Position numbers and translations under genes: made by a program
In this document: positions 1-64,000 of the stretch, in pieces
Numbering within the stretch: position 1 is the stretch's first letter
How the letters are laid out: every line of letters starts with the position of its first letter
Origin: Candidatus Acidiferrales bacterium
GTDB taxonomy: Bacteria > Bacteroidota > Ignavibacteria > Kryptoniales > JAKASW01
Direction of reading: 5' to 3'
Assembly: GCA_035515795.1 (NCBI GenBank)
Contig: DATJAY010000030.1
Coordinates: forward strand, 1 to 64,000
DNA length: 64,000 bases
The notes under the pieces: generated by a model
Database searches by the model: none
What the model was told of the DNA's origin: nothing
The model's input: only the letters and a program-made list of their open reading frames with translations

Positions 1-206
1 TTTGCGTACGCGTACCAGTTGCTTATGGATTGGTCGTCATCGACTCTGAAACAAACCCCGCCGATCTTCTGATCGTCCGGTACAGGATACCCGCTTGCGG
101 TGGATTGCCCATATGCACTGTCCAATGCAAAACCGCCCACCGTCAGCCCCCATACAACCGGTAAGAACGACAAAAACAAATTTTCTCTATCCATCAGACC
201 CGCCAT
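1..206 (-). CDS. Secreted protein, 5' part only (possible NodB-like polysaccharide deacetylase)
   Basis: Only the first 68 codons lie in the window; the frame stays open to base 1, so the 3' part is missing. The ATG at 206 is preceded by a good AAGGAG ribosome site about 7 bases upstream. Residues 1-34 look like a signal sequence: short charged start, hydrophobic stretch around LFLSFLPVVWGLTVGG, and a possible cleavage near AYGQS. The mature part begins with a Pro-rich segment and then reads GGVCFRVDDDQSI. A beta-strand ending in RVDDD resembles the metal-binding first motif of NodB-type polysaccharide deacetylases, but this is a tentative reading from a short piece. That a secreted protein starts here is well supported; its function is not. 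Confidence 0.65.
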   Translation of the reverse strand, partial: MAGLMDRENLFLSFLPVVWGLTVGGFALDSAYGQSTASGYPVPDDQKIGGVCFRVDDDQSISNWYAYA

Positions 207-761
207 AATTCATCTCCTTCTCGATGCGTTGCCAAAATTTCAGCAGAGTATTTGAGAAACCCTCTGACAATCAGCCAACGCCTTCATCTTCTCAGGCCAT
301 CCAAACCTTCTACAGCAAATCGTCAAATTGTACTTATGCATCACTTAGACCCGACAGAGTGTGCCGGCCAAAGCATAGATGATAGAAAGATACCATCATG
401 CCTTATTCTGCAACTAGGATGCCAAGAAAGTCCCCGAGTAGCTTCCTGGTTTCAACGAATTACGGCAGCTGCAATTACGGAAAGTTGGAACTTCGTGACA
501 TTCTACCTCAGCAGGTAGAATTAACGCAGTAAAGATTTTGATGCACTTAAAACCGTCCGTGAGATTTCACTACAACAAACCGGACATTTATTGCTTTTCC
601 GCCGTTTACTCTCAAACGCGTGCCAACGAGGGGAGGGGTTCTTATTGTTGAAGAGAGTGAGAACTAAGATGAAAGTAAACCAGAAGTGCCGGGGAATTGT
701 TTGCGAACGGTGGATATGTTGGACGTCTGCGTTCGAGAAGTGAAGCCTGCCCAATCTTCAA
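207..761. other. Intergenic stretch with one perfect inverted repeat
   Basis: No convincing protein gene is present: the open frames here lack ribosome sites and recognisable composition. The one clear structure is a 9-bp perfect inverted repeat, arms 500-508 and 513-521 with a 4-base loop (CAGC). It has no T-run on either side, so it is not a standard intrinsic terminator. The right part runs into the decayed tRNA-Leu copy. Confidence 0.5.
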
Positions 762-845
762 TGCCGAGAGCGGGAATCGAACTCGTACGAGGGGTTAAGC
801 CTCGTCCCGACTATGTCGGGATGCGTCTACCCGAACGTGTTCGGC
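762..845 (-). pseudogene. Decayed tRNA-Leu copy
   Basis: Read on the minus strand this 84-base stretch matches the intact tRNA-Leu 226 bp away in the variable arm, T-loop, 3' acceptor half and the D-loop GGTAGACGCA. The 3' flank is also shared (ATCTTCA, one mismatch just before the tRNA end). The 5' acceptor half, D-stem and anticodon arm differ. Two acceptor pairs and two T-stem pairs are lost, and U33 is replaced by C. The anticodon arm is replaced by a 7-bp perfect hairpin (805-811 with 815-821, loop TAT). The 5' end forms another 6-bp hairpin (831-836 with 839-844). It is very unlikely to act as a normal tRNA. Confidence 0.7.
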
Positions 846-987
846 ATTTGTTCATCGCTTTCAATCACTATCTCGATCTCATCCAGGATCTCGCACTCGC
901 AGATCATTTCTTCGGATCGTTGAGTTGGATGCAGAAAGCATTGCAAGTTTAGTGGCTGCAAACTGGATATTTCCCCCTGATCTTCAG

Positions 988-1074
988 TGCCGAGAGCGGG
1001 AATCGAACCCGCACGAGGGGTTAAGCCTCGCTGGATTTTGAGTCCAGTGCGTCTACCAGTTCCGCCATCTCGGC
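988..1074 (-). tRNA. tRNA-Leu (anticodon CAA)
   Basis: The minus strand folds into a complete class II tRNA. It has a 7-bp acceptor stem GCCGAGA/TCTCGGC with discriminator A, a D-loop with GGTAGAC, an anticodon stem CTGGA/TCCAG and a loop CTCAAAA giving anticodon CAA. The long variable arm CGAGGCTTAACCCCTCG and a T-arm with TTCGATT follow. The long variable arm and A73 are leucine features, and CAA reads UUG codons. CCA is not encoded. This matters here because TTG is also used as a start codon by several genes in the window. No other tRNA was seen. Confidence 0.96.
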
Positions 1075-1177
1075 GCATCCATGCGCCAAAACGTTCTGAC
1101 ACTCAGGCGCGAGTGAAAATATAACACGTGGAGGCCATTTGTAAAAGAATGTTCCGGGGACTTTCCGGCTAAAGGGC

Positions 1178-2161
1178 TTATTTTCTTCTCAGCGCCATCA
1201 TAGTAAGGTCGTCATGTATGTGAGACTGGCCTCTAAATGTCGCTAGATCTTTCAAACATGCGGAGATAATTTCTGTAATCGGTAGGGAGGATTTCTCTGC
1301 TAGGAGTTTTATGAGTCGGTCTTCGCCATATTGCTCGCTCGACCCGTTCGGGGTTTCCGAGAGCCCATCCGTGAAAAGCACAAGGCTCTCTCCGGATTCA
1401 AGCCTGGTCTTTTGTGAATCATACTGTCCACTGCAAAAAATTCCGAGCGGCAAATTCGAAGATGGAATTCTCTCCGTTTTGTGTTTATGAACAATTATTG
1501 GAGAGGGGTGGCCGGCATTACAGATTTCTATTTCACCCGAACTTTCTGCGAGCCCGCACACGAGTGTAGCAAAGTGAGTTATGAGGCTGCCTTCACAGAA
1601 AACCCTATTTGCGCGCGAAAGAATTTGAGCGAGCGGCATGCGTGTCGCAGTAAGAGTTCTGAATGTCGCATGAAGCTGCGACATCAACATCGACGCAGCC
1701 ACACCTTTGCCGCTGACATCACCGACCATGAAGAAGAAGGAATCGCGGCTGTTTTCGGGTATGACGATATCACAATAATCGCCGCTGACAGGGCCTGCCG
1801 CTTCGTAATTATATGCGCTGTCCCACCCCGGAAGGGCCAGGTCCCTTTTCGGCAGCAATGCTGCTTGTATCTCATGGGCCAGATCGAGGTCGCGCTCAAG
1901 CGTTCTTTGCTCCATTTCCGTCAGATGAGCGAGACAGTTCCTCACCAAAGGATCGGCAATTAATCGATCGATTTCAATAGTGTCTCTGCAAGTCTCACAA
2001 AAGCCGTAAGTCCCGGCGCCGATTTTTTCGAGTGCGAGATCTACCTCACGTAAGAGATGCATAAGCTGTCGTGCGTCAGGAGATTCAGCTATCGCTTCCC
2101 TCAGCTTTTCCTTACGGTCCTGCAGCTGCTGCAGGATCATGCTTTCTATCGGGCTTGCCAT
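1178..2161 (-). CDS. DksA/TraR-type zinc finger fused to SpoIIE-like PP2C phosphatase
   Basis: The 327-residue protein joins two modules. Residues 1-80 contain a helical segment and then a DksA/TraR-like finger, GTYGFCETC followed by RLIADPLVRNCLAH. Three cysteines are present (C55, C58, C76) and the fourth ligand position is H79. Residues from about 95 on form a PPM/SpoIIE-type Ser/Thr phosphatase. The acidic metal-site motifs SGDYCD, GDVSGKG, FTDGLSE and the C-terminal DDLTMM are all present, so catalysis is likely. Such phosphatases usually act on anti-sigma-factor antagonists or other partner-switching proteins; none is nearby. A GAGGAG ribosome site lies just before the ATG. The finger might sense zinc or redox state or bind RNA polymerase, but that is inference. 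Confidence 0.88.
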   Translation of the reverse strand: MASPIESMILQQLQDRKEKLREAIAESPDARQLMHLLREVDLALEKIGAGTYGFCETCRDTIEIDRLIADPLVRNCLAHLTEMEQRTLERDLDLAHEIQAALLPKRDLALPGWDSAYNYEAAGPVSGDYCDIVIPENSRDSFFFMVGDVSGKGVAASMLMSQLHATFRTLTATRMPLAQILSRANRVFCEGSLITHFATLVCGLAESSGEIEICNAGHPSPIIVHKHKTERIPSSNLPLGIFCSGQYDSQKTRLESGESLVLFTDGLSETPNGSSEQYGEDRLIKLLAEKSSLPITEIISACLKDLATFRGQSHIHDDLTMMALRRK

Positions 2162-2261
2162 TGGTATTCTCCTCTCTAACGCTTTCTCCGTTACCTGTCC
2201 GATTTATTTTTCTATTGCCTAGTACGAAACAGTGCCCCGAAAGGTACAGCAGAAAGTCGCT

Positions 2262-3677
2262 TTACTCGGATGCGAGAAGTTTTTTGATCTCTTGAACGAG
2301 ATCGTTCCGCGGAATTTCTCTCTGAACCTCTCTGCTCTTCTTCAGCCATTCTTCGCGTTTTGCTGCATCTTTGCTTGCCTCTGCACCGGCGGTCAAGTCT
2401 TTAATCGTTACCGTTCCTTTTTCGAATTCGTTCGAGCCGATGATGATTGCAAATCCTGCTCCAACCTTGTCCGCGTATTGAAGCTGCTTTCTCAGACCTT
2501 TCTCTGTCCCTAGATATAAATCCGTTTTGATCCCTGCTTCCCGAAGTTCGTTCGCTATTCTGAGATAGTCCGTAAATCTATCCTGTTCCATGATGGTTAT
2601 GACTACATCGACGAAGTTGTTGTCCGACTTATCGTCTATAGCGGTAAGAAGTCTGTCGATGCCGATCGAGAATCCTACGGCGGGTAAATCCACGTTCGTG
2701 AAACGTTTCACAAGGTTATCGTAACGTCCGCCTCCGGCTATGCTTCCAAACTGCGGCTTGTTTTTAAGGTTCACTTCGAATACGGGCCCGGTGTAATAAT
2801 CAAGCCCACGGGCTATTGTCGGATCAAGCATAACAACTTCACTCCCGATGCCGAGCACGTTCAGAAAGTCGTCAAGACTTTGTAAGTCCTCACAGCTTTC
2901 TTTGCCGAGAAGCTCAGAGATTTTCGCGAGCACTTCCTTGCGATTACCCTTTGGGAGTGCCAGATAATTTTCTATCTTCTTCACATTTAAATTGGTCAGC
3001 CCGAGTCCCGGAATAAAATCACCGGATGAATCATATCTTCCTTTCGTCAGTTCGAGCTCGACGTTTTGCATGCCAATCTTATTCAGTTTATCAAGCACGC
3101 GGAAGATATCTTTCGCTTTTTTTCCGCCGGCAGGATCCCCGACCGACGAAATGCCGCTGTATGCGATCACTGCATTCAAGACCTTCCTGCTGTTGACACC
3201 TACGATGAACCCACCGACTCCGATTTCCCGGAGAGCCATAACTACAGCCGAGATGACCTCCGCTTCCGCAAGCTGACTGGAAGTCCCGACCACATCGATG
3301 TCGAATTGTGTAAACTCGCGAAAGCGTCCGGGATCGGGTTTGTCTGCCCGCCAGACCGAGCCCACCTGATAACGCTTGAAAGGTTTCGGCAAGTCGTTGT
3401 ACTGTGCCACGATGCGGGCAAGCGGAACAGTCAGGTCGAACCGGAGGGCGGCTTCTTGTTCCTCGGGACTCTTCAATCTGAAAATTTGTTTCGTGTTCTC
3501 TTCACCGTATTCGCCCAGCAATATTTCCAAATATTCGAGTCCCGGTGTTTCGAGAGGTAAGAAACCGAAGCTCTCGTAAACCATCTTTATTATTGAGATG
3601 ATTTCGTTTTTCTTCCGGGCATATCGCGGCATTAAATCGCGGAAGCCCTTGACATTTTGTGGTTCTATTTTTTCCAT
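2262..3677 (-). CDS. hisS: Histidyl-tRNA synthetase
   Basis: Class II aminoacyl-tRNA synthetase that charges tRNA-His with histidine using ATP. The family signatures are all visible: the N-terminal GFRDLMP, motif 2 around RYQVGSVWRADKPDPGRFRE, the histidine-specific ARGLDYYTGPVFE, GGGRYDNL, and motif 3 with GFSIGIDRL. An anticodon-binding domain fills the C-terminal ~90 residues. The start at 3677 (MEKIEPQNVKGF) is chosen because HisRS proteins begin a few residues before GFRD. The frame stays open upstream to 3785 but that extension is not HisRS-like. No strong ribosome site is seen before 3677. At 471 residues it is slightly longer than the E. coli enzyme. Confidence 0.95.
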   Translation of the reverse strand: MEKIEPQNVKGFRDLMPRYARKKNEIISIIKMVYESFGFLPLETPGLEYLEILLGEYGEENTKQIFRLKSPEEQEAALRFDLTVPLARIVAQYNDLPKPFKRYQVGSVWRADKPDPGRFREFTQFDIDVVGTSSQLAEAEVISAVVMALREIGVGGFIVGVNSRKVLNAVIAYSGISSVGDPAGGKKAKDIFRVLDKLNKIGMQNVELELTKGRYDSSGDFIPGLGLTNLNVKKIENYLALPKGNRKEVLAKISELLGKESCEDLQSLDDFLNVLGIGSEVVMLDPTIARGLDYYTGPVFEVNLKNKPQFGSIAGGGRYDNLVKRFTNVDLPAVGFSIGIDRLLTAIDDKSDNNFVDVVITIMEQDRFTDYLRIANELREAGIKTDLYLGTEKGLRKQLQYADKVGAGFAIIIGSNEFEKGTVTIKDLTAGAEASKDAAKREEWLKKSREVQREIPRNDLVQEIKKLLASE

Positions 3678-3939
3678 GATATGATTTTTAATGATGGTAA
3701 AAAGGGGTTCAATGAAATAAACCCACATCGCGTTTCTACTTAATTTACAAACAAAAGGTGAAAAATCTGAGATTGTTTCCTCCATCTAATGGGTTTGGAT
3801 GGATGGTTTTCTATTTGACCTGCGGTTCAATTGGCAATGCCGATCTCGGTTCACTATCGGTGGGCCGGTGGCGAGGAAGGTCTACATTTCTTAGAAATGT
3901 TTCGTAATTTGTCATTTAAGCATGGAGGTTCATTTTCAA

Positions 3940-5394
3940 ATGAAAAATAAAATGAAAGACGTGGTTTGCCTAACAATCGTTTTTCTTTTCTCTTTTCGCC
4001 CCAATGTTTTACCCCAAGGTTTCGATCATTTTCTCAACTATGTGAATTCTCTGCCAGATTCCAATCGTGCCTCCGTGGTGGATAGCTTTCTGTTGGTGAC
4101 GAGATTGTTTCCTGTCATCGAAAATGACACGGTCGTCCACTTCATCTATTGCGGTTCGGCTGGCAAGGTTAATGTCCCTGGCGATATGAACGGCTGGCAG
4201 CCTAAAGCTTCGCCGATGACGCACGTCGGCGGAACGAACATGTGGTACCTCACTCAGTCTTATCCGCGAGATGCGAGATTGGAATACAAGTACATCATCA
4301 ACGATACGAACTGGATTCTTGATCCACTGAACCCCCATCAGGCAATCGAAGGTCTGGGCCCAAACTCCGAACTAAGAATGCCCGGGTACGTTTCGCCGCC
4401 TGAGATAGAGTACTACTCTGATATTCCGCATGGCTCTGTGGTCGACACGATGTGGCACAGTACCAACTTGTCGAATTCGAGGAAGATCGTGATTTATCTT
4501 CCACACGGATATGGGACTTCGTCAGACAGTTTTCCGGCGGTCTACTTTCAGGACGGCGCGGAGGCTATCTCTTTGGAGAAAGCTGAAAACGTGATGGACT
4601 ACCTGGCATTTCATAAAATAATACCTCCGGTAATCGCGGTGTTCGTTCCCTTCGTGAACCGTGCCCCGGAATACGCCGGAAAAGACGTCGAAGCATACAT
4701 GAAATTTTTCGTGGAGGAACTCGTCCCGTTTGTAGATTCGAATTACCGTACGGTCAGGAAACCACAGGGAAGAGCAGTGATTGGGGCATCGTTCGGCGGA
4801 AATATTTCGCTCCGGCTCGGTTCCACTTATCCGGACATCTTCGGCAACGTCGGTGCGCAATCGAGCTACGTCGATTCTGTGAATTCATTGCGCTTCAGGT
4901 CGGGAAGCAAACTCGGTCTGAAGATTTATCTGGATCTAGGTACTTACGACATTCCGTATTTGATACCGATGGTTCATGATTTCGTTCGCGTCATGGAGGC
5001 GCGCGGATATGATTACGAATTTCACGAGTATCATGAAGGGCATAGCTGGGGAAGCTGGCGTGCACACCTGGGGAATGAGCTGAAATTCTTTCACGGAATC
5101 AAGACTGGAATGATAGAAAACTATTTGGATTCAGGTCGAACATGCACATTGGAGCAGCCGGGGCCATTTAAACCGTCTGGCAAGGTCGTTTTTTCATTGA
5201 CAAAAGCACAGAAGGTCAGCGTCACACTGTTCAATGCTAATGGAAAGGAAGTGCGCTCTCTGTTTTCAGGATCACTTTCTGCCGGAGATCATGTGATCCA
5301 ATTTTCCAAAGAGGAATTGCAGAGAGGTGTATATTTTTACCGCGTTCAGACGGAGGATGGAAATTTTACGAAGAAATTGATCATAGTTAAGTGA
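3940..5394 (+). CDS. Secreted CBM48-esterase with T9SS sorting domain
   Basis: Secreted alpha/beta-hydrolase of the esterase D/enterochelin-esterase type. After a signal peptide, roughly residues 65-135 resemble a CBM48-type beta-sandwich (VNVPGDMNGWQP, then LEYKYIINDTNWILDP). The hydrolase domain follows, with the nucleophile elbow GASFGG at about residue 284 and a late histidine in HEGHSWGSW. The last ~80 residues form a T9SS type A sorting domain (VTLFNANGKEV, then GVYFYR), so the protein is probably exported to the surface or medium. An upstream in-frame ATG at 3922 overlaps the GGAGG ribosome site, so 3940 is preferred. Likely substrate: an ester on a polysaccharide (acetyl- or feruloyl-type), not determinable from sequence alone. 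Confidence 0.88.
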   Translation: MKNKMKDVVCLTIVFLFSFRPNVLPQGFDHFLNYVNSLPDSNRASVVDSFLLVTRLFPVIENDTVVHFIYCGSAGKVNVPGDMNGWQPKASPMTHVGGTNMWYLTQSYPRDARLEYKYIINDTNWILDPLNPHQAIEGLGPNSELRMPGYVSPPEIEYYSDIPHGSVVDTMWHSTNLSNSRKIVIYLPHGYGTSSDSFPAVYFQDGAEAISLEKAENVMDYLAFHKIIPPVIAVFVPFVNRAPEYAGKDVEAYMKFFVEELVPFVDSNYRTVRKPQGRAVIGASFGGNISLRLGSTYPDIFGNVGAQSSYVDSVNSLRFRSGSKLGLKIYLDLGTYDIPYLIPMVHDFVRVMEARGYDYEFHEYHEGHSWGSWRAHLGNELKFFHGIKTGMIENYLDSGRTCTLEQPGPFKPSGKVVFSLTKAQKVSVTLFNANGKEVRSLFSGSLSAGDHVIQFSKEELQRGVYFYRVQTEDGNFTKKLIIVK

Positions 5395-5412
5395 GATCTA
5401 ACTTTTGAGTTG

Positions 5413-6858
5413 TCACTGCACTCTCGTGACAATAAAAGGCCATTCGCGCCTTTTGTATGCCCTCGCAAAGTAAATTGCCAACCCTGCCACGAAAATAATT
5501 AATGCATATCGGATTTCATTTGTGAAGTTTCTCCGCGAGATGAGGAGAAACAGAAATCCCGTTATTGAAATCAATGCGGGAACCGGATAGAGCCACATCT
5601 TGAACGGGCGAGGAGCTCCGGGATTTTTCCATCGCCACGCGATGAATCCGGCCGTCTGCGAAAGGAATTGAATCAGTATTCTGATGACGACGAGTGCTGC
5701 GATCACATCTGCAAGGCGGAGAAAACAAAATAACGCAGCAACAGCTCCGAGCGTTAGAAGCGAAACGTAAGGGAAGTCGTCTTTCTCGTGTATTTTTGCG
5801 AATGCTCCGAAGAAATTTCCATCTCGTGCAGCGGCAAACGGAATCCGCGAGTAGCCGAGCAGTAGTGAAAACACAGAAGCGAACGCCGTCCACATGATCA
5901 GGAAGGTTGCAGCCATTCCCGCCCAGCTTCCGTACAGCCGCTCCATCATGGCGGAGATGAGATAACGTCCTTCTCCGGTTCCTTTCACCAGTTCGCGCCA
6001 CGGGACCACTCCGATGATACTTATGTTCATGACGATGTAGATAAATGCGACGAGGGCAATGGAGATTATGATTGTGCGGGGGATTGTCTTGGCCGGTTCC
6101 TTCACCTCATCCCCGAGGAAGCAGACGTTGTAATACCCCCAGTAATCGTAGACCGAAATGAGCATAGCCGAGCCGAGTCCGAGGAAGAATTCTTTGGAAA
6201 GAGAAAACGCTCCTTGTGGAAAGTCGAACGCGACGCGCCGGTCGAAGTGCGTGATGCCTGCAAATATGACCCACATTACCGCTGCCATCACAACTACCCA
6301 TAGTAGCCGAGACAGCTTATTTATTACCGTGATCTTTCGGTAGAGAAGAAGAACTGCGAGAAGCAGAGCAGCAATTGCGATGATGGTGAACGCACGGATG
6401 TCAAAACTCGCCGTGAGCGTCCCGGCAAATGGGATGCTGATTACTTTATCAATGGAAAAGAAAACACGGTTTAACCCCGGCAAAAAGTAAGTGGAATACT
6501 CTGCGAGTCCGATGCACCCCGAGGCAATTGAGAGCGGCGCACTGAAGACGAGCTGCCAGATAAAGATGAAAGACATCATTCTCCCGAACTTCCCGTAGAT
6601 TTCACTTAGGTATCGGTACGTTCCTCCAGAGCTCGGCATCGCAGCACCGAGTTCTGCCCATACCATCCCGTCGCACATCGCTAACAATGCGCCGAGAATC
6701 CATCCTAGCATTGCTTGTGGTCCACCCATCGCGGAAATGATGAGCGGTATAGTGATAAACGGTCCCACTCCGATCATATCGATCATGTTCAGGGAGATGG
6801 CGCCGGAAAGTGTCAGCCCTCTTAGGAGATGAGGATTTTCGATCTTTGCTTGGGACAA
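5413..6858 (-). CDS. APC-family amino acid permease
   Basis: Integral inner-membrane transporter with about 12 hydrophobic segments over 481 residues. The first helix region, GAISLNMIDMIGVGPFITIPLI, carries the Gly-rich unwound TM1 seen in the APC superfamily (LeuT fold). The segment WAELGAAMPSSGGTYRYLSEIYG is a classic amino-acid/polyamine antiporter loop. The C-terminus contains FAARDGNFFGAFAKIHEKDDFP, also typical. Probable role: proton-coupled uptake or exchange of an amino acid; the substrate cannot be read from sequence. It is convergent with the esterase gene, 18 bp apart, and stands alone as a transcription unit. Confidence 0.9.
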   Translation of the reverse strand: MSQAKIENPHLLRGLTLSGAISLNMIDMIGVGPFITIPLIISAMGGPQAMLGWILGALLAMCDGMVWAELGAAMPSSGGTYRYLSEIYGKFGRMMSFIFIWQLVFSAPLSIASGCIGLAEYSTYFLPGLNRVFFSIDKVISIPFAGTLTASFDIRAFTIIAIAALLLAVLLLYRKITVINKLSRLLWVVVMAAVMWVIFAGITHFDRRVAFDFPQGAFSLSKEFFLGLGSAMLISVYDYWGYYNVCFLGDEVKEPAKTIPRTIIISIALVAFIYIVMNISIIGVVPWRELVKGTGEGRYLISAMMERLYGSWAGMAATFLIMWTAFASVFSLLLGYSRIPFAAARDGNFFGAFAKIHEKDDFPYVSLLTLGAVAALFCFLRLADVIAALVVIRILIQFLSQTAGFIAWRWKNPGAPRPFKMWLYPVPALISITGFLFLLISRRNFTNEIRYALIIFVAGLAIYFARAYKRREWPFIVTRVQ

Positions 6859-6983
6859 GTCAATTGTGGTTCAATTGTCAAAACTCAATAGTCAAAATAC
6901 AATTCAATTATCAGAACCAAATTAAGCGGTTTAATGTCTATATCTGGGCGCCGTGCGCTTCCCGCCGATGCCTTTGACAAACA

Positions 6984-8915
6984 CTAGTTGCCATTTCTAG
7001 GCTGCGATATTAGATTGAACAACAATTTCATCCCGCCCTCGTTTAATATTTTTACCTGTCTGTAAAGTGCAAGCGAGGTATAAGTATAAGTTCCCTTCCC
7101 ATATTTTGCCTGGAGGAGAGAGGTTGACGGCACTGTTTCATCCTCGTCGCTCATCGCAAGAAGCCGTTCATATTTGCCGGAGGTTTTCGTCGTGTCTCCG
7201 TCGGGCAGATAAATATTTCTTTCCTGCACCCATCCGTTCCAATCGGAAGGGAGGATCTGGTTTGGCGAATGGAACAGTTTATTCGAGGGATCCAAAACTG
7301 TAACCGGCTGTGTCTCTTCGGTCACTCGCTCTTTCGTGATATTGATCGGATAAGGAGCAAAGGCGTGTCCGTTCCATTCGGGGGGTCTGTTGTAGAAGCA
7401 CACGACATTCCCTCCATTGTTCACGTAGTCGAGAATCCTATCGTTGTATTCAACAAGGTCATGCCGATAGAGATATGCGCGTATGTCGAGGACTATCGAC
7501 GTGAATTTGGTTAGGTTTTCTGCTGCCAGGCTGGAAGAGTCCAGGACTTGATATCTTATACCGAAGGCATCGAGAGTTTCCTGCAGAGTGTTGTCGTAAG
7601 TATTCACGAGCCCGATATTGTCCGAGGTGTCATATTTTGCTCTGACCCGTCTGAGGACGGCGACGTCCCTTTGGAACCTTAATCCGGACGACCTTCGTCT
7701 AGGATGAGGTAAGGCAGCAAAGATGAGTGAGTCGTCTGCCCTTTTGGTTTCAGGAAGTTTCAGTGTCACCTTAAGATGATATCTTTCCGAGTTAGGAAGG
7801 ACAAAACGCTTTATCATTATGTTATGCCTGCCGAAGTAGACATATAGAGTTATCGGAAGCGGGGCGTTAGTGCGATTGAAGGTCTCCAAATCATACGACC
7901 TATTCCTGCCATGAGGATTGACGCTTGACAACAGAGAATATTTCGGTGAGACGTAAAAGGAAAACGGCTTCAGATCGGAAGTAAAAATGCTCGGAACCGG
8001 GAATGTTTTTCTTTCGGATGGCAGTATCCCTGAAAATAAATCGTGTGGATCGTACGGATATTTCTTATAACTGCGTACCAGCTCATAAACCGACTTTCTA
8101 AAGACCGTCGGCAGGTTGACAAAGTCCAATTGATCCATTCCTTGCGTGCGATGTTTCTTCAATGCATCCCACGCGACTTGTTGAATGGTCTCGTTGTCAT
8201 ATTTCGTATCGACAGGAATAGTCACAAGTGAATCTTTTTTCAGTTCGGTTTCTCTCAGCACACGGAAAAATAATTTTTTCACTTGCCAAACAGTTACTCC
8301 GTGCCGGAGTTGCTCCGGATGGTACGTCGGGTCAGCTGCTTTCTCGAAGGCTTCGTACGCAGTGATGCCGACGGCTTGATGGTTCCCGTGCTGCCGGTCC
8401 GGCAATGTCGTAATTGTATCGTGATTTGTTATAATCACATCCGGCCTCAATGAGCGTATCATGTAAACGATTCTGGAAAGCACGGAATCTTTCCCGCCCC
8501 ACATGCGAAAAGTTTCCTTTGCCGTCTTTGAAAAACCGAAATCGGGGAAGTTCAAAAAATAAACCTGTGTTCCCAAGACTTTTGACGCGGCGAGAGTCTC
8601 TTCCGTACGCATTTCTGCGAGTTCTTTGTAAAGCTCGGAACCGATTACGTTTTGCCCGCCTTCACCGCGGGTGTAAAAGATGCTGTACGCCTTTACATTT
8701 TTGATGTGAGTGTAATATGCAAGAGTCGCACCATTTTCGTCGTCGGGATGAGCGGACAGGCACATGAGCACGAAGCCGGAACCTTGTTGTACGGGTTCTG
8801 ATCGGTACGTAATCCCGGTCTTGCTTGTCGCAGAAGACGAAATGACTCCGGTGACAAGCAGGAACACAAAGTAACTGACTATTCGGTCGTCTTTGAAGAA
8901 ATTCTTCGCTCTCAT
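6984..8915 (-). CDS. Secreted PIG-L family deacetylase with C-terminal GATase-like domain
   Basis: The N-terminal half is a PIG-L/LmbE-type zinc-dependent N-deacetylase. AHPDDE lies at about residues 55-60 and HGNHQAVG further on; together these supply the zinc ligands and catalytic Asp. A signal-peptide-like start (MRAKNFFKDDRIVSYFVFLLVTG) suggests export. The middle section looks like a beta-sandwich linker. The last ~200 residues, with LDIRAYLYRHD and YVNNGGNVVCFYNRP, resemble the ThuA/GATase-like fold of other large PIG-L proteins. The frame extends to an ATG at 8990, but 8915 starts right before the signal peptide and leaves a divergent promoter region toward the GH31 gene. Likely substrate: an N-acetylated sugar or glycan. 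Confidence 0.85.
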   Translation of the reverse strand: MRAKNFFKDDRIVSYFVFLLVTGVISSSATSKTGITYRSEPVQQGSGFVLMCLSAHPDDENGATLAYYTHIKNVKAYSIFYTRGEGGQNVIGSELYKELAEMRTEETLAASKVLGTQVYFLNFPDFGFSKTAKETFRMWGGKDSVLSRIVYMIRSLRPDVIITNHDTITTLPDRQHGNHQAVGITAYEAFEKAADPTYHPEQLRHGVTVWQVKKLFFRVLRETELKKDSLVTIPVDTKYDNETIQQVAWDALKKHRTQGMDQLDFVNLPTVFRKSVYELVRSYKKYPYDPHDLFSGILPSERKTFPVPSIFTSDLKPFSFYVSPKYSLLSSVNPHGRNRSYDLETFNRTNAPLPITLYVYFGRHNIMIKRFVLPNSERYHLKVTLKLPETKRADDSLIFAALPHPRRRSSGLRFQRDVAVLRRVRAKYDTSDNIGLVNTYDNTLQETLDAFGIRYQVLDSSSLAAENLTKFTSIVLDIRAYLYRHDLVEYNDRILDYVNNGGNVVCFYNRPPEWNGHAFAPYPINITKERVTEETQPVTVLDPSNKLFHSPNQILPSDWNGWVQERNIYLPDGDTTKTSGKYERLLAMSDEDETVPSTSLLQAKYGKGTYTYTSLALYRQVKILNEGGMKLLFNLISQPRNGN

Positions 8916-9078
8916 GCCGATTTCACGACTATTTCCAAATGTCCCATGAAATTTTTCTAAGTTAAGATATTGCACATGTGTTTCCAACATTTTTCTGCTT
9001 ATAAAAGTTTTGCAGGGTACTTATATTTCATCTGTTATACAACTGATACTTGGTGTGCCACAAAGACGAGTAGGAAAA

Positions 9079-11871
9079 ATGTCAAGATTCAAGCTGATGC
9101 CCCCAAAAATGGCGAACAAAATCTTTTTCTTTTTCTTGATGGCACTGGTGAGTCCTTCCCGTGCGCAGACCTATCTCGGGGACTTTAGATCTTTTGTCGT
9201 TTCAGGCCGAACCATCATGGTACAGGCGGATACTTCCGCCGTGAAGTTCATATTCTATAAGCCCAACATAGTTCGAGTCGATTTCATGCCGAGCCTGACG
9301 ACTACATTTGATACTTCACTCGTAGTTATCGTGGATACTACCATACCAGCGAACTATTTTGTCGCAGATAGTGATTCAACCTTTACGATAAAGAGTTCTT
9401 CTTTACAAATCGTGTGTCGAAAATTTCCTCTTCGGGTTGGGTTTTATTCGGCAGGCGGAGAGTCTTTGGTCAAAGAACCAGCCTCAGGTGGAGCGGGTTC
9501 CTCTAAGTCAAAGAGGATTGCGAATTTTTTCGTGAAGCCATCCGAGCACTTTTATGGTACGGGCGAGCGGGGGATGAGCCTCGACCTTCGGGGCCAGGCA
9601 TTCGACAATTACAATGAACAGCATGGTGGTTACGGGTCGCCGGTTCCCCCGACAATGAATGTGAACATCCCGTTTATGATTTCAAGCGGCAACTATGGGA
9701 TTTATTTTGATGACACATATAGGGGACATTTCGACGTCGGCAATTCGAACCCAAATGTTTTTACGTATACTGCCGACGGCGGGGAACTTTCCTATTACTT
9801 CATCTGCGATTCCACAATGAAGGACGTGCTGGCCGATTACACATGGCTTACCGGTCGACCGCCGCTTCTTCCCAGATGGGCTTACGGCTACATCCAATCG
9901 AAGTACGGTTACAGGAATGATACGGATGCATCTCAGATGATCCAGCGAATGAGAAATGACAGCATTCCGTGCGACGCGATAGTGCTGGATTTATACTGGT
10001 TTCAAAACATGGGAGACTTATCATGGAACACCGGTTCGTGGCCAAATCCAAATCAAACAACTGAAAACTTCTTGTCCCAGGGGTTTAAAACTATTGTCAT
10101 CACGGAGCCTTATATCACACAGCCTTCGTTGAATTTTTCAGAGGCAAATAATCTCGGCTACCTTGCAAAGAGTTCCGCCGATCAAAGCTACATTTTGGGC
10201 AACTGGTGGTCATGCGGCTGCAACGCGGGTCTGCTCGATATAACAAACCCCGCGGCCCGGGCTTGGTGGTGGGGAAAATACAACTCGATTTTTCAGACGG
10301 GAGTGTCCGGGCTCTGGACGGACCTTGGTGAACCCGAGAGAGATTATGGCGATATGAAATTTTACACCGGATCGGATTCCATGGTTCACAATATCTACGA
10401 TTTTCTCTGGGCCAAGACTTTGTTTGAAGGGTTTAATAACTCATTTTCAAATCTGCGCATGTTCAATCTTACTCGTTCGGGATATGCCGGGATTCAGAGA
10501 TTTGGTGTTGTAACATGGTCGGGCGATGTCTCAAAGACTTTCGGCGGGCTTGCTGTGCAGCTTCCGCTCCTCCTAAACATGGGCATGTCAGGAATTGTTT
10601 ATCACAATTCGGACATCGGAGGATTTGATAACGGAAGTACGACTCCGGAGCTATATGCCCGCTGGATGGAATTCGGTGCCTTCTGTCCGGTGATGAGGGC
10701 GCACGGATACGATGGCGATAATGGTACAGAGCCATGGTCATTCGGAACCCAAACGGAAGAAATAGTTAGAAACATCATAAAGCTCCGCTATTGCCTTCTC
10801 CCCTATAACTACACCGCGGCGAATGAAGCCTACACGACGGGAATGCCGATGGCACGGCCGCTCGTTCTCGAGTATTCCAACGATCCGAATGTTTATAACG
10901 AAAGCTCTGCTTACTTATGGGGAGACGATTTTCTTGTTGCGCCTGTGGTTCAATCCGGACAAACAACACAGATGCTTTATTTGCCTCAAGGGAAATGGGT
11001 GGAGTACTGGACAGATAAAGTTTATAACGGGGGCACAACCGTCACAACAAGCGCTCCATTGAATGAAGTGCCGCTGTTTGTGAAAGCAGGAAGCATCATA
11101 CCGATGCAGCCGGCGGTAAACTATGTTGATGAGTTTCCGTCCGACACCATGGATCTTGCGATTTACCCTGATCCTGATAACGCTTCAACATTCTCTCTCT
11201 ACGAAGATGATGGGAAAACTCTGGCTTACCAAAAGGGTGCGTTTGCGACGACCCATTTCAGCGAAGCGATAACGGATGGCAGCCGCACCATGGAGATAAC
11301 TGTAGGCAGTTCTATCGGGGACTACAATGGCAAGCCGGCAGATCGCGTTTATGTGTGCGCGATACACAAGGCATCTAATGTCCCTGCCGATGTGCGGTTC
11401 TTTAATGTGTCGTCTGGAGCGAATTACAGATTGGACCTGCTCGTCTCCAGAGGTTCTTTGGATGCCGTTCCTTCCGGGTATTTCTATGATACGTTGTCCC
11501 AGGTTTTATATGTGAAGATTCCTGCTAATGCCGACAGTACGTACTCTGTCTTAATCGACAGCGTCGACATAACCGGCATAAGGAAAAATCCGAGCCCAGC
11601 ATCGGGCTATGAGCTTGAACAGAATTATCCTAATCCATTCAATCCTACTACGGCGATCGGGTACCAGATTTCATCAGCCGCGGGCGAACGTATTACTCTG
11701 AAAGTTTACGATGTGCTTGGAAGAGAAATAAAGACTCTTGTAAATGAAGTTGAGAAGAAGGGAAGATACGTTGTGGAGTTCGATGGTAGCGCGCTTTCGA
11801 GCGGAGTTTATTTTTACAGGCTGAGCGCGGAACACTTCGTCCGGACAAAAGCGATGGTTTTGTTGAAATAG
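9079..11871 (+). CDS. Secreted GH31 alpha-glucosidase/transglucosidase with T9SS sorting domain
   Basis: Glycoside hydrolase family 31 enzyme. The order is signal peptide (FFFFLMALVSPSRAQ), N-terminal beta-sandwich, (beta/alpha)8 barrel, C-terminal sandwiches and sorting tail. The catalytic nucleophile is the Asp in GLWTDLGEPE and the acid/base Asp lies in WSGDVSKTF. MRAHGYDG and ELYARWMEFGAFCPV are further GH31 markers. The GEPE form of the nucleophile loop is shared with bacterial alpha-glucosidases and 4-alpha-glucosyltransferases, so transglycosylation is possible. The tail has NYPNPFNPTTAIGYQI and GVYFYRL, a T9SS type A signal. The frame is open from 9010, but the GGAAAA-preceded ATG at 9079 (or 9109) gives a proper signal peptide. 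It is divergent from the PIG-L gene. Confidence 0.9.
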   Translation: MSRFKLMPPKMANKIFFFFLMALVSPSRAQTYLGDFRSFVVSGRTIMVQADTSAVKFIFYKPNIVRVDFMPSLTTTFDTSLVVIVDTTIPANYFVADSDSTFTIKSSSLQIVCRKFPLRVGFYSAGGESLVKEPASGGAGSSKSKRIANFFVKPSEHFYGTGERGMSLDLRGQAFDNYNEQHGGYGSPVPPTMNVNIPFMISSGNYGIYFDDTYRGHFDVGNSNPNVFTYTADGGELSYYFICDSTMKDVLADYTWLTGRPPLLPRWAYGYIQSKYGYRNDTDASQMIQRMRNDSIPCDAIVLDLYWFQNMGDLSWNTGSWPNPNQTTENFLSQGFKTIVITEPYITQPSLNFSEANNLGYLAKSSADQSYILGNWWSCGCNAGLLDITNPAARAWWWGKYNSIFQTGVSGLWTDLGEPERDYGDMKFYTGSDSMVHNIYDFLWAKTLFEGFNNSFSNLRMFNLTRSGYAGIQRFGVVTWSGDVSKTFGGLAVQLPLLLNMGMSGIVYHNSDIGGFDNGSTTPELYARWMEFGAFCPVMRAHGYDGDNGTEPWSFGTQTEEIVRNIIKLRYCLLPYNYTAANEAYTTGMPMARPLVLEYSNDPNVYNESSAYLWGDDFLVAPVVQSGQTTQMLYLPQGKWVEYWTDKVYNGGTTVTTSAPLNEVPLFVKAGSIIPMQPAVNYVDEFPSDTMDLAIYPDPDNASTFSLYEDDGKTLAYQKGAFATTHFSEAITDGSRTMEITVGSSIGDYNGKPADRVYVCAIHKASNVPADVRFFNVSSGANYRLDLLVSRGSLDAVPSGYFYDTLSQVLYVKIPANADSTYSVLIDSVDITGIRKNPSPASGYELEQNYPNPFNPTTAIGYQISSAAGERITLKVYDVLGREIKTLVNEVEKKGRYVVEFDGSALSSGVYFYRLSAEHFVRTKAMVLLK

Positions 11872-12102
11872 AATCGTGTGATGCAAGCCACAGAATGAAA
11901 CTTGCTTCTGCTATTTGGAGTCCATAACTTCTGGTGCCAATAGGTTCATTATTCAGTCGGCATGAATGATTTGGAGGCTTCGAGAAATGTGAGAATATTT
12001 TTTGCGTTGTTGTTCTTCGAGTCAATTCGTCAGGGAAAGGTGAGTGGTCCAACGCGGATTGATAAAATGTTTTACGTCTGATCTTTTGAAAGTCGAGAAA
12101 TG
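11872..12102. other. Intergenic region after the GH31 gene
   Basis: No gene, terminator hairpin or repeat could be supported here. The open frame on the minus strand (11693-12052) mostly overlaps the GH31 tail in antisense and has no ribosome site. Confidence 0.4.
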
Positions 12103-12210
12103 TCAGGGCGGCAAAATATCCTTCTTCAAGTAGCCCTTCAGCATGTCGGCAGAGTTTTTATAGATCGCCGGCCTGTTATGGCCATTTGGGAACGTGTATA
12201 CATAATCCAT
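12103..12210 (-). pseudogene. 35-codon remnant, protein-like C-terminal fragment
   Basis: On the minus strand a 35-codon frame reads MDYVYTFPNGHNRPAIY followed by KNSADMLKGYLKKDILPP and a stop. The composition (NGHNRP turn, amphipathic helix, basic-hydrophobic end) looks like the C-terminus of a globular enzyme such as an alpha/beta-hydrolase rather than random sequence. It lacks a ribosome site. Upstream on that strand the frame runs antisense through the start of the next gene, so no N-terminal part exists. It may be the stub of a gene truncated by rearrangement. Without a database search this remains a suggestion. Confidence 0.3.
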
Positions 12211-12232
12211 CAATAAGTTAGGAGATATGACA

Positions 12233-12916
12233 ATGAAAAATCCATCCAAATATTTCTTTCTTTTCATCCTGTTCATAATACAGAATGGCTACGGGCAACA
12301 GAAACAAACCTTGCCGGTTGTCGGGAAGTCGATACCGACTGTTTCGTTTTTTGTCGCGGCGGACTATTTTGCTCCGAAATTTGAAGATGTGGATGCGGTA
12401 TTCCGGACGATCGAGAGAAATTACGCGCTTCCTGCCGGAAGTGATTTCAAAGACTATTATTCCGTGCTTGCCGGAATCAGATTTGCTCCTGTCCCGCAAC
12501 ATTCGATCCAGTTGGAATTCGGTGGAAGTCTTTTCAGATCGAGTCCAAGCGGATCCCTTGGTGAAGGTCGCTCGGCAAGTTTCATACATATGTACTACGC
12601 CGGCGGAACCTATCTATACAGTTTTCCTGTCGGTGCTGTAGACATTCTTCTTGGTTGCGGCCTGGGTTACGTGGGTTTGAATGCCGAGCGAACTTATCAA
12701 GGCCAATCCGGGGTTGCACAGGTGAATGCCGGTTTGACTCAAGCGCACGCACAGGTGGAGGTCGAATACATTGACGCTTCCGGCTTCTCGGTGGCGTTGG
12801 ACGGTGGCTATTCTTTTGCGACGACTCTGTTTCCACAGCGTGCAGAAATTGATTTTACAATCAAAGGAATATACGCAGGAGTAAAAATAGGCATTCCACT
12901 CATAAAAACATTCTGA
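12233..12916 (+). CDS. Probable outer-membrane beta-barrel protein
   Basis: A 227-residue exported protein of unknown function. A signal peptide (KYFFLFILFIIQNGYGQ) is followed by alternating hydrophobic/polar strands rich in Gly, Tyr and Phe. Examples are GIRFAPVPQHSIQLEFGGSL, GAVDILLGCGLGYVGL and AHAQVEVEYIDASGFSVAL. The protein ends in a strand with GVKIGIPLIKTF. This pattern suits a small 8-strand outer-membrane barrel of the OmpA/OmpW-like type. An ATG at 12227 sits only two bases after GGAG, so the ATG at 12233, with 8-base spacing, is preferred. It is followed 49 bp later by a lipoprotein gene, probably in one operon. Confidence 0.75.
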   Translation: MKNPSKYFFLFILFIIQNGYGQQKQTLPVVGKSIPTVSFFVAADYFAPKFEDVDAVFRTIERNYALPAGSDFKDYYSVLAGIRFAPVPQHSIQLEFGGSLFRSSPSGSLGEGRSASFIHMYYAGGTYLYSFPVGAVDILLGCGLGYVGLNAERTYQGQSGVAQVNAGLTQAHAQVEVEYIDASGFSVALDGGYSFATTLFPQRAEIDFTIKGIYAGVKIGIPLIKTF

Positions 12917-12965
12917 GCACGACTTTTCATTTAATCGAATCACCAAAAATATTGGAGGCTATATC

Positions 12966-14810
12966 ATGGTTAAGCATTATTTATCACTTTTAAAACTGAT
13001 TGTTCTGATTGTGATTGTCTCGATGGCGGGATGCAGCAAGAATTCTTCTACGCCACTATCTCCATCCGGACAAACCACCCAGCCGAAGGGAACTATCACA
13101 GGTCTTATTCGGAACTGGGTTACAAATGAGCCGGTGCCTCTTGCAAAGGTGTCGATTGGATATGATGGTACGGTTCAATCAACCACCTCCGACAGTGCGG
13201 GACAATTTTCTTTTTCCGGTGTCCCGGCAGGACAGTATCAGGTCGCGGGCGCCGGGGCGATATTCTCCGGTTCTTATACCGTAACGATTTCGATGGCCAA
13301 ATATAATTCTTCGCAGAAGGATTCGACAAAAAAATACCGGGATTATTACTATAGAACGGCAACAATTTCGTTTACCTCTCTTATAAAGGGCGACTCTTCA
13401 GCAGTAGATGATATGGTGGGAGCCATGCTGCTCAACATATCTTATCTGAATACGACGGTGAAAGGAGAGGTAGTGAATCAAAACATGGAGCCTGTCTCGG
13501 GTGCTTTGGTCTCATTGTGGGATGAAAGTGTGAATCCAGGAGTTGTCATGGCTCAAACCTCAACGGCTGCGGATGGATCATATCAATTCATAAATGTGGA
13601 TAACGGCTTGACGGTTAACATAAAGTCGATCAGCTCAGACGGCTCTCTGCAGGGACAGCTTCCTGGCAATCTCACACTTCCTCCGAACGTAACGACCGAT
13701 CCTCTTCGCGTCGAAGTTTCTGCGGAACGGATCATGCTCGTACCATCTGACGACACAAGTCCGTTCGTCATCGGAATAAGCCCGGAGAATAACTTTGATA
13801 TTTCTCCGACTAATCTTCAGATTGTCTACACATTCTCGGAGCCGATCAAACAAACCGTGTATACGGAGGTTGACGCTTCAACTCCGATCGGCAACCATAC
13901 GATGCTTGATGACATAGTGCTGAACTTCGTCGGGATGAAGAAAACAGATGCCGCAGTCAATTTTTCAATGCAGTGGGATCCGACACATAGCCAGCTCACG
14001 ATTTCGCCTCAAGGCCTCGTTGGCTCGGCACGGTACAGTCTCGACATGACTACAGTATTTAACTCTGGAAAGATTACCGATGCCGCCGGTAATGTGCTGG
14101 TCAATAATCCGCAGATCATCGGCGATTTCGAGGTTCTTAACTTCACCACGAGCGGCGGTTCGCCTATGCCGGCTGTGCCGGCTGTCTCTCGTCGATACGT
14201 ACCAGGTTATTTCGGTAATCTCGATTACGATGGAGGAGCCGTTGGCCTGGAGTGGAGCTATGATGTAAACGCAAGAAGCTATAACGTTTACAGGAGCGTA
14301 AATGGAAGTCCTTACCAGCTGGATGCAAATGACGTCTATGCAATTCAATTCTCGGAAAATATCGGTTCGCTCGTTGTGCCGCTTGGTGCGACCAACCCTC
14401 TGAGTGCAGGCTCGGTCAGTTATAAAGTGACCGCCGTCAGTAAAGATCTCGTTGAGACTCAGGCGAGCGCCGTCGTCACGGTTACTGATAATGTTAATCC
14501 GAGATTGCTCAACGCGACAGTTGCTCCTGCCGGCGGCACGAACAACTGGATTTACACGTTGAGCTTTTCGGAACCATTAGACGTCTCCGAGGCGGAAAAA
14601 GTCAGTAGTTATTCGATCGTGAATACAGGCACGGTTACTTTCACGAAGACTGCCGCGAACTACGTCGGTTATTCAGGCGGCAACTACGTTGTTGAGCTTT
14701 CCGTAACCACGAGCGCAGCACTACCGGTTGGTTATACCATAGATGCAGTGGGGGTGATAGATCTTGCTGGCAACGCTATGGACCAAACAGCACACAGTTA
14801 TACATTCTGA
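12966..14810 (+). CDS. Lipoprotein with carboxypeptidase-regulatory-like and Ig-like domains
   Basis: A 614-residue surface lipoprotein. The signal peptide ends in the lipobox SMAGC (Cys about residue 22). Residues ~38-110 (GTITGLIRNWVTNEPVPLAKV ... AGQYQV) and ~165-240 (VKGEVVNQNMEPVSGALVSL) are carboxypeptidase-regulatory-like beta-sandwiches. The region from about 260 resembles a bacterial Ig-like (SbsA/Big_5) domain (ISPENNFDISPTNLQIVYTFSEPI). Further Ig/FN3-like modules follow (LEWSYDVNARSYNVYRSVNGSPY; LSFSEPLDVSEAEKV). There is no catalytic motif. It probably serves in adhesion or as a scaffold at the outer membrane. A GGAGG ribosome site lies 8 bases before the ATG. Confidence 0.8.
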   Translation: MVKHYLSLLKLIVLIVIVSMAGCSKNSSTPLSPSGQTTQPKGTITGLIRNWVTNEPVPLAKVSIGYDGTVQSTTSDSAGQFSFSGVPAGQYQVAGAGAIFSGSYTVTISMAKYNSSQKDSTKKYRDYYYRTATISFTSLIKGDSSAVDDMVGAMLLNISYLNTTVKGEVVNQNMEPVSGALVSLWDESVNPGVVMAQTSTAADGSYQFINVDNGLTVNIKSISSDGSLQGQLPGNLTLPPNVTTDPLRVEVSAERIMLVPSDDTSPFVIGISPENNFDISPTNLQIVYTFSEPIKQTVYTEVDASTPIGNHTMLDDIVLNFVGMKKTDAAVNFSMQWDPTHSQLTISPQGLVGSARYSLDMTTVFNSGKITDAAGNVLVNNPQIIGDFEVLNFTTSGGSPMPAVPAVSRRYVPGYFGNLDYDGGAVGLEWSYDVNARSYNVYRSVNGSPYQLDANDVYAIQFSENIGSLVVPLGATNPLSAGSVSYKVTAVSKDLVETQASAVVTVTDNVNPRLLNATVAPAGGTNNWIYTLSFSEPLDVSEAEKVSSYSIVNTGTVTFTKTAANYVGYSGGNYVVELSVTTSAALPVGYTIDAVGVIDLAGNAMDQTAHSYTF

Positions 14811-14824
14811 TCTAATCATGTATG

Positions 14825-14857
14825 AACCTTGCGAAGGTTTTGAACCTTCGCAAGGTT
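14825..14857. repeat. 15-bp-arm inverted repeat, copy 1
   Basis: A perfect inverted repeat: left arm AACCTTGCGAAGGTT (14825-14839), loop TTG, right arm its exact reverse complement (14843-14857). It lies 15 bases after the lipoprotein stop codon. A nearly identical element follows ppc at 30155-30188. It has no T-run, so it is either a factor-assisted 3' end or a dispersed palindromic repeat. Confidence 0.85.
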
Positions 14858-14995
14858 GCTTGAAATCCATGAGGCGGTACTCCTTCAATTGGTTGTATTG
14901 ATTCTATTCCCGGGAGCTTTGCTTCAAGCAAGATACGGTTTGCTTTTTTTGCACAACGGGAGTTAGATTGCTGAAGAAGCTAAAGGGAGGTTGAT

Positions 14996-15907
14996 ATGAA
15001 AAAAGCAAAACGACTCCACATGGACGTGGCAGTTCATTTCGCTATTGGGCTTATTTGTATGCTTGCCTTTTTGTTCGCAGGCTGCTATGTCGCCGAACAG
15101 GTTGTCCAGTTGAACAATCTAAGTGTTGACGGACAGGTGCACCAGGTTCCGATTCGTGTTAATGATAACGATATGTCGGGGCATTTACGTCTAACTCCGG
15201 TCTTCGAGCTTATGCCTAAAAGAAACCTGGATGGTGTCCTGCAAATTGGAACGAACAAGGAAATCTCCAGTCTCCCTCAGTATGATACGACAACCAACCT
15301 TCGATGGAACTTCCCCTCTTACGTGGCGGGCCTGAGTGCTGACTACGGCCTGTCGAAAATTATCTCATTCTCCGCCGGAGGGAATTATTCCCAGGTTGAC
15401 GGGAAACATTTTTTTGAGTGGGACCTCGGGCTTGGATTATGCTTCGATGGAGAAAATAGCGGCGGTCGACTTGAGGCGGGACTTCAGTGGGAAAATATCT
15501 GGTACCGAGCGACTTTCGACAAGTACGAAGTCGATCATTACATTTTCGGTGGAGAAGACAGTGTCAAGTATTTGTATTCCTTCAGCTCGAATGGCAACCG
15601 CTCGAATGTCAACTTTTACGTGAATCTTACTTTGAACACGAAGTTCCATAGCTCGCCCGTGAATGGATTTGTGAGAATAGGGTACGGCTCGACATCACTC
15701 GTTGATAACGATGTGCTTTCGGGGCAGGAGCAGGGAGATGTTTCGCAATCGGTAAGCTTCATCAGTCTTACGCCGGGTCTCTTTCTCGACATCGGAGAGT
15801 GGAACCGAATAGTGCTAGGATGCCAATTTATTTCTCCGAGTTCGTTGAATACATCCAATCCGGAATGGCTCATCTCTCCCATGATCCAACTTGATTTCAC
15901 GTTCTGA
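14996..15907 (+). CDS. Lipoprotein with beta-barrel-like body
   Basis: A 303-residue exported protein of unknown function. The N-terminus has a long signal region ending in FLFAGC, a plausible lipobox, followed by YVAEQVVQLNNLSVDG. The body consists of alternating strands with many aromatic residues (YVAGLSADYGLSKIISFSAGGNY, WDLGLGLCFDGENSGG, RLEAGLQWENIWYRATFD) and ends in SPMIQLDFTF, with a terminal Phe as in outer-membrane barrels. A lipobox on a barrel-like protein is unusual, so either the Cys is part of an ordinary signal peptide or the strands form a periplasmic sandwich. A GGGAGG ribosome site precedes the ATG. It follows two other surface-protein genes. Confidence 0.7.
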   Translation: MKKAKRLHMDVAVHFAIGLICMLAFLFAGCYVAEQVVQLNNLSVDGQVHQVPIRVNDNDMSGHLRLTPVFELMPKRNLDGVLQIGTNKEISSLPQYDTTTNLRWNFPSYVAGLSADYGLSKIISFSAGGNYSQVDGKHFFEWDLGLGLCFDGENSGGRLEAGLQWENIWYRATFDKYEVDHYIFGGEDSVKYLYSFSSNGNRSNVNFYVNLTLNTKFHSSPVNGFVRIGYGSTSLVDNDVLSGQEQGDVSQSVSFISLTPGLFLDIGEWNRIVLGCQFISPSSLNTSNPEWLISPMIQLDFTF

Positions 15908-16060
15908 AAATTCAGATTGGAGGATCGGAGGAAAATCCGGCCGCAGAAGAGTGCGAATAATGGCGGAGTGACCTCCGTTGCAATGCGGTCGAGCGGCTGC
16001 TGCCGTCTTGAGACTGTGGCTCAGTTTTGGAGTGATCCACAGTGCTAATTCTACATGAAG

Positions 16061-16402
16061 TTACTTCTGCACTCTCGCGTTGTGTTTTTCGCGATAGATA
16101 TGGCGGCCGGCCCGATTCTGCATGCGATTCAGTTGCGCCTTATTTCTTGGAGTCAGTTTGCCGCCGTGTTCCGCTTTGTCCATTTGCTTTGTTCTCTGGA
16201 TTCGGGCTTGTTGCCGCTCGAGGTTTCGAGTTTCGCCCTTTGTCAGCTGGCCACTTTTCACGCCCTGCCTGATCCGCTTTTGCTGATTGATTTGCCGTTG
16301 TGCCACCTTAGGTCTTACCGGTGGTTGAGTCGTTTGTTCCTGTGCCATGGAGATGCCGGAGATTGCCAATGCCACAAAAATGGCAGTGATGAGGGTTTTC
16401 AT
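16061..16402 (-). CDS. Small secreted, strongly basic protein
   Basis: A 113-residue protein with a clear signal peptide (TLITAIFVALAISGISMAQ). The mature part is very rich in Arg, Lys and Gln: RPKVAQRQINQQKRIRQGVK, then LTKGETRNLERQQARIQR and LTPRNKAQLNRMQNRAGRHI. The two segments SGQLTKGETRNLERQQARIQ and GGKLTPRNKAQLNRMQNRAG look like two copies of a ~35-residue helical repeat. No enzyme motif is present. The start at 16402 is chosen because GGA lies 9 bases upstream and the signal peptide begins there; the frame extends further without adding a plausible N-terminus. The role is unknown; binding to an acidic polymer or envelope component is a guess. Confidence 0.7.
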   Translation of the reverse strand: MKTLITAIFVALAISGISMAQEQTTQPPVRPKVAQRQINQQKRIRQGVKSGQLTKGETRNLERQQARIQRTKQMDKAEHGGKLTPRNKAQLNRMQNRAGRHIYREKHNARVQK

Positions 16403-16633
16403 CGTCGTCATCCTTTCTTTACGTGTCGTATGAACAAGTTTTGATATATCGGGTTGAGCATCCATATTGTTTGGTCATAATTTTCGACAGCAACACTGTA
16501 TGGTGAGTTTAAGCTTGAAATGCCTTTATGTAGAAATAAATTTTTATTAACCTTTCATTCACAAAGACAAAGAGCTGCAAAACGTTGATATTTGAAACTT
16601 GTAAATGAATACCGTTAATTTTATAATTTATTG

Positions 16634-17701
16634 ATGAATCTCCTTTCAATCGAAACATCCTGCGACGAGTGTTCAGCAGCCGTCTTGGTCGATAGTGCAC
16701 TTAAGTCGGTTATAATATCGTCACAGCTTGTTCACAACGAATACGGCGGCGTCGTGCCTGAGCTTGCTTCGCGCGCTCACATTGAAATGATTGTTCCAGT
16801 TGTCGAGGAAGCGTTGAAGAAATCTTCCATTTCCAAGAATGAGATCGATGCAGTCGCGGTAACTTACGGCCCCGGGCTCGCCGGCTCGCTCATCGTCGGA
16901 CTGAGTTTTGCGAAATCGTTTGCTGCATCTCGGGGAATTCCCGTCGTCGGCGTGAATCATATAGAAGGACATTTGTACTCAAGTTTCCTCGAAAATGATA
17001 AACCGCAATTTCCGTTTCTGGCTTTGATTGTCAGCGGTGGTCACACGATGCTGGTACACGTGAAGGAGCCATACTCACACGAGCTTCTCGGACAAACGCG
17101 GGATGATGCGGCGGGCGAAGCCTATGATAAAGTGGCAAAACTCCTTGGACTCGGATATCCCGGTGGACCTGTTATAGATAAACTCGCTAAGGAGGGGAAT
17201 CCAGAGGCGTTCAAGTTTCCCCGCGCTTTTATTAACGATGACTCTTTCGAGTTCAGCTTCTCCGGCCTTAAGACGAGCGTCCTTTATCTCCTTCGAGATT
17301 CTCAGAATGCATCCCGTCCGGAGAAGTATAAGCAGACCCGAAGGACAGTCGGAGGCGACGGTGCTGATGAGAGGTTCATTCGAGACATTTGTGCTTCGTT
17401 TCAACGCGCCGTCGTCGATGTCCTTGTCGAGAAGGCCATCGCAGCCGCCGTAAAATTTTCAGTGAGGTCGATAACTGTCGCCGGCGGGGTTGCGGCAAAC
17501 AGTGAGCTTCGCGGGACGATGGCAGAGCGTGCGCACTCGATCGGAGCGAAAGTTTTTTTCCCGCGCCCTTTGTACTGCACGGACAATGCCGCCATGATTG
17601 GGATTGCAGCGCACTTTAAGTACAAGAAGTTTGGAATTATTTCAGACTTTATGTTGAAGCCCGTGCCAAATCTTACATTTTCGTCCGAGTTATCCCTTTA
17701 A
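16634..17701 (+). CDS. tsaD: tRNA threonylcarbamoyladenosine transferase TsaD
   Basis: Catalytic subunit that transfers the threonylcarbamoyl group from its adenylate to A37 of ANN-decoding tRNAs, together with TsaB and TsaE. The 355-residue product shows the N-terminal ETSCDE, the metal-binding HIEGH (H109, H113), SGGHTMLV, GEAYDKVAKLLGLGYPGGP, FSFSGLKT, VAGGVAANSELR and CTDNAAM, all in the usual order. The ATG at 16634 is preferred over the adjacent TTG at 16631. It heads a long same-strand gene run. TsaB and TsaE genes are not in the window. Confidence 0.97.
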   Translation: MNLLSIETSCDECSAAVLVDSALKSVIISSQLVHNEYGGVVPELASRAHIEMIVPVVEEALKKSSISKNEIDAVAVTYGPGLAGSLIVGLSFAKSFAASRGIPVVGVNHIEGHLYSSFLENDKPQFPFLALIVSGGHTMLVHVKEPYSHELLGQTRDDAAGEAYDKVAKLLGLGYPGGPVIDKLAKEGNPEAFKFPRAFINDDSFEFSFSGLKTSVLYLLRDSQNASRPEKYKQTRRTVGGDGADERFIRDICASFQRAVVDVLVEKAIAAAVKFSVRSITVAGGVAANSELRGTMAERAHSIGAKVFFPRPLYCTDNAAMIGIAAHFKYKKFGIISDFMLKPVPNLTFSSELSL

Positions 17702-17714
17702 GAAAGTTGTTGAG

Positions 17715-18515
17715 TTGAATAGAATAAAGAAGGTTATTGGATTCATTGCACAGGACGGAAAACATAAGAAAATTCTCAGCGCATACGTCATGCCCGGATT
17801 TCCGACTCGCGATTCAACTGCTGAAGTCTTGAGATCGGCGGAGAAAGCCGGCGTTGATTTTGTCGAGATTGGTGTTCCGTTCAGCGATCCCCTTGCCGAC
17901 GGTCCGGTAATACAGAAGGCTTCCCAAGCTGCAATCGAGAACGGAATGTCGCCTGAAAAAATCGTCGATTTCGTAAGGACTTTTAGAAAAGAATCCGAAC
18001 TTCCTCTGATTCTGATGGGATACGTGAATTCTTTCCTGAACGGCATCGGAAGGAGTTTCCCGGAAAAGCTGAAGTCTGCCGGAATCGACGGCGTTATCAT
18101 CCCCGATCTTTCCCTGGAAGAATCCGACATGGTGAGGAAAGATATTGAGGATGCCGGACTGAGTCTCGTTTTGCTGGCCGCACCGACATCGACGGACGAG
18201 AGAATTGTGAAGATCAGCGAGGCATCGACGGATTTTGTCTATTGCGTCTCGGTCACGGGAGTGACGGGGGCAAGAAAGAATCTTGTGAGCAGCGATGTTA
18301 CGGATTTCTTGAAACGCGTTCGGAAATTTTCTCGGAAGCCTTTCGTGGTCGGATTCGGCATATCGACTCCCGATACTGCAAGGGACATATCGAAATATTC
18401 TGACGGCATCGTGGTCGGTTCTGCGTTGCTGCAGAAAATTTCCTCGTCGTCTCAGTGCGGGGAAACAGCTTATGAGTTTCTAAAAAGTCTGCGGACGGCG
18501 ATTGACGAAGAATGA
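17715..18515 (+). CDS. trpA: Tryptophan synthase alpha chain
   Basis: Cleaves indole-3-glycerol phosphate to indole and glyceraldehyde-3-phosphate; indole then passes to TrpB. The 266-residue product is a TIM barrel with the catalytic Glu and Asp in VEIGVPFSDPLADGP (E51, D62). The family motifs VIIPDLSLEE, VYCVSVTGVTGAR and VGFGISTPDTA are present, as is the phosphate-binding end DGIVVGSAL. It begins with TTG, in the context MNRIKKVIGF that matches TrpA proteins. It sits 13 bp after tsaD and overlaps the chorismate mutase gene by 4 bases. trpB and the other trp genes are not in the window, so the pathway is either split or encoded to the side. Confidence 0.95.
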   Translation: MNRIKKVIGFIAQDGKHKKILSAYVMPGFPTRDSTAEVLRSAEKAGVDFVEIGVPFSDPLADGPVIQKASQAAIENGMSPEKIVDFVRTFRKESELPLILMGYVNSFLNGIGRSFPEKLKSAGIDGVIIPDLSLEESDMVRKDIEDAGLSLVLLAAPTSTDERIVKISEASTDFVYCVSVTGVTGARKNLVSSDVTDFLKRVRKFSRKPFVVGFGISTPDTARDISKYSDGIVVGSALLQKISSSSQCGETAYEFLKSLRTAIDEE

Positions 18516-18856
18516 ATGACATGAAATCGCTTCGGGAGAAGATCGATCGACTCGACAAGCGGATCGTCAAGCTTCTCAACAGACGAGCTAAATACGCGGA
18601 CGAGATCGGAAAGGTAAAGGAGAAATTGGGCCTTGAGGTATATTCTCCTGAAAGAGAAAAGCAGGTAATCGAAAATGTAAGCATCGAAAACCCGGGTCCA
18701 CTTACCGATGAGGCCATCAAGCGTGTTTATGAGAGAATCATAGACGAGTCCCGTCGACTGGAGCGCGAAAGTGCCGGGGAACGGCGGATTTCCCTGCAGA
18801 CAAATAATTCAAGGAGATTTTTTTTATGGTCCATGTTCCACCGTGAAAAGCCTTGA
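18512..18856 (+). CDS. Chorismate mutase (AroQ type)
   Basis: Converts chorismate to prephenate, the branch toward phenylalanine and tyrosine. Residues 1-90 match the all-helical AroQ fold: LREKIDRLDKRIVKLLNRRAKYADEIGKVK, then SPEREKQVIENV and the C-terminal helix TDEAIKRVYERIIDESRRLE. The catalytic Arg and Lys positions of helices 1 and 2 are present. It has an extra ~20-residue polar tail and no fused dehydratase or dehydrogenase. ATGA overlap with trpA shows translational coupling, and pairing with an aromatic biosynthesis gene fits the assignment. Its 3' end overlaps the proposed start of mltG. Confidence 0.92.
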   Translation: MNDMKSLREKIDRLDKRIVKLLNRRAKYADEIGKVKEKLGLEVYSPEREKQVIENVSIENPGPLTDEAIKRVYERIIDESRRLERESAGERRISLQTNNSRRFFLWSMFHREKP

Positions 18857-19859
18857 TCTGACAGAAAGAAGCAAATTATTCGCATTCGCCGCGACTATGG
18901 TCGCTGCCTTTGTCATGGTATGGATAATAATCTTCGTAATGCCGTACCACCATGAGCGTGGAAGGGGGACGATCATAACGATCGAGAGGGGCATGAGCGC
19001 AGACAGAGTCTACACAAAGCTTGTTCAATCCAGCACAATTACGAATAAATTTGTCTTCAAAATTGTAGCTAAGATTTTTGCCGTGGAACACAGGATCAAG
19101 GCCGGCAAGTATCTCTTCGTCGGTTTTTTTTCCGACTATGACGTCATGAAGATAATCGCATCGGGCAAGAGCAACCTCCTTGTGACAGTGACGATCCCGG
19201 AAGGACTTACGATACGTCAGATTGCATCCGTTTACCAGCGTGAGATTGGAATTGATTCGACCGCTTTTGCGGATCTGGCTCTTGACGACTCTTCTTCCTC
19301 GGCATTGGGTATCCCGTCGAAAACCTTAGAGGGTTATCTCTTTCCGCAGACTTATGACTTCTACTATGACACCGACCCGAAGGAAATACTGGAACGGATG
19401 GTCGACGAGTTCGATATTTTTTTCGACGACTCTTTGAGAGAGAGGGCGGCTCAAATGGGATTGAGAATCTCGGAAGTGATGAAGATGGCATCGATAATCG
19501 AAGATGAGGCGCGCGTCGATTCTGAAAGGGCAATCATAGCAAGCGTGTATTATAATCGTTTAAAGAAGCATATACCGCTGGAAGCCGATCCGACGATCCA
19601 GTACGCTCTCGGGGAACGGAAGAGAGTTTATTACAAGGATTTGAAAATAAATTCGCCCTACAACTCCTATGAAAAAATCGGCTTGCCGCCGACGCCGATA
19701 TGCAACCCCGGACAAAAATCTATTATCGCGGCGCTATATCCAGCGCGGACGGATTATCTATACTTCGTTTCGAACGGACACGGCGGCCATAAGTTCAGCA
19801 GTACATACGATCAGCATCTCCGGGCAGTGCGGGCATACAAAAGAATTCGAGCACACTAG
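18843..19859 (+). CDS. mltG: Endolytic murein transglycosylase MltG
   Basis: Inner-membrane YceG/MltG family enzyme that cuts nascent peptidoglycan strands and helps terminate glycan polymerisation. One N-terminal membrane helix (LFAFAATMVAAFVMVWIIIFVM) precedes a LysM-like region and the catalytic domain. That domain carries LEGYLFPQTYDF, the catalytic-Glu motif MASIIEDEA (E220), EADPTIQYALGE and PTPICNPGQKSIIAAL. The GTG at 18843 is proposed as start because it leaves a short cytosolic tail before the helix and lies 27 bases after AAGGAG. The frame is open to 18771, which would overlap chorismate mutase further. The start is uncertain, the identity is not. Confidence 0.93.
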   Translation: MKSLDLTERSKLFAFAATMVAAFVMVWIIIFVMPYHHERGRGTIITIERGMSADRVYTKLVQSSTITNKFVFKIVAKIFAVEHRIKAGKYLFVGFFSDYDVMKIIASGKSNLLVTVTIPEGLTIRQIASVYQREIGIDSTAFADLALDDSSSSALGIPSKTLEGYLFPQTYDFYYDTDPKEILERMVDEFDIFFDDSLRERAAQMGLRISEVMKMASIIEDEARVDSERAIIASVYYNRLKKHIPLEADPTIQYALGERKRVYYKDLKINSPYNSYEKIGLPPTPICNPGQKSIIAALYPARTDYLYFVSNGHGGHKFSSTYDQHLRAVRAYKRIRAH

Positions 19860-19872
19860 CTACCGCCATAAA

Positions 19873-21306
19873 ATGCCGCTCTCAGTTTTGAAACTGCGAT
19901 TAAAACAGGTAATCGGGTCATTTCGAGCCCCCTCGGTTTTGAAATTCCTCGCTCCTGATTTCCTCATAGGAGTTTTTATGGCAGTATCAAATTGGAATTA
20001 TCCGGACAAGAGTTTTATGCTGAAGGTCGGGGCCGTTGCCTGTTCGATTGCCTTGTTTACCTTGACGGCTGTGACGAAGAAATTGTTTTTCACCGGCGGC
20101 GACGTAGAGAATTTTTATTTTGTTTTGCCGACAACCGCATCCAGGTTTGCTTCCCTTTCATCTGTTATTCTCCTCAATCTCGTTGTGGTCCTTTCCGTCA
20201 TAGTTCTCCCGGTGCTTCTTGTTTTTCATCCGTTGAATTTTCTTGGCGATGCAATTCTTATCGGGATATCTTCTTCATGTTACTCCGCCACATTTTATTT
20301 TGTTGTTTTATTCGTAGTGGCACTGCTCCCGAGAAGGATTGCCGATCCGGCGTTGATGATTTTCCAGGTATTGATGGCATTGATTCTTTTGGCGGTGTTC
20401 CAGCTTCCCATCTATGACGTCCTATTTAGTACTACAAACTTCTTGTCTCTGACTCCTTGCATCTTGTTCCTGGTTTCTTGTCTCCTGTTTCTTCTTTTCC
20501 CGTTGCAGGAGAAACTAATCTCTAATTTGAAGGAATATGAATCCGATTCGGGCATGAATCTGCCGGCGATTGTTGAAAGACTCAGAAACGCACTTTTCAT
20601 TAGGAGTTCGGAAGAGGAGGCAGGTTTTCTTTTTTTTCTCTCCAACATCGTAAGAGGTCAGTCATTTAGACTTTCGACGATTGCAACGGCCGCCACACCG
20701 GTGATGGTCGCGATCTTCTGGGTGCTTCGTGGTTTTCGTTTTGTAAATTTCGGGGAGCCGACCGGGTTCTTGACGCCGGAATATGCCGCGCCAATAGCTT
20801 CTCTTGTCGGTTCCGGCATCGTGGTGCATTATTTTCTGTCGCAGAATTTATTGAGCTCAAAAGACCACGACGCCGCTTGGCTTTTTAAAGTAAATCCGTT
20901 GTTCTGCAGCGGCAAGTTTGTGCTGGGAGTCCGTAAATCGTATCTAACCATCGTCCACGTCCCGATGAGCATCGGAATTTTCCTGGTAATTATTCAGGGA
21001 AATTCGTTTCTGGAGTCCGCAGTTGTCGCGCTGACATTTTATTTTTTGACTCATATAGCCGCAACCGTTTTTTCAATCACGCAGAAGAATCTGCCGTTCA
21101 CGCTGCCATTCACTCGGATCAGCTCGGAGAGTATAGCCGATCTGATTTTCATGCTTCTTTATTCGACTCTCGTGACGTTTATTCTGCTTGTTTCTTACGA
21201 AAAAATCGGGAATCTTTTGATGCTGAATCTTTTTGCGTTTATCTTAGTAAGTGTCATTGAGTTTTCATCGGTGAGATTCACCAATAGCAGAGTTGAGCTT
21301 GTCTAA
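19873..21306 (+). CDS. Polytopic membrane protein, possibly ABC-2-like
   Basis: A 477-residue protein with about 12 predicted membrane segments, for example FASLSSVILLNLVVVLSVIVL, CYSATFYFVVLFVVAL and LIFMLLYSTLVTFILLVSYE. An N-terminal part resembles permease subunits of ABC exporters (FFTGGDVENFYFVLPTTASRF), where the phrase about cytosolic loop and enzyme names is common in bacteroidete exporters. No ATPase gene is adjacent. The ATG at 19873 follows the mltG stop by 13 bp; the frame is open far upstream but would overlap mltG. Its 3' end overlaps one possible ubiX start. Function unassigned; an export role is inference. Confidence 0.7.
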   Translation: MPLSVLKLRLKQVIGSFRAPSVLKFLAPDFLIGVFMAVSNWNYPDKSFMLKVGAVACSIALFTLTAVTKKLFFTGGDVENFYFVLPTTASRFASLSSVILLNLVVVLSVIVLPVLLVFHPLNFLGDAILIGISSSCYSATFYFVVLFVVALLPRRIADPALMIFQVLMALILLAVFQLPIYDVLFSTTNFLSLTPCILFLVSCLLFLLFPLQEKLISNLKEYESDSGMNLPAIVERLRNALFIRSSEEEAGFLFFLSNIVRGQSFRLSTIATAATPVMVAIFWVLRGFRFVNFGEPTGFLTPEYAAPIASLVGSGIVVHYFLSQNLLSSKDHDAAWLFKVNPLFCSGKFVLGVRKSYLTIVHVPMSIGIFLVIIQGNSFLESAVVALTFYFLTHIAATVFSITQKNLPFTLPFTRISSESIADLIFMLLYSTLVTFILLVSYEKIGNLLMLNLFAFILVSVIEFSSVRFTNSRVELV

Positions 21307-21340
21307 AAACAAATCGAATGTCCCGTTCGCAGGGAAGAAA

Positions 21341-21931
21341 ATGATCGTGGGCGTAACGGGAGCAAGCGGTGCAATCTATGCTCTTCATACACTCCGTGCG
21401 CTCCTTACAAAAGGAATCGAAGTACACATCGTCTTTTCCGACTACGGAGCCTACGTCATTGAGAGCGAAACGGATTTTTCACTGAAGACGGGGGACATGC
21501 TTGAATCCTTCAGGGCAAAATACGGCGATGAGGTAATGAGCGGCAGCATTGTGAAATACAGCAACAAGGATCTTGCCGCGACAATTTCGAGCGGTTCGTT
21601 CAAGACAGATGGAATGGTTGTTGTGCCGTGTTCCATGAAGACTCTGGCGGGAGTTGCGCAGGGTGTCGCAGGAAACCTGATCGAGCGTGCAGCCGATGTC
21701 ACTTTGAAAGAGGGCAGGAAACTCGTGCTTGTTCCCCGCGAGACTCCGTTGAACAAGATTCACCTGAAAAACATGTTAGCCGCAGCAGATGCAGGAGCGC
21801 ATATACTTCCCGCAATGCCTGCATTTTACCAGAAACCGACCTCGATAGAAGAACTCGCAGATTTCATAGCGGCCAGGATTCTTGCGTTGTTTGATATTGA
21901 AACGGAACTTTTCGAGCCTTGGCAAAAGTAA
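21341..21931 (+). CDS. ubiX: Flavin prenyltransferase UbiX
   Basis: Attaches a dimethylallyl group to FMN, making the prenylated flavin used by UbiD-type decarboxylases. Signatures: the FMN-binding loop GVTGASGAIYA at the N-terminus, VVPCSMKTLAGVAQGVAGNLI, RAADVTLKEGRKLVLVPRETPL, HLKNMLAAADAGAHILPAMPAFY and the end FIAARILALFDIE. The ATG at 21341 has GGGAAG before it; TTG codons at 21293 and 21299 would add up to 16 residues and overlap the preceding gene. No ubiD is in the window. The gene overlaps the following lipoprotein start by 13 bases, which suggests coupled translation. Confidence 0.95.
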   Translation: MIVGVTGASGAIYALHTLRALLTKGIEVHIVFSDYGAYVIESETDFSLKTGDMLESFRAKYGDEVMSGSIVKYSNKDLAATISSGSFKTDGMVVVPCSMKTLAGVAQGVAGNLIERAADVTLKEGRKLVLVPRETPLNKIHLKNMLAAADAGAHILPAMPAFYQKPTSIEELADFIAARILALFDIETELFEPWQK

Positions 21932-23610
21932 ATCGATCTACCAATCTCTCGTCAGCCGTTCTCTATGGATTCTCGATTTCTTTTTTTCTCATCATCCTCG
22001 CGGGTTGCGCAGGTCAGATCGGCCCCTCCGGCGGCCCGATAGACAAAACGCCGCCACAAATTGTTTATTCATCGCCTTCGCAAAAACAATTGAACTTCAA
22101 TTCGGACGAATTAGAAATTCGTTTTGATAAATATATGTCCGAACGGGCAGTGGAGAATGCAATCTATTTTCCTCCGTTCAGCTCGAAAGAGATCGACTTT
22201 GACTGGTCGGGCAAAGAATTGACGATCAAACTCCGCAAGCCGCTGGAAAAGGACCGAACATATATTTTAACGATTGGCGCCGGAGCACAGGACACCAGAA
22301 ATAATTCTATTGGCAAGGCGGTCAACCTTGTGTTCTCCACAGGCTCAAAGGTTGACACCGGCATCATAAGCGGCACCGTTTTTTTTACAGGTAAAGCTCA
22401 AGCGTACACCGTCGCGGCGTTCTCAGTCACCGACAGCATCGACACACTCAGACCTTCCATGAATCTGGCAAAATACGTCACGCAGTCCGACGACAGCGGA
22501 AGATACATCATGCAAGGTCTGGCCGCCGGTAAGTATCGGTTGGTATGTTTCGACGACCAAATGAGAAACTTTACCTACGCAATTCAAATGGATAATTACG
22601 CGTCGGCGACTCACGACATCGAAATGACAGATAGCCTCCAGAGTATCACCGACATGAATTTCATGCCTGCGACTGAGGATACATCTCGTCCTCAGTTGTA
22701 TAGCGCCGACCTCGCGAAAGACGGAACACTGTTATTGAAGTTCAGCGAGATGTTGGACTCTTCCTCTATATCACCGCGGTATTTCTACGTGCGCGACTCC
22801 GTCACTGCTGAAGATTTCCCGGTTGATTACGCGGCCCGGCGAGAAGATAACAAGCTCAATGTCACTCTCGGTCTGGCAAAGCCGCTTCCTCTAAAACGCA
22901 CCTATCTTGTAACGGCCACCGAAAACATAAGAGATCTTCAATCGAACAAAATCTCACCGGAGAACAACCCAGTCGTTCTGAAACCCGACAGTGCAACGGT
23001 CAGGGTGCCGCAATATTACTTCAATTTTTCCGATTCCGTTCGAGATGTCAATCCTCATGATACCCTGTTCTGCCAGATCATGTCGCCCGCAATTTCTCAT
23101 TCCACTTCTGATACTCCTTTTGTGTCGCTGGTTGATAGTACGGGAAGTTTAGTTCCCGCCGGAATTTTCCGCCAATCCGAATCGGTCTTTAAAATTTCGC
23201 TCCAGGATCTCAAGTCTCTTGGATGGTACAGCGCGGAGATAAGGTATCGTTTCGCCGGATCGGAGAAAGACTCCGTAATGGCACGCAGTTTCAGGATGAT
23301 AGATTTTGCGACACTTGGCGACATAGAAGGAGAAATCATCCCGGCAGGGAAAAAGGTTGTCGTCCTTGCCGCAAGCGCCGATGGAAAGAAGTATGTGACT
23401 CTCGCTGGACCGGACGGTAAATTCCATATCGGTGAAGTTCCCGCGGCAACTTTTACGTTGGGCGCGTACGTTCAGCACAATAATGGAATCGATTATTACA
23501 GCGGTAAAAGTTTCCCGTACAAATTTGCAGAGCCGTTCGGTGTCTATCCTGATCCGGTCAAAGTCAGAGCGAGGTGGACATCCGAGGGTGTGAAAATTAG
23601 GTTGTTTTAG
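21919..23610 (+). CDS. Ig-like (Big_5) lipoprotein
   Basis: A 563-residue lipoprotein: hydrophobic signal, lipobox IILAGC, then GQIGPSGGPIDKTPPQIVYSS. This Gly-Pro-rich start followed by a Big_5-type Ig-like domain (LEIRFDKYMSERAVENAIYF, then TYILTIGAGAQD) is a widespread conserved arrangement in the Bacteroidetes group. A carboxypeptidase-regulatory-like segment (GTVFFTGKAQAYTVAAF; SGRYIMQGLAAGKYRL) and a second Ig-like region (LLLKFSEMLDSSSISPRYFYV) follow. The start codon is TTG at 21919, inside the end of ubiX; no later ATG would keep the signal peptide. Function unknown; probably periplasmic-facing or surface-anchored. Confidence 0.8.
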   Translation: MAKVNRSTNLSSAVLYGFSISFFLIILAGCAGQIGPSGGPIDKTPPQIVYSSPSQKQLNFNSDELEIRFDKYMSERAVENAIYFPPFSSKEIDFDWSGKELTIKLRKPLEKDRTYILTIGAGAQDTRNNSIGKAVNLVFSTGSKVDTGIISGTVFFTGKAQAYTVAAFSVTDSIDTLRPSMNLAKYVTQSDDSGRYIMQGLAAGKYRLVCFDDQMRNFTYAIQMDNYASATHDIEMTDSLQSITDMNFMPATEDTSRPQLYSADLAKDGTLLLKFSEMLDSSSISPRYFYVRDSVTAEDFPVDYAARREDNKLNVTLGLAKPLPLKRTYLVTATENIRDLQSNKISPENNPVVLKPDSATVRVPQYYFNFSDSVRDVNPHDTLFCQIMSPAISHSTSDTPFVSLVDSTGSLVPAGIFRQSESVFKISLQDLKSLGWYSAEIRYRFAGSEKDSVMARSFRMIDFATLGDIEGEIIPAGKKVVVLAASADGKKYVTLAGPDGKFHIGEVPAATFTLGAYVQHNNGIDYYSGKSFPYKFAEPFGVYPDPVKVRARWTSEGVKIRLF

Positions 23611-23677
23611 CTCGGGCCAAGGGCGATTGATTTTCAAGCGTTTGAGCCGTAAATTTATTCAAAGTTGAGGTGACGAT

Positions 23678-24028
23678 TTGTTTACGTTATTAGTTGTTTT
23701 GGAAATTTTCATTGCCGTCCTTTTAATGGCTGTTGTGTTGATGCAGGCTAGCAAAGGAGGAGGGTTGGCCGGCGGTTTCGGAGGTGCGAGCGCTGGTTTT
23801 GGAAACATGTTTGGAGTACGCAAGACAGCAGACGTTTTGTCAAGGATGACCACGATACTTGGTACCGTCTTCATCGTTCTTGCCCTCTTCATAAACTTGT
23901 TTTTCCTGCCGAACAAAGTTTCAAATCAGCAAAAGAGTTTCCTGCAGACTCAAGGACAACGGAGCTTACCTCCCGCGCAGCAGGTGCCGCAAGTTCCAGT
24001 CGAATCAGCTCCACAGCCGCAAAAGTGA
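23678..24028 (+). CDS. secG: Preprotein translocase subunit SecG
   Basis: Small subunit of the SecYEG channel. Two membrane helices are present: TLLVVLEIFIAVLLMAVVLMQ, and TTILGTVFIVLALFINLFFLP. Between them lies the conserved cytosolic loop QASKGGGLAGGFGGASAGFGNMFG. The C-terminal tail of ~30 residues is Gln/Pro-rich and not conserved. It starts with TTG, preceded by GAGGTG at good spacing. SecG acts with SecY and SecE, which are not in the window, and serves export of the many signal-peptide proteins encoded here. Confidence 0.93.
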   Translation: MFTLLVVLEIFIAVLLMAVVLMQASKGGGLAGGFGGASAGFGNMFGVRKTADVLSRMTTILGTVFIVLALFINLFFLPNKVSNQQKSFLQTQGQRSLPPAQQVPQVPVESAPQPQK

Positions 24029-24063
24029 TTTTACTCCTCCTGAACGCGTCCTGAGGATAAGAT

Positions 24064-25161
24064 ATGCCCGATTCTCCTCTTATATTGCTTGTCGATGACG
24101 AGCAGGCAAATTTGGAATTATTCTCGACAATACTCACTGAAGAGGGTTACCGGGTATTGTCCGCTGCCAGAGGGGATGACGCTCTTCATCTCTTGGAAAC
24201 CAGCAAACCTGATCTCATAATAAGCGACATCTACATGCCCGAGATGGGCGGATTCGAGTTTTATGAAAAGGTGCAGAAGGTACAGGAGCTTAGATCGGTT
24301 CCATTCATTTTCCTCAGCGCACTCTCCGATTGGCAGCATGTTCGTGAAGGAAAAGAATTGGGTGCAGATGATTATCTGACGAAACCCGTTGACATCGACG
24401 AGCTTGTAACGACCGTAAAGGGAAAGCTCAAACGCGCCGCTTCTCTTCGAAGTGCCATGCAGAGCGAGTTTGAAACCTTGAAGGAGCAGATTCTATCTAC
24501 GTTGTCTCACGAATTGAATACACCGCTCACATATATCATCGGCTTTTCAGAGATCATAGGCAACAGCGAGTCGCCGATCCCCATGGACGAATTAAAGGAG
24601 TTTGCCGGCCTGATTCGACAGGGTGGCGACAGGTTGAAAAATTTTGTCGATGATTTTCTTGAGGCGGTTCAAATCGATTCGGGCAAGACGGCAGAATATT
24701 ATTCAAGAAGCAAGAAAGAATTCAACCTCTCGGAATCTATTACGCTCCTTTCCAGGGAATACGCGATGGTCGCCACTGAAAAAAACGTTCAGTTCCAATC
24801 CGATGTGCCGGATGAGCTTCGCGTGATGGGGTCCGAGACTCTGATCCGTGATGCAATCGGCCGCATACTTTCCAATGCGGTAAAGTTCACATCTGAAGGC
24901 AATGTCAAGGTGTGTGCCCGCCCGGACGGAAACATTGTTCAGCTCGAGATTGCCGATACGGGAGTGGGAATTCCTGAAAAGGAATTGCCCAGAGTTTGCG
25001 AGAAATTTTATCAAGTCAACAAGGACAAGCAGCAGCAGCAGGGTGCGGGACTCGGCCTCTATATCGCCAACAACCTCGCGAAGATAAATCATTGCGAATT
25101 GGCCATTTCGTCGATTGAAGGCGTGGGAACCAAGGTTACCTTAGACATCCCGGCCCGGTAA
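24064..25161 (+). CDS. Soluble hybrid: receiver domain followed by histidine kinase
   Basis: A 365-residue cytosolic signalling protein. Residues 6-122 form a CheY-like receiver (acidic DDE at 11-13, phospho-acceptor D55 in IISDIYMPEMGG, K108 in LTKPVD). A kinase follows, with the dimerisation helix carrying ILSTLSHELNTPLTYIIGFSE (H149), then an HATPase with N-box IGRILSNAVKFT, G1 DTGVGIP, F-box FYQV and G2 GAGLGLYIA. No membrane segment is present. The REC-HisKA-HATPase order suggests it receives phosphate from another kinase or acts in a relay. It overlaps no neighbour but lies 2 bp before the Omp85-like gene, so may share its mRNA. Confidence 0.92.
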   Translation: MPDSPLILLVDDEQANLELFSTILTEEGYRVLSAARGDDALHLLETSKPDLIISDIYMPEMGGFEFYEKVQKVQELRSVPFIFLSALSDWQHVREGKELGADDYLTKPVDIDELVTTVKGKLKRAASLRSAMQSEFETLKEQILSTLSHELNTPLTYIIGFSEIIGNSESPIPMDELKEFAGLIRQGGDRLKNFVDDFLEAVQIDSGKTAEYYSRSKKEFNLSESITLLSREYAMVATEKNVQFQSDVPDELRVMGSETLIRDAIGRILSNAVKFTSEGNVKVCARPDGNIVQLEIADTGVGIPEKELPRVCEKFYQVNKDKQQQQGAGLGLYIANNLAKINHCELAISSIEGVGTKVTLDIPAR

Positions 25162-25163
25162 TC

Positions 25164-26501
25164 ATGGCACGGTCGTGGTTCCTCATCACGAGCCTTTTTT
25201 TCCTTGTACCATCATTTAATATTTGCGCTTCCGTAATATCTGATGAACCTGATTCAACCTCCCCTTTCATAGTCAATAGAATTATCATCGAAGGAAACAC
25301 GTTAACAAAGTCCTACGTCATTTTAAGGGAACTGCCTTTCAAAGAAGGGGACTCCGTGACTGCCGCCGATCTTGATTTTGCTAGGGAGCGAATTTACAGT
25401 ACGGGACTCTTTACGAGAGTTCTCACGCAGCCGGAACCAGTTTCGAAAGACCACACCGACCTGCTGATCTACGTCGAAGAAAGGTGGTATGTCTGGCCGT
25501 ATCCGATTGTCGGATTTCGCGACCAGGTTATAAGCTGGAATAAATTGTACGCCGGTCTCGGAGTGGTCGATCTCAATTTTCGCGGGATGGCGGAAAGACT
25601 TGAAGGAATGTTTGCGCTGGGCTACGATCCGTTCGCCGCAATTACTTACAGCAGCCCATCGATGGGCCGGGACAAAGAATATCTGCTGTGGCTGGGGGCA
25701 AGCTACTCTCATGGGAGAAACATCGGCCTCGGGTCGTCCTATTCCGCGGGACAATTTGATGATTCATTCGGAGATTTCTACATCGGGGTCGGAAAGCGAC
25801 TCGATCTTTATTCAATCTTGTCCGTCGGGGTTGCGTATAACTATGTTGCAAGAAATACCGATGATTCAAACAGTGTGGCTCTCTCGCTGAACGGGAAGGA
25901 CGTTTTTGCGTCTATCCAGTTCGAATACTATTACGATTCCCGTGATCTCAAAACTTACGCATCGCAGGGAACCTACGTTGATGTGACTTTCGAGAAATAC
26001 GGATTAGGCGAGAGCATCGTGAATTTCGGCAGAGTCTCTTTTGACGTCCGCCAGTATCTCCCACTTTCTGACTTTCTGACCCTGGCAGCAAGAGTACACT
26101 CGAGTTTGGCCGAAGGGGCGGACATTCCGAGATACAATCATGTTTTTTTCGGTTATGGCGAAAGGATTCGGGGGATGTTCAACTCAGTCATGGAAGGTGA
26201 AAGCATTTTGGGAAGTAATCTGGAAGTGCGAATTCCTATCGTGAAGAAAACGTATATCGAGCTTTCGTGGCTTCCCATCAGAGAATTTGCATCGAATAGG
26301 ATCGCTCTTTATTGGAATTTTCTTGCCGATGCAGGGGAGACTTCTGACAAACATTTGAACATGGGATGGAATAATGCGGTATATGGCTACGGCGTCGGCT
26401 TAACACTTCTGCTGCCGTACGATACGATTTTCCAGGTTGATTTTGCCAGGGGCAGCGACCGGCATCTCGAATGGATATTCGCATTTGGAGAAACCATTTA
26501 A
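25164..26501 (+). CDS. Short Omp85/BamA-like outer-membrane protein with one POTRA-like domain
   Basis: A 445-residue protein. After a signal peptide, residues ~33-108 look like one POTRA repeat (IVNRIIIEGNTLTKSYVILRE, then LDFARERIYSTGLFTRV and TDLLIYVEERW). The rest is a beta-barrel with KLYAGLGVVDLNFRGMAERL, QFEYYYDSRDLKTYASQGTYVDV and the Omp85-type NHVFFGYGERIRGMF. BamA normally has five POTRA domains and TamA three, so this is a reduced member. It may export or insert a particular substrate. The C-terminal stop overlaps the rsmE start (TAATG). Confidence 0.82.
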   Translation: MARSWFLITSLFFLVPSFNICASVISDEPDSTSPFIVNRIIIEGNTLTKSYVILRELPFKEGDSVTAADLDFARERIYSTGLFTRVLTQPEPVSKDHTDLLIYVEERWYVWPYPIVGFRDQVISWNKLYAGLGVVDLNFRGMAERLEGMFALGYDPFAAITYSSPSMGRDKEYLLWLGASYSHGRNIGLGSSYSAGQFDDSFGDFYIGVGKRLDLYSILSVGVAYNYVARNTDDSNSVALSLNGKDVFASIQFEYYYDSRDLKTYASQGTYVDVTFEKYGLGESIVNFGRVSFDVRQYLPLSDFLTLAARVHSSLAEGADIPRYNHVFFGYGERIRGMFNSVMEGESILGSNLEVRIPIVKKTYIELSWLPIREFASNRIALYWNFLADAGETSDKHLNMGWNNAVYGYGVGLTLLLPYDTIFQVDFARGSDRHLEWIFAFGETI

Positions 26502-27223
26502 TGGAGCAATATATTTTTGAAACAAGAAATCGGGCCAGAAATCCGGATGGTGATGATATCATCACCATGATTGGAGACGAACATTTCCACCTTTCCCGAG
26601 TGCTGCGTGCGAGGGCCGGCGAAACAATTTTAGCTACCGATGGTGAAGGAACCACATGCCTTTGCGTTATTCAGCAAATCGGGAAAGTCAGCTCAATATG
26701 CAAAGTGATTGAAGAACATCGCAATTTCAATTTATCCGCACGCGAATTCTATATCGGAATCGCTGCATTGAAGCCTGTTTCTAAATTGGAGCTTGCAGTT
26801 GAAAAATGCACGGAACTTGGCTCGCGAGGTTTCTTGTTATTTAATTCTGAGCGAAGCGAGAAAGTAAATCTCCGTCGCGAAAGAATGGCGGCCATTGTAA
26901 AAGCGGCAGTCAAGCAGTCACTTCAGAGTAAAATCCCTGAGTTGGCGATCGTAAGAAATTTGGAAGAAGCTGCGTCGCAATGCCATGTTCATAGAGAGAA
27001 ATTTGTTCTCCACGAAAAATCGGACAAAATGATGACCGAATATTTGCCGGAGGTCAAGAAAGGCCGCTCGGTAATCGTGCTTGTCGGACCGGAAGGTGGA
27101 TTCTCAGAAAAAGAGATCGGTTTTTTGACCGAAAATGGTTTTAAAAGTTTTTCGCTTGGTAAATCGCGCTTGAGATCCGAAACTGCCGCGATAAAGGCAG
27201 CCTCTCTCCTTGCCGTGTATTAG
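26501..27223 (+). CDS. rsmE: 16S rRNA (uracil-1498-N3)-methyltransferase
   Basis: SPOUT-class methyltransferase that methylates N3 of U1498 in 16S rRNA using SAM. The 240-residue product has the N-terminal PUA-like part (HFHLSRVLRARAGETILATDG) and the knot domain with LKPVSKLELAVEKCTELG. VGPEGGFSEKEIGFL and the closing SLGKSRLRSETAAIKAASLL are also present. These are the diagnostic RsmE motifs. The ATG at 26501 shares its A with the stop of the upstream gene and has GGAG upstream; an upstream in-frame ATG at 26471 would overlap that gene. Confidence 0.95.
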   Translation: MEQYIFETRNRARNPDGDDIITMIGDEHFHLSRVLRARAGETILATDGEGTTCLCVIQQIGKVSSICKVIEEHRNFNLSAREFYIGIAALKPVSKLELAVEKCTELGSRGFLLFNSERSEKVNLRRERMAAIVKAAVKQSLQSKIPELAIVRNLEEAASQCHVHREKFVLHEKSDKMMTEYLPEVKKGRSVIVLVGPEGGFSEKEIGFLTENGFKSFSLGKSRLRSETAAIKAASLLAVY

Positions 27224-27345
27224 TGAAGATCATAGATTAAGGTTTAAAATGAAATTACCGTGCTTTGAGTTTTTTTCCTTCGGTCTTTATGCATATTACA
27301 CGCCTTTGGTTCTCGGACCTCTTCGGCAAAAATTGATTTTGAGAG

Positions 27346-30147
27346 ATGACACAGGAACTGATTCATAATCGGCAGGATATAAAGGATCCGAGCTCCCACG
27401 AAAGAGATATTCTCGACGCGCCGCTTCATCGCGACATCCGCGAGCTTGGTGCAATCCTCGGCAAAGTATTGATCGAGCAGGAAGGGAAAGACTTCTTCGA
27501 TCTCGAGGAGCGGCTTCGTTTACTTACAAAGTCTCTTCGTTCCGAGTATCTGCCGGACACGAAGTGCGAGATCGATGCGCTCATAGACTCGCTTGATCTG
27601 GACAAGGCCGGCAAGATCGTGCGTGCATTCCTCTATTATTTCCTCTTGAGCAACACGGCCGACGAGATTCACCGCATCAGGAGACAGCGGGTGCATGCTA
27701 TCACGGACGGGACTCCCCAGCGCGGCTCGATGGAAGAGGCGATCATGGAGTTAAGAAATTCCGGTTGCTCGATCTATTTTGTGCGCGAGATTCTCGATTC
27801 GATGAATGTTATTCCCGTCTTCACCGCACACCCTACCGAGGCTACACGCCAGACAATTCTGAGGAAAATTCTAAACATAAGCGATCTCCTTCTGCGGCGG
27901 GAAACATCAACCTTGACTCCGGACGAGCTTGCCGAATTGCGGAAACAGCTGCATGCGGAGATAACGATGCTCTGGCAGACCAACGAAATACGGATGAACA
28001 AGGTTACGGTGAACGACGAGATAAGGCGCGGCTTGTTTTTCTTCAGAGAAATTTTATATGACACGACGCCGGTTTTTTATGACAGACTGAATCAAATTCT
28101 GAAAAAAGCATTCGATGCCGAAATCACTTCTCCCGTCATACTGAAATTTGGATCATGGATTGGCGGCGACAGAGACGGGCATCCTTATGTAACCTCGGAA
28201 GTCACAAGGAATGCCTTCGAAATGCAGAAGAAGCAGATACTTTCACTCTACATGAAGGATATCGACCGGCTGTTCGACACGATGAGCACCTCGACGCGTC
28301 TCGTCGGGGCTTCGGAGGAGATGATTAGATCGTTCAACAATGATAAGGAAATCCTTTCTGACCAGGTACGCGAAGAAGACCTGAGAGACCAGTCTGAAAT
28401 TTATCGTGTAAAAGCTTTCTTGATTTATCACAAGTTGAATAATACTCTGGAAGGAAGAAACAAAGGATATAATTCTGTAAGCGAATTCATCCGCGATCTC
28501 GAGGTGATGTACGAAAGTCTTTTGTCCAATAAGGGAGAGGTAATTGCCGGGTCGAAGGTATTGCCGATTATTTATAAGGCCAAAACCTTTGGATTTCACC
28601 TTGCCACGCTCGACATTAGGCAGAACGCTCACGTTCTCTTCAAAGCCGTGTCCGAATTGTTTGCTGCTTCGGAAGTGGCGCGTGAATTTGCGAATCTGAA
28701 TGAAGCGAGCCGCTCGAAAATTCTTACCAGAGAAATATTGAATGCAAGGCCTATCGTAAATTCCAACCTGGCGCTGAGCGCAGACACGAAAGAGGTGTTC
28801 GCGGAATTTGAGTCCATGGGATTCGGTAAGGATTGCGCCGGCGATGAAGCGTGCACGGACTATATTGTGAGCATGAGTTCTTCGGTCAGTGACGTTCTGA
28901 CTCCGCTTCTTTTTGCAAAAGAAGGCGGTCTCGTTAAGGTGCGGGACGGGAAAGTGGTACAGTCCCGCATCGACCTCCTTCCATTATTTGAAACGATCGA
29001 CGATTTGAAATCTGCTCATATTGTTCTCGCGGAGCTGTTTAAGAACGAAGCTTACAGACAGCACGTCGCGCTTCGCGGTATGGTGCAGAAAATCATGATC
29101 GGCTATTCTGACAGTAACAAAGACGGCGGCATAGTTACTTCCAATTTTGAATTAATAAAAGCGCAGATAAACTTGAAGAAGGTTTGCGATAGGTATGGAA
29201 TCAAGCTTGTCCTTTTCCATGGACGCGGGGGGAGTGTCTCACGAGGCGGAGGTCCGTTGAATCAGGCAATACTATCACAACCTATTGGCACGATTGAAGG
29301 AGAAATCAAGATTACCGAACAGGGCGAGATGATTTTCGTAAAATACGCCATGCCTGAGATTGCATTGCGGCACATCGAGTTGACAACCTCCGCGGTTCTT
29401 CTTTCGACGGCAAAGTATAAGTCCGGAGTGCACAATTCCAGCAAGAAATATGTGTCTGTCTTTGAAACAATTTCAGAAATCGCGATCAGGCATTACCGTG
29501 AGCTGATCACTGACCCGGGATTCCCGGAATACTTTCGACAGGCAACACCCATTGATGTTATCGAGCGCATTGAAATCGGCTCGCGTCCACCTTCGCGGGA
29601 CGACAGCGCGGATTTGAAAAATCTTCGCGCGATTCCGTGGGTATTTGCATGGACACAGAACAGGCACCTTATCTCAGGATGGTACGGTTTTGGGCATGCA
29701 CTTGAAAAGGCCGTCCAAGATGGTACAACCAGCTGGGATGCGTTGAGCAAGATGTACAACGAGTGGGAATTCTTCAAAGCATTAACCGACAACGTTGAGA
29801 TGGTCTTGATGAAATCGGATATGATTATCAGCAGGGAATATATTCGTCTTTGCGGGAACAAGGAAACTGCCGAGAAGCTTTTCGGATTGATAAGTGAAGA
29901 GTACAAGAGATCAGTGAGAGCAGTTCTCAATATTACGGGCGAGGAAAACCTTCTGGATTCTAATCCATCACTTCAGAGATCTCTCAGGCTTAGAGATGCC
30001 TATATCGACCCGATAAGTTTGGTACAGATAAAATTCTTAAAGATGTTCCGCGAAGAAAAATCAGAAGGAAGAAACCGTCAGGAAATACTCGACCTGCTCA
30101 GGTCAACGGTGAATGGGATCGCAGCCGGGATGAGGAATACGGGGTAA
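27346..30147 (+). CDS. ppc: Phosphoenolpyruvate carboxylase
   Basis: Carboxylates phosphoenolpyruvate to oxaloacetate with bicarbonate, refilling the TCA cycle. At 933 residues it is the usual bacterial length. Signatures in order: the catalytic-His motif VFTAHPTEATRQTILR, GSWIGGDRDGHPYVT, the second signature MIGYSDSNKDGG, and the glycine-rich loop FHGRGGSVSRGGGP. The C-terminal MRNTG end is the conserved allosteric-site terminus. The gene stands alone and is followed within 8 bases by an inverted repeat shared with the 14.8-kb locus. Confidence 0.97.
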   Translation: MTQELIHNRQDIKDPSSHERDILDAPLHRDIRELGAILGKVLIEQEGKDFFDLEERLRLLTKSLRSEYLPDTKCEIDALIDSLDLDKAGKIVRAFLYYFLLSNTADEIHRIRRQRVHAITDGTPQRGSMEEAIMELRNSGCSIYFVREILDSMNVIPVFTAHPTEATRQTILRKILNISDLLLRRETSTLTPDELAELRKQLHAEITMLWQTNEIRMNKVTVNDEIRRGLFFFREILYDTTPVFYDRLNQILKKAFDAEITSPVILKFGSWIGGDRDGHPYVTSEVTRNAFEMQKKQILSLYMKDIDRLFDTMSTSTRLVGASEEMIRSFNNDKEILSDQVREEDLRDQSEIYRVKAFLIYHKLNNTLEGRNKGYNSVSEFIRDLEVMYESLLSNKGEVIAGSKVLPIIYKAKTFGFHLATLDIRQNAHVLFKAVSELFAASEVAREFANLNEASRSKILTREILNARPIVNSNLALSADTKEVFAEFESMGFGKDCAGDEACTDYIVSMSSSVSDVLTPLLFAKEGGLVKVRDGKVVQSRIDLLPLFETIDDLKSAHIVLAELFKNEAYRQHVALRGMVQKIMIGYSDSNKDGGIVTSNFELIKAQINLKKVCDRYGIKLVLFHGRGGSVSRGGGPLNQAILSQPIGTIEGEIKITEQGEMIFVKYAMPEIALRHIELTTSAVLLSTAKYKSGVHNSSKKYVSVFETISEIAIRHYRELITDPGFPEYFRQATPIDVIERIEIGSRPPSRDDSADLKNLRAIPWVFAWTQNRHLISGWYGFGHALEKAVQDGTTSWDALSKMYNEWEFFKALTDNVEMVLMKSDMIISREYIRLCGNKETAEKLFGLISEEYKRSVRAVLNITGEENLLDSNPSLQRSLRLRDAYIDPISLVQIKFLKMFREEKSEGRNRQEILDLLRSTVNGIAAGMRNTG

Positions 30148-30154
30148 GGAAGTA

Positions 30155-30188
30155 AACCTTGCGAAGGTCACAAAACCTTCGCAAGGTT
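30155..30188. repeat. 15-bp-arm inverted repeat, copy 2 (between convergent genes)
   Basis: The left arm AACCTTGCGAAGGTC (30155-30169) and right arm AACCTTCGCAAGGTT (30174-30188) pair at 14 of 15 positions around a 4-base loop. Arms are the same sequence as at 14825-14857. It fills the gap between the convergent ends of ppc and the Cys/His-rich protein gene, a place where a bidirectional terminator would be expected. No T-run is present. Confidence 0.85.
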
Positions 30189-30194
30189 AGATAT

Positions 30195-30626
30195 TTATTT
30201 CGTGCCTGTATCGCTCTCCAGGGGTTCCACTTTATCAACAGCCAAAAGATCCATTCCACCCTTCTTGAAGACCGTTCCGGTGACCTTCACTTGCTTCGCA
30301 GCATACTGAACCAATGATGAGTTTGCGCTCTTATGGTTAGACATCATGCAGAGGTAAACATGGCCGCTTTTGTCCAGTATCCCGACCGGCAGGCCACTGT
30401 TGATGCACATCTGCGCACAGTCGGCATGATCGGCACCGTGCTGGCCTTTGGTCATGTAACATGCCATGTCGACCACTTCACCTTGGATGGTGGTTGTTGC
30501 ATTGGCACCCTTGTCTTTTTCTGTCGACATTCCCTTCATGTCTTTCATGTTGTCCTGCGCAAAGCTTAACGTAGCCGTTGCGAGAATTGCACTGAAGACG
30601 AAGGCAGCGATTTTTATGTATCTCAT
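30195..30626 (-). CDS. Exported Cys/His/Met-rich protein
   Basis: A 143-residue protein with a clear signal peptide (IAAFVFSAILATATLSFAQ), then a Met/Lys/Asp-rich linker (DNMKDMKGMSTEKDK). A compact domain of ~90 residues follows. It starts with TIQGEVVDMACYMTKGQHG and continues DHADCAQMCINSGLPVGIL and VYLCMMSNHK; it ends with KQVKVTGTVFKKGGMDLL. Four Cys (56, 70, 74, 93) and four His (63, 67, 89, 98) suggest metal binding or disulfides. The strand pattern suggests an OB-like barrel. I recognise the domain as recurrent in exported proteins but not its function. A GGGAGAAC ribosome site precedes the ATG. It lies next to a superoxide dismutase gene. Confidence 0.78.
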   Translation of the reverse strand: MRYIKIAAFVFSAILATATLSFAQDNMKDMKGMSTEKDKGANATTTIQGEVVDMACYMTKGQHGADHADCAQMCINSGLPVGILDKSGHVYLCMMSNHKSANSSLVQYAAKQVKVTGTVFKKGGMDLLAVDKVEPLESDTGTK

Positions 30627-30726
30627 TGTTCTCCCTCCATACTATTTATTGTTATTCGATTTCGTTTCATCTCTTGAATCTCCGGCGAATGAATGTTTGC
30701 AAAATGCTTCAGCGTCAAAAGAGCGT

Positions 30727-31317
30727 TTAGTGCTGCGCTTTATCGAAGCGCGACGAAGCTTCTTTCCAGTTGATATTTTTCATGAACGCCGTGATGTAGT
30801 CGCCGCGTTTCAAACCATAATCAATCATGTAAGCGTGTTCAAACACATCAAGCACAACTATAGGGGTACAGCCTGCAAGGTGGCCCATGTCGTGTTCGTT
30901 TATCCAATCATTGTAAAGGGACCCGTTTGATCCGTCTAAATAGAGCAATGTCCAACCTATTCCTCTCATGCTCCCGGCAGCTTTGAAGTCGACCTCCCAA
31001 TTGGCGAAGCTCCCGAACTGTTTTTCGATCACGCCGTGAAGCGAAGTCTTGTTCCCGAGCGCTTCTTTGCCGCCGAGGTTGTCGAAATAAAATTCATGTA
31101 GTCTCATGCCGTTGAATTCCCAACCAAACCTTCTTTTCAACTCTGCATACTCCGGCGTCCCTGTCTTGCCATCCTTGAGCATTTGCGAAAGAGTGTCAGC
31201 CAGCTTGTTTGTGTTTGTAACGTACCCTTGATAAAGCGTGAAGTGGTTCTCAAGCAGCTGCTTCGAGAAACCCTCCATGCCGATTAAGTGACTATAAGTC
31301 TTAGCCTGATACGGCAT
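30727..31317 (-). CDS. Fe/Mn-family superoxide dismutase
   Basis: Converts superoxide to oxygen and hydrogen peroxide at a mononuclear Fe or Mn centre. The four metal ligands of the family are in place: H25 (LENHFTLYQ), H74 (MRLHEFYFDNL), D157 and H161 (VLDVFEHAYM). The second-sphere regions differ from textbook SODs: GWTLLYLDGSNGSL replaces the usual GSGW...LV segment, and DVFEHAYM replaces DVWEHAYY. Metal choice therefore cannot be predicted. No signal peptide, so cytosolic. It is transcribed toward the Cys/His-rich exported protein gene with a 100-bp gap. Confidence 0.9.
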   Translation of the reverse strand: MPYQAKTYSHLIGMEGFSKQLLENHFTLYQGYVTNTNKLADTLSQMLKDGKTGTPEYAELKRRFGWEFNGMRLHEFYFDNLGGKEALGNKTSLHGVIEKQFGSFANWEVDFKAAGSMRGIGWTLLYLDGSNGSLYNDWINEHDMGHLAGCTPIVVLDVFEHAYMIDYGLKRGDYITAFMKNINWKEASSRFDKAQH

Positions 31318-31452
31318 TTGTTACTCCTTTCCTGTGAAGTAGTGTTCCATGATATGAAATATTGAAGGGTAAGAAATGAAAAATGAATTCACCTTTTGCT
31401 CCACCATATTTTTCGCCTCGGATGAATGCATCTGCCTGCGGCGAAAAGTAGC

Positions 31453-31806
31453 TTAAGCGTTGAATGAATGTCCGCAGCCACAGCTCCGTGTCGCGTTCGG
31501 GTTGTCGAATGTGAATCCTTTGCCTGTCAGGCCTTCCTGGTAATCGAGGAGGATACCCGAAAGGTACGGGAGGCTTCGTTCATCCACGAATACTCTTACC
31601 CCGTTGGCATCGAAGACGCGATCAGTCTCCGACGCTTTCTCGTCGAATCCGAGAACATATGTAAATCCGCTGCACCCTCCGCCTTTGACACCCATTCTCA
31701 AACCGAAAGTGTCAGGGATTTTGTTTTCCGTCATGACTTTTTTTATTTCGCCCGCGGCTTTGTCTGAGATTCTTATTTCCTGTTGAAGAGTTTCTACGTC
31801 GACCAT
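31453..31806 (-). CDS. A-type iron-sulfur carrier (IscA/ErpA/HesB family)
   Basis: A 117-residue A-type scaffold/carrier that delivers Fe-S clusters to apoproteins. The three conserved cysteines are present: C45 in KGGGCSGFTY and C109/C111 in ATRSCGCGHSF. The start at 31806 (MVDVETLQQEIRISDKAA) has AGGAG at 7-base spacing; a longer open frame to 31926 lacks this. No isc/suf genes are nearby. It sits between superoxide dismutase and a small hypothetical gene, all on one strand, an arrangement consistent with oxidative-stress or Fe-S repair roles. Confidence 0.93.
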   Translation of the reverse strand: MVDVETLQQEIRISDKAAGEIKKVMTENKIPDTFGLRMGVKGGGCSGFTYVLGFDEKASETDRVFDANGVRVFVDERSLPYLSGILLDYQEGLTGKGFTFDNPNATRSCGCGHSFNA

Positions 31807-31862
31807 TTCATTTCTCCTGTTCCGAAGGAGTCCTTCGGAAAATCTATTTGTAAACGAAAATT

Positions 31863-32162
31863 TTACTGCTGTAGAAAAGGTTTTCCCGGCGTCTTTGCTC
31901 GAAATTCGGGATAATTTAAAGTCCAAGTTCCGTTCGAGATATATTTAAAAAGGCCGTCCAAAACCATCTCATTAATTAACGTTTCGGCAAGGGTTTCAAG
32001 TTCCACATCGGCGACCTTGAAGTGATTCTCTACCAGATAGTATTTCAGCGCGTATTTTATATCGAGATAGAAAACGTTGGAAAGATGAAATATTGGGAAT
32101 TTTGACCGGAAAAATTGCAGGAATCCCCTCCTGTTCATTTTCACGAATTCAAGTGCTGTCAT
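31863..32162 (-). CDS. Small conserved-looking hypothetical protein
   Basis: A ~99-residue protein that I do not recognise. The start at 32162 (MTALEFVKMNRRGFLQFF) has GAGAGG just upstream; the frame extends to 32240. The sequence is rich in aromatic and hydrophobic residues: PIFHLSNVFYLDIKYALKYYL, then ELETLAETLINEMVLDGLFKYI. It ends with GTWTLNYPEFRAKTPGKPFL. The composition and single long uninterrupted frame look like a real globular protein. It lies 56 bp before the A-type Fe-S carrier on the same strand and may be co-transcribed. Confidence 0.6.
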   Translation of the reverse strand: MTALEFVKMNRRGFLQFFRSKFPIFHLSNVFYLDIKYALKYYLVENHFKVADVELETLAETLINEMVLDGLFKYISNGTWTLNYPEFRAKTPGKPFLQQ

Positions 32163-32401
32163 GGAACCTCTCTTGCTAAAGATAAATTCTCCCCGTTTGG
32201 AAATCCAGTGAAAGCTCCTTGAAAATTTCTTGCCAACCATCTAATGTGTCCCAACATGCGCCGACGGGTTATTCAAACCATGGAACAGAATATCGTGAAA
32301 TCAATTCGACGGACACTATGTAAGATTCAAGATTTTGTCGTATTCTCTTTTCCAAATCAATGTCCGCGGAAGGTGGACTCCTTCAAAGAAAGGGATGTAT
32401 C

Positions 32402-33733
32402 ATGAGACGGAAGAAAATTGTGATACTGGGTGCCGCAGGAAGGGACTTCCACAACTTCAATACTGTTTTCAGAGACGAAGAGGAATATGAGGTCGTTGCG
32501 TTCACGGCGACACAGATTCCGAATATTGCCGGCCGCAAGTACCCGGCGGAGCTTGCGGGAAAGTTGTATCCCGGGGGTATCCCGATCTTCCCGGAATCTC
32601 AGCTGCCTCTTCTGATAAAAGATAACGGAGTCGAACAGGCCGTTTTTTCTTACTCGGATGTCTCATTTGATTATGTTATGTCCAAGGCATCGGAAGTCAT
32701 GTCGTTCGGTGCCGACTTTAGACTCCTTGGCGTAAGAGAAACAATGCTCGAAAGCAAAGTACCCGTAGTTGCTGTTGTCGCGGTCAGAACCGGCGCAGGC
32801 AAAAGCCAGACGTCTCGAAAAGTCTGTGCCATCTTGAGAGAGAACGGACTTCGTGTCGTTGCGGTTCGCCATCCAATGCCTTACGGGAACTTAGTTAAGC
32901 AGAGAGTTCAACGTTACGCGAAGATTGCCGATCTGAAAAAGTTTGAATGTACCATCGAAGAGATGGAAGAATACGAGCCGCACATCATGAACGGGACCAT
33001 CATATATGCGGGAGTTGATTACGAAGCGATTCTCCATGATGCTGAAAAGGAGGCAGATGTCCTCGTCTGGGACGGCGGCAACAACGACACCTCATTTTAT
33101 CGCCCCGACTTGACGATAACCGTTGCCGACCCGCATCGGCCCGGTCATGAGCTGACTTATTATGCGGGCATGACGAATATTTTGTTGTCAGACGTCGTGG
33201 TAATAAACAAGGTCGAGTCCGCATCGAGAGAAAATGTAGACACGGTAAGGCGGAATGTGCACAGTGTTAACCCTGATGCGGCAATAATCGAAGCTGCGTC
33301 TCCGGTCGCCGTCGATGACCAATCTCTAATTCGAGGGAAAAAAGTGCTCGTCGTTGAAGATGGCCCGACGCTTACTCACGGCGGGATGTCATACGGTGCA
33401 GGTGTCATTGCTGCGCAGAAGTTCGGAGCGAAGGAACTGGTGGATCCTCGTCCTTGGGCTGTCGGCACAATCTCGGAGACATTCAAGAAATATCCGCAAA
33501 CCGGAACACTTCTTCCTGCGATGGGTTATGGGGAAAAACAGATAAAAGATTTGGAGGCGACGATAAACAAAGTTGATTGTGACACCGTCGTTATCGGCAC
33601 GCCGATAGATTTGAGAAGAGTTGTGAAAATAAAAAAGCCTTCTGTGAGAGTGAGATACGAGTTGGCTGAGATAACCAAGCCGGGCCTCGAAGAGATTTTG
33701 GAAGGATTTTTGAAGAGACATGGGTTATCTTAG
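32402..33733 (+). CDS. Cyclic 2,3-diphosphoglycerate synthetase-like P-loop protein
   Basis: A 444-residue P-loop NTPase. The N-terminal part (KKIVILGAAGRDFHNFNTVFRD) is Rossmann-like. The middle holds the Walker A-like VRTGAGKSQTSRK (near residue 130) and VLVWDGGNNDTSFYRPDLTI. VVINKVESAS follows as an NKxx-type base-specific motif. This overall pattern matches proteins annotated as cyclic 2,3-diphosphoglycerate synthetase (first known from methanogens), but bacterial members are untested and may not make that compound. The ATG at 32402 is preceded by AAAGGGATG. Ornithine carbamoyltransferase follows 45 bp later, so a shared role in carbamoyl phosphate, arginine or purine metabolism is possible. 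Confidence 0.82.
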   Translation: MRRKKIVILGAAGRDFHNFNTVFRDEEEYEVVAFTATQIPNIAGRKYPAELAGKLYPGGIPIFPESQLPLLIKDNGVEQAVFSYSDVSFDYVMSKASEVMSFGADFRLLGVRETMLESKVPVVAVVAVRTGAGKSQTSRKVCAILRENGLRVVAVRHPMPYGNLVKQRVQRYAKIADLKKFECTIEEMEEYEPHIMNGTIIYAGVDYEAILHDAEKEADVLVWDGGNNDTSFYRPDLTITVADPHRPGHELTYYAGMTNILLSDVVVINKVESASRENVDTVRRNVHSVNPDAAIIEAASPVAVDDQSLIRGKKVLVVEDGPTLTHGGMSYGAGVIAAQKFGAKELVDPRPWAVGTISETFKKYPQTGTLLPAMGYGEKQIKDLEATINKVDCDTVVIGTPIDLRRVVKIKKPSVRVRYELAEITKPGLEEILEGFLKRHGLS

Positions 33734-33778
33734 ATTTTCAGAAACAAAGGTTGCTGTACACACAAGAGGAGGAGTTGA

Positions 33779-34702
33779 ATGAAAAAAGATTTTCTGAGTA
33801 TCGCCGACTGGTCATCGCAAGAATTGAAAAAACTGTTAGAGCTGGCGGCTAAGATGAAGTCTCGTCCTGAAAAGTACAAAGATTCGATAAGGGGGAAATC
33901 GATCGCGTTGATATTTGAGAAACAATCACTGAGGACTCACGTTACGTTCGACGTAGGAATCCATCAACTCGGCGGCCATTCTGTTTATCTTACTCAATCG
34001 GATATCAATCTGGGCAAACGTGAGAGCGTCTACGATGTGTCGAAAAATCTTGAGAGGTGGATGTCGGCGGTAGTAGTTAGGACTTACGCGCATCAAAGCT
34101 GTGTCGACATGGCGCGGTATACGAAAATCCCTGTGGTCAACGCACTGACAGATTATGAGCACCCGTGCCAGGCAATTGGAGATTTCTTGACTATAGTGGA
34201 GCACCTTGGAACGCTGAAGAAGCAAAAATTCGCATTCATAGGAGACGGCAACAATGTCTGCAATTCTCTCATGATAATGGCTGCTAAAATGGGAATGGAC
34301 TTCGTCGCCGCTACGCCCGAAGGATACGAACCACCATTGGAAGTCATGAGAGTATCAATGAATGCGGCGAAAGAAAATCGCGCTGCCGTAGAAATTGTAC
34401 ACGATCCCAGGAGTGCGCTGGGCCAGGCCGATGTCGTTTACACTGACGTTTGGGTAAGCATGGGACAGGAAGCGGAGAAGGAGGCGAGGCTGAATACTTT
34501 CCGCAATTACCAGGTGAACAAAGAATTAATGAAACTCGCGAAGAAGTCGGCGATCTTCATGCATTGCCTCCCTGCGCACCGCGGCGAAGAGGTGACGGAT
34601 GATGTGATTGACTCGAAACAGTCCGTCGTCTGGGACGAGTCGGAAAACAGGCTGCATTCACAGAAAGCCATCATCTATACGCTGTTAACCAGGAAACAAT
34701 AG
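33779..34702 (+). CDS. argF: Ornithine carbamoyltransferase
   Basis: Transfers the carbamoyl group of carbamoyl phosphate to ornithine, giving citrulline. The carbamoyl-phosphate site is FEKQSLRTHVTFDVG, where the usual SxRTR has His in place of the last Arg. Other signatures are HPCQAIGDFLT, the ornithine-binding YTDVWVSMGQE and the catalytic HCLPAHRGEEV. The DxxxSMG motif favours ornithine over acetyl- or succinyl-ornithine. At 307 residues the length is normal. GAGGAG precedes the ATG. It follows the P-loop protein gene in the same direction. No other arg genes are present. Confidence 0.92.
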   Translation: MKKDFLSIADWSSQELKKLLELAAKMKSRPEKYKDSIRGKSIALIFEKQSLRTHVTFDVGIHQLGGHSVYLTQSDINLGKRESVYDVSKNLERWMSAVVVRTYAHQSCVDMARYTKIPVVNALTDYEHPCQAIGDFLTIVEHLGTLKKQKFAFIGDGNNVCNSLMIMAAKMGMDFVAATPEGYEPPLEVMRVSMNAAKENRAAVEIVHDPRSALGQADVVYTDVWVSMGQEAEKEARLNTFRNYQVNKELMKLAKKSAIFMHCLPAHRGEEVTDDVIDSKQSVVWDESENRLHSQKAIIYTLLTRKQ

Positions 34703-34808
34703 TTCGTCAAATCCATAGTCTCTTCTTCGCGTTATGCCTTGCTAACATTGCCACCGATTCATAACTTACATCATGGATTGCGATTTATTGATAATATCTG
34801 GAATGTAA

Positions 34809-35198
34809 TTGAAGATCACTCTTTGTAAATCGAAAATTCACCGTGCGACTGTAACGCAAGCTGAACTTTATTACGAGGGGAGTCTGACGGTCGACACGGA
34901 TCTCCTTAAAGCGTCGGAGATTCTGCCGTATGAAAAAGTGCAGGTTGTGAATGTAAACAACGGCGAACGGTTCGAGACCTACATAATTCCAGGCAAGGTA
35001 CGCTCGGGAATAATTTGTTTGAACGGTCCCGCGGCACGGTTGGGTTCAGTTGGCGATGAGGTGATAATTATTTCTTATGCCGAATTTGACCAGGCGGAAG
35101 CAGAAAAGCATGAGCCGACCGTGGTGCTGGTCGACAGGGAAAATAAAATCAAAAAGACCATTAAAGGACACCTGGACGAACCGGATAGCTTGAAGTAA
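34809..35198 (+). CDS. panD: Aspartate 1-decarboxylase
   Basis: Makes beta-alanine from aspartate for pantothenate and coenzyme A. The protein is pyruvoyl-dependent and cleaves itself at G24-S25, visible in YYEGSLTVDTDLL. KSKIHRATVTQAEL upstream and LNGPAARLGSVGDEVIIISYA downstream complete the family pattern. It starts with TTG at 34809; the first residues (MKITLCKSKIHRA) fit PanD alignment. A normal ~120-130 residue length. It is followed 5 bp later by the nucleotidyltransferase gene. Confidence 0.95.
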   Translation: MKITLCKSKIHRATVTQAELYYEGSLTVDTDLLKASEILPYEKVQVVNVNNGERFETYIIPGKVRSGIICLNGPAARLGSVGDEVIIISYAEFDQAEAEKHEPTVVLVDRENKIKKTIKGHLDEPDSLK

Positions 35199-35203
35199 GC
35201 AAG

Positions 35204-35974
35204 ATGGGGAAAAGAGAATTTGTTACGGTGGTACTCGCCGCGGGCAAAGGGAAGAGGATGAAAGACCCGAATTTGCCGAAGGTGATGTATAAAGTCAACG
35301 GTAAACCGATGGTTCATTATGTTGTTGATCTCGCGAAGCGGATCGGAAGTGAATCGGTTATTGTGGTAGTCGGAAACAAGCGCGAAATAGTGATGAAGTA
35401 TCTCGAAGCAGCATTCGGAGACGGTGTCGTTTTCGCACTTCAACAAGAGCAGCTGGGAACCGGGCACGCCGTACTGCAGACAGAAGATATGCTTTCGACC
35501 TTTGATGGTGAAGTGCTCGTCCTTTCAGGCGATGTGCCAATTCTTACGGAAAAAACCATTCGCCGGCTTATTGATGCTCATTATCAAAATCATTCAATTG
35601 CGACGGTCTTGACGGCGATGGTAGACGATCCAACCGGCTACGGAAGAATTCTCAGGCTCTCAGACGGCTCAGTCGATCGGATAGTCGAAGAGAAGGATTC
35701 AAGTGCTCAACAGAAGAAAATCAAAGAGATAAATTCGGGAATTTATTTGTTTAGCCGTAAAGAACTTTTTGAGGCGTTACATCACATAAACTCGGACAAT
35801 GCCCAGCACGAGTATTACCTGACTGACGTTCTTGGATATTTTGCAGAACGGAAGATTAAGATAAGTGCGGTGGCTGCCGATGATTTCAATGAAATAAGGG
35901 GGGTCAATACTCCGGAGCAGCTGGATGAACTTGAGAAAATTGTCCGGAATGAATGCAGGGTTTCAGGAGGCTGA
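35204..35974 (+). CDS. GlmU-type nucleotidyltransferase without acetyltransferase domain
   Basis: A 256-residue sugar-nucleotide transferase with VVLAAGKGKRMKDPNLPKVM, LGTGHAVLQTED, LVLSGDVPIL and YGRILR followed by IVEEKD. These match the N-terminal uridylyltransferase part of GlmU, which makes UDP-GlcNAc from GlcNAc-1-phosphate. The left-handed beta-helix acetyltransferase domain that normally follows is absent: the protein ends soon after NEIRGVNTPEQLDELEKIVRN. Either acetylation is carried out elsewhere or the true substrate differs. It is 5 bp downstream of panD and 1 bp upstream of a small gene, so one operon. Confidence 0.9.
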   Translation: MGKREFVTVVLAAGKGKRMKDPNLPKVMYKVNGKPMVHYVVDLAKRIGSESVIVVVGNKREIVMKYLEAAFGDGVVFALQQEQLGTGHAVLQTEDMLSTFDGEVLVLSGDVPILTEKTIRRLIDAHYQNHSIATVLTAMVDDPTGYGRILRLSDGSVDRIVEEKDSSAQQKKIKEINSGIYLFSRKELFEALHHINSDNAQHEYYLTDVLGYFAERKIKISAVAADDFNEIRGVNTPEQLDELEKIVRNECRVSGG

Positions 35975-35975
35975 G

Positions 35976-36158
35976 ATGTCGAGCACAGAACAGAAGAAAA
36001 TGATCGAAGCGCTGAGGTACAAAACCTCAAAGATGCTGCCGAGGGATAAGTATGACTTTGACATGTTTGTAAAGCGGGATAAGGACGATGAAGAGCTTGA
36101 TGTGTTGTCCATGAGTCGGCTCAGGGAATTGTTCGAAAAATACTCGAGCAAAAAGTAA
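35976..36158 (+). CDS. 60-residue conserved-looking hypothetical protein
   Basis: A small highly charged protein (MSSTEQKKMIEALRYKTSKM, then LPRDKYDFDMFVKRDKDDEELD) ending LSRLRELF-like in VLSMSRLRELFEKYSSKK. GGAGG lies 5 bases before the ATG at 35976 and the start follows the nucleotidyltransferase stop by 1 bp, so it is almost surely translated. No domain is recognised. It lacks a signal or membrane segment, so it is probably cytosolic. The open frame extends upstream but then overlaps the preceding gene without a ribosome site. Confidence 0.75.
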   Translation: MSSTEQKKMIEALRYKTSKMLPRDKYDFDMFVKRDKDDEELDVLSMSRLRELFEKYSSKK

Positions 36159-36577
36159 TTCCACACGCGCCGCAAAACGGTGTTTTTCTTTTCCCTTGTG
36201 TTCCCAAGCAAGGCGTGGCATGGATGGATGTTCGATAGGGTATTCACCGGGCTTTACGACCTCTCTTTTTCAGCTTTCCGAAGGTAATTCGATTTTTCGT
36301 TTTCCAACGAGGACAATTCTTGATCTCTGCATACGGCGAAATTCGCTGAATTTAGATGGCTCATGTGATGCATGTCAATTTAAACCAAAAAAATGTTTGG
36401 GAAAATCAAAGAAACCAGTTATTATACTAATACAGAGTGAACCATTGGATAGAGAGTGTTGTTAAGTAGATAGATTCCACGGGAGAGGTACGGAGAGAGG
36501 TCTGGCATATATGTACCTCAATACATAAGAAAAGCTATGTTTTTCGAATAACAAGTCGAATTAATAATGGAGGATGG
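36159..36577. other. Intergenic region ahead of the lytic transglycosylase
   Basis: No convincing gene: the 89-codon frame at 36196-36465 has no ribosome site and an atypical Cys-rich, low-complexity translation. Near the 3' end a 7-bp stem (36485-36491 with 36513-36519, 21-base loop) is present, but no known riboswitch consensus is visible. The region probably holds the promoter of the downstream cluster. Confidence 0.4.
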
Positions 36578-37300
36578 ATGAAAAGGCCTCACATTCGTGG
36601 TCTGTTCATTAGAATAGTCATATTTGTGATTATAGGCGCAGCAATCGTCTTGACCGGTGAAATAGATGCTGCTCGCTACACATATGATAGTACTGTCGTT
36701 CCGGAATCGTCAATACCGAAACTTGATCGCAAGACGTACATTTTCCTCAGCGAGTACGGAAAGCAGCTCCAAAAAATATCTTATGAGTACGGAGTTGACT
36801 GGCGGCTTGCGCTGGCAGTTCTCAGGGCTGAATCAGGTTTCGATCCTGAGGCAACTTCATATAAGGGCGCATCTGGATTCATGCAGTTAATGCCGGTCAC
36901 AGGGCTTCAATTGGCTTCCTCGCATAACGTCGATGATCTCTCAGACCCGGTTGACAACATCCTGCTGGGAGTAATTCAACTCAGGGATATGCTGAGAAAC
37001 TACTCCGACTGCGATGGGGATGACAGGCTGGAACTTGCAGTTGCTGCTTACAACTGCGGACTGGGAAGAATTCAGGATGCACAATCGGTTGCAGAGTTCC
37101 TCGGTGACAAACCCACATTGTGGCTGTCCGTCAAGTCCGCACTTCCTCTTTTGTCGGTGAGATATTCTCCGCTGCATGAACATATTTGGCAAAATGGGAA
37201 ACCGTCCTTCGGGACTTTCGGGAGCTATGAGGAAACCCTGACCTATGTTGAAAATGTGATGCACTATTATAATATTTACCGAAACGTTTTGCATGAATGA
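36578..37300 (+). CDS. Lytic transglycosylase (SLT family)
   Basis: Periplasmic or membrane-anchored enzyme that cleaves the glycan strand of peptidoglycan. An N-terminal hydrophobic segment (IRIVIFVIIGAAIVLTG) anchors or exports it. The SLT domain contains the catalytic Glu in LAVLRAESGFDPEATS (E85), GASGFMQLMPVTG and VAAYNCGLGRI. The ATG at 36578 follows GGAGGATGG closely. It overlaps the following PAP2 gene by 4 bases (ATGA), which points to coupled expression in a possible envelope-remodelling operon. Confidence 0.93.
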   Translation: MKRPHIRGLFIRIVIFVIIGAAIVLTGEIDAARYTYDSTVVPESSIPKLDRKTYIFLSEYGKQLQKISYEYGVDWRLALAVLRAESGFDPEATSYKGASGFMQLMPVTGLQLASSHNVDDLSDPVDNILLGVIQLRDMLRNYSDCDGDDRLELAVAAYNCGLGRIQDAQSVAEFLGDKPTLWLSVKSALPLLSVRYSPLHEHIWQNGKPSFGTFGSYEETLTYVENVMHYYNIYRNVLHE

Positions 37301-38016
37301 GAAATAGATTTTGTTTGCCCACCCGTCATGCAATCTGTGTGACGGGTTTTTTTTGTCTCTTTTTCACGGCAACATCCTTCAATTCGATAGCCCAGCCCAA
37401 GTGGGACGTAGACGTCTTCAGAAGCATTAACAATTCACGCTCCAATTTTCAAGATGCGACCGTCGGTGCAAACGATTACTCCGTCTTGCCGATTGCAGTT
37501 GCAACGCCTCTCATTTTCGGTAGTGTCGGTCTAGCGGAAAAAGACGGTTATACTTTTGACACAGGTGTCATGGTTGGAGTGACCGAGGTGTCGGCATACG
37601 CGATTTATTACATTCTGAAGAATGTGGTCGTGAAAAGAGATCGCCCTTATGGAACGCTCTCCGATGTTCACACGATGCACCTCGACACTGCAGACAAATA
37701 TTCCATGCCATCGGGGCACACTACCGCCGCATTTGCGATTGCGACGGCGTTGACCTTTCGCTACCCGAAACCTTACGTTTATATTCCTGCGTATGCTTGG
37801 GCGGTGTTCGTCGGGTACGGGAGAATTTATATGGGTTTGCATTATCCGAGTGATGTTTTGGCCGGTGCAATTTTGGGAAGTGCATCTGCATTCGCAATTC
37901 ATCTCATCAGTCCGCAATTGACTAAGTGGCGCCAGAGAATCCTCGGTGACGATCTCGGTGTGCAGTTAACTGCTTCGCCGGTACCGACTCTCGTCAACTT
38001 GAAAGTCAGCTTCTAA
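37297..38016 (+). CDS. Exported PAP2-family phosphatase
   Basis: A 239-residue protein of the type 2 phosphatidic-acid phosphatase fold. The three PAP2 motifs are present: KRDRPYG, SMPSGHTTAAF, and GYGRIYMGLHYPSDVLAG, supplying the catalytic His and Asp residues. An N-terminal signal (ICVTGFFCLFFTATSFNSIAQ) and several hydrophobic helices place it at the periplasmic face of the membrane or beyond. A plausible role is dephosphorylation of undecaprenyl pyrophosphate or a lipid phosphate; context with a lytic transglycosylase fits cell-wall metabolism. The start codon overlaps the previous stop. Confidence 0.9.
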   Translation: MRNRFCLPTRHAICVTGFFCLFFTATSFNSIAQPKWDVDVFRSINNSRSNFQDATVGANDYSVLPIAVATPLIFGSVGLAEKDGYTFDTGVMVGVTEVSAYAIYYILKNVVVKRDRPYGTLSDVHTMHLDTADKYSMPSGHTTAAFAIATALTFRYPKPYVYIPAYAWAVFVGYGRIYMGLHYPSDVLAGAILGSASAFAIHLISPQLTKWRQRILGDDLGVQLTASPVPTLVNLKVSF

Positions 38017-38021
38017 GAGTT

Positions 38022-38987
38022 ATGCTATACTCCCGTGATGGCACGCTTCGAGCAATACCGCTCGGCATTAAAATCATGTTCGGTTACATTTTGATATGTC
38101 TTATTTGGGGAACGACTTGGCTTGCGATAAAATTTGCGATTTTTTCACTGCCGCCGTTCCTCAGCGCCGGAATCAGGTTCGCAATTGCCTCACTTCTGAT
38201 TTTTCTAATTTTGAAAATTCGAAAGTACAAGTTTCGCTTCAATTTCAGGCAGACGATTTTTCTAATGTTAGTGGGCCTCGGTTCGTTCAGCGTGCCTTAT
38301 GGCTTGGTTTACTGGGCAGAAGAAAGAATAACTTCAGGTTTAACCGCGACGACGTTTGCAGTGATGCCCTTTTTTGCGGCCATCCTGTCCAGGATTTTCC
38401 TAAAGACCGATGATCTTTCTTTTTGGAAGATCTTTGGGATCATCCTCGGATTTGCCGGTCTGTCCATAATATTTTGGGGAGACCTGAGGTTGGGTTCAAT
38501 TGAATCTGCGGAGGGGATTCTCGCGGTGGTTGTAAGCGCGTTTGCAAACGCTTCGGTGGCGGTCGGCGTGAAAAAGTTCGGCAGGGAAATAGACCCGCTG
38601 TTCATCAATTTGATACCCATGACGTTGGGAGCGGTTACGCTTTTGCTCACGAGCGTTTTTGTCGAGAACTGGCAGGATTTAAGATTCGATGCATCGACCG
38701 TCGCATCGATTTTTTATTTGGCAATATTCGGTTCGATAATTGCGTTCACCATTTATTTTTATCTGCTGAAGCACATCAGTGTTGTACTGCTATCGGTGAC
38801 GTCATTCATAACTCCTGTTCTCGCGTTAACCGCGGGCGCAATCGTCCTTGATGAAAAATTTCCACCGGGAATACTTCTTGGCGCTGCGTTGATTTTGTCA
38901 GGAGTACTCGTCTTAAACTTGATCGGTGAGGGAAGGCGTGGGCGTGAAGAAATTCGACGCGAGAGAAAAGAAGTGCCGACGGAATGA
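38022..38987 (+). CDS. EamA/DMT-family transporter
   Basis: A 321-residue inner-membrane protein with about 10 helices in two EamA repeats. The first repeat begins at about residue 20 (FGYILICLIWGTTWLAIKFAIF), the second near 155-165 (LAVVVSAFANASVAVGVKKFG). The closing part SFITPVLALTAGAIVLDEKF is typical of drug/metabolite exporters. The substrate is not predictable. The chosen ATG at 38022 has no clear ribosome site; 38076 would start directly at helix 1. Its last four bases (ATGA) overlap the M1 aminopeptidase start. Confidence 0.85.
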   Translation: MLYSRDGTLRAIPLGIKIMFGYILICLIWGTTWLAIKFAIFSLPPFLSAGIRFAIASLLIFLILKIRKYKFRFNFRQTIFLMLVGLGSFSVPYGLVYWAEERITSGLTATTFAVMPFFAAILSRIFLKTDDLSFWKIFGIILGFAGLSIIFWGDLRLGSIESAEGILAVVVSAFANASVAVGVKKFGREIDPLFINLIPMTLGAVTLLLTSVFVENWQDLRFDASTVASIFYLAIFGSIIAFTIYFYLLKHISVVLLSVTSFITPVLALTAGAIVLDEKFPPGILLGAALILSGVLVLNLIGEGRRGREEIRRERKEVPTE

Positions 38988-40954
38988 GATTGAGGGTTTC
39001 ACCGGGAATTTACCATGCCGTCTGCACCTTGTTATTGATTTTCTCCGGCGGCTTGAATTGTTTCGCCCAAAATAGACGGCCCGTTTACACAGCAAATTAC
39101 TCAAGCCATCACTCTTATGATATGATAGAATATAAGCTCTTCATGGACTGGTACGGTATTATCTCCGGTTCCTCCGATTCATATTTTGGGGTCATGCAGG
39201 TCACATTTCGCCCAGATCTTGTCACTCCGCTTAACAAAATGGACATTGACAATGATACCACTTATTTGCGTGTCGATTCCGTTGTTGCGAGTGGCAGAGC
39301 GCTTCAGCTCAATAGCGTCGGTTCCAAGTTGAACATAACATTGGATAAAAATTACAATGCAGGAGACACCGGAGTCGTTGAGCTGTACTACCACGTCGTG
39401 GAGCAATCCCCGAACTCACAGAAAGGTTTTTATTATTATTACGGCGGCGAACAACTTACCGCAAGTTACACTGTTCCGCACACACTTGCTTACACGATGA
39501 GCGAGCCGGCCGACGCGCATGACTGGATGCCGTGTTACGACGATCCATCTGACAAAGCGATGTGTGAAATATCCGTTCGTGTCCCGAGCGGTTACACCGC
39601 CGCATCAAACGGGACTCTTGTCGATGAAATCGACAACCATGATGGAAGCTTGACTTTCGATTGGAAGGAGAACTACCCTATCGCAACATATCTCATGTGT
39701 GTGACGGCGGCACGGTTTGCTGTGATCGAGAGAAGTTACACGAAAAGTGACGGCAGCACTATCCCAATTAGGTATTATGTTTATCCCGAAGATTCATCAG
39801 GCGCCCTTTCGAACTCTGATTGCAGCATCGACACAGTCGCTTCGATGATAAAATTCTACGAATCGCTTTACGGCGCATTTCCTTTCGACAAATACTGTAT
39901 GACCGGAATTGAGCCTTTCGGCTATGGCGGCATGGAGCATCAAACCATCACGACGCTGCTGCGCAAATACGAATTTAGACGCGACGTTGTAGCCCACGAG
40001 CTTGCTCATCAATGGTGGGGTGACATGGTCACGCTCGGGACATGGAACGATATTTGGCTGAATGAAAGCTTTGCCACATATTCGGAAGCAATGCAGCTGG
40101 AGCATCTAAGCCAGTCGAGTTTTGAGAACGAGATGCAGAACTATGAAAATGAATACTTCAACGAGTACAGCCAAATCCAGTATGCTATCTATGCGCCGCC
40201 GCCGGGTTATGTTTTCGGTCTTGCTGAATACTACAAAGGCGCATGGGTGCTCAACATGTTGAGGTACATTGTCGGCGATTCAACCTTCTTCGCAATTTTC
40301 AGGACCTATCGTTCCGATTTCCAATTCGGAAATGCGGTGACTTTGGACTTTGAGAATGTTGTCGGTGAGGATACTCACTCAGACATGAGCTGGTTTTTTG
40401 ATGAATGGATTTTCCAGCCCGGGTATCCTGTGTATTCGTACACTTACAGGAGAGAAGGAAGCTCGCTTGTATTTTATTTGAAGCAAGTGCAGACAAGTCC
40501 TCGAACCTTCAAAATGCCTGTTGAGTTTGCAGCTTATTTCCAGGGAGGGAAAACCATAGGAAGTTTTGTCGATTCCAGCATAACACAGACGTTCACTATT
40601 CCGCTACCGGTTCAACCTGATTCAGTCGTTTTTGACCCCGCTGACAAAATCATGAAGAGGGTTGTGCCATGGAGCGATACCACCTTGCCGTATTCATCAT
40701 TATTGTTGAGCAGTTTCCCAAATCCGTTCACGCTGGAAACGCAGCTCGGATACACAATGCCCGCTGGAACGAAAGTCAGCTTTGAAATCTATGACGTGGT
40801 CGGGAGGAAGGTAAGAAATATCGATAAAGGTTACCAGGAAGCGGGTACTTATACAGTCAACTTCAACGGAAGTGGTCTTGCGAGCGGAGTTTATTTTTGC
40901 AGAATGTCGACAGATCTCGGAAATCGAACGATAAAGCTTTTGTTAGAGAAATGA
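38984..40954 (+). CDS. Secreted M1-family aminopeptidase with T9SS sorting domain
   Basis: Zinc aminopeptidase of the gluzincin/M1 family, removing N-terminal residues from peptides. Zinc ligands are H338, H342 in VVAHELAHQWWGD and E361 in WLNESFAT. The substrate-binding motif is GYGGMEHQTITT, where the usual GAMEN is changed to GGMEH. A signal peptide (YHAVCTLLLIFSGGLNCFAQ) precedes the beta-sandwich domain, and the C-terminal sorting domain has SSFPNPFTLETQLGYTM and GVYFCRM. It is therefore exported, probably to the surface. It overlaps the EamA gene by 4 bases. Confidence 0.93.
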   Translation: MRLRVSPGIYHAVCTLLLIFSGGLNCFAQNRRPVYTANYSSHHSYDMIEYKLFMDWYGIISGSSDSYFGVMQVTFRPDLVTPLNKMDIDNDTTYLRVDSVVASGRALQLNSVGSKLNITLDKNYNAGDTGVVELYYHVVEQSPNSQKGFYYYYGGEQLTASYTVPHTLAYTMSEPADAHDWMPCYDDPSDKAMCEISVRVPSGYTAASNGTLVDEIDNHDGSLTFDWKENYPIATYLMCVTAARFAVIERSYTKSDGSTIPIRYYVYPEDSSGALSNSDCSIDTVASMIKFYESLYGAFPFDKYCMTGIEPFGYGGMEHQTITTLLRKYEFRRDVVAHELAHQWWGDMVTLGTWNDIWLNESFATYSEAMQLEHLSQSSFENEMQNYENEYFNEYSQIQYAIYAPPPGYVFGLAEYYKGAWVLNMLRYIVGDSTFFAIFRTYRSDFQFGNAVTLDFENVVGEDTHSDMSWFFDEWIFQPGYPVYSYTYRREGSSLVFYLKQVQTSPRTFKMPVEFAAYFQGGKTIGSFVDSSITQTFTIPLPVQPDSVVFDPADKIMKRVVPWSDTTLPYSSLLLSSFPNPFTLETQLGYTMPAGTKVSFEIYDVVGRKVRNIDKGYQEAGTYTVNFNGSGLASGVYFCRMSTDLGNRTIKLLLEK

Positions 40955-41204
40955 GGATGGAAGAACCAGGAATGGTAATTTTGCTTGCTGAGAGCTGGTG
41001 GAAGGAAGTCACATCCTCAAAATAATTGCCCGATTTACATTATTTGCGCATAAAGGTTTGTTTTTTCCTGCCGCGTCTTATAGTTTATGCACTTGTGTGA
41101 CTCAGTTGTTCAAGATTGTGAATGTGCGATCATCGCGAAGCGGGATCCTGACATACAAGATTTTTGGCGGGACGTGACTCAAGACGTACCATAAACGGGA
41201 TTAA

Positions 41205-43226
41205 ATGAAACAAGAATATATCGAAGTTCCTGAAGATTCAGGGAGCATCGATTTTAAAAAAGTCAAAGTTGTAGTCATAACAACCGTCATGCTGTCGTTC
41301 ATTTCGTACTGGCGTGCGGCGGCGGTGGTTGTATCAGATCTCGGCTCGAGTGCGTTTTACGCGCTCGGGATAGCGGAGAAGGCTGTCGGTCCATCTGCAC
41401 CATGGTTCATACTCTTCGTAATGCTGTTCTCTTACGGTATCCGTGCCGTCTATATCGAATCTTCGAGCATGTTCGTACGAGGCGGAGTCTACAGAGTTGT
41501 CCACGAAGCACTCGGTGCGACCGCGGCGAAATTTTCTGTCTCGGCACTGATATTTGATTACCTGATCACTGCTCCGATCAGCGCCGTGTCCGCCGGGCAA
41601 TACATTGCCGGATTGATAAACTCAATATTTTTTATGTCGGGCATCAAGGTTGCCCTGTCGCCGGCTTGGGCTTCAGTTATCACCGCGGTACTCATCGAAT
41701 TATATTTCTGGCGCAAGAACGTAATCGGCATTGAGGAATCGAGCGAAAAGGCGCTGAGGATCTTTCAGGTTACGCTTGCCCTGGCTATTCTATTATTGAT
41801 TTGGTCGGTCGCCACGATTGTAGTTAAGGGAGGAAAACTTCCGGCGTTCTCGATCAATCTGTCCGATGATTCGCTCGGATGGCTCAAACATTTTGGATGG
41901 TTGAAGACGATAGGTATTGTCGGAGTGTTGGTCGGAATGGGACATTCCATTCTGGCCGTGAGCGGAGAAGAGACGCTTGCACAAGTTTATCGAGAGATAG
42001 AAGCACCTAAGCTGAAGAACCTGCTCCGGACGGGACTCATTATTTTTATCTTCAGTTTCGTTTTTACAGGCGTCAATTCGCTCTTCGCGTCGATGCTGGT
42101 TCCGGAGAAGGAATTGATGGGCGTCTACAACGACAACGCCTTGAGCGGCCTCGCGATGCATCTGATGGGTCCTCAGACTATTCTTCTCGCTGTTCAGGCA
42201 TTCGTCGTAATTGTCGGATTCCTTATACTCGCCGGAGCAGTGAACACTGCTCTCATTGGTGCAAACAGTGTTTTGAACAGGGTGGCTGAAGATGGAGTTT
42301 TGCATGAATGGTTTAGGAAACCTCACCCGAGATTTGGAACGTCGTACAGAATAATAAACACTCTGGCGATCTTCCAATTGATTGTAATCGTACTGAGCCG
42401 GGGCGACGTTTTCCTGCTCGGCGAAGCATACGCGTTCGGAGTGGTATGGAGCTTTATAATGATAGCTTTCTCGATGATCGTCCTTCGTTACAGAGTAAAG
42501 ACTCCGCGAGAGTGGAGTGTTCCACCGAACGTGAAAATTTGGAACTATGAAATCCCGATTGGACTGGGGTTTGTGTTTATCATTTTGTTCTCGCTCGGTT
42601 TTGTTAATCTTTTCACGAAACCGTTCGCCACTGAAGGTGGGGTCGCGTTTACTATCTTTTTATATACGATTTTTGTTTTTTCGGAACGTGCGAACACAAA
42701 ATTGACAGCCGCAAGAGATTCGCAGCTGGAAAAGTTCAATGTCTATGCGCAAAATAGTCTTACTGCCAAAGCCGTCGGATGCAGACATCCGCAAAGGAAA
42801 TTGGTTGCAGTGCGTGCACCGTATCGACTCCAGCATTTGGAGAGATGTCTCGAAGAAAATGATCCGGACAGTGTCGATATAGTTGTCATGACGGCGAAGG
42901 TAATTCCCGGGCAGAGCACGACGGTTCAACAGACGATCGATCTGCCCGAACAAACTCTCTTCAGCGAGGTCATTAAGCTGGCAGAAAAAGAGGGAAAGAC
43001 GATCCTCCCGATTGTGGTACCGACGAATAATGCGGCGTATGCGGTCGCGCATACGGCAGTCGAGGTTGGCGCCGATGAAGTGTTTCTCGGCGCATCGGAG
43101 CGATACCCTGCGGAATATCAGATGCAGCAGTTCGCGTTATATTGGGGAATGGTTGAGGCTGATGAAAACCACCACGTTGCAATTCGAACGATCGGCCGTA
43201 CAAGTGATGTAAGGCTTGAGATCTAA
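41205..43226 (+). CDS. APC-family permease with C-terminal USP-like domain
   Basis: A 673-residue protein. Residues ~20-500 form a ~12-helix APC transporter (SSSMFVRGGVYRVVHEALG as the characteristic loop). From about 510 on a soluble region of ~160 residues begins (FNVYAQNSLTAKAVGCRHPQ). It continues with RKLVAVRAPYRLQHLERCLE, DIVVMTAKVIPG and TILPIVVPTNNAAYAVA, resembling the alpha/beta fold of universal stress proteins. Similar permease-USP fusions are known. The tail may gate transport in response to ATP or a nucleotide messenger. The substrate is unknown. It is preceded by a ~250-bp gene-free region that likely holds its promoter. Confidence 0.85.
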   Translation: MKQEYIEVPEDSGSIDFKKVKVVVITTVMLSFISYWRAAAVVVSDLGSSAFYALGIAEKAVGPSAPWFILFVMLFSYGIRAVYIESSSMFVRGGVYRVVHEALGATAAKFSVSALIFDYLITAPISAVSAGQYIAGLINSIFFMSGIKVALSPAWASVITAVLIELYFWRKNVIGIEESSEKALRIFQVTLALAILLLIWSVATIVVKGGKLPAFSINLSDDSLGWLKHFGWLKTIGIVGVLVGMGHSILAVSGEETLAQVYREIEAPKLKNLLRTGLIIFIFSFVFTGVNSLFASMLVPEKELMGVYNDNALSGLAMHLMGPQTILLAVQAFVVIVGFLILAGAVNTALIGANSVLNRVAEDGVLHEWFRKPHPRFGTSYRIINTLAIFQLIVIVLSRGDVFLLGEAYAFGVVWSFIMIAFSMIVLRYRVKTPREWSVPPNVKIWNYEIPIGLGFVFIILFSLGFVNLFTKPFATEGGVAFTIFLYTIFVFSERANTKLTAARDSQLEKFNVYAQNSLTAKAVGCRHPQRKLVAVRAPYRLQHLERCLEENDPDSVDIVVMTAKVIPGQSTTVQQTIDLPEQTLFSEVIKLAEKEGKTILPIVVPTNNAAYAVAHTAVEVGADEVFLGASERYPAEYQMQQFALYWGMVEADENHHVAIRTIGRTSDVRLEI

Positions 43227-43349
43227 TAGACCTGAAGCCACCAGGTGAGTAGCGAAAAACTCTAAACGCCGCGTTCTGGGTTATTAATCTTCCTCACTCA
43301 TTCCGAGTTGCCTGGTTTGCATTTGTCTGGTTGATTTGTGATATTTTAA

Positions 43350-43500
43350 ACGAAGGTCTCCTCCCGGGATTGGAGAGACGGGACGAACTAATCACTTATT
43401 AAGTTCATTGAAGATTGTGTTTCAGATCATAGCCTTATTCCGTTGTCGGAATGTTATATAAGGCGGATCTGGACGCATAGACTGAAACCATTTGTCGACA
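43350..43500 (+). ncRNA. Candidate structured RNA (possible 6S RNA) upstream of the folate cyclo-ligase
   Basis: The 332-bp region after the permease holds strong local structures. A stem-loop covers 43356-43379 (4 + 4 bp with one bulged C). A long composite hairpin follows: 43423-43428 with 43466-43471, 43432-43438 with 43458-43464, and an inner TCCG/CGGA stem. GTTTCAG at 43419-43425 can alternatively pair with CTGAAAC at 43482-43488. The next gene is 5-formyltetrahydrofolate cyclo-ligase, the gene that classically follows 6S RNA in proteobacteria. The full rod-with-bubble shape of 6S RNA could not be demonstrated, so this is a structured candidate, not a firm call. Ends and strand are estimates. 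Confidence 0.3.
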
Positions 43501-43558
43501 AAAAAAATTCGCCGATACATTACCGCGAGCCTGTGATTTCGATTAGGAGAAAAGTCAA

Positions 43559-44128
43559 TTGACCGAGAAAGAAAAAATTAGGAAAACTATTTTGCAGCTG
43601 CGCGAGGAGTTGTCCGAGGATGAGGCTCTTCAACGGAGCAAACTCGTTCTGACGCAGCTGGAGAATCTGCCGGAATATAGGAATGCCGGACTTGTTCATA
43701 CCTACGCTTCTTCCAAGCCGAATGAAGTCGATACAATCATGCTTATCGCACGGTCTTTTGCACGTGGAAAGAGGATAGCACTTCCCGTCATAGTGGACAA
43801 GAAAGAGCGGACGTTAGACTCGTCCGAGCTCATGAACATCGGTGATTTGACCGACGGCCCTTTCGGGATCAAAGAGCCGAAAGTCTTTTCCAGCATCGCA
43901 ATTGAAGAAGTGGATATGTTTGTTGTGCCGGTCGTCGCGGTCGATAGGACGGGCAACAGGATCGGATGGGGATTCGGATATTATGATGGGCTGCTGCGAG
44001 CGCAAAATAAACCCAAGGTAGCTCTCGCATATAAATTCCAAATTGTTGATTCGATTGAACCGACGGAAGAAGATGTCAAGGTTGACTATATCGTTACGGA
44101 AGACGAGATCATAAAAGTAAAAAAATAG
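43559..44128 (+). CDS. 5-formyltetrahydrofolate cyclo-ligase
   Basis: ATP-dependent enzyme that turns 5-formyl-THF into 5,10-methenyl-THF. Signatures include KIRKTILQLREELSEDEALQRSK at the N-terminus and the closing VVPVVAVDRTGNRIGWGFGYYDGLL. Then KVALAYKFQIVDSI follows; all are standard for the MTHFS/YgfA family. It begins with TTG at 43559, with AGGAG 9 bases upstream. The 189-residue length is typical. The preceding structured region is described separately. Confidence 0.94.
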   Translation: MTEKEKIRKTILQLREELSEDEALQRSKLVLTQLENLPEYRNAGLVHTYASSKPNEVDTIMLIARSFARGKRIALPVIVDKKERTLDSSELMNIGDLTDGPFGIKEPKVFSSIAIEEVDMFVVPVVAVDRTGNRIGWGFGYYDGLLRAQNKPKVALAYKFQIVDSIEPTEEDVKVDYIVTEDEIIKVKK

Positions 44129-44150
44129 AGTCTGTCTGAAATATTCCGCG

Positions 44151-44873
44151 ATGGATGAGCAACGATCCTCACATAGTCAAGGCGCGAGGAAGCTGTACAA
44201 ATCAAATTCCGATAGAATGATCGACGGGGTGTGTGCCGGTTTTGCCGAACACTTTGGGGTCGACCCGTCAGTTGTGCGACTCGCTCTTATTGCATTAACG
44301 ATTCTGAATTTTGCAGCGGGGATGATTTTCTATATTGTCTCTATGGTAATCATGCCGATTAAATCCTCAGCTTTGTCCGGTCCATCTGAGTATCAAAAAG
44401 AAACGTCAAGGAAGAAAAATTCTGAGGCGGCAGCTATAGTTGGAATAGTTATCGTCGTTATTGGAGTCATACTGCTGTTCCACTACGAAAGGATTTTCTC
44501 GACGATATTTGTCCCTCGGTTGGGGATATTGAGCCTGCATTCTGTCGGGAATTTATTGCTGCCGATCATTCTCATTTTGACGGGAAGCATATTTCTGATG
44601 GCGCGAAGAAACGAATCGCATCAGGAAACGCTTGAGAACGAAGGCTCTCAAGTGACTTCTCATGGCCAAAGCGCCTTTGATAACACAAATCGTCTTTTCC
44701 GGTCGTCCTATGATAAGAAAGTCGCCGGGGTATGCGGAGGAATAGCTGAATATCTAAAGATAGACTCGACATTAGTAAGGCTGGCATTTGTCTTGGCGGC
44801 GGTCGCCTCGTTCGGAATGGCTCTGATTCTTTATTTTGTCTGTGCTTTAGTTATTCCGATGGAGAAGATATGA
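44151..44873 (+). CDS. Membrane protein with PspC domains at both ends
   Basis: A 240-residue membrane protein. Residues ~15-68 form a PspC domain (KLYKSNSDRMIDGVCAGFAE; VDPSVVRLALIALTIL). A second PspC domain ends the protein (RLFRSSYDKKVAGVCGGIAE; IDSTLVRLAFVLAAVA). Between them lie two hydrophobic segments (AAIVGIVIVVIGVILLFHY; GNLLLPIILILTGSIFLMA). PspC links to phage-shock or envelope-stress signalling; a two-copy arrangement is unusual. It overlaps the next gene by 4 bases, which encodes another small membrane protein. Confidence 0.88.
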   Translation: MDEQRSSHSQGARKLYKSNSDRMIDGVCAGFAEHFGVDPSVVRLALIALTILNFAAGMIFYIVSMVIMPIKSSALSGPSEYQKETSRKKNSEAAAIVGIVIVVIGVILLFHYERIFSTIFVPRLGILSLHSVGNLLLPIILILTGSIFLMARRNESHQETLENEGSQVTSHGQSAFDNTNRLFRSSYDKKVAGVCGGIAEYLKIDSTLVRLAFVLAAVASFGMALILYFVCALVIPMEKI

Positions 44874-45406
44874 TGGAACGCGCAGCGGACAAAAGAGGAA
44901 GTGTCGGTACGTTTCTTGTGGGAGTGCTTCTCCTCGGGCTGGGTGTGCTCCTTTTAATGAGCCGGGCGGGGGTTCTCAGTTTAGATTTTGAACGGATCAT
45001 TGCCTTCATGGTTCTCCTGTCGGGTGGATATGAGGCGATCACTGCGTTCGCGTCCTCCAACCACGGCAGATTATTTTGGGGATCAGCGTTGTTTTTGGCG
45101 GGACTCCTCGTGCTTCTCGTCGCCTATGATCTTGTTCCCGGTGCATGGAATCAGATATGGCCTTCGGTTCTTATCATCCCGGGTTTGTCGTTCTTGATGT
45201 TGTTTTTTTCCAACGTCAAAGAGTATCGCCTTCTAGTGATCGCGGTGCTGTTTGTCGCATTCGGGTGGATAGGGATGATGATTGCGAAGGGCGACTTCAA
45301 TTTCAGCGATCGTTTGTTCGGTTTGCTGCGTTTCATCGTTTCAGCGGCAATAGTTCTAGCGGGTTTCTATTTAGTCTGGAAGAATTTTTTCAGAAGAAAA
45401 TATTGA
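44870..45406 (+). CDS. Five-helix membrane protein, LiaI/LiaF-like
   Basis: A 178-residue protein made almost entirely of hydrophobic segments (TFLVGVLLLGLGVLLLMSRAG; IIAFMVLLSGGYEAITAF; SALFLAGLLVLLVAYDLVP). Further helices are IWPSVLIIPGLSFLMLFF and FIVSAAIVLAGFYLVW. It resembles the membrane part of LiaI/LiaF-type envelope-stress proteins. It follows the double-PspC gene with an ATGA overlap, and both together suggest an envelope-stress module. Two adjacent ATG codons offer alternative starts one residue apart. No charged catalytic motif. Confidence 0.75.
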   Translation: MMERAADKRGSVGTFLVGVLLLGLGVLLLMSRAGVLSLDFERIIAFMVLLSGGYEAITAFASSNHGRLFWGSALFLAGLLVLLVAYDLVPGAWNQIWPSVLIIPGLSFLMLFFSNVKEYRLLVIAVLFVAFGWIGMMIAKGDFNFSDRLFGLLRFIVSAAIVLAGFYLVWKNFFRRKY

Positions 45407-45607
45407 TTCGATAAGGGCGGAATCGAGCAGGGAGATATTCCACAGATTGCCTGCGCACTTTGGATAATTGAGTGGCGATATTTAGTCCTGGGACACCTCG
45501 TAACTTGAAAATACTTCGGAGAGGAACTACATTTTGATTGTAGTGATGTGGGTATGAAAGGCGGCCAAGTTTGTTTTGAGTAAGTTTTGTATCAAAGGGA
45601 GGCTAAC

Positions 45608-46879
45608 GTGGACAGAATCAAACTCGTATGCAGCGTAGTATTTACTCTACTCATTGTTAAGGTGGCTTTCTCCCAGGAAAAACAAATCAATCCGGACTAT
45701 CTTGACTCACTTCTGATCGCCGGTGATTTCAAGACATTCATTGTAAGTTGGGAGGAGTTCTCTCAGAATTTTGCAGTGCGCGGAATCCCTTCGGAAGAAG
45801 CAGAGGATTATGATACACTTACCCAAAGGCTTCGCCAATTGCCGATAGCAAATGCGGGACGGCTCCAGGAGCTTTCCGGAATTTTTGAAGCATCTTATCT
45901 GGATTTGATAACATGTCCTCGCGGCGAAAAGGCAAGTCTCGAATGTCAGAAGTTTGTAGACGCCGCGGCAAACCAGCAGTACTTTGTTGCATTGGAAGAT
46001 TTCTACGCTGCGCTTTGCTTTATGAATAAGTATGTTCAATCCGGAAAGAAACGCCTTCGGGATGACTATGCCATGGCAGAGGAATTATATCTTGGCGGCA
46101 AGTACGACGAAGCGTTGCGGTTGATAGAGACTTTTGAGGATGAGAGTCCGTCGAATCCCGCTTTCGTCATTCTTAAAGATTCATTGTCGTTTCCTTATTC
46201 GGAACTTAGAAGGAAAATAGAAACGAAGAAAGCGGAATTAGAATTCGTTTCAGAGAACAACTACGATAGAAAAAACTTTACTCTAAGTGTTGATCTGGAC
46301 ATGACGGCATACCAGAAACCCGCCGATGATCCCGGGATGATCTTGAGGTACAAGGGGAGTCCTAGTCCTAGTAATTATGACATTTATCTTAGAGATCTGC
46401 CTGTGGGCATCGAGGGCAGCTTTGATTTGCAGGCTGAGTACAATTTAAGCAGGTCGCTTTCTTTCGGTGCACGGTGCGCAATTGGAACAATTCAGAATGC
46501 CGACTTAGAAACCTTGGAGGGCACGGTGCATCTGTCTGAGAAATTCTATTCAGCCGGGATCGTTGGGACGTATTTCCCAGCATGGTCCTCGTTTGTAAAA
46601 CCTTACTTTCGATTGGAGTCAGGTGTCATCCAAGTGGTGAGGGGGGAAATGCAGCTTGATCCTTCCAGCGCCTGGTACTCGGAATACTTTCCTGTATCCG
46701 AAATTACGAAAACTTATCCGGAAATTTTGGGAGAAATAGGAGGCGAATATCAGATTAAAGGCAGCAATCTATTCTGTTTTGGCGCCCATTTGTTAGTCTC
46801 TGATGTTTTTGGAAACACAAGTCTCATTGAGCATTTTAGTTTCGGCGGCGGGATACAAGTCGGAGTGAATCTCTTTTAA
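45608..46879 (+). CDS. Exported protein with helical N-half and beta-barrel-like C-half
   Basis: A 423-residue protein. GTG at 45608 is the likely start, since GGGAGG lies 5 bases upstream and a signal peptide follows (CSVVFTLLIVKVAFSQ). The frame is open to 45587. The N-half is helical (YDTLTQRLRQLPIANAGRLQ; YAMAEELYLGGKYDEALRLIE) with a TPR-like look. The C-half has strand-rich GIEGSFDLQAEYNLSRSLSF, YSAGIVGTYFPAWSSFVKPY and a final FSFGGGIQVGVNLF typical of outer-membrane barrels. It precedes the LytS/LytTR cluster by 90 bp and may be sensed by it or be its target. No family recognised. Confidence 0.72.
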   Translation: MDRIKLVCSVVFTLLIVKVAFSQEKQINPDYLDSLLIAGDFKTFIVSWEEFSQNFAVRGIPSEEAEDYDTLTQRLRQLPIANAGRLQELSGIFEASYLDLITCPRGEKASLECQKFVDAAANQQYFVALEDFYAALCFMNKYVQSGKKRLRDDYAMAEELYLGGKYDEALRLIETFEDESPSNPAFVILKDSLSFPYSELRRKIETKKAELEFVSENNYDRKNFTLSVDLDMTAYQKPADDPGMILRYKGSPSPSNYDIYLRDLPVGIEGSFDLQAEYNLSRSLSFGARCAIGTIQNADLETLEGTVHLSEKFYSAGIVGTYFPAWSSFVKPYFRLESGVIQVVRGEMQLDPSSAWYSEYFPVSEITKTYPEILGEIGGEYQIKGSNLFCFGAHLLVSDVFGNTSLIEHFSFGGGIQVGVNLF

Positions 46880-46969
46880 AGATAATCGATATATCTCCTC
46901 TCTCTTGACGTAACGACTGCTTTGATAAGTAGCTTGGCGGGCACTAAATTTCATCGAAACATCACTGGT

Positions 46970-48133
46970 ATGCTTATGCGAATGGATAAGAAGTTCGTCG
47001 CCTCAATTGTTAGTATGTACTCTCGCGGTCCGTTTCCCATTTTCCTATTTGGCGTACTGACGGTTGTTGCTCTCGTAGTTGCGATGCAGCAATTCTATAT
47101 CATCAACTACAACACAGTAACGAGATATGACCTTATCTGGCACGTTCCGTTCAATCTATTCTATTTCTGGTACTGGTTCACCATTTTGCCAATCATGTAT
47201 TGGATCATCATTGATTTCAAACCCAGAAGATACAACGCATTGTATTGGACCTTTTTATATTTCCTCATGCCCATCGGGATTGTACTCATTCATCAGGTGA
47301 TAGCTTCGGTTACGATAAATCTGTTCCTCGGGTATTCCGACTTTTTTACTCTCGTATATAAACGAGTGGTGCGTAATCCGTGGGTGGGAATGGATCTGAC
47401 CCTCTATTTTGCGATCATGATAGCGATAAACATTGTTGAGTATCAACAGAAGAACAAAGCGGACGAATTGAGGTTGGCGCAACTTCAAGCGCAGCTTGTG
47501 CAATCCCAGCTGAGCGCACTCGAAAGTCAGCTGCATCCGCATTTCCTCTTCAATACCCTGAACGCTGTTTCGACTCTCATATTAAAAAGGGAAAATCGAG
47601 AAGCGGAGAGAATGCTTCGCTTGCTTCATGAATTCTTGAAATCGACTATATATCAAAATGAAAGACACGAAATCACCTTTAGGGAAGAAGTCCGATTCAT
47701 CCGGCAATATTTGGAAATTGAAAAAGTGCGATACAAAGACCGGATGGAAATCGAATTAGATATTGGAGAAGAGACTTTGGATGTGTTTGTTCCAAATTTA
47801 CTTTTGCAGCCGGTACTTGAGAATGCGATACGTTATGCAGTTGCAGCGAGAAAATCCAAAGGGATTGTCAAGATCACGTCGAAGCTGGAAGACGGCCGTC
47901 TGAAAATAATGGTCGAGGACAACGGGCCCGGTTTGGTTGTCCCGCCGGAGAAAAAATCGAGAGAAGGGCTGGGACTGAAAATAACTAAAGAGCGGCTGGC
48001 CCATTTTTGCGGAGATAAATATCTCTTTGAGCTGGAACCCTCTTCTCTCGGGGGATTGAAGGTTAGAATGGAGATCCCGTTCGTGAAACGCGAAGAAAAT
48101 TCTTATGGCTCGCTGGTTTACAGTCCTGCATGA
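46970..48133 (+). CDS. LytS-type sensor histidine kinase
   Basis: A membrane sensor kinase of the His_kinase (PF06580-like) family. Four hydrophobic segments cover about residues 15-150. The kinase core has the phospho-His box ESQLHPHFLFNTLNAVSTL, the N-box LLQPVLENAIRYA, G1 VEDNGPGL and G2 EGLGLKITKERL, so it should be active. The frame is open from a TTG at 46922, but ATG 46970 (or 46976, 46982) gives a normal N-terminus; no clear ribosome site helps. It is co-directional and overlaps the next kinase gene by 29 bases. Confidence 0.92.
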   Translation: MLMRMDKKFVASIVSMYSRGPFPIFLFGVLTVVALVVAMQQFYIINYNTVTRYDLIWHVPFNLFYFWYWFTILPIMYWIIIDFKPRRYNALYWTFLYFLMPIGIVLIHQVIASVTINLFLGYSDFFTLVYKRVVRNPWVGMDLTLYFAIMIAINIVEYQQKNKADELRLAQLQAQLVQSQLSALESQLHPHFLFNTLNAVSTLILKRENREAERMLRLLHEFLKSTIYQNERHEITFREEVRFIRQYLEIEKVRYKDRMEIELDIGEETLDVFVPNLLLQPVLENAIRYAVAARKSKGIVKITSKLEDGRLKIMVEDNGPGLVVPPEKKSREGLGLKITKERLAHFCGDKYLFELEPSSLGGLKVRMEIPFVKREENSYGSLVYSPA

Positions 48134-49304
48134 AGATATTTCTAAACATGCTCGTTTTCACGCCGATGAATCTCAAAGCGGGGAGATGGTGAAGCGCAAA
48201 GAATATGAGCTGAACGTTCTGGCTCCCCTTTTTGTGGTGTTGACTTTAGTGGCCGTCGTTAACACTCTGCAAGCGTATTATGTCTTCTTCAATGGCGATC
48301 GCTCGTTTTCCAACTTCATGCGGTTCCTGACCTCAAACACAATCTATTGCTGGTACTTTCTAATTCCTGCCTTGATAGTAAGATGGCTCTCCAGGAGAAT
48401 TTCGCTGAGGAGGGAGTTGCTGTTCGGTTGGGTGCTGGTGCATCTGACAACGCTCTTTCTCTCGCTGGTCGTTCACCAGATAATTTCTTTGGAGGTTGAC
48501 ACAGCTCTTTTGCTGAGGAACGGCGCAACCTTATTCGGTGCGTTGCTTAACAATCCGTCGGTGTGGGAAGATGTTGTGGTTTATGTCTTGTACGTCTTGG
48601 GCTTTTATATGATCGAGTACAAAAGGATCGGCCGCGGAAATGAAATTCGACAAATGCAGCTCGAAATAAAAATTTCGAAGGCGAGGCTGCTTGAGCTGAA
48701 GGGGAAAGTGCACCCGCAGTTCTTATTTAGCACGCTGGAAACAATTACGGAGCTTGTAAGAAAGAAGAAAAACAGGGAGGCGGACAAAGCGCTGTCATTG
48801 CTTGGCGATTTCTTGAGAGCATCGGTGTACAACAGAGAACAAGAAGAAATTACATTGGGAGAAGAGATTCACCTGCTCAACCAATACCTGGCTATAAAAA
48901 AAATCAAGAGGAAAATCAAAATTACCGAGAACATCGACGCCGAATTGATGAATACATGGGTTCCCAATTTTATCCTCCAGCCGATCGTGGAACACCTCAT
49001 AACGCGCAATGAGGATTCCAATGATATTATGCTCGGGATTGGAGTCAGCGCATCCAGAGAGAATGACGAGCTAACTATAGCCGTAAACACTGAGAACGCA
49101 ACTTCTGACAATGCATCAGAAGGCGCCGGCGACATCGAAACGATTATGGACGTTACAAAAAGAAGACTCAATCAATTGTACGCCCATCGCTGCGAGGTGA
49201 GGCATGAAGTGAATGGTGAAAACAAAGAGTTTATCGTGGTGCGGATACCCTTCCGTAACAGTTTGTACGACAAAAAAATATCCATCGTGGAGCAGAAACG
49301 TTGA
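48105..49304 (+). CDS. LytS-type sensor with degenerate ATP-binding domain (probable pseudokinase)
   Basis: A paralogue of the preceding kinase, with four similar membrane segments and a recognisable H-box (KGKVHPQFLFSTLETITEL) that keeps the His. The ATP-binding half has decayed. The N-box reads ILQPIVEHLITRNED, with the key Asn replaced by His; the G1 DNGPG is absent (TIAVNTENATSD), and G2 reads IMDVTKRRLNQLY. It probably cannot autophosphorylate. It may heterodimerise with the first kinase and be phosphorylated by it. It overlaps the response-regulator start by 4 bases (TTGA). Its own start overlaps the upstream gene. Confidence 0.85.
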   Translation: MARWFTVLHEDISKHARFHADESQSGEMVKRKEYELNVLAPLFVVLTLVAVVNTLQAYYVFFNGDRSFSNFMRFLTSNTIYCWYFLIPALIVRWLSRRISLRRELLFGWVLVHLTTLFLSLVVHQIISLEVDTALLLRNGATLFGALLNNPSVWEDVVVYVLYVLGFYMIEYKRIGRGNEIRQMQLEIKISKARLLELKGKVHPQFLFSTLETITELVRKKKNREADKALSLLGDFLRASVYNREQEEITLGEEIHLLNQYLAIKKIKRKIKITENIDAELMNTWVPNFILQPIVEHLITRNEDSNDIMLGIGVSASRENDELTIAVNTENATSDNASEGAGDIETIMDVTKRRLNQLYAHRCEVRHEVNGENKEFIVVRIPFRNSLYDKKISIVEQKR

Positions 49305-50116
49305 ATGTGCGTGCGGTCATAGTCGACGATGAGCCTCATGCCAGAGAAGGCATAAGAATCCGCCTTGAAAAATATAGAGACATCAAGGTCGTGGGAGAAT
49401 GTGCCTCCGGTTCAGAAGCCGTCGAAGTAATAAATGAATTGGAACCGGATCTTCTGTTCCTTGACATACAGATGCCCGGAATAAACGGGTTCGAAGTTCT
49501 GCAGAGGATAAAGGTCGATACATTACCGGTAATCGTTTTCATCACCGCCTACGACAAGTACGCAGTGAAAGCTTTCGAGTACCATGCGCTCGATTATCTT
49601 TTGAAACCGATCAACGAGGAGCATTTCGATGAGATGATCCGAATTGCCGTCTCACAGATCAGCCGCCGCAATTTTGAATCATATGCCGATAAACTGGAAT
49701 TGCTTGTAAAAGATTATCTGAAACTTGCAAAGGGAGAATACGTTGTGCCGCAGGTTCGGTCAGGCGATTCTGCTAAAGAGTTTCTTAGCTGTCTGACGAT
49801 CAAATCTAAGGGGCAAATTTCATTGGTACCGGTTCAGGAAATCGACTGGATAGAGTCGGCTGGTGATTATGTATACATTCATTCGAATGGACGTAAACAA
49901 ATCGCACGCGAGACGCTTGTCTCGCTTGAGCGGAGAATGGATCCGCGAAAATTCGTGAGAATACATCGTTCAGCAATTGTAAATCTTGAGAAGATCAAAA
50001 CCCTCAAACCGAATGAGCATGGTGATTATGAAATCTGTCTTCAGAACGGAGATCGCCTGAAGTTGAGCCGATCTTATCGAGGACATTTTCAAAAAGTGAT
50101 CGGCAGTTCAATCTAA
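49301..50116 (+). CDS. LytTR-family response regulator
   Basis: A 271-residue regulator. The receiver domain has acidic VDDEP (D8-D9), phospho-acceptor D55 in LLFLDIQMPGINGF, ITAYDKYAVKAF and LLKPIN. The C-terminal LytTR DNA-binding domain reads IDWIESAGDYVYIHSNGRKQ, RKFVRIHRSAIVNL and LSRSYRGHF. It binds direct repeats upstream of its targets, usually extracellular or cell-wall genes; the adjacent candidates are the pectinesterase and the barrel protein. It starts with TTG, overlapping the pseudokinase stop. Confidence 0.94.
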   Translation: MNVRAVIVDDEPHAREGIRIRLEKYRDIKVVGECASGSEAVEVINELEPDLLFLDIQMPGINGFEVLQRIKVDTLPVIVFITAYDKYAVKAFEYHALDYLLKPINEEHFDEMIRIAVSQISRRNFESYADKLELLVKDYLKLAKGEYVVPQVRSGDSAKEFLSCLTIKSKGQISLVPVQEIDWIESAGDYVYIHSNGRKQIARETLVSLERRMDPRKFVRIHRSAIVNLEKIKTLKPNEHGDYEICLQNGDRLKLSRSYRGHFQKVIGSSI

Positions 50117-50371
50117 GTAACCGTTAACTTGTAACTCCGTTTCGTCCCTCCCCTTCTCCTTTTCGCCGAAGCATTATCCAACTAATCCCATTTTTGTTTA
50201 ATAAGAGGCGCGCAAAAGCGAACTTGTCGCCGAGCTTCAAGGATGAGCGTTGGCCCTGTTCTTGGTGAACAAAGAGATCCGCTTTGGGAGTAGCCTTAGA
50301 GGCCACGAAAGCATCATGACGATCGGGGGGCCGCAAGAAAGTTATCGATTCTAAAAACGTAGGGAGAAAAG

Positions 50372-53300
50372 ATGAAACGAAAGATACTCTTTCAGAGTTT
50401 GGCGATTGCATCACTAATAGTGTTGATGGTGTTCGATGGTAAACTGGTTGCCCAGTCGGCGGGCGATTTTAGGTCGCACCAGACAGGTAATTGGAGCAAC
50501 GACACCACGTGGGAACAGTATAATGGTACAACATGGGTCACGCCGGCTCCAAGTACGCCGACAGGAACCGAGAACATCACGATCCAATCAGGCCACACGG
50601 TTACGATCGATGTGACCCTTTCAATCACTGGCTACTTGAAAAATCAGGGGACCATTTCCGGTGCAACTGCATCAAACTTAGCGTTTGGGTCGGGCGGAAC
50701 CTACGAACATGCAGAGATCGGAGGCAGCCTTCCTACCGCTACGTGGGGAACAGGATCGACCTGTCTTGTAACGGGTTCCACATCTGCACAACCCGGTAAT
50801 ACCGTTCAAAATTTATATAACTTCACATGGAATTGTCCAAGTCAGAGTGCAAACGTGAATTTAGGATGGGACAACGTCGTAATCGGTGGAAACGTAACTG
50901 TCACTTCATGCAATGGCATAAGTTATCAGTTAAGGTTAACGAGTGCTGCAACTACCAGAACAATTAGGATATTAGGAAATGTCATAGTTAATGGTGGCTA
51001 TCTCACTGTAAGCGGCTCAAGCAGCAGTGCGCAATACAACACTACTGTGATGGGCAACATTGATATTCGAAGCGGGAAATTCAGCCTTTGCACCGTAGGC
51101 ACGTCATACACTGCAAACGGCACATGGTGGCTTTGTGGTGACAGTCTCGTAGTTTCCAGTGGAGCCAATTTTGGCGCTCCGTCGAATCCCATTATTGGCA
51201 CGCGATTAATATTCGCGAAGAAAAATGGCACACAATATTATTTGAACAATGGCGGTACGAACGGAAACTTGAACTATGGCATTGACAGCAACGCCACGGT
51301 ACAACTGAATTCGCCGCTGACAGTGGGAAATAGTACGACAGGTTTCCTGGTCATGACCAGCGGGAAATTTGTCACTACTTCTACGAACTTGATGACTTTG
51401 GCCGTCGGCGCAAGTGTGACAACTGGCAGCGGTTATGTCAGCGGACCACTAGCTACGATAGTTAATATCTCGTCTTCAAAAGCACTCACTTTGCCAGTGG
51501 GAAAAGATTCAGTTTATCGTCCTGTGATCCTGACTCTTACTCAAGATGCGGCCACCTCGACAACGTATACCACAGAACTCATCAACTCCACGCCTGCATC
51601 AAACACGTTGCCATCCACCCTCGATGCTGTTTCTACAGCAAGATATTTTCACATAGTGAAAGGCACAGGCGCCAATGTATCGAGCGCAACAATCCAGTTG
51701 AATTATGATACCAACGATGGAGTTGATGTAAGCAACAAAGATTATATAAGAATTGCGAAGGATGATGGTGCAGGCAATTGGATAAACCTTGGTGGAAGCG
51801 GGACGGCGAATAATACCGGCAGCATACTCTCTAATACGTTCGGCACATCAACTTCTCTTGGAACCCTAACGACAAATGATTTTGTCATCGCCCATGTAAA
51901 TCCTGCTTCTGTTCCTGTCCCTCCCACGTTGACGACAGACTCTCTCATCAATATATCTACCACCTTTGCGACAAGCGGCGGTGTTATTTCTAATGATGGT
52001 AACGCCGCGATCACGGCAAAAGGAGTTTGCTGGAACACGACCGGAACTCCAACGACATCTGACAATTTTACGAACGATGGAACGACCTCAACTCCTTATA
52101 CGAGCTCGATAACGGGTCTCAGCGCCGGTACCACGTATTACGTTCGAGCTTATGCGACAAACAGCGCCGGCACCGGTTACGGTAATCAGGACACTCTTGT
52201 TACGTTGGCAGTTCTCTCTGCACCCACTGTAACTACCAGTGCGGTGACTAATATCGTGAACACCACTGCAACAGGGAACGGAAATGTTACTGCGTGGGGC
52301 GGTTCTACTGTGACTGATCGAGGAGTTTGCTGGAGCACGTCCCACAATCCTACTTTGGCGAATGATTACAACAGTGGTGGTACAGGGACAGGCGCATTCA
52401 CCGCTCCTATCGGCGGACTCACGCTCGGCACGACATACTACGTACGCGCTTACGCCACCAATAGTACCGGAACAGCTTATGGCAATGAGGTATCATTTGC
52501 TACCCCGGCACCTCAACCCGACGTTTATAAGATTGTGGCGAAAGATGGAAGTGGAGACTACACAACTATAACAGATGCGTTCAACGCTGTTACCAGCAAT
52601 TATACCGGACACTGGTTCATCGGTGTCAAGAACGGAACGTATTATGAAAAGCCCTTGCTTGCCTCGGGAAAAATAAACGTCGTTTTGATCGGTCAGAATA
52701 GAGACAGTACGATCATAACTTATGACGATTACGCCGGAGACAATCGGACGACAAATGGTGTCACGAGCAGCGGCACAAGCACTTCTTATACATGCGCCAT
52801 CGATGCTAATGATTTTCAGGCGCAGAATATTACCTTTCAAAATACCTCGAATGCCTATGCTCCAGGCTCTACGTCAGCTCAGGCAGTTGCGCTCCGAACG
52901 CACGGTGATCGACAGGCGTATTACAATTGCAAAATGACTGGTTACCAAGATACGTATTACACATGGGGTGGATCCGGCCCAGGACGTATTTACAACAAAA
53001 ATTGCTACATCGAGGGAGCGGTAGATTTCATTTTTGGAGAAGATGTTGCCTTGTTCGATAGTTGCACGATTTATTGCAATCGCGCGGGAGGCACATTGAC
53101 TGCTGCGGCAACCTATTCCGGCTATTCGTACGGCTATGTGTTTTCGAACTGCACCATTGCGTCCATTGCTGCCGGAGATACTGGATGTGACAACAAACCA
53201 ATGACTTCTTTCTACCTGGGGAGACCCTGGCAGAATTCACCTGAAACGGTTTTCATCAATTGCTATGAGCCGGGAACTGTTAACTCGGCCGGTTGGACGA

Positions 53301-54103
53301 CGATGGGTCCTGCACCATCTCTGTATTCCGAGCATGGATGCTACGGACCCGGTTCAGCTTTAAGCAGGGCCGTGATATGGACTGCTACGAGCCAGCCGTC
53401 AGCGATAACCGATTCACAGGCGGCGTTATACACTGTTGCGAACATATTTTCCAAGAGCAATGCGGGCTCGGGCTTTTCGTATGCGGCAAACTGGACCCCG
53501 TCGATGATTGTCGCTAACTCTGCTGATTTGCCGCTTCCTGTCGAAATGGTGTCATTCACTGCCAGCTACGCTGAAAATGGAGTTACACTGAATTGGTCGA
53601 TGTCTTCTGAACTGAACAACTCCGGCTGGGATGTTGAAAGAGCAGTAGTGAAAAGCGGCGCCCAACCTGAGTGGCAGAAAATTGGCCATGTTAACGGGAC
53701 GACGAACAGCACAGAGTTGACGAAATACAGCTTCGTAGATAGAAAAGCGTTGAGCGGCATTTTCAATTACAGGTTGAAACAAATGGACATCAACGGGAAC
53801 TATAAATATAGCAACCCGATACAGGTAAAAATAAATATACCGACGAAGATAGGCCTGTGGAATTATCCGAATCCGTTTAATCCGACCGCGACCTTGCGAT
53901 ATGCAGTGCCGAAGGAAGGCAAGGTAACTTTGAAAGTCTACAACGCGGTCGGGCAATTGGTCGCAACTCTCGTGGATGAAAACAAAGATCCCGGGATGTA
54001 TGAGATCCCGTTTGAAGGATCCGCATTTTCGAGCGGCGTGTACTTTGCCCGATTGAACGTAAACGATCAAGTGATGATCACTAAAATGTTGATGATCAAA
54101 TAG
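50372..54103 (+). CDS. Large secreted pectinesterase (CE8) with FN3-like repeats and T9SS sorting domain
   Basis: A 1243-residue exported enzyme. After a signal peptide (LAIASLIVLMVFDGKLVAQ) comes a ~480-residue region of beta-helix/adhesin-like repeats. Two copies of an ~100-residue FN3-like module follow around residues 515-715 (KGVCWNTTGTPTTSDN; DRGVCWSTSHNPTLAN). The CE8 domain (about 718-995) has VAKDGSGDYTTI, YQDTYYTW, GAVDFIFGEDV and LGRPWQN, giving the catalytic Gln/Asp, second Asp and Arg. It demethylates methyl-esterified pectin. The tail carries NYPNPFNPTATLRYAV and GVYFARL, a T9SS type A signal. No pectate lyase is adjacent. Confidence 0.92.
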   Translation: MKRKILFQSLAIASLIVLMVFDGKLVAQSAGDFRSHQTGNWSNDTTWEQYNGTTWVTPAPSTPTGTENITIQSGHTVTIDVTLSITGYLKNQGTISGATASNLAFGSGGTYEHAEIGGSLPTATWGTGSTCLVTGSTSAQPGNTVQNLYNFTWNCPSQSANVNLGWDNVVIGGNVTVTSCNGISYQLRLTSAATTRTIRILGNVIVNGGYLTVSGSSSSAQYNTTVMGNIDIRSGKFSLCTVGTSYTANGTWWLCGDSLVVSSGANFGAPSNPIIGTRLIFAKKNGTQYYLNNGGTNGNLNYGIDSNATVQLNSPLTVGNSTTGFLVMTSGKFVTTSTNLMTLAVGASVTTGSGYVSGPLATIVNISSSKALTLPVGKDSVYRPVILTLTQDAATSTTYTTELINSTPASNTLPSTLDAVSTARYFHIVKGTGANVSSATIQLNYDTNDGVDVSNKDYIRIAKDDGAGNWINLGGSGTANNTGSILSNTFGTSTSLGTLTTNDFVIAHVNPASVPVPPTLTTDSLINISTTFATSGGVISNDGNAAITAKGVCWNTTGTPTTSDNFTNDGTTSTPYTSSITGLSAGTTYYVRAYATNSAGTGYGNQDTLVTLAVLSAPTVTTSAVTNIVNTTATGNGNVTAWGGSTVTDRGVCWSTSHNPTLANDYNSGGTGTGAFTAPIGGLTLGTTYYVRAYATNSTGTAYGNEVSFATPAPQPDVYKIVAKDGSGDYTTITDAFNAVTSNYTGHWFIGVKNGTYYEKPLLASGKINVVLIGQNRDSTIITYDDYAGDNRTTNGVTSSGTSTSYTCAIDANDFQAQNITFQNTSNAYAPGSTSAQAVALRTHGDRQAYYNCKMTGYQDTYYTWGGSGPGRIYNKNCYIEGAVDFIFGEDVALFDSCTIYCNRAGGTLTAAATYSGYSYGYVFSNCTIASIAAGDTGCDNKPMTSFYLGRPWQNSPETVFINCYEPGTVNSAGWTTMGPAPSLYSEHGCYGPGSALSRAVIWTATSQPSAITDSQAALYTVANIFSKSNAGSGFSYAANWTPSMIVANSADLPLPVEMVSFTASYAENGVTLNWSMSSELNNSGWDVERAVVKSGAQPEWQKIGHVNGTTNSTELTKYSFVDRKALSGIFNYRLKQMDINGNYKYSNPIQVKINIPTKIGLWNYPNPFNPTATLRYAVPKEGKVTLKVYNAVGQLVATLVDENKDPGMYEIPFEGSAFSSGVYFARLNVNDQVMITKMLMIK

Positions 54104-54141
54104 GACATCGACCGCTGCTTGAGTCGAGTTAGGTTAACTTC

Positions 54142-54179
54142 AAACCCCGACCGTTTCTCCTCGGTCGGGGTTTTCTTTT
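54142..54179 (+). terminator. Intrinsic terminator after the pectinesterase gene
   Basis: A perfect 12-bp GC-rich stem, AAACCCCGACCG paired with CGGTCGGGGTTT (54142-54153 and 54162-54173), encloses an 8-base loop. A T-rich tract TTTTCTTTT follows. It lies 39 bp after the stop codon and ends the pectinesterase unit before clpS. Confidence 0.93.
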
Positions 54180-54252
54180 GATTCTCTGAAAGATCCTGCG
54201 GACAAATCTTGAAAGAGACTCGTCATAGGTTTATATTTTACAGAGGTTTACA

Positions 54253-54603
54253 ATGGTTCTATCCGATCCCGCGAATACGATTTTTGATCCGCAGGATACC
54301 GCTGGCAATATTTCTGATCAGTTGACCGAAGAAAAGCCTCTCACGATTGAAGATGAAGAGATCACGTCGGGCGAACAAAACCCGGCGAGAGTCATTCTGT
54401 TCAATGATGCATGGCACACATTTGAGGAAGTCATAGGACAGATCATAAAGGCAACCGGATGTGATACGAAAAGAGCTGAACAGATCACTATGGAAGTTCA
54501 TACGAAAGGAAAAGCGGTAGTCTTTGAAGGCGAAATGACCGAATGTCTTCGTGTCAACTCTGTATTGGAAGAGATTTCTTTGCATACACAAATTGAAGTA
54601 TGA
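54253..54603 (+). CDS. clpS: ClpS adaptor protein
   Basis: Delivers N-end-rule substrates to the ClpA (or ClpC)-ClpP protease. The conserved core is RVILFNDAWHTFEEVIGQII, CDTKRAEQITMEVHTKGKAVV and AECLRVNSVLEEI-like CLRVNSVLEEISLHTQI. The hydrophobic pocket region and the N-degron contact Asn/Asp (FNDAWHTF) are present. It has an acidic N-terminal tail of ~45 residues. The ATG is at 54253. It is immediately followed by alaS, suggesting co-transcription; clpA is not nearby. Confidence 0.93.
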   Translation: MVLSDPANTIFDPQDTAGNISDQLTEEKPLTIEDEEITSGEQNPARVILFNDAWHTFEEVIGQIIKATGCDTKRAEQITMEVHTKGKAVVFEGEMTECLRVNSVLEEISLHTQIEV

Positions 54604-54606
54604 TTG

Positions 54607-57210
54607 ATGAATTCAAATGAAGTAAGAAATAGTTTTGTAACGTTCTTCGAGAATCACGGTCACAGGTTTGTTCCGAGCTCTCCGGTAGTTCCTTACGATG
54701 ACCCGACACTGCTTTTTACAAATGCCGGCATGAATCAGTTCAAGGATGTGTTCCTTGGAAAAGGGAAGAGAGACTACACCCGGGCCGTCGATTACCAGAA
54801 ATGCATCCGCGTGAGCGGGAAGCATAACGACCTTGAAGAAGTCGGCCATGATACGTACCATCATACTTTTTTTGAAATGCTAGGCAACTGGTCCTTTGGA
54901 GACTATTATAAGAAAGAAGCGATCGCGTGGGGGTGGGAGCTGCTGACCGGAGAATGGAATCTGCCGAAAGAGAAATTGTATGCGACAATTTTTGAAAATG
55001 ACGACGAAGCATTTGAGATTTGGAAAAAAGTAACGGACATCGGCCATTCGAGAATTTCCAGATTCGGCGCAAAAGACAATTTCTGGGAAATGGGGGAAAC
55101 CGGTCCTTGTGGTCCGTGTTCGGAGATCCACATAGATTTGGGCGATGGGATTTGCACAAAGAGCCACAAGCATGGCGTGAATGTCAGCGGCTGCGCTCGA
55201 TTTATAGAGATATGGAATCTCGTTTTTATTCAATATAACCGGAATGAGTCCGGCAGCCTTGAGCCGCTTCCGGCAAAACACGTCGACACGGGAATGGGAT
55301 TTGAAAGAGTTGTCTCGGTCCTGCAGGGGAAAAAATCGAATTACGATACGGATGTGTTCACTCCGATAATTTCCGGGATTCAGGAACTGACGGGGAAAAA
55401 ATATGAAGGCGAGCGGAATCAAATAGCGATGCGCGTGATTGCAGATCACGTCCGTGCGCTGACTTTTGCAATCGCCGATAATGCAAACCCATCGAACGAA
55501 GGGCGAGGCTATGTCTTGCGGCGGATATTGCGTCGAGCCTCTCGTTACGCTCGCAATCTGGATGCTCACGATCCGTTCATTTACAACCTAGTCGACGTTC
55601 TTGTAAAAAATATGGGCACAGCATATCCGGAGATTTCTTCATCGCGCGAGAGGATCAAGGAAGTGATAAAGTCCGAAGAGGAAAATTTCAACGAGACTCT
55701 CGACCGCGGTCTGGAGATATTCGAGGACGTCGCGAAAAGGGCGGAGAAATTGGGAAAGAAAATCATTCCGGGCGAAGATGCCTTCAAGCTTTACGATACT
55801 TACGGATTTCCGGCAGATCTCACGAACTTGATCGCGCAGGAACGCGGACTCCAGATCGATATGGCAGGCTTTGATAAGTTGATGGCTCAGCAACAGGATA
55901 GGTCGCGTGAGGCGACTAAGAAAACTTTCAATGTCAACCTCGGCGATACGGGACAGCTTGATGATTTATTAAGCAAGACAAAGAGCGAGTTTACCGGTTA
56001 CGATACCACGGAAAATCCTGCAAAGGTTGTTGGGACCAAGCATATCGGCAATGAAGACTATATCCTTCTGGACAAGACGCCGTTTTACGCGGAGTCTGGC
56101 GGACAAGTGGATGACACCGGCATAATCAGCGTAGATGAATCGAAGCTTCCTGTCCTCGATCTAGTGAAGGTCGACGACAAAATTGTCCACATTCTGGAGG
56201 GGGGTACGGACAGCGTCCTTCAGATTGGGAAAGATGTCGTTGCACGGATTGATAGCAAGCGTCGCCTGGAAATCATGCGCAATCATAGCGCCACGCATCT
56301 GTTCCATGCGGCTTTGAGGAAGACGCTGGGCGCTCACGTCCAGCAGGCGGGTTCACTCGTCGATCCGGAACATATGCGATTCGATTTCACTCATCACAAA
56401 AAAGTATCACCGGAAGAAATCCGCGATATCGAAGCTATGGTGAATGAAAAAATCCTGGAGCGGATCGAGTTGACTCATCACAGAAATATTCCATTTGAGC
56501 AAGCAAGGAAGATGGGTGCGCTGGCGTTTTTTGGCGATAAATACGGCGACAGAGTGAATGTGGTGCAGTTCGGCGATTTCTCCATGGAGTTCTGCGGGGG
56601 AACTCACGTTCGAAACACGAGCGAGATCGGGTTCTTCAAAGTCATGAGTGAATCGAGCATTGCGAGCGGCGTGCGAAGGGTCGAGGCCGTCACCGGCAGC
56701 GGAGTCGAAAAGCTGATTGAGAATTTGACTGCACGCGCGGACGAGAAAGAGAAAGAAAAGGAAGAACTTGCTGAGCGCATCAAAAATCTCGAAAAAGAAT
56801 TGAGCGGTTATCGCGTGCGAACGGCCATGACTACAGCGGATGAGCTTTTCAACCATGCCGATGGAAATGCTGATGTTGGAGGAGTAAGAGTGATTTCCGG
56901 CTTGATTGAAGTTGAATCCGATGACGAATTGAAGCAGGTCGCGGATCATCTGAAAAGCAGAGTTGAGAGCGGCGTGATAGTGCTCGGGAGCAAGGTCCAG
57001 GATAAGGCATTGTTTGTCGCTTCGGTTTCTTCCGATTTAATTTCAGAAAAGCATCTACATGCCGGGAAAATTGTCAACGAAATTGCGAGGAAAGTCGGAG
57101 GCGGAGGCGGAGGAAAACCGAACTTCGCTACCGCGGGCGGAAAGGACCATGAAAAAATAAATGAAGCCATTTCCGGCGCTTCGGAAGTTGTCAGGAAATT
57201 CTTAAATTGA
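54607..57210 (+). CDS. alaS: Alanyl-tRNA synthetase
   Basis: Class II synthetase that charges tRNA-Ala and edits mischarged Ser and Gly. The aminoacylation domain has the classical start RNSFVTFFENHGHRFVPSSP and LLFTNAGMNQFKDVFLG. The editing domain carries HSATHLFHAAL and EFCGGTHVRNT, the metal-binding His/Cys set. The C-terminal C-Ala domain ends with the Gly-rich GGGGGGKPNFATAGG. 867 residues is normal. The ATG at 54607 follows a TTG at 54604, so the start may vary by one codon. Confidence 0.97.
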   Translation: MNSNEVRNSFVTFFENHGHRFVPSSPVVPYDDPTLLFTNAGMNQFKDVFLGKGKRDYTRAVDYQKCIRVSGKHNDLEEVGHDTYHHTFFEMLGNWSFGDYYKKEAIAWGWELLTGEWNLPKEKLYATIFENDDEAFEIWKKVTDIGHSRISRFGAKDNFWEMGETGPCGPCSEIHIDLGDGICTKSHKHGVNVSGCARFIEIWNLVFIQYNRNESGSLEPLPAKHVDTGMGFERVVSVLQGKKSNYDTDVFTPIISGIQELTGKKYEGERNQIAMRVIADHVRALTFAIADNANPSNEGRGYVLRRILRRASRYARNLDAHDPFIYNLVDVLVKNMGTAYPEISSSRERIKEVIKSEEENFNETLDRGLEIFEDVAKRAEKLGKKIIPGEDAFKLYDTYGFPADLTNLIAQERGLQIDMAGFDKLMAQQQDRSREATKKTFNVNLGDTGQLDDLLSKTKSEFTGYDTTENPAKVVGTKHIGNEDYILLDKTPFYAESGGQVDDTGIISVDESKLPVLDLVKVDDKIVHILEGGTDSVLQIGKDVVARIDSKRRLEIMRNHSATHLFHAALRKTLGAHVQQAGSLVDPEHMRFDFTHHKKVSPEEIRDIEAMVNEKILERIELTHHRNIPFEQARKMGALAFFGDKYGDRVNVVQFGDFSMEFCGGTHVRNTSEIGFFKVMSESSIASGVRRVEAVTGSGVEKLIENLTARADEKEKEKEELAERIKNLEKELSGYRVRTAMTTADELFNHADGNADVGGVRVISGLIEVESDDELKQVADHLKSRVESGVIVLGSKVQDKALFVASVSSDLISEKHLHAGKIVNEIARKVGGGGGGKPNFATAGGKDHEKINEAISGASEVVRKFLN

Positions 57211-57295
57211 ACAACAATGGGTTTGATTTTCGAAAAACAGTTTGTTGCAGTCGTATGTTCTATATTTCTAATGATGAAATTATGTTTGGAGGCTA

Positions 57296-58060
57296 ATGAA
57301 AACTTTCGAATATCTTCTTGAAGTACGCGAGAAGAAGGGGGCCGGGTTTTTGCTCCTGTTGGACCCTGATAAACTCGCACATGAAAACTTGAGGGACGTT
57401 GTTCAACATGCACAGGAATCGGGTGTGGATGCGTTCCTTGTAGGCAGCAGTCTGATGACTCGTGACATTTTCGAAGATGCGCTCAAGCAGATAAAGCGAG
57501 ATGCCAAAATTCCGGTAGTGATTTTTCCCGGGAGCCTTTTCCAAATATCGAGTCATGCAGATGCAATATTGTTTCTTTCGGTGCTCGCATCTAGAAACAT
57601 CGACTTGATAGTCGGAAATCATGTTCATGCGGCGCCGCTTATCCGTCAGCATAGATTAGAGACTATCTCGACTGCATACCTTCTTGTCGAATCCGGGAAA
57701 ATGACATCCGCTCATTTCATGTCGGATAGCTTTCCGATCCCGCGTGAGAAACCGGAGATTGCAGCGGCGTACTCGATGGCCGCCGAGATGTTCGGAATGA
57801 AAATGGTTTATCTGGAGGCGGGCAGCGGCGCACTTTCATGCGTCCCTAAGGAGATGGTCCAGATGGTCGCCAAATCCGTTAACATGCCGGTCACGGTAGG
57901 CGGAGGAATTAAAAATCCGGAAATAGCGTATGAGCTTGCCAATGCCGGTGCGGCATTTGTCGTGACGGGCAATTTTTTTGAAGATAACGGCAATTCGGAC
58001 AAGCTGAAAGAATTTGCAAGAGCGGTTCATTTCAAACAGCGGAAGGGAGTAGTCGTCTAG
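57296..58060 (+). CDS. Geranylgeranylglyceryl phosphate synthase family (PcrB-like)
   Basis: A 254-residue TIM-barrel prenyltransferase joining a polyprenyl diphosphate to glycerol-1-phosphate. Signatures: LLLLDPDKLAHEN, VVIFPGSLFQISSHADAILF, VYLEAGSGALSCVP and the phosphate site VGGGIKNPEIAYELANAGAAF. This fold makes the first step of archaeal ether lipids; bacterial group members occur in Bacteroidetes and relatives and have been shown to make heptaprenyl- or geranylgeranyl-glyceryl phosphate. Chain length here is unknown. It overlaps the phosphoheptose isomerase start (TAGTG). Confidence 0.93.
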   Translation: MKTFEYLLEVREKKGAGFLLLLDPDKLAHENLRDVVQHAQESGVDAFLVGSSLMTRDIFEDALKQIKRDAKIPVVIFPGSLFQISSHADAILFLSVLASRNIDLIVGNHVHAAPLIRQHRLETISTAYLLVESGKMTSAHFMSDSFPIPREKPEIAAAYSMAAEMFGMKMVYLEAGSGALSCVPKEMVQMVAKSVNMPVTVGGGIKNPEIAYELANAGAAFVVTGNFFEDNGNSDKLKEFARAVHFKQRKGVVV

Positions 58061-58644
58061 TGGTGGACCGGGTCAAATTTATCAGGGAATCGCTCGAAGA
58101 AAGTGCCGAAACGAAAAAAGCCATTTTGAATTCCTGCTTCGAAGATATTTCCAGCGCGGTTACCGTCGTAAGAGACGCCCTGAAGAATGGCAATAAGATT
58201 TTGCTGTGCGGCAACGGAGGAAGCGCGGCCGATTCCCAGCATATCGCGACCGAGTTTACGATTCGCCTGAACCATGACATAACTCGAAAAGGGCTCCCTG
58301 CAATAGCGCTGACCACGGATACTTCCGCGTTGACCGCCGGCGGGAACGACATCGGTTTTGAAAACACTTTTGCAAGACTTGTCGAGGCGCTTGGAGGAAA
58401 AGGAGACGTGCTGATCGCGATCTCCACGAGCGGGAATTCAGAGAACATATTGCGCGCGGTTGCCAGAGCGCACGAAATCGGGATGTATGTGATCGGCTTA
58501 CTCGGGAAAGGCGGCGGAAAGCTGAAGCCACAGTGTGATCTCCCGATAGTTATTCCATCAGAAAACACTCAGAGGATTCAGGAGGGCCATATAACTGTCG
58601 GGCATATCGTGGCCGAGCTTGCTGAATTGGAATTGTACGGGTAG
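58060..58644 (+). CDS. gmhA: Phosphoheptose isomerase (GmhA/SIS domain)
   Basis: Converts sedoheptulose-7-phosphate to D-glycero-D-manno-heptose-7-phosphate for LPS core synthesis. The 194-residue SIS protein has ILLCGNGGSAADSQHIATEF, AIALTTDTSALTAGGNDIGF, IAISTSGNSENILRAVA and QEGHITVGHIVAELAE, matching GmhA. A regulator paralogue such as DiaA is an alternative but less likely. GTG at 58060 is the start, overlapping the previous stop; a second GTG follows. No other heptose genes are in the window. Confidence 0.88.
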   Translation: MVDRVKFIRESLEESAETKKAILNSCFEDISSAVTVVRDALKNGNKILLCGNGGSAADSQHIATEFTIRLNHDITRKGLPAIALTTDTSALTAGGNDIGFENTFARLVEALGGKGDVLIAISTSGNSENILRAVARAHEIGMYVIGLLGKGGGKLKPQCDLPIVIPSENTQRIQEGHITVGHIVAELAELELYG

Positions 58645-58701
58645 AAACATTTTTGTATTTCGAATTGCAAGTTCAGAATTTAAAGCTCAGGATGATCATT
58701 C

Positions 58702-58983
58702 ATGAAACTTAACAAGCAGGAAATTGAATCGCGTTTGACCAGACTCGCGGGCTGGCGATATTCAAACGAGTCGATAATGAAAGACTACAAGCTCAAGGAT
58801 TTCCCGGAAGCGATGGGTTTTGTCGTTAAGATAGCGCTGGCGGCGGAGAAGATGGAACACCATCCGGATATGACCATAGAGTACAACCGCGTGAAGATAA
58901 TTCTCACAACGCACAGCGAGGAAGGGGTCACGGAGAAAGACTTCAATCTCGCGGAAAAAATCGAAAAATTTATCGGAGCATAA
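58702..58983 (+). CDS. 4a-hydroxytetrahydrobiopterin dehydratase (PCD/DCoH family)
   Basis: A 93-residue pterin-4a-carbinolamine dehydratase that recycles the pterin cofactor of aromatic hydroxylases. Signatures: SRLTRLAGWRY-like SRLTRLAGWRYSN at the N-terminus, and the active-site KMEHHPDMTIEYNRVKIILTT with the adjacent histidines. No phenylalanine hydroxylase is in the window; bacteria without one often keep this gene for molybdopterin- or other pterin-related use. It lies 58 bp after the isomerase gene. Confidence 0.93.
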   Translation: MKLNKQEIESRLTRLAGWRYSNESIMKDYKLKDFPEAMGFVVKIALAAEKMEHHPDMTIEYNRVKIILTTHSEEGVTEKDFNLAEKIEKFIGA

Positions 58984-59001
58984 TCAGGAAGCGAAAGTAA
59001 G

Positions 59002-59592
59002 ATGGACAGAGAAAAAATGCTTGAACTATTCAGAACCACCGGCGCGCTTCAGCAAGGACACTTCCGATTGAGCAGCGGGCTCCATAGCCTCGAGTATTTT
59101 CAGTGTGCTAAGGTCCTGCAGTTTCCTCAATATAACGAACTCTTATGCGGGGACATCGCCCGCTTTTTCCATGATTGGAGAGTCGATATTGTGGTTGCAC
59201 CTGCGATCGGGGGCATCATGGTCGGCCAGGAAGTTGCGCGCCAGATGCGAGTGCGTGGAATTTTTGCCGAGCGGGAAGATGGCAAGATGACACTCCGGCG
59301 AGGTTTCGAAGTAAAACAAGGAGAACGAATACTTGTTTGCGAGGATGTCGTGACCACGGGCGGGAGTGTTTTCGAAGTCATTGATCTTGTAAAGTCTACC
59401 GGAGGTGCAATCGTCGGCGTCGCCTCGATTGTCGATAGAAGCAACTCACCGATCAATTTTGGCGTTCAGTTCGTGTCCCTCTTGAAAATGGCTGTCCCGG
59501 TGTACAAGCCCGAGATTTGCCCTTTGTGTGAGGAGAAAGTTCCCGTTGTAAAACCGGGAAGCAGAAAAACTGCCGAATCCGATAACGCGTGA
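59002..59592 (+). CDS. pyrE: Orotate phosphoribosyltransferase
   Basis: Transfers phosphoribose from PRPP to orotate, forming OMP. The 196-residue product has GALQQGHFRLSSGLHSLEYF, VVAPAIGGIMVGQEVAR, the PRPP-binding loop VCEDVVTTGGSVFEVI, and the extended C-terminus CPLCEEKVPVVKPGS seen in PyrE subgroups. The ATG at 59002 fits family alignment. Neighbouring genes are a NUDIX hydrolase and pyrimidine-nucleoside phosphorylase, so pyrimidine metabolism dominates this stretch. Confidence 0.93.
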   Translation: MDREKMLELFRTTGALQQGHFRLSSGLHSLEYFQCAKVLQFPQYNELLCGDIARFFHDWRVDIVVAPAIGGIMVGQEVARQMRVRGIFAEREDGKMTLRRGFEVKQGERILVCEDVVTTGGSVFEVIDLVKSTGGAIVGVASIVDRSNSPINFGVQFVSLLKMAVPVYKPEICPLCEEKVPVVKPGSRKTAESDNA

Positions 59593-59605
59593 TCAAAGCA
59601 GACTG

Positions 59606-60139
59606 ATGGCTTTTAAAGTTCTTAGTCATAAGGTGGTACACCAGGGGCGGGTCTTTAACACAATTGTTGACGAGATAGAATACGATTCGGGCAATAAATC
59701 GGTCCGCGAGGTCGCCGAGCATTCTGGAGGTGCGGTCGTTCTGCCGCTGCTTGATGACGGCAGAATTATATTTGTTTACCAGTTTCGTTATCCTCTGAAC
59801 CGATATATCTATGAACTCCCCGCCGGTAAACTTGAACCGAATGAGGCACCTGAAATTTGTGCCAGACGCGAGCTTGAGGAAGAAACAGGGTACACCGCAA
59901 AGAAGATTGAGAAACTCACGTCGATTTACACATCGCCCGGTTTTTGCAGTGAGGAGTTGCATATTTTCCTTGCGCGCGAGCTTAAAAATGGTAGTCAGAA
60001 ACTTGAGGAAGGAGAGTTAGGACTAACGCTGAAATACATACCGACAAAAGAGGCGTTGCATATGGTGAAAGCGGGCGAGATCATGGACGCAAAAACTATC
60101 GCCGGATTATTTTTCCTCGAGAAGTTTATCGGCATTTGA
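59606..60139 (+). CDS. NUDIX hydrolase, ADP-ribose pyrophosphatase type
   Basis: A 177-residue NUDIX protein. The Nudix box is intact: GKLEPNEAPEICARRELEEETGY, with the metal-binding RELEEE. The preceding YQFRYPLNRYIYELPAG and following YTSPGFCSEELHIFLAREL match ADP-ribose pyrophosphatase-type members. It would split ADP-ribose or a nucleotide sugar. Its stop codon overlaps the phosphorylase start (TGATG). Confidence 0.93.
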   Translation: MAFKVLSHKVVHQGRVFNTIVDEIEYDSGNKSVREVAEHSGGAVVLPLLDDGRIIFVYQFRYPLNRYIYELPAGKLEPNEAPEICARRELEEETGYTAKKIEKLTSIYTSPGFCSEELHIFLARELKNGSQKLEEGELGLTLKYIPTKEALHMVKAGEIMDAKTIAGLFFLEKFIGI

Positions 60140-61446
60140 TGTTAACGCCGTACGAGATAATCCGCAAAAAGCGAGACGGGGGAGCTTTAACTAAGGAAGA
60201 GATAGAATTTTTTGTAAGACAATACACGTCAGGCAAAATTCCGGAATATCAAGTCTCCTCTCTGCTCATGGCAGTCTTCTTCAAGGGAATGAGCGATGAG
60301 GAGATTTTGCATCTGACGCGTACCATGATGAACACGGGAGTTGTTGTGGATTTGTCGGACGTGCCGGGGTGCAAAGCCGACAAGCATTCAACCGGCGGCG
60401 TCGGAGACAAGATTTCACTCTTGCTCGCACCGATTGCCGCAGCGTGCGGAGTTAAGGTGCCTATGGTTTCCGGGAGGGGATTGGGTCACACCGGAGGAAC
60501 GATAGACAAGCTGGAGTCCATTCCGGGTTTTCGAACGAACTTGTCAGTAGCGGTCTATAAGAGAATTCTGAAAAAGGCCGGCTTGGTAATGAGCGCGCAG
60601 TCGGATTCTCTCGTCCCGGCGGATCGCAAGCTGTATGCACTTCGCGACGTTACGGCGACCGTCGAATCCATTCCACTTATTGTCTCAAGCATAATGAGCA
60701 AGAAGCTCGCCGAGGGTATCGACGCGCTCGTGCTTGATATTAAAGTGGGGAGCGGCGCTTTTATGAGGAATCTCGACGACGCGCGCGAGCTTGCCAGGAA
60801 GATGGTACACGTCGGACAATTATTCGGGAAGAAAGTCACGGCGTATTTGACGAATATGAATCAGCCGATCGGCAGGGAAGTCGGCAACTGGAACGAAGTC
60901 GTCGAGGCAATAAAAATCCTGCGCGGGGAACTGGCTGTTGATGATGTCTTTGCATTAACGAAAACGCTTACCTCTGAAATGGTGTGTCTGTGCACGGGCG
61001 AGAGTCTTTTGGAAACTGAAAAAAAAGTTGTGAAAGCCGCCGGATCCGGAGCGGGATATGAGAAGTTTTGCGAGATGGTACACGGTCAAGGCGGTGACAT
61101 GAGATTTGTAGAGAGACCCGATAAATACAAAAAGCCAAAGTTTGTCGGCGAGGTAAAGTCGTCGGAGAGCGGTTACGTCTCCTCAATTGACGCCTTCAAA
61201 TTGGGAATGGCTGCAGTAAAAATCGGTGCAGGCAGAATGAATGCCGGCGATAAAGTGGATCCCGTTGTCGGAGTCTCCGTCTTAAAGAAAATCGGCGACA
61301 GGGTTTCATATGGGGACGTCATTACAGTTGTTTACGCAAATGATAGTGCGCGGATGAAACCGGCGGTTCGGGAAATACATTCAGCTTACGGATTCTCCGA
61401 AAGCAAACCACAAGAACTTGATCTGATCATAGAGAGAATCGGATGA
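60139..61446 (+). CDS. Pyrimidine-nucleoside/thymidine phosphorylase
   Basis: Cleaves thymidine or uridine with phosphate to the base and (deoxy)ribose-1-phosphate. The signature KADKHSTGGVGDKISL and SGRGLGHTGGTIDKLESIPGF are clear, followed by LALRDVTATV-like YALRDVTATVESIPLIVSSI and LDIKVGSGAFM. The C-terminal lid region is present. 436 residues is normal. Base specificity (Pdp or DeoA) is not decided. The ATG at 60139 shares bases with the NUDIX stop. Confidence 0.95.
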   Translation: MLTPYEIIRKKRDGGALTKEEIEFFVRQYTSGKIPEYQVSSLLMAVFFKGMSDEEILHLTRTMMNTGVVVDLSDVPGCKADKHSTGGVGDKISLLLAPIAAACGVKVPMVSGRGLGHTGGTIDKLESIPGFRTNLSVAVYKRILKKAGLVMSAQSDSLVPADRKLYALRDVTATVESIPLIVSSIMSKKLAEGIDALVLDIKVGSGAFMRNLDDARELARKMVHVGQLFGKKVTAYLTNMNQPIGREVGNWNEVVEAIKILRGELAVDDVFALTKTLTSEMVCLCTGESLLETEKKVVKAAGSGAGYEKFCEMVHGQGGDMRFVERPDKYKKPKFVGEVKSSESGYVSSIDAFKLGMAAVKIGAGRMNAGDKVDPVVGVSVLKKIGDRVSYGDVITVVYANDSARMKPAVREIHSAYGFSESKPQELDLIIERIG

Positions 61447-61626
61447 AGAAAACAATCATCTCCTGGAATCTTCATTTCTTGATCGACGAGAGAATTGCAT
61501 ATTTCACATACAACAAGATTTGGAGTTTTGAAGAGGAAATTATTTTTGGAGATAACCATGAAACATGCCGTCCACGAGCATTTGCCTTATAGGCTGGAAG
61601 CGTAAGGAGATTCCATTTGTAGTGAA

Positions 61627-62673
61627 ATGAGGTTTTATCTACTTTTACTGATAAATCGTTTTGTCGTGTGTTCAGCTCTCATTTTATCTTTCCAGCAGCT
61701 GCATCCTTTGTTGGCACAGTCGAGTGTTTCTTCATTTGACCTTGAGTCCATGATAAACTCCACGATTGAGAACACTTACAATTACGAATTCAGAAACGCG
61801 ATAGAAACTACTAACAGAATGATTGAGTCCTACCCCGCAAGACCGGAAGGGTATCTCTACAAATGTGGTGTGTTTTGGAAAATGTCGGAAGAAGGGTGCA
61901 TCGACTCGACGGATAGTATGAGGTTTGAGATCAGGATCCTCATCGACAAAGCCTGCCAGTTATCAGCTGCAGAAATCGAGAAGAACCCGGATGATGTAAA
62001 TGCTCTCTTTTGCTATGCCGGCGCGCTCGTCTATCGTGCCAGGGCCGAGGCGGTCAGCCACAATTGGTACGCAGTTATGTCGGACGGAATTAAGACAAGA
62101 AAACTATTGGAGAAGGTGGTCGCCGTCGATTCGAACTTTTGCGATGCATATTCAGGTTTGGGTGCGTTCAACTATTATGCTGCCCGGATTCCATGGTATT
62201 TAAAACCTATTGCATTCGTGCTCGGGGTGAGTGGAGATGAGAAGGAAGGAGTTGTGCAATTGAAGAAAGCGGCTCAATTGGGGAAGTATGCAAAGGTTGA
62301 AGCGGCCGTTTTTCTCTCGTCGGTGGTTTATGTGAACCAGGGCGACTACTCAGACGCTGCGGAGATAATGCGTGATCTTCATGGACAATTTCCCAGAAGC
62401 CTCTTTTTCTTGAGAAGTCTGTGCCGCGATTACTATGAGATGGGGAATTATTCTGAGACAGTTTACTACGCCGATATTGCTCTGTCGCCCGACACCTGCT
62501 CATGTCATCGAGGTGACATCGGTTACATACGTTTCTACAGGGGAGAGTCATACGAGAAGTTGAACGAGAGAAGCAAGGCTATCGCCGACTATGAGATAGT
62601 TGCTGTGCAGAATGGAAATGAATACTCCGGCAGGGAAGCGAAAGCGGCATTAGAAAAGCTTACCGACAAATAA
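61627..62673 (+). CDS. Exported TPR-like protein
   Basis: A 348-residue protein with signal peptide (INRFVVCSALILSFQQLHPLLAQ) and a largely helical body of TPR-type pairs. Examples are FRNAIETTNRMIESYPARPE, YEMGNYSETVYYADIALSP and KLNERSKAIADYEIVAVQNG. It probably scaffolds or binds partner proteins in the periplasm. Nine Cys or more are scattered, including the cluster CSCH. No enzyme motif. The ATG at 61627 lacks a good ribosome site; GGAG is 17 bases away. The upstream 15-codon frame is described among the observations. Confidence 0.7.
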   Translation: MRFYLLLLINRFVVCSALILSFQQLHPLLAQSSVSSFDLESMINSTIENTYNYEFRNAIETTNRMIESYPARPEGYLYKCGVFWKMSEEGCIDSTDSMRFEIRILIDKACQLSAAEIEKNPDDVNALFCYAGALVYRARAEAVSHNWYAVMSDGIKTRKLLEKVVAVDSNFCDAYSGLGAFNYYAARIPWYLKPIAFVLGVSGDEKEGVVQLKKAAQLGKYAKVEAAVFLSSVVYVNQGDYSDAAEIMRDLHGQFPRSLFFLRSLCRDYYEMGNYSETVYYADIALSPDTCSCHRGDIGYIRFYRGESYEKLNERSKAIADYEIVAVQNGNEYSGREAKAALEKLTDK

Positions 62674-62773
62674 ACAATCTGCGGTCGATCGGCGCCGATC
62701 TGAACCAATGGACATAGAATATTGGTCACCCTCGCACCTGGAATTCCTCCCTGATTTTTTTGTTATATAATTC

Positions 62774-63217
62774 ATGAAGCTAAAGATCGGTGACAAAGCA
62801 CCGGATTTTGAGTTGCCGTCGACCGGGGGCAAGCTCTTTCGACTTGGCAACAGTCTCAGTGCTAACAAACTCGTTTTATATTTTTACCCGAAAGATTTTA
62901 CGATGGGCTGTACTCGCGAGGCGTGTGGGTTCCGCGACGAATTTTCCGAGTTGGCGAATTCCGGAATGAACGTGATCGGCGTAAGCACCGATTCGATCGA
63001 GAGTCATGAGAAGTTCAAAAGAGAGCATAAGCTTCCATTCAATTTGCTGTCGGATATCAACGGCGAAGTTGCGCGTCTCTACGGGGTTTATAACAGTCTC
63101 TTCAAAATTGCCAATCGCGTTACTTTTATTATCGGCAGCGACGGGAAAATTGCGAGCATAACGAAGAACCTGTTTGCTCCAAAGGCACATATAAGAGCGG
63201 CGAAAAATGAGGAATGA
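62774..63217 (+). CDS. Peroxiredoxin (BCP/PrxQ type)
   Basis: A thiol peroxidase reducing hydrogen peroxide and organic peroxides. The 147-residue product has KIGDKAPDFELPSTGGKLFRL and YFYPKDFTMGCTREACGF. The peroxidatic Cys is C46 and a resolving Cys at C51 gives the C-x4-C pair of PrxQ. VIGVSTDSIESHEKFKREH and VTFIIGSDGKI follow. An exact start at 62774 fits the family. Thioredoxin would recycle it; none is nearby. The 3' end overlaps the next gene. Confidence 0.95.
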   Translation: MKLKIGDKAPDFELPSTGGKLFRLGNSLSANKLVLYFYPKDFTMGCTREACGFRDEFSELANSGMNVIGVSTDSIESHEKFKREHKLPFNLLSDINGEVARLYGVYNSLFKIANRVTFIIGSDGKIASITKNLFAPKAHIRAAKNEE

Positions 63218-63626
63218 GAAAGATGTTGTTTCCGCATTCGACGAAATTATCGAAGGGAAATTTGTATCTCGACGAGTCGTGGACTTGCGCGGCGACGATC
63301 TGAATCATGAGGGGGAAGACTTTGTCCGACCATTCATTCGGCGCCTGAAGTTACACGGGTTCGTAGAGAAGCCCATCAACGAGATCGAATTGCAATTTGA
63401 AGAAAGGGTACCGGCGTTTGTAATAAGAAATTGTAACGCATACTTCGGGTGGGTTTTTATCGAACGATTTACGCAAAAGAAATCGAGGAAGATGTTCGGC
63501 AGCGTGGTACGAAACAAGAAAGGCGATTGGTTGATTCAAGTCTCGCACAACAGCACTGAACCGGTTTATGCCAATTTGAAATTCAAAACGGAAATGGAAA
63601 GCGAAAGGCTGTTTGTGATGGAGTAG
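63207..63626 (+). CDS. Hypothetical cytosolic protein
   Basis: A 139-residue protein that I do not recognise. It has no signal or membrane segment. The body reads VVSAFDEIIEGKFVSRRVVDL, RPFIRRLKLHGFVEKPINEI, YFGWVFIERFTQKKSRKM and DWLIQVSHNSTEPVYANL. The mixed, well-spread composition suggests a real folded protein. Its start overlaps the end of the peroxiredoxin gene, consistent with coupled translation. Function unknown. Confidence 0.65.
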   Translation: MRNEKDVVSAFDEIIEGKFVSRRVVDLRGDDLNHEGEDFVRPFIRRLKLHGFVEKPINEIELQFEERVPAFVIRNCNAYFGWVFIERFTQKKSRKMFGSVVRNKKGDWLIQVSHNSTEPVYANLKFKTEMESERLFVME

Positions 63627-63664
63627 TGCCTTTTAGATCTAGATTTGTGACGGTTCTTGGGAAT

Positions 63665-64000
63665 CTAGCTGCCGACCTTAAAATTTTTTTTCAGTACTTC
63701 GATCATCTCCTCATGTATCAATCCGTTTGAAAGTAGAATATTCTTTTGATAGATACTGTACTTCCCACCGGTGAAATCGGTGACTTTTCCACCGGCTTCT
63801 GCCGTTATCAGGACAGCTGCAGCAGTGTCCCACGGATGCAGATTCACTTCCCAGAATCCGTCCATCCTCCCGGCCGCGACATAACAAATATCGAGCGCTG
63901 CCGAACCCAGGCGTCTGATCGCCTGTGCCTTCAGCAAAAATTCATTGAAGTGCTGAATGCAATTGAACGGATTGTTCTTAATATCGTAAGGAAACCCCGT
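63665..64000 (-). CDS. Inositol monophosphatase family protein, C-terminal part
   Basis: The frame enters from the right edge and ends with TAG at 63665; 111 residues are visible and the N-terminal part is missing. It begins TGFPYDIKNNPFN, the conserved loop of IMPase proteins. The metal/substrate motif HPWDTAAAVLITAEAGGKVTDF follows. These enzymes hydrolyse myo-inositol-1-phosphate or related sugar phosphates (including 3'-phosphoadenosine phosphates). The first catalytic motif lies outside, so activity cannot be fully judged. It is convergent with the hypothetical gene at 63207. Confidence 0.9.
   Translation of the reverse strand, partial: TGFPYDIKNNPFNCIQHFNEFLLKAQAIRRLGSAALDICYVAAGRMDGFWEVNLHPWDTAAAVLITAEAGGKVTDFTGGKYSIYQKNILLSNGLIHEEMIEVLKKNFKVGS

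Follow-up and report, generated by a model that had tools for sequence, protein, structure and literature searches.

The locus at positions 46970–50116 of the window (the whole stretch analysed, 64,000 nucleotides of contig DATJAY010000030.1 from Candidatus Acidiferrales bacterium) raises the question of what role a kinase-like protein can have when it is encoded between an intact histidine kinase and a response regulator and has itself lost its catalytic residues. Three overlapping ORFs of the + strand were confirmed here, in the order K1–K2–RR; the ORFs and the Pfam matches agree with the initial annotation, which had described a kinase, its paralogue, and a LytTR regulator. K1 (46970/46976–48133, + strand) is a membrane PF06580 histidine kinase according to Pfam, alignment, and AF2/Foldseek. 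It was rightly called intact: its motifs are HPHFLFN, LQPVLEN, EDNGPG, and GLGL, and the PHF acceptor, the N box, and the Gly boxes are all present. K2 (48105–49304, + strand) is a pseudokinase paralogue with the membrane and DHp parts retained, as indicated by Pfam, alignment, phylogeny, and AF2/Foldseek. RR (49301–50116, + strand) is a response regulator with a receiver and a LytTR DNA-binding domain (Pfam Response_reg and LytTR). The K2 and RR genes overlap by 4 nt, and the overlap of K1 and K2 is 29 nt given the ATG at 48105; an in-frame ATG near 48186 is also a possible start of K2.

Pfam recognises both His_kinase (PF06580) and HATPase_c in K1 and His_kinase alone in K2, in which no match to HATPase_c was found. 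The NCBIfam search gave no family for K2, and the nearest families to RR are BtsR and LytR, both under the cut-off. The 5TM-5TMR_LYT input domain (PF07694) was matched in neither K1 nor K2 at E up to 1. Hydropathy analysis with a strict threshold indicated four hydrophobic stretches in K1 and three in K2. By their predicted domains and motifs, K1 and RR have the features of a PF06580/LytTR two-component system, while K2 does not.

The acceptor in PF06580 kinases is the His of the PHF motif. In BtsS of E. coli, His382 is the proven phosphorylation site, and the H382Q substitution abolishes phosphorylation (PMC10653868); a check on the sequence placed residue 382 at the H of VNPHFLFN. The corresponding motif is HPHFLFN in K1 and HPQFLFS in K2, and the K2 residue aligned with the BtsS phosphoacceptor is Gln205 (codon CAG, 48717–48719, + strand). 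The His retained by K2 is located two residues ahead of the acceptor and aligns with BtsS Asn380, at a position that varies among K2s (H, Q, K, or N). The N-box Asn is replaced by His297 (48993–48995, + strand; LQPIVEH in K2 versus LQPVLEN in K1), and both Gly boxes are gone in the alignment. Thus, the losses described by the initial annotation, together with the preserved membrane part, are all found, but the H-box His that it considered to be kept is not the acceptor, which has become Gln. Since this residue is Gln, trans phosphorylation of K2 on it is contradicted by the sequence. Judged by its motifs, K2 is a full pseudokinase lacking both the ATP-binding motifs and the phosphoacceptor, and therefore all phosphate chemistry would have to proceed via K1.

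The AF2 models of K2 and K1 have mean pLDDT values of 77 and 78, with pTM of about 0.5 and shallow alignments. The best Foldseek match of both models is the GanS kinase domain 6swk (E 7e-9 for K2). In the predicted structure, the CA region of K2 still looks like a kinase domain, i.e., a fold without the catalytic residues.

K1–K2 pairs were gathered from relatives, from 391 genomes of the class, and from named contigs, the latter originating from Ignavibacteria(e), Stygiobacter, or unclassified Bacteroidetes bins. There are 17 pairs, including that of the window; a partial K2 at one more locus (L043) was counted apart. The triad with like losses recurs at the 16 loci beyond the window, which is more than chance, and K2 directly follows K1, adjacent or overlapping, at all 17. 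The PHF motif and the N-box Asn are kept in 17/17 K1s, whereas the acceptor His is found in none of the 17 K2s, where it is replaced by Q (nine), T (two), S (two), E (two), A (one), or D (one). The N box is likewise lost, and no K2 in any pair has intact Gly boxes; homologues of that kind at the same locus had been named as the sign of a recent local error. A protein-level scan of the genome contigs with K2 alone gave no match, and when an alignment was used as the query instead of the single K2, ten K2 loci were found. No K2 orthologues were detected outside the class in a phylum-level sample of 395 genomes, and the distant matches inspected have intact motifs.

On the phylogenetic tree, with 13 single kinases as the outgroup, all the K2s fall into a single clade (100/100) and all the K1s into another (87/97); therefore, one old duplication explains the pairs. 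The dN/dS values of K2 in four ortholog pairs are 0.07–0.22, which are rough values, as dS is near saturation. Taken together, the sequences show a single origin and retention of K2, which evolves under purifying selection. The mean identity among K2s is 49% in DHp, 35% in the membrane part, and 25.5% in CA, compared with 63%, 44%, and 47% among K1s. Five K2s (L147–L151) have a CA region that is truncated, cannot be recognised, or is missing. In addition, the K2 membrane domain has its own near-invariant residues (HQ and NP..W.D). Such a conservation pattern would be expected if the role of K2 depended on the membrane and dimer parts but not on the ATPase part.

Several observations on related loci can be noted. 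In the K2s without a recognisable CA (L149, 5178–6233; L150, 5542–6492; L151, 4413–5363), the acceptor is replaced by Asp or Glu, and such a residue might mimic phosphate. Kinase–regulator–kinase-like loci (L200, 2018–4825; L201, 1397–4205; L202, 1943–4780) represent a different family within the class; the product of their third gene reads NPQF, NPKF, or NPRF at the acceptor and is apparently an independent pseudokinase partner. Finally, at L203 (1703–4611), tandem kinases with NPHF in both precede a LytTR-type regulator, possibly a pair before one member degenerates.

The gene downstream of RR in the window (50372–54103, + strand) encodes a pectinesterase that is predicted to be secreted, with a CE8 domain at 52532–53449 and a C-terminal T9SS sorting tail; its Pfam matches and linkage make it the likely target gene. 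A pectinesterase (PF01095) is the next gene after RR at 13 of the 16 assessable loci, and most of these enzymes have fn3-like domains together with a T9SS tail; L147 is unassessable because the contig ends there. Three loci have the pair and no adjoining pectinesterase: a GDSL esterase is encoded at L040, a TonB-receptor-like protein at L145, and L146 is the third. The pectinesterase target is consequently not universal across the loci. In the sample from the class, a pectinesterase is encoded in each of the 14 genomes that have the pair, compared with 87 of the 391 genomes overall (hypergeometric P 3e-10, a value that ignores relatedness). Long pectinesterases elsewhere in these genomes, some contigs of which are short, are not accompanied by K1, K2, or RR. 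A GH28-family enzyme is encoded ahead of K1 at three loci.

In seven congeners, the LiaF-like gene is separated by 2–4 kb from alaS, which encodes alanyl-tRNA synthetase (868 aa), and none of K1, K2, RR, and the pectinesterase occurs in this interval; in the window, the two flanking genes are 9.2 kb apart. The four genes are present or absent as one unit. The LiaF-like/alaS interval as such (45406–54604 in the window) varies in the genus from 2 to 9 kb and differs in its contents. Upstream of K1, the window encodes a barrel protein of 430 aa (45587–46879) with no family match above the cut-off. The initial annotation had mentioned it in connection with surface or polymer signals as inputs or outputs. 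It has no counterpart at other K1–K2 loci and was rejected as a conserved input; an MFS transporter, a GH28 enzyme, a PF00144 protein, or unrelated genes occupy its position elsewhere. At four loci (L148, 1353–2381; L149, 7350–8375; L150, 7576–8559; L151, 6450–7430), a conserved gene is located directly before K1. In the two that were scanned, it belongs to PF00144 (beta-lactamase/esterase fold), and it is possibly part of the module there.

At the start of the stretch that separates RR from the pectinesterase gene, a direct repeat, CTCCGTTTCGTC / CTCCTTTTCGCC, with a period of 21 bp is present at 50135–50167 (+ strand). This candidate LytTR binding site fits the rule for such sites, namely two repeats of 9–11 nt separated by a spacer of 11–13 nt (PMC4847170). 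When the RR–pectinesterase stretches of 13 loci were compared with shuffled sequences, z reached 5.3 for period 21 and 3.9 for period 20, with all other periods from 14 to 32 below 2; for nine representatives only, the value at period 21 is 4.7. Nothing was found at period 21 in the controls, which were the region preceding K1 and a segment of the K1 gene itself. The effect is uneven among the loci, being weak or absent by this test in L037, L039, L041, and L151. A matrix built from the three other loci of the genus, with the window left out, gives the 50135–50167 repeat a score of 34.4, the next best score being 10.6. Across the 4.1 Mb genome, the repeat consensus is matched exactly only once, by this repeat; a second match with 3 mismatches is inside a coding sequence and was discarded. 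The search for LytTR-type repeats suggested by the initial annotation was thus successful before the gene at 50372, but neither the matrix scan nor the statistical test revealed any before the barrel gene (45608) or before K1. The earlier expectation of an output at surface polymers fits well with this repeat ahead of the gene and with the frequent linkage to a pectinesterase.

We propose that K1, K2, and RR probably constitute a three-component regulator dedicated to the downstream pectinesterase, in which K2 is a pseudokinase that pairs with K1 for sensing and allostery. Phosphate would pass from the CA domain of K1 to the K1 His and then to the Asp of RR. K2 most likely pairs with K1 via the conserved DHp helices and the membrane domain and, as a receptor or allosteric subunit, would add sensing and allosteric control. 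Phosphorylated RR may bind the repeats of 21-bp period that lie immediately after the RR gene, and this binding would switch on the pectinesterase exported by the T9SS. The signal is likely to be pectin-derived. In a K1:K2 dimer, autophosphorylation of K1 would be possible in cis only, and K2 would make the sensor asymmetric. More tentatively, the K1:K2 dimer may be an obligate one, having one acceptor His and one ATPase domain; it would then be a one-site, cis-only kinase, with the second half as a dedicated receptor, and the same trick might have evolved again in the L200–L202 family.

Several known systems resemble this arrangement. The FasBCA operon of group A Streptococcus also combines one response regulator with two kinase-like membrane proteins, and one of these partners, FasC, is a proposed pseudokinase with a dispensable kinase domain; FasB and FasC heterodimerise in the two-hybrid assay, and FasC is proposed to perform the sensing (PMC12675982). 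However, FasC keeps and needs His246, whereas K2 has lost the acceptor, and therefore the phosphate must stay on K1 if the pair works as proposed. The outputs also differ: the sRNA fasX in Fas and a secreted pectinesterase here. The membrane pseudokinase RocA modulates the active kinase CovS, co-immunoprecipitates with it, and works without its own His; in contrast to K2, where the residue is gone, RocA still has its predicted, dispensable acceptor His246 (PMC7028121). Given the FasB–FasC heterodimer and the binding of RocA to CovS, the K1:K2 sensor is favoured. With BtsS and YpdA and their LytTR regulators (PMC10653868, PMC5552118), the system shares the PF06580 DHp, the PHF acceptor in K1, the LytTR regulator, and the direct-repeat target site; it differs from them in that no 5TM-5TMR_LYT was found here and in that two paralogous kinases are present instead of one. 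In DivL–CckA of Caulobacter (PMC4211667, PMC9430884), a histidine-kinase-like protein is repurposed to control another kinase. That pair functions in the cell cycle, and the likeness is one of description.

The main rival explanation is that K2 is a brake or decoy and no active co-sensor: it would form dead dimers with K1 or sequester RR, keeping the output low until a ligand frees K1. We consider it unlikely, though DHp, the best-kept region of K2, would serve titration equally well. The Asn four residues past the acceptor is missing in most K2s, which agrees with a brake or decoy and makes a phosphatase role via that residue unlikely. On the other hand, a mere decoy would not need a conserved membrane domain with near-invariant residues. 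Activation and inhibition by K2 cannot be separated on the basis of sequence. Less probable still is that K2 is a separate receptor or scaffold, acting as a homodimer or with another partner and contacting K1 only indirectly. The contact of K1 and K2 is itself derived by reasoning, which leaves room for this explanation, but the invariable position of K2 directly after K1 (17/17 loci) and the joint gain and loss of the genes do not favour it. The initial annotation also suggested trans phosphorylation of K2; in a FasC-like scheme, K1 would phosphorylate the H-box His of K2, which would hand the phosphate to RR. The FasC precedent, a pseudokinase of a similar operon that keeps and requires its His (PMC12675982), speaks for this scheme; however, with the acceptor replaced by Q, T, S, A, D, or E in 17/17 K2s, with the remaining His unconserved (H/Q/K/N), and with BtsS-H382Q not phosphorylated (PMC10653868), it is highly improbable. 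The same can be said of the idea that K2 is decaying or that the window carries a recent local error: the CA domain does erode and is missing in some members, but like losses at 17 loci, one clade, low dN/dS, and intact frames argue against it.

The three-component regulator with a K1:K2 sensor, proposed above, is in line with the other suggestion of the initial annotation, a paired sensor in which K2 merely tunes K1; the existing data support the tuning role, and the heterodimer would be its most plausible form. Kinase–pseudokinase pairs are already known (FasBC, RocA–CovS, and DivL–CckA), each described as a single case among those found. In the literature searched, no paper was found in which a LytTR system targets a pectinesterase or the K2 pseudokinase family is described. 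As far as this search extends, the conserved family with both the acceptor and the ATP site lost, a pectinesterase as its dedicated target, and the graded loss of CA are new.

Here, a whole orthologous set consists of pseudokinases without the acceptor and the ATP site, some of them without the ATPase domain, while selection continues to act on the membrane and DHp parts. Should the sensor work as a K1:K2 dimer, it would provide a natural test of cis versus trans autophosphorylation and would show what the second half of a kinase dimer is needed for. The dedicated repeat and the pectinesterase may serve as a simple reporter for tests of this kind.
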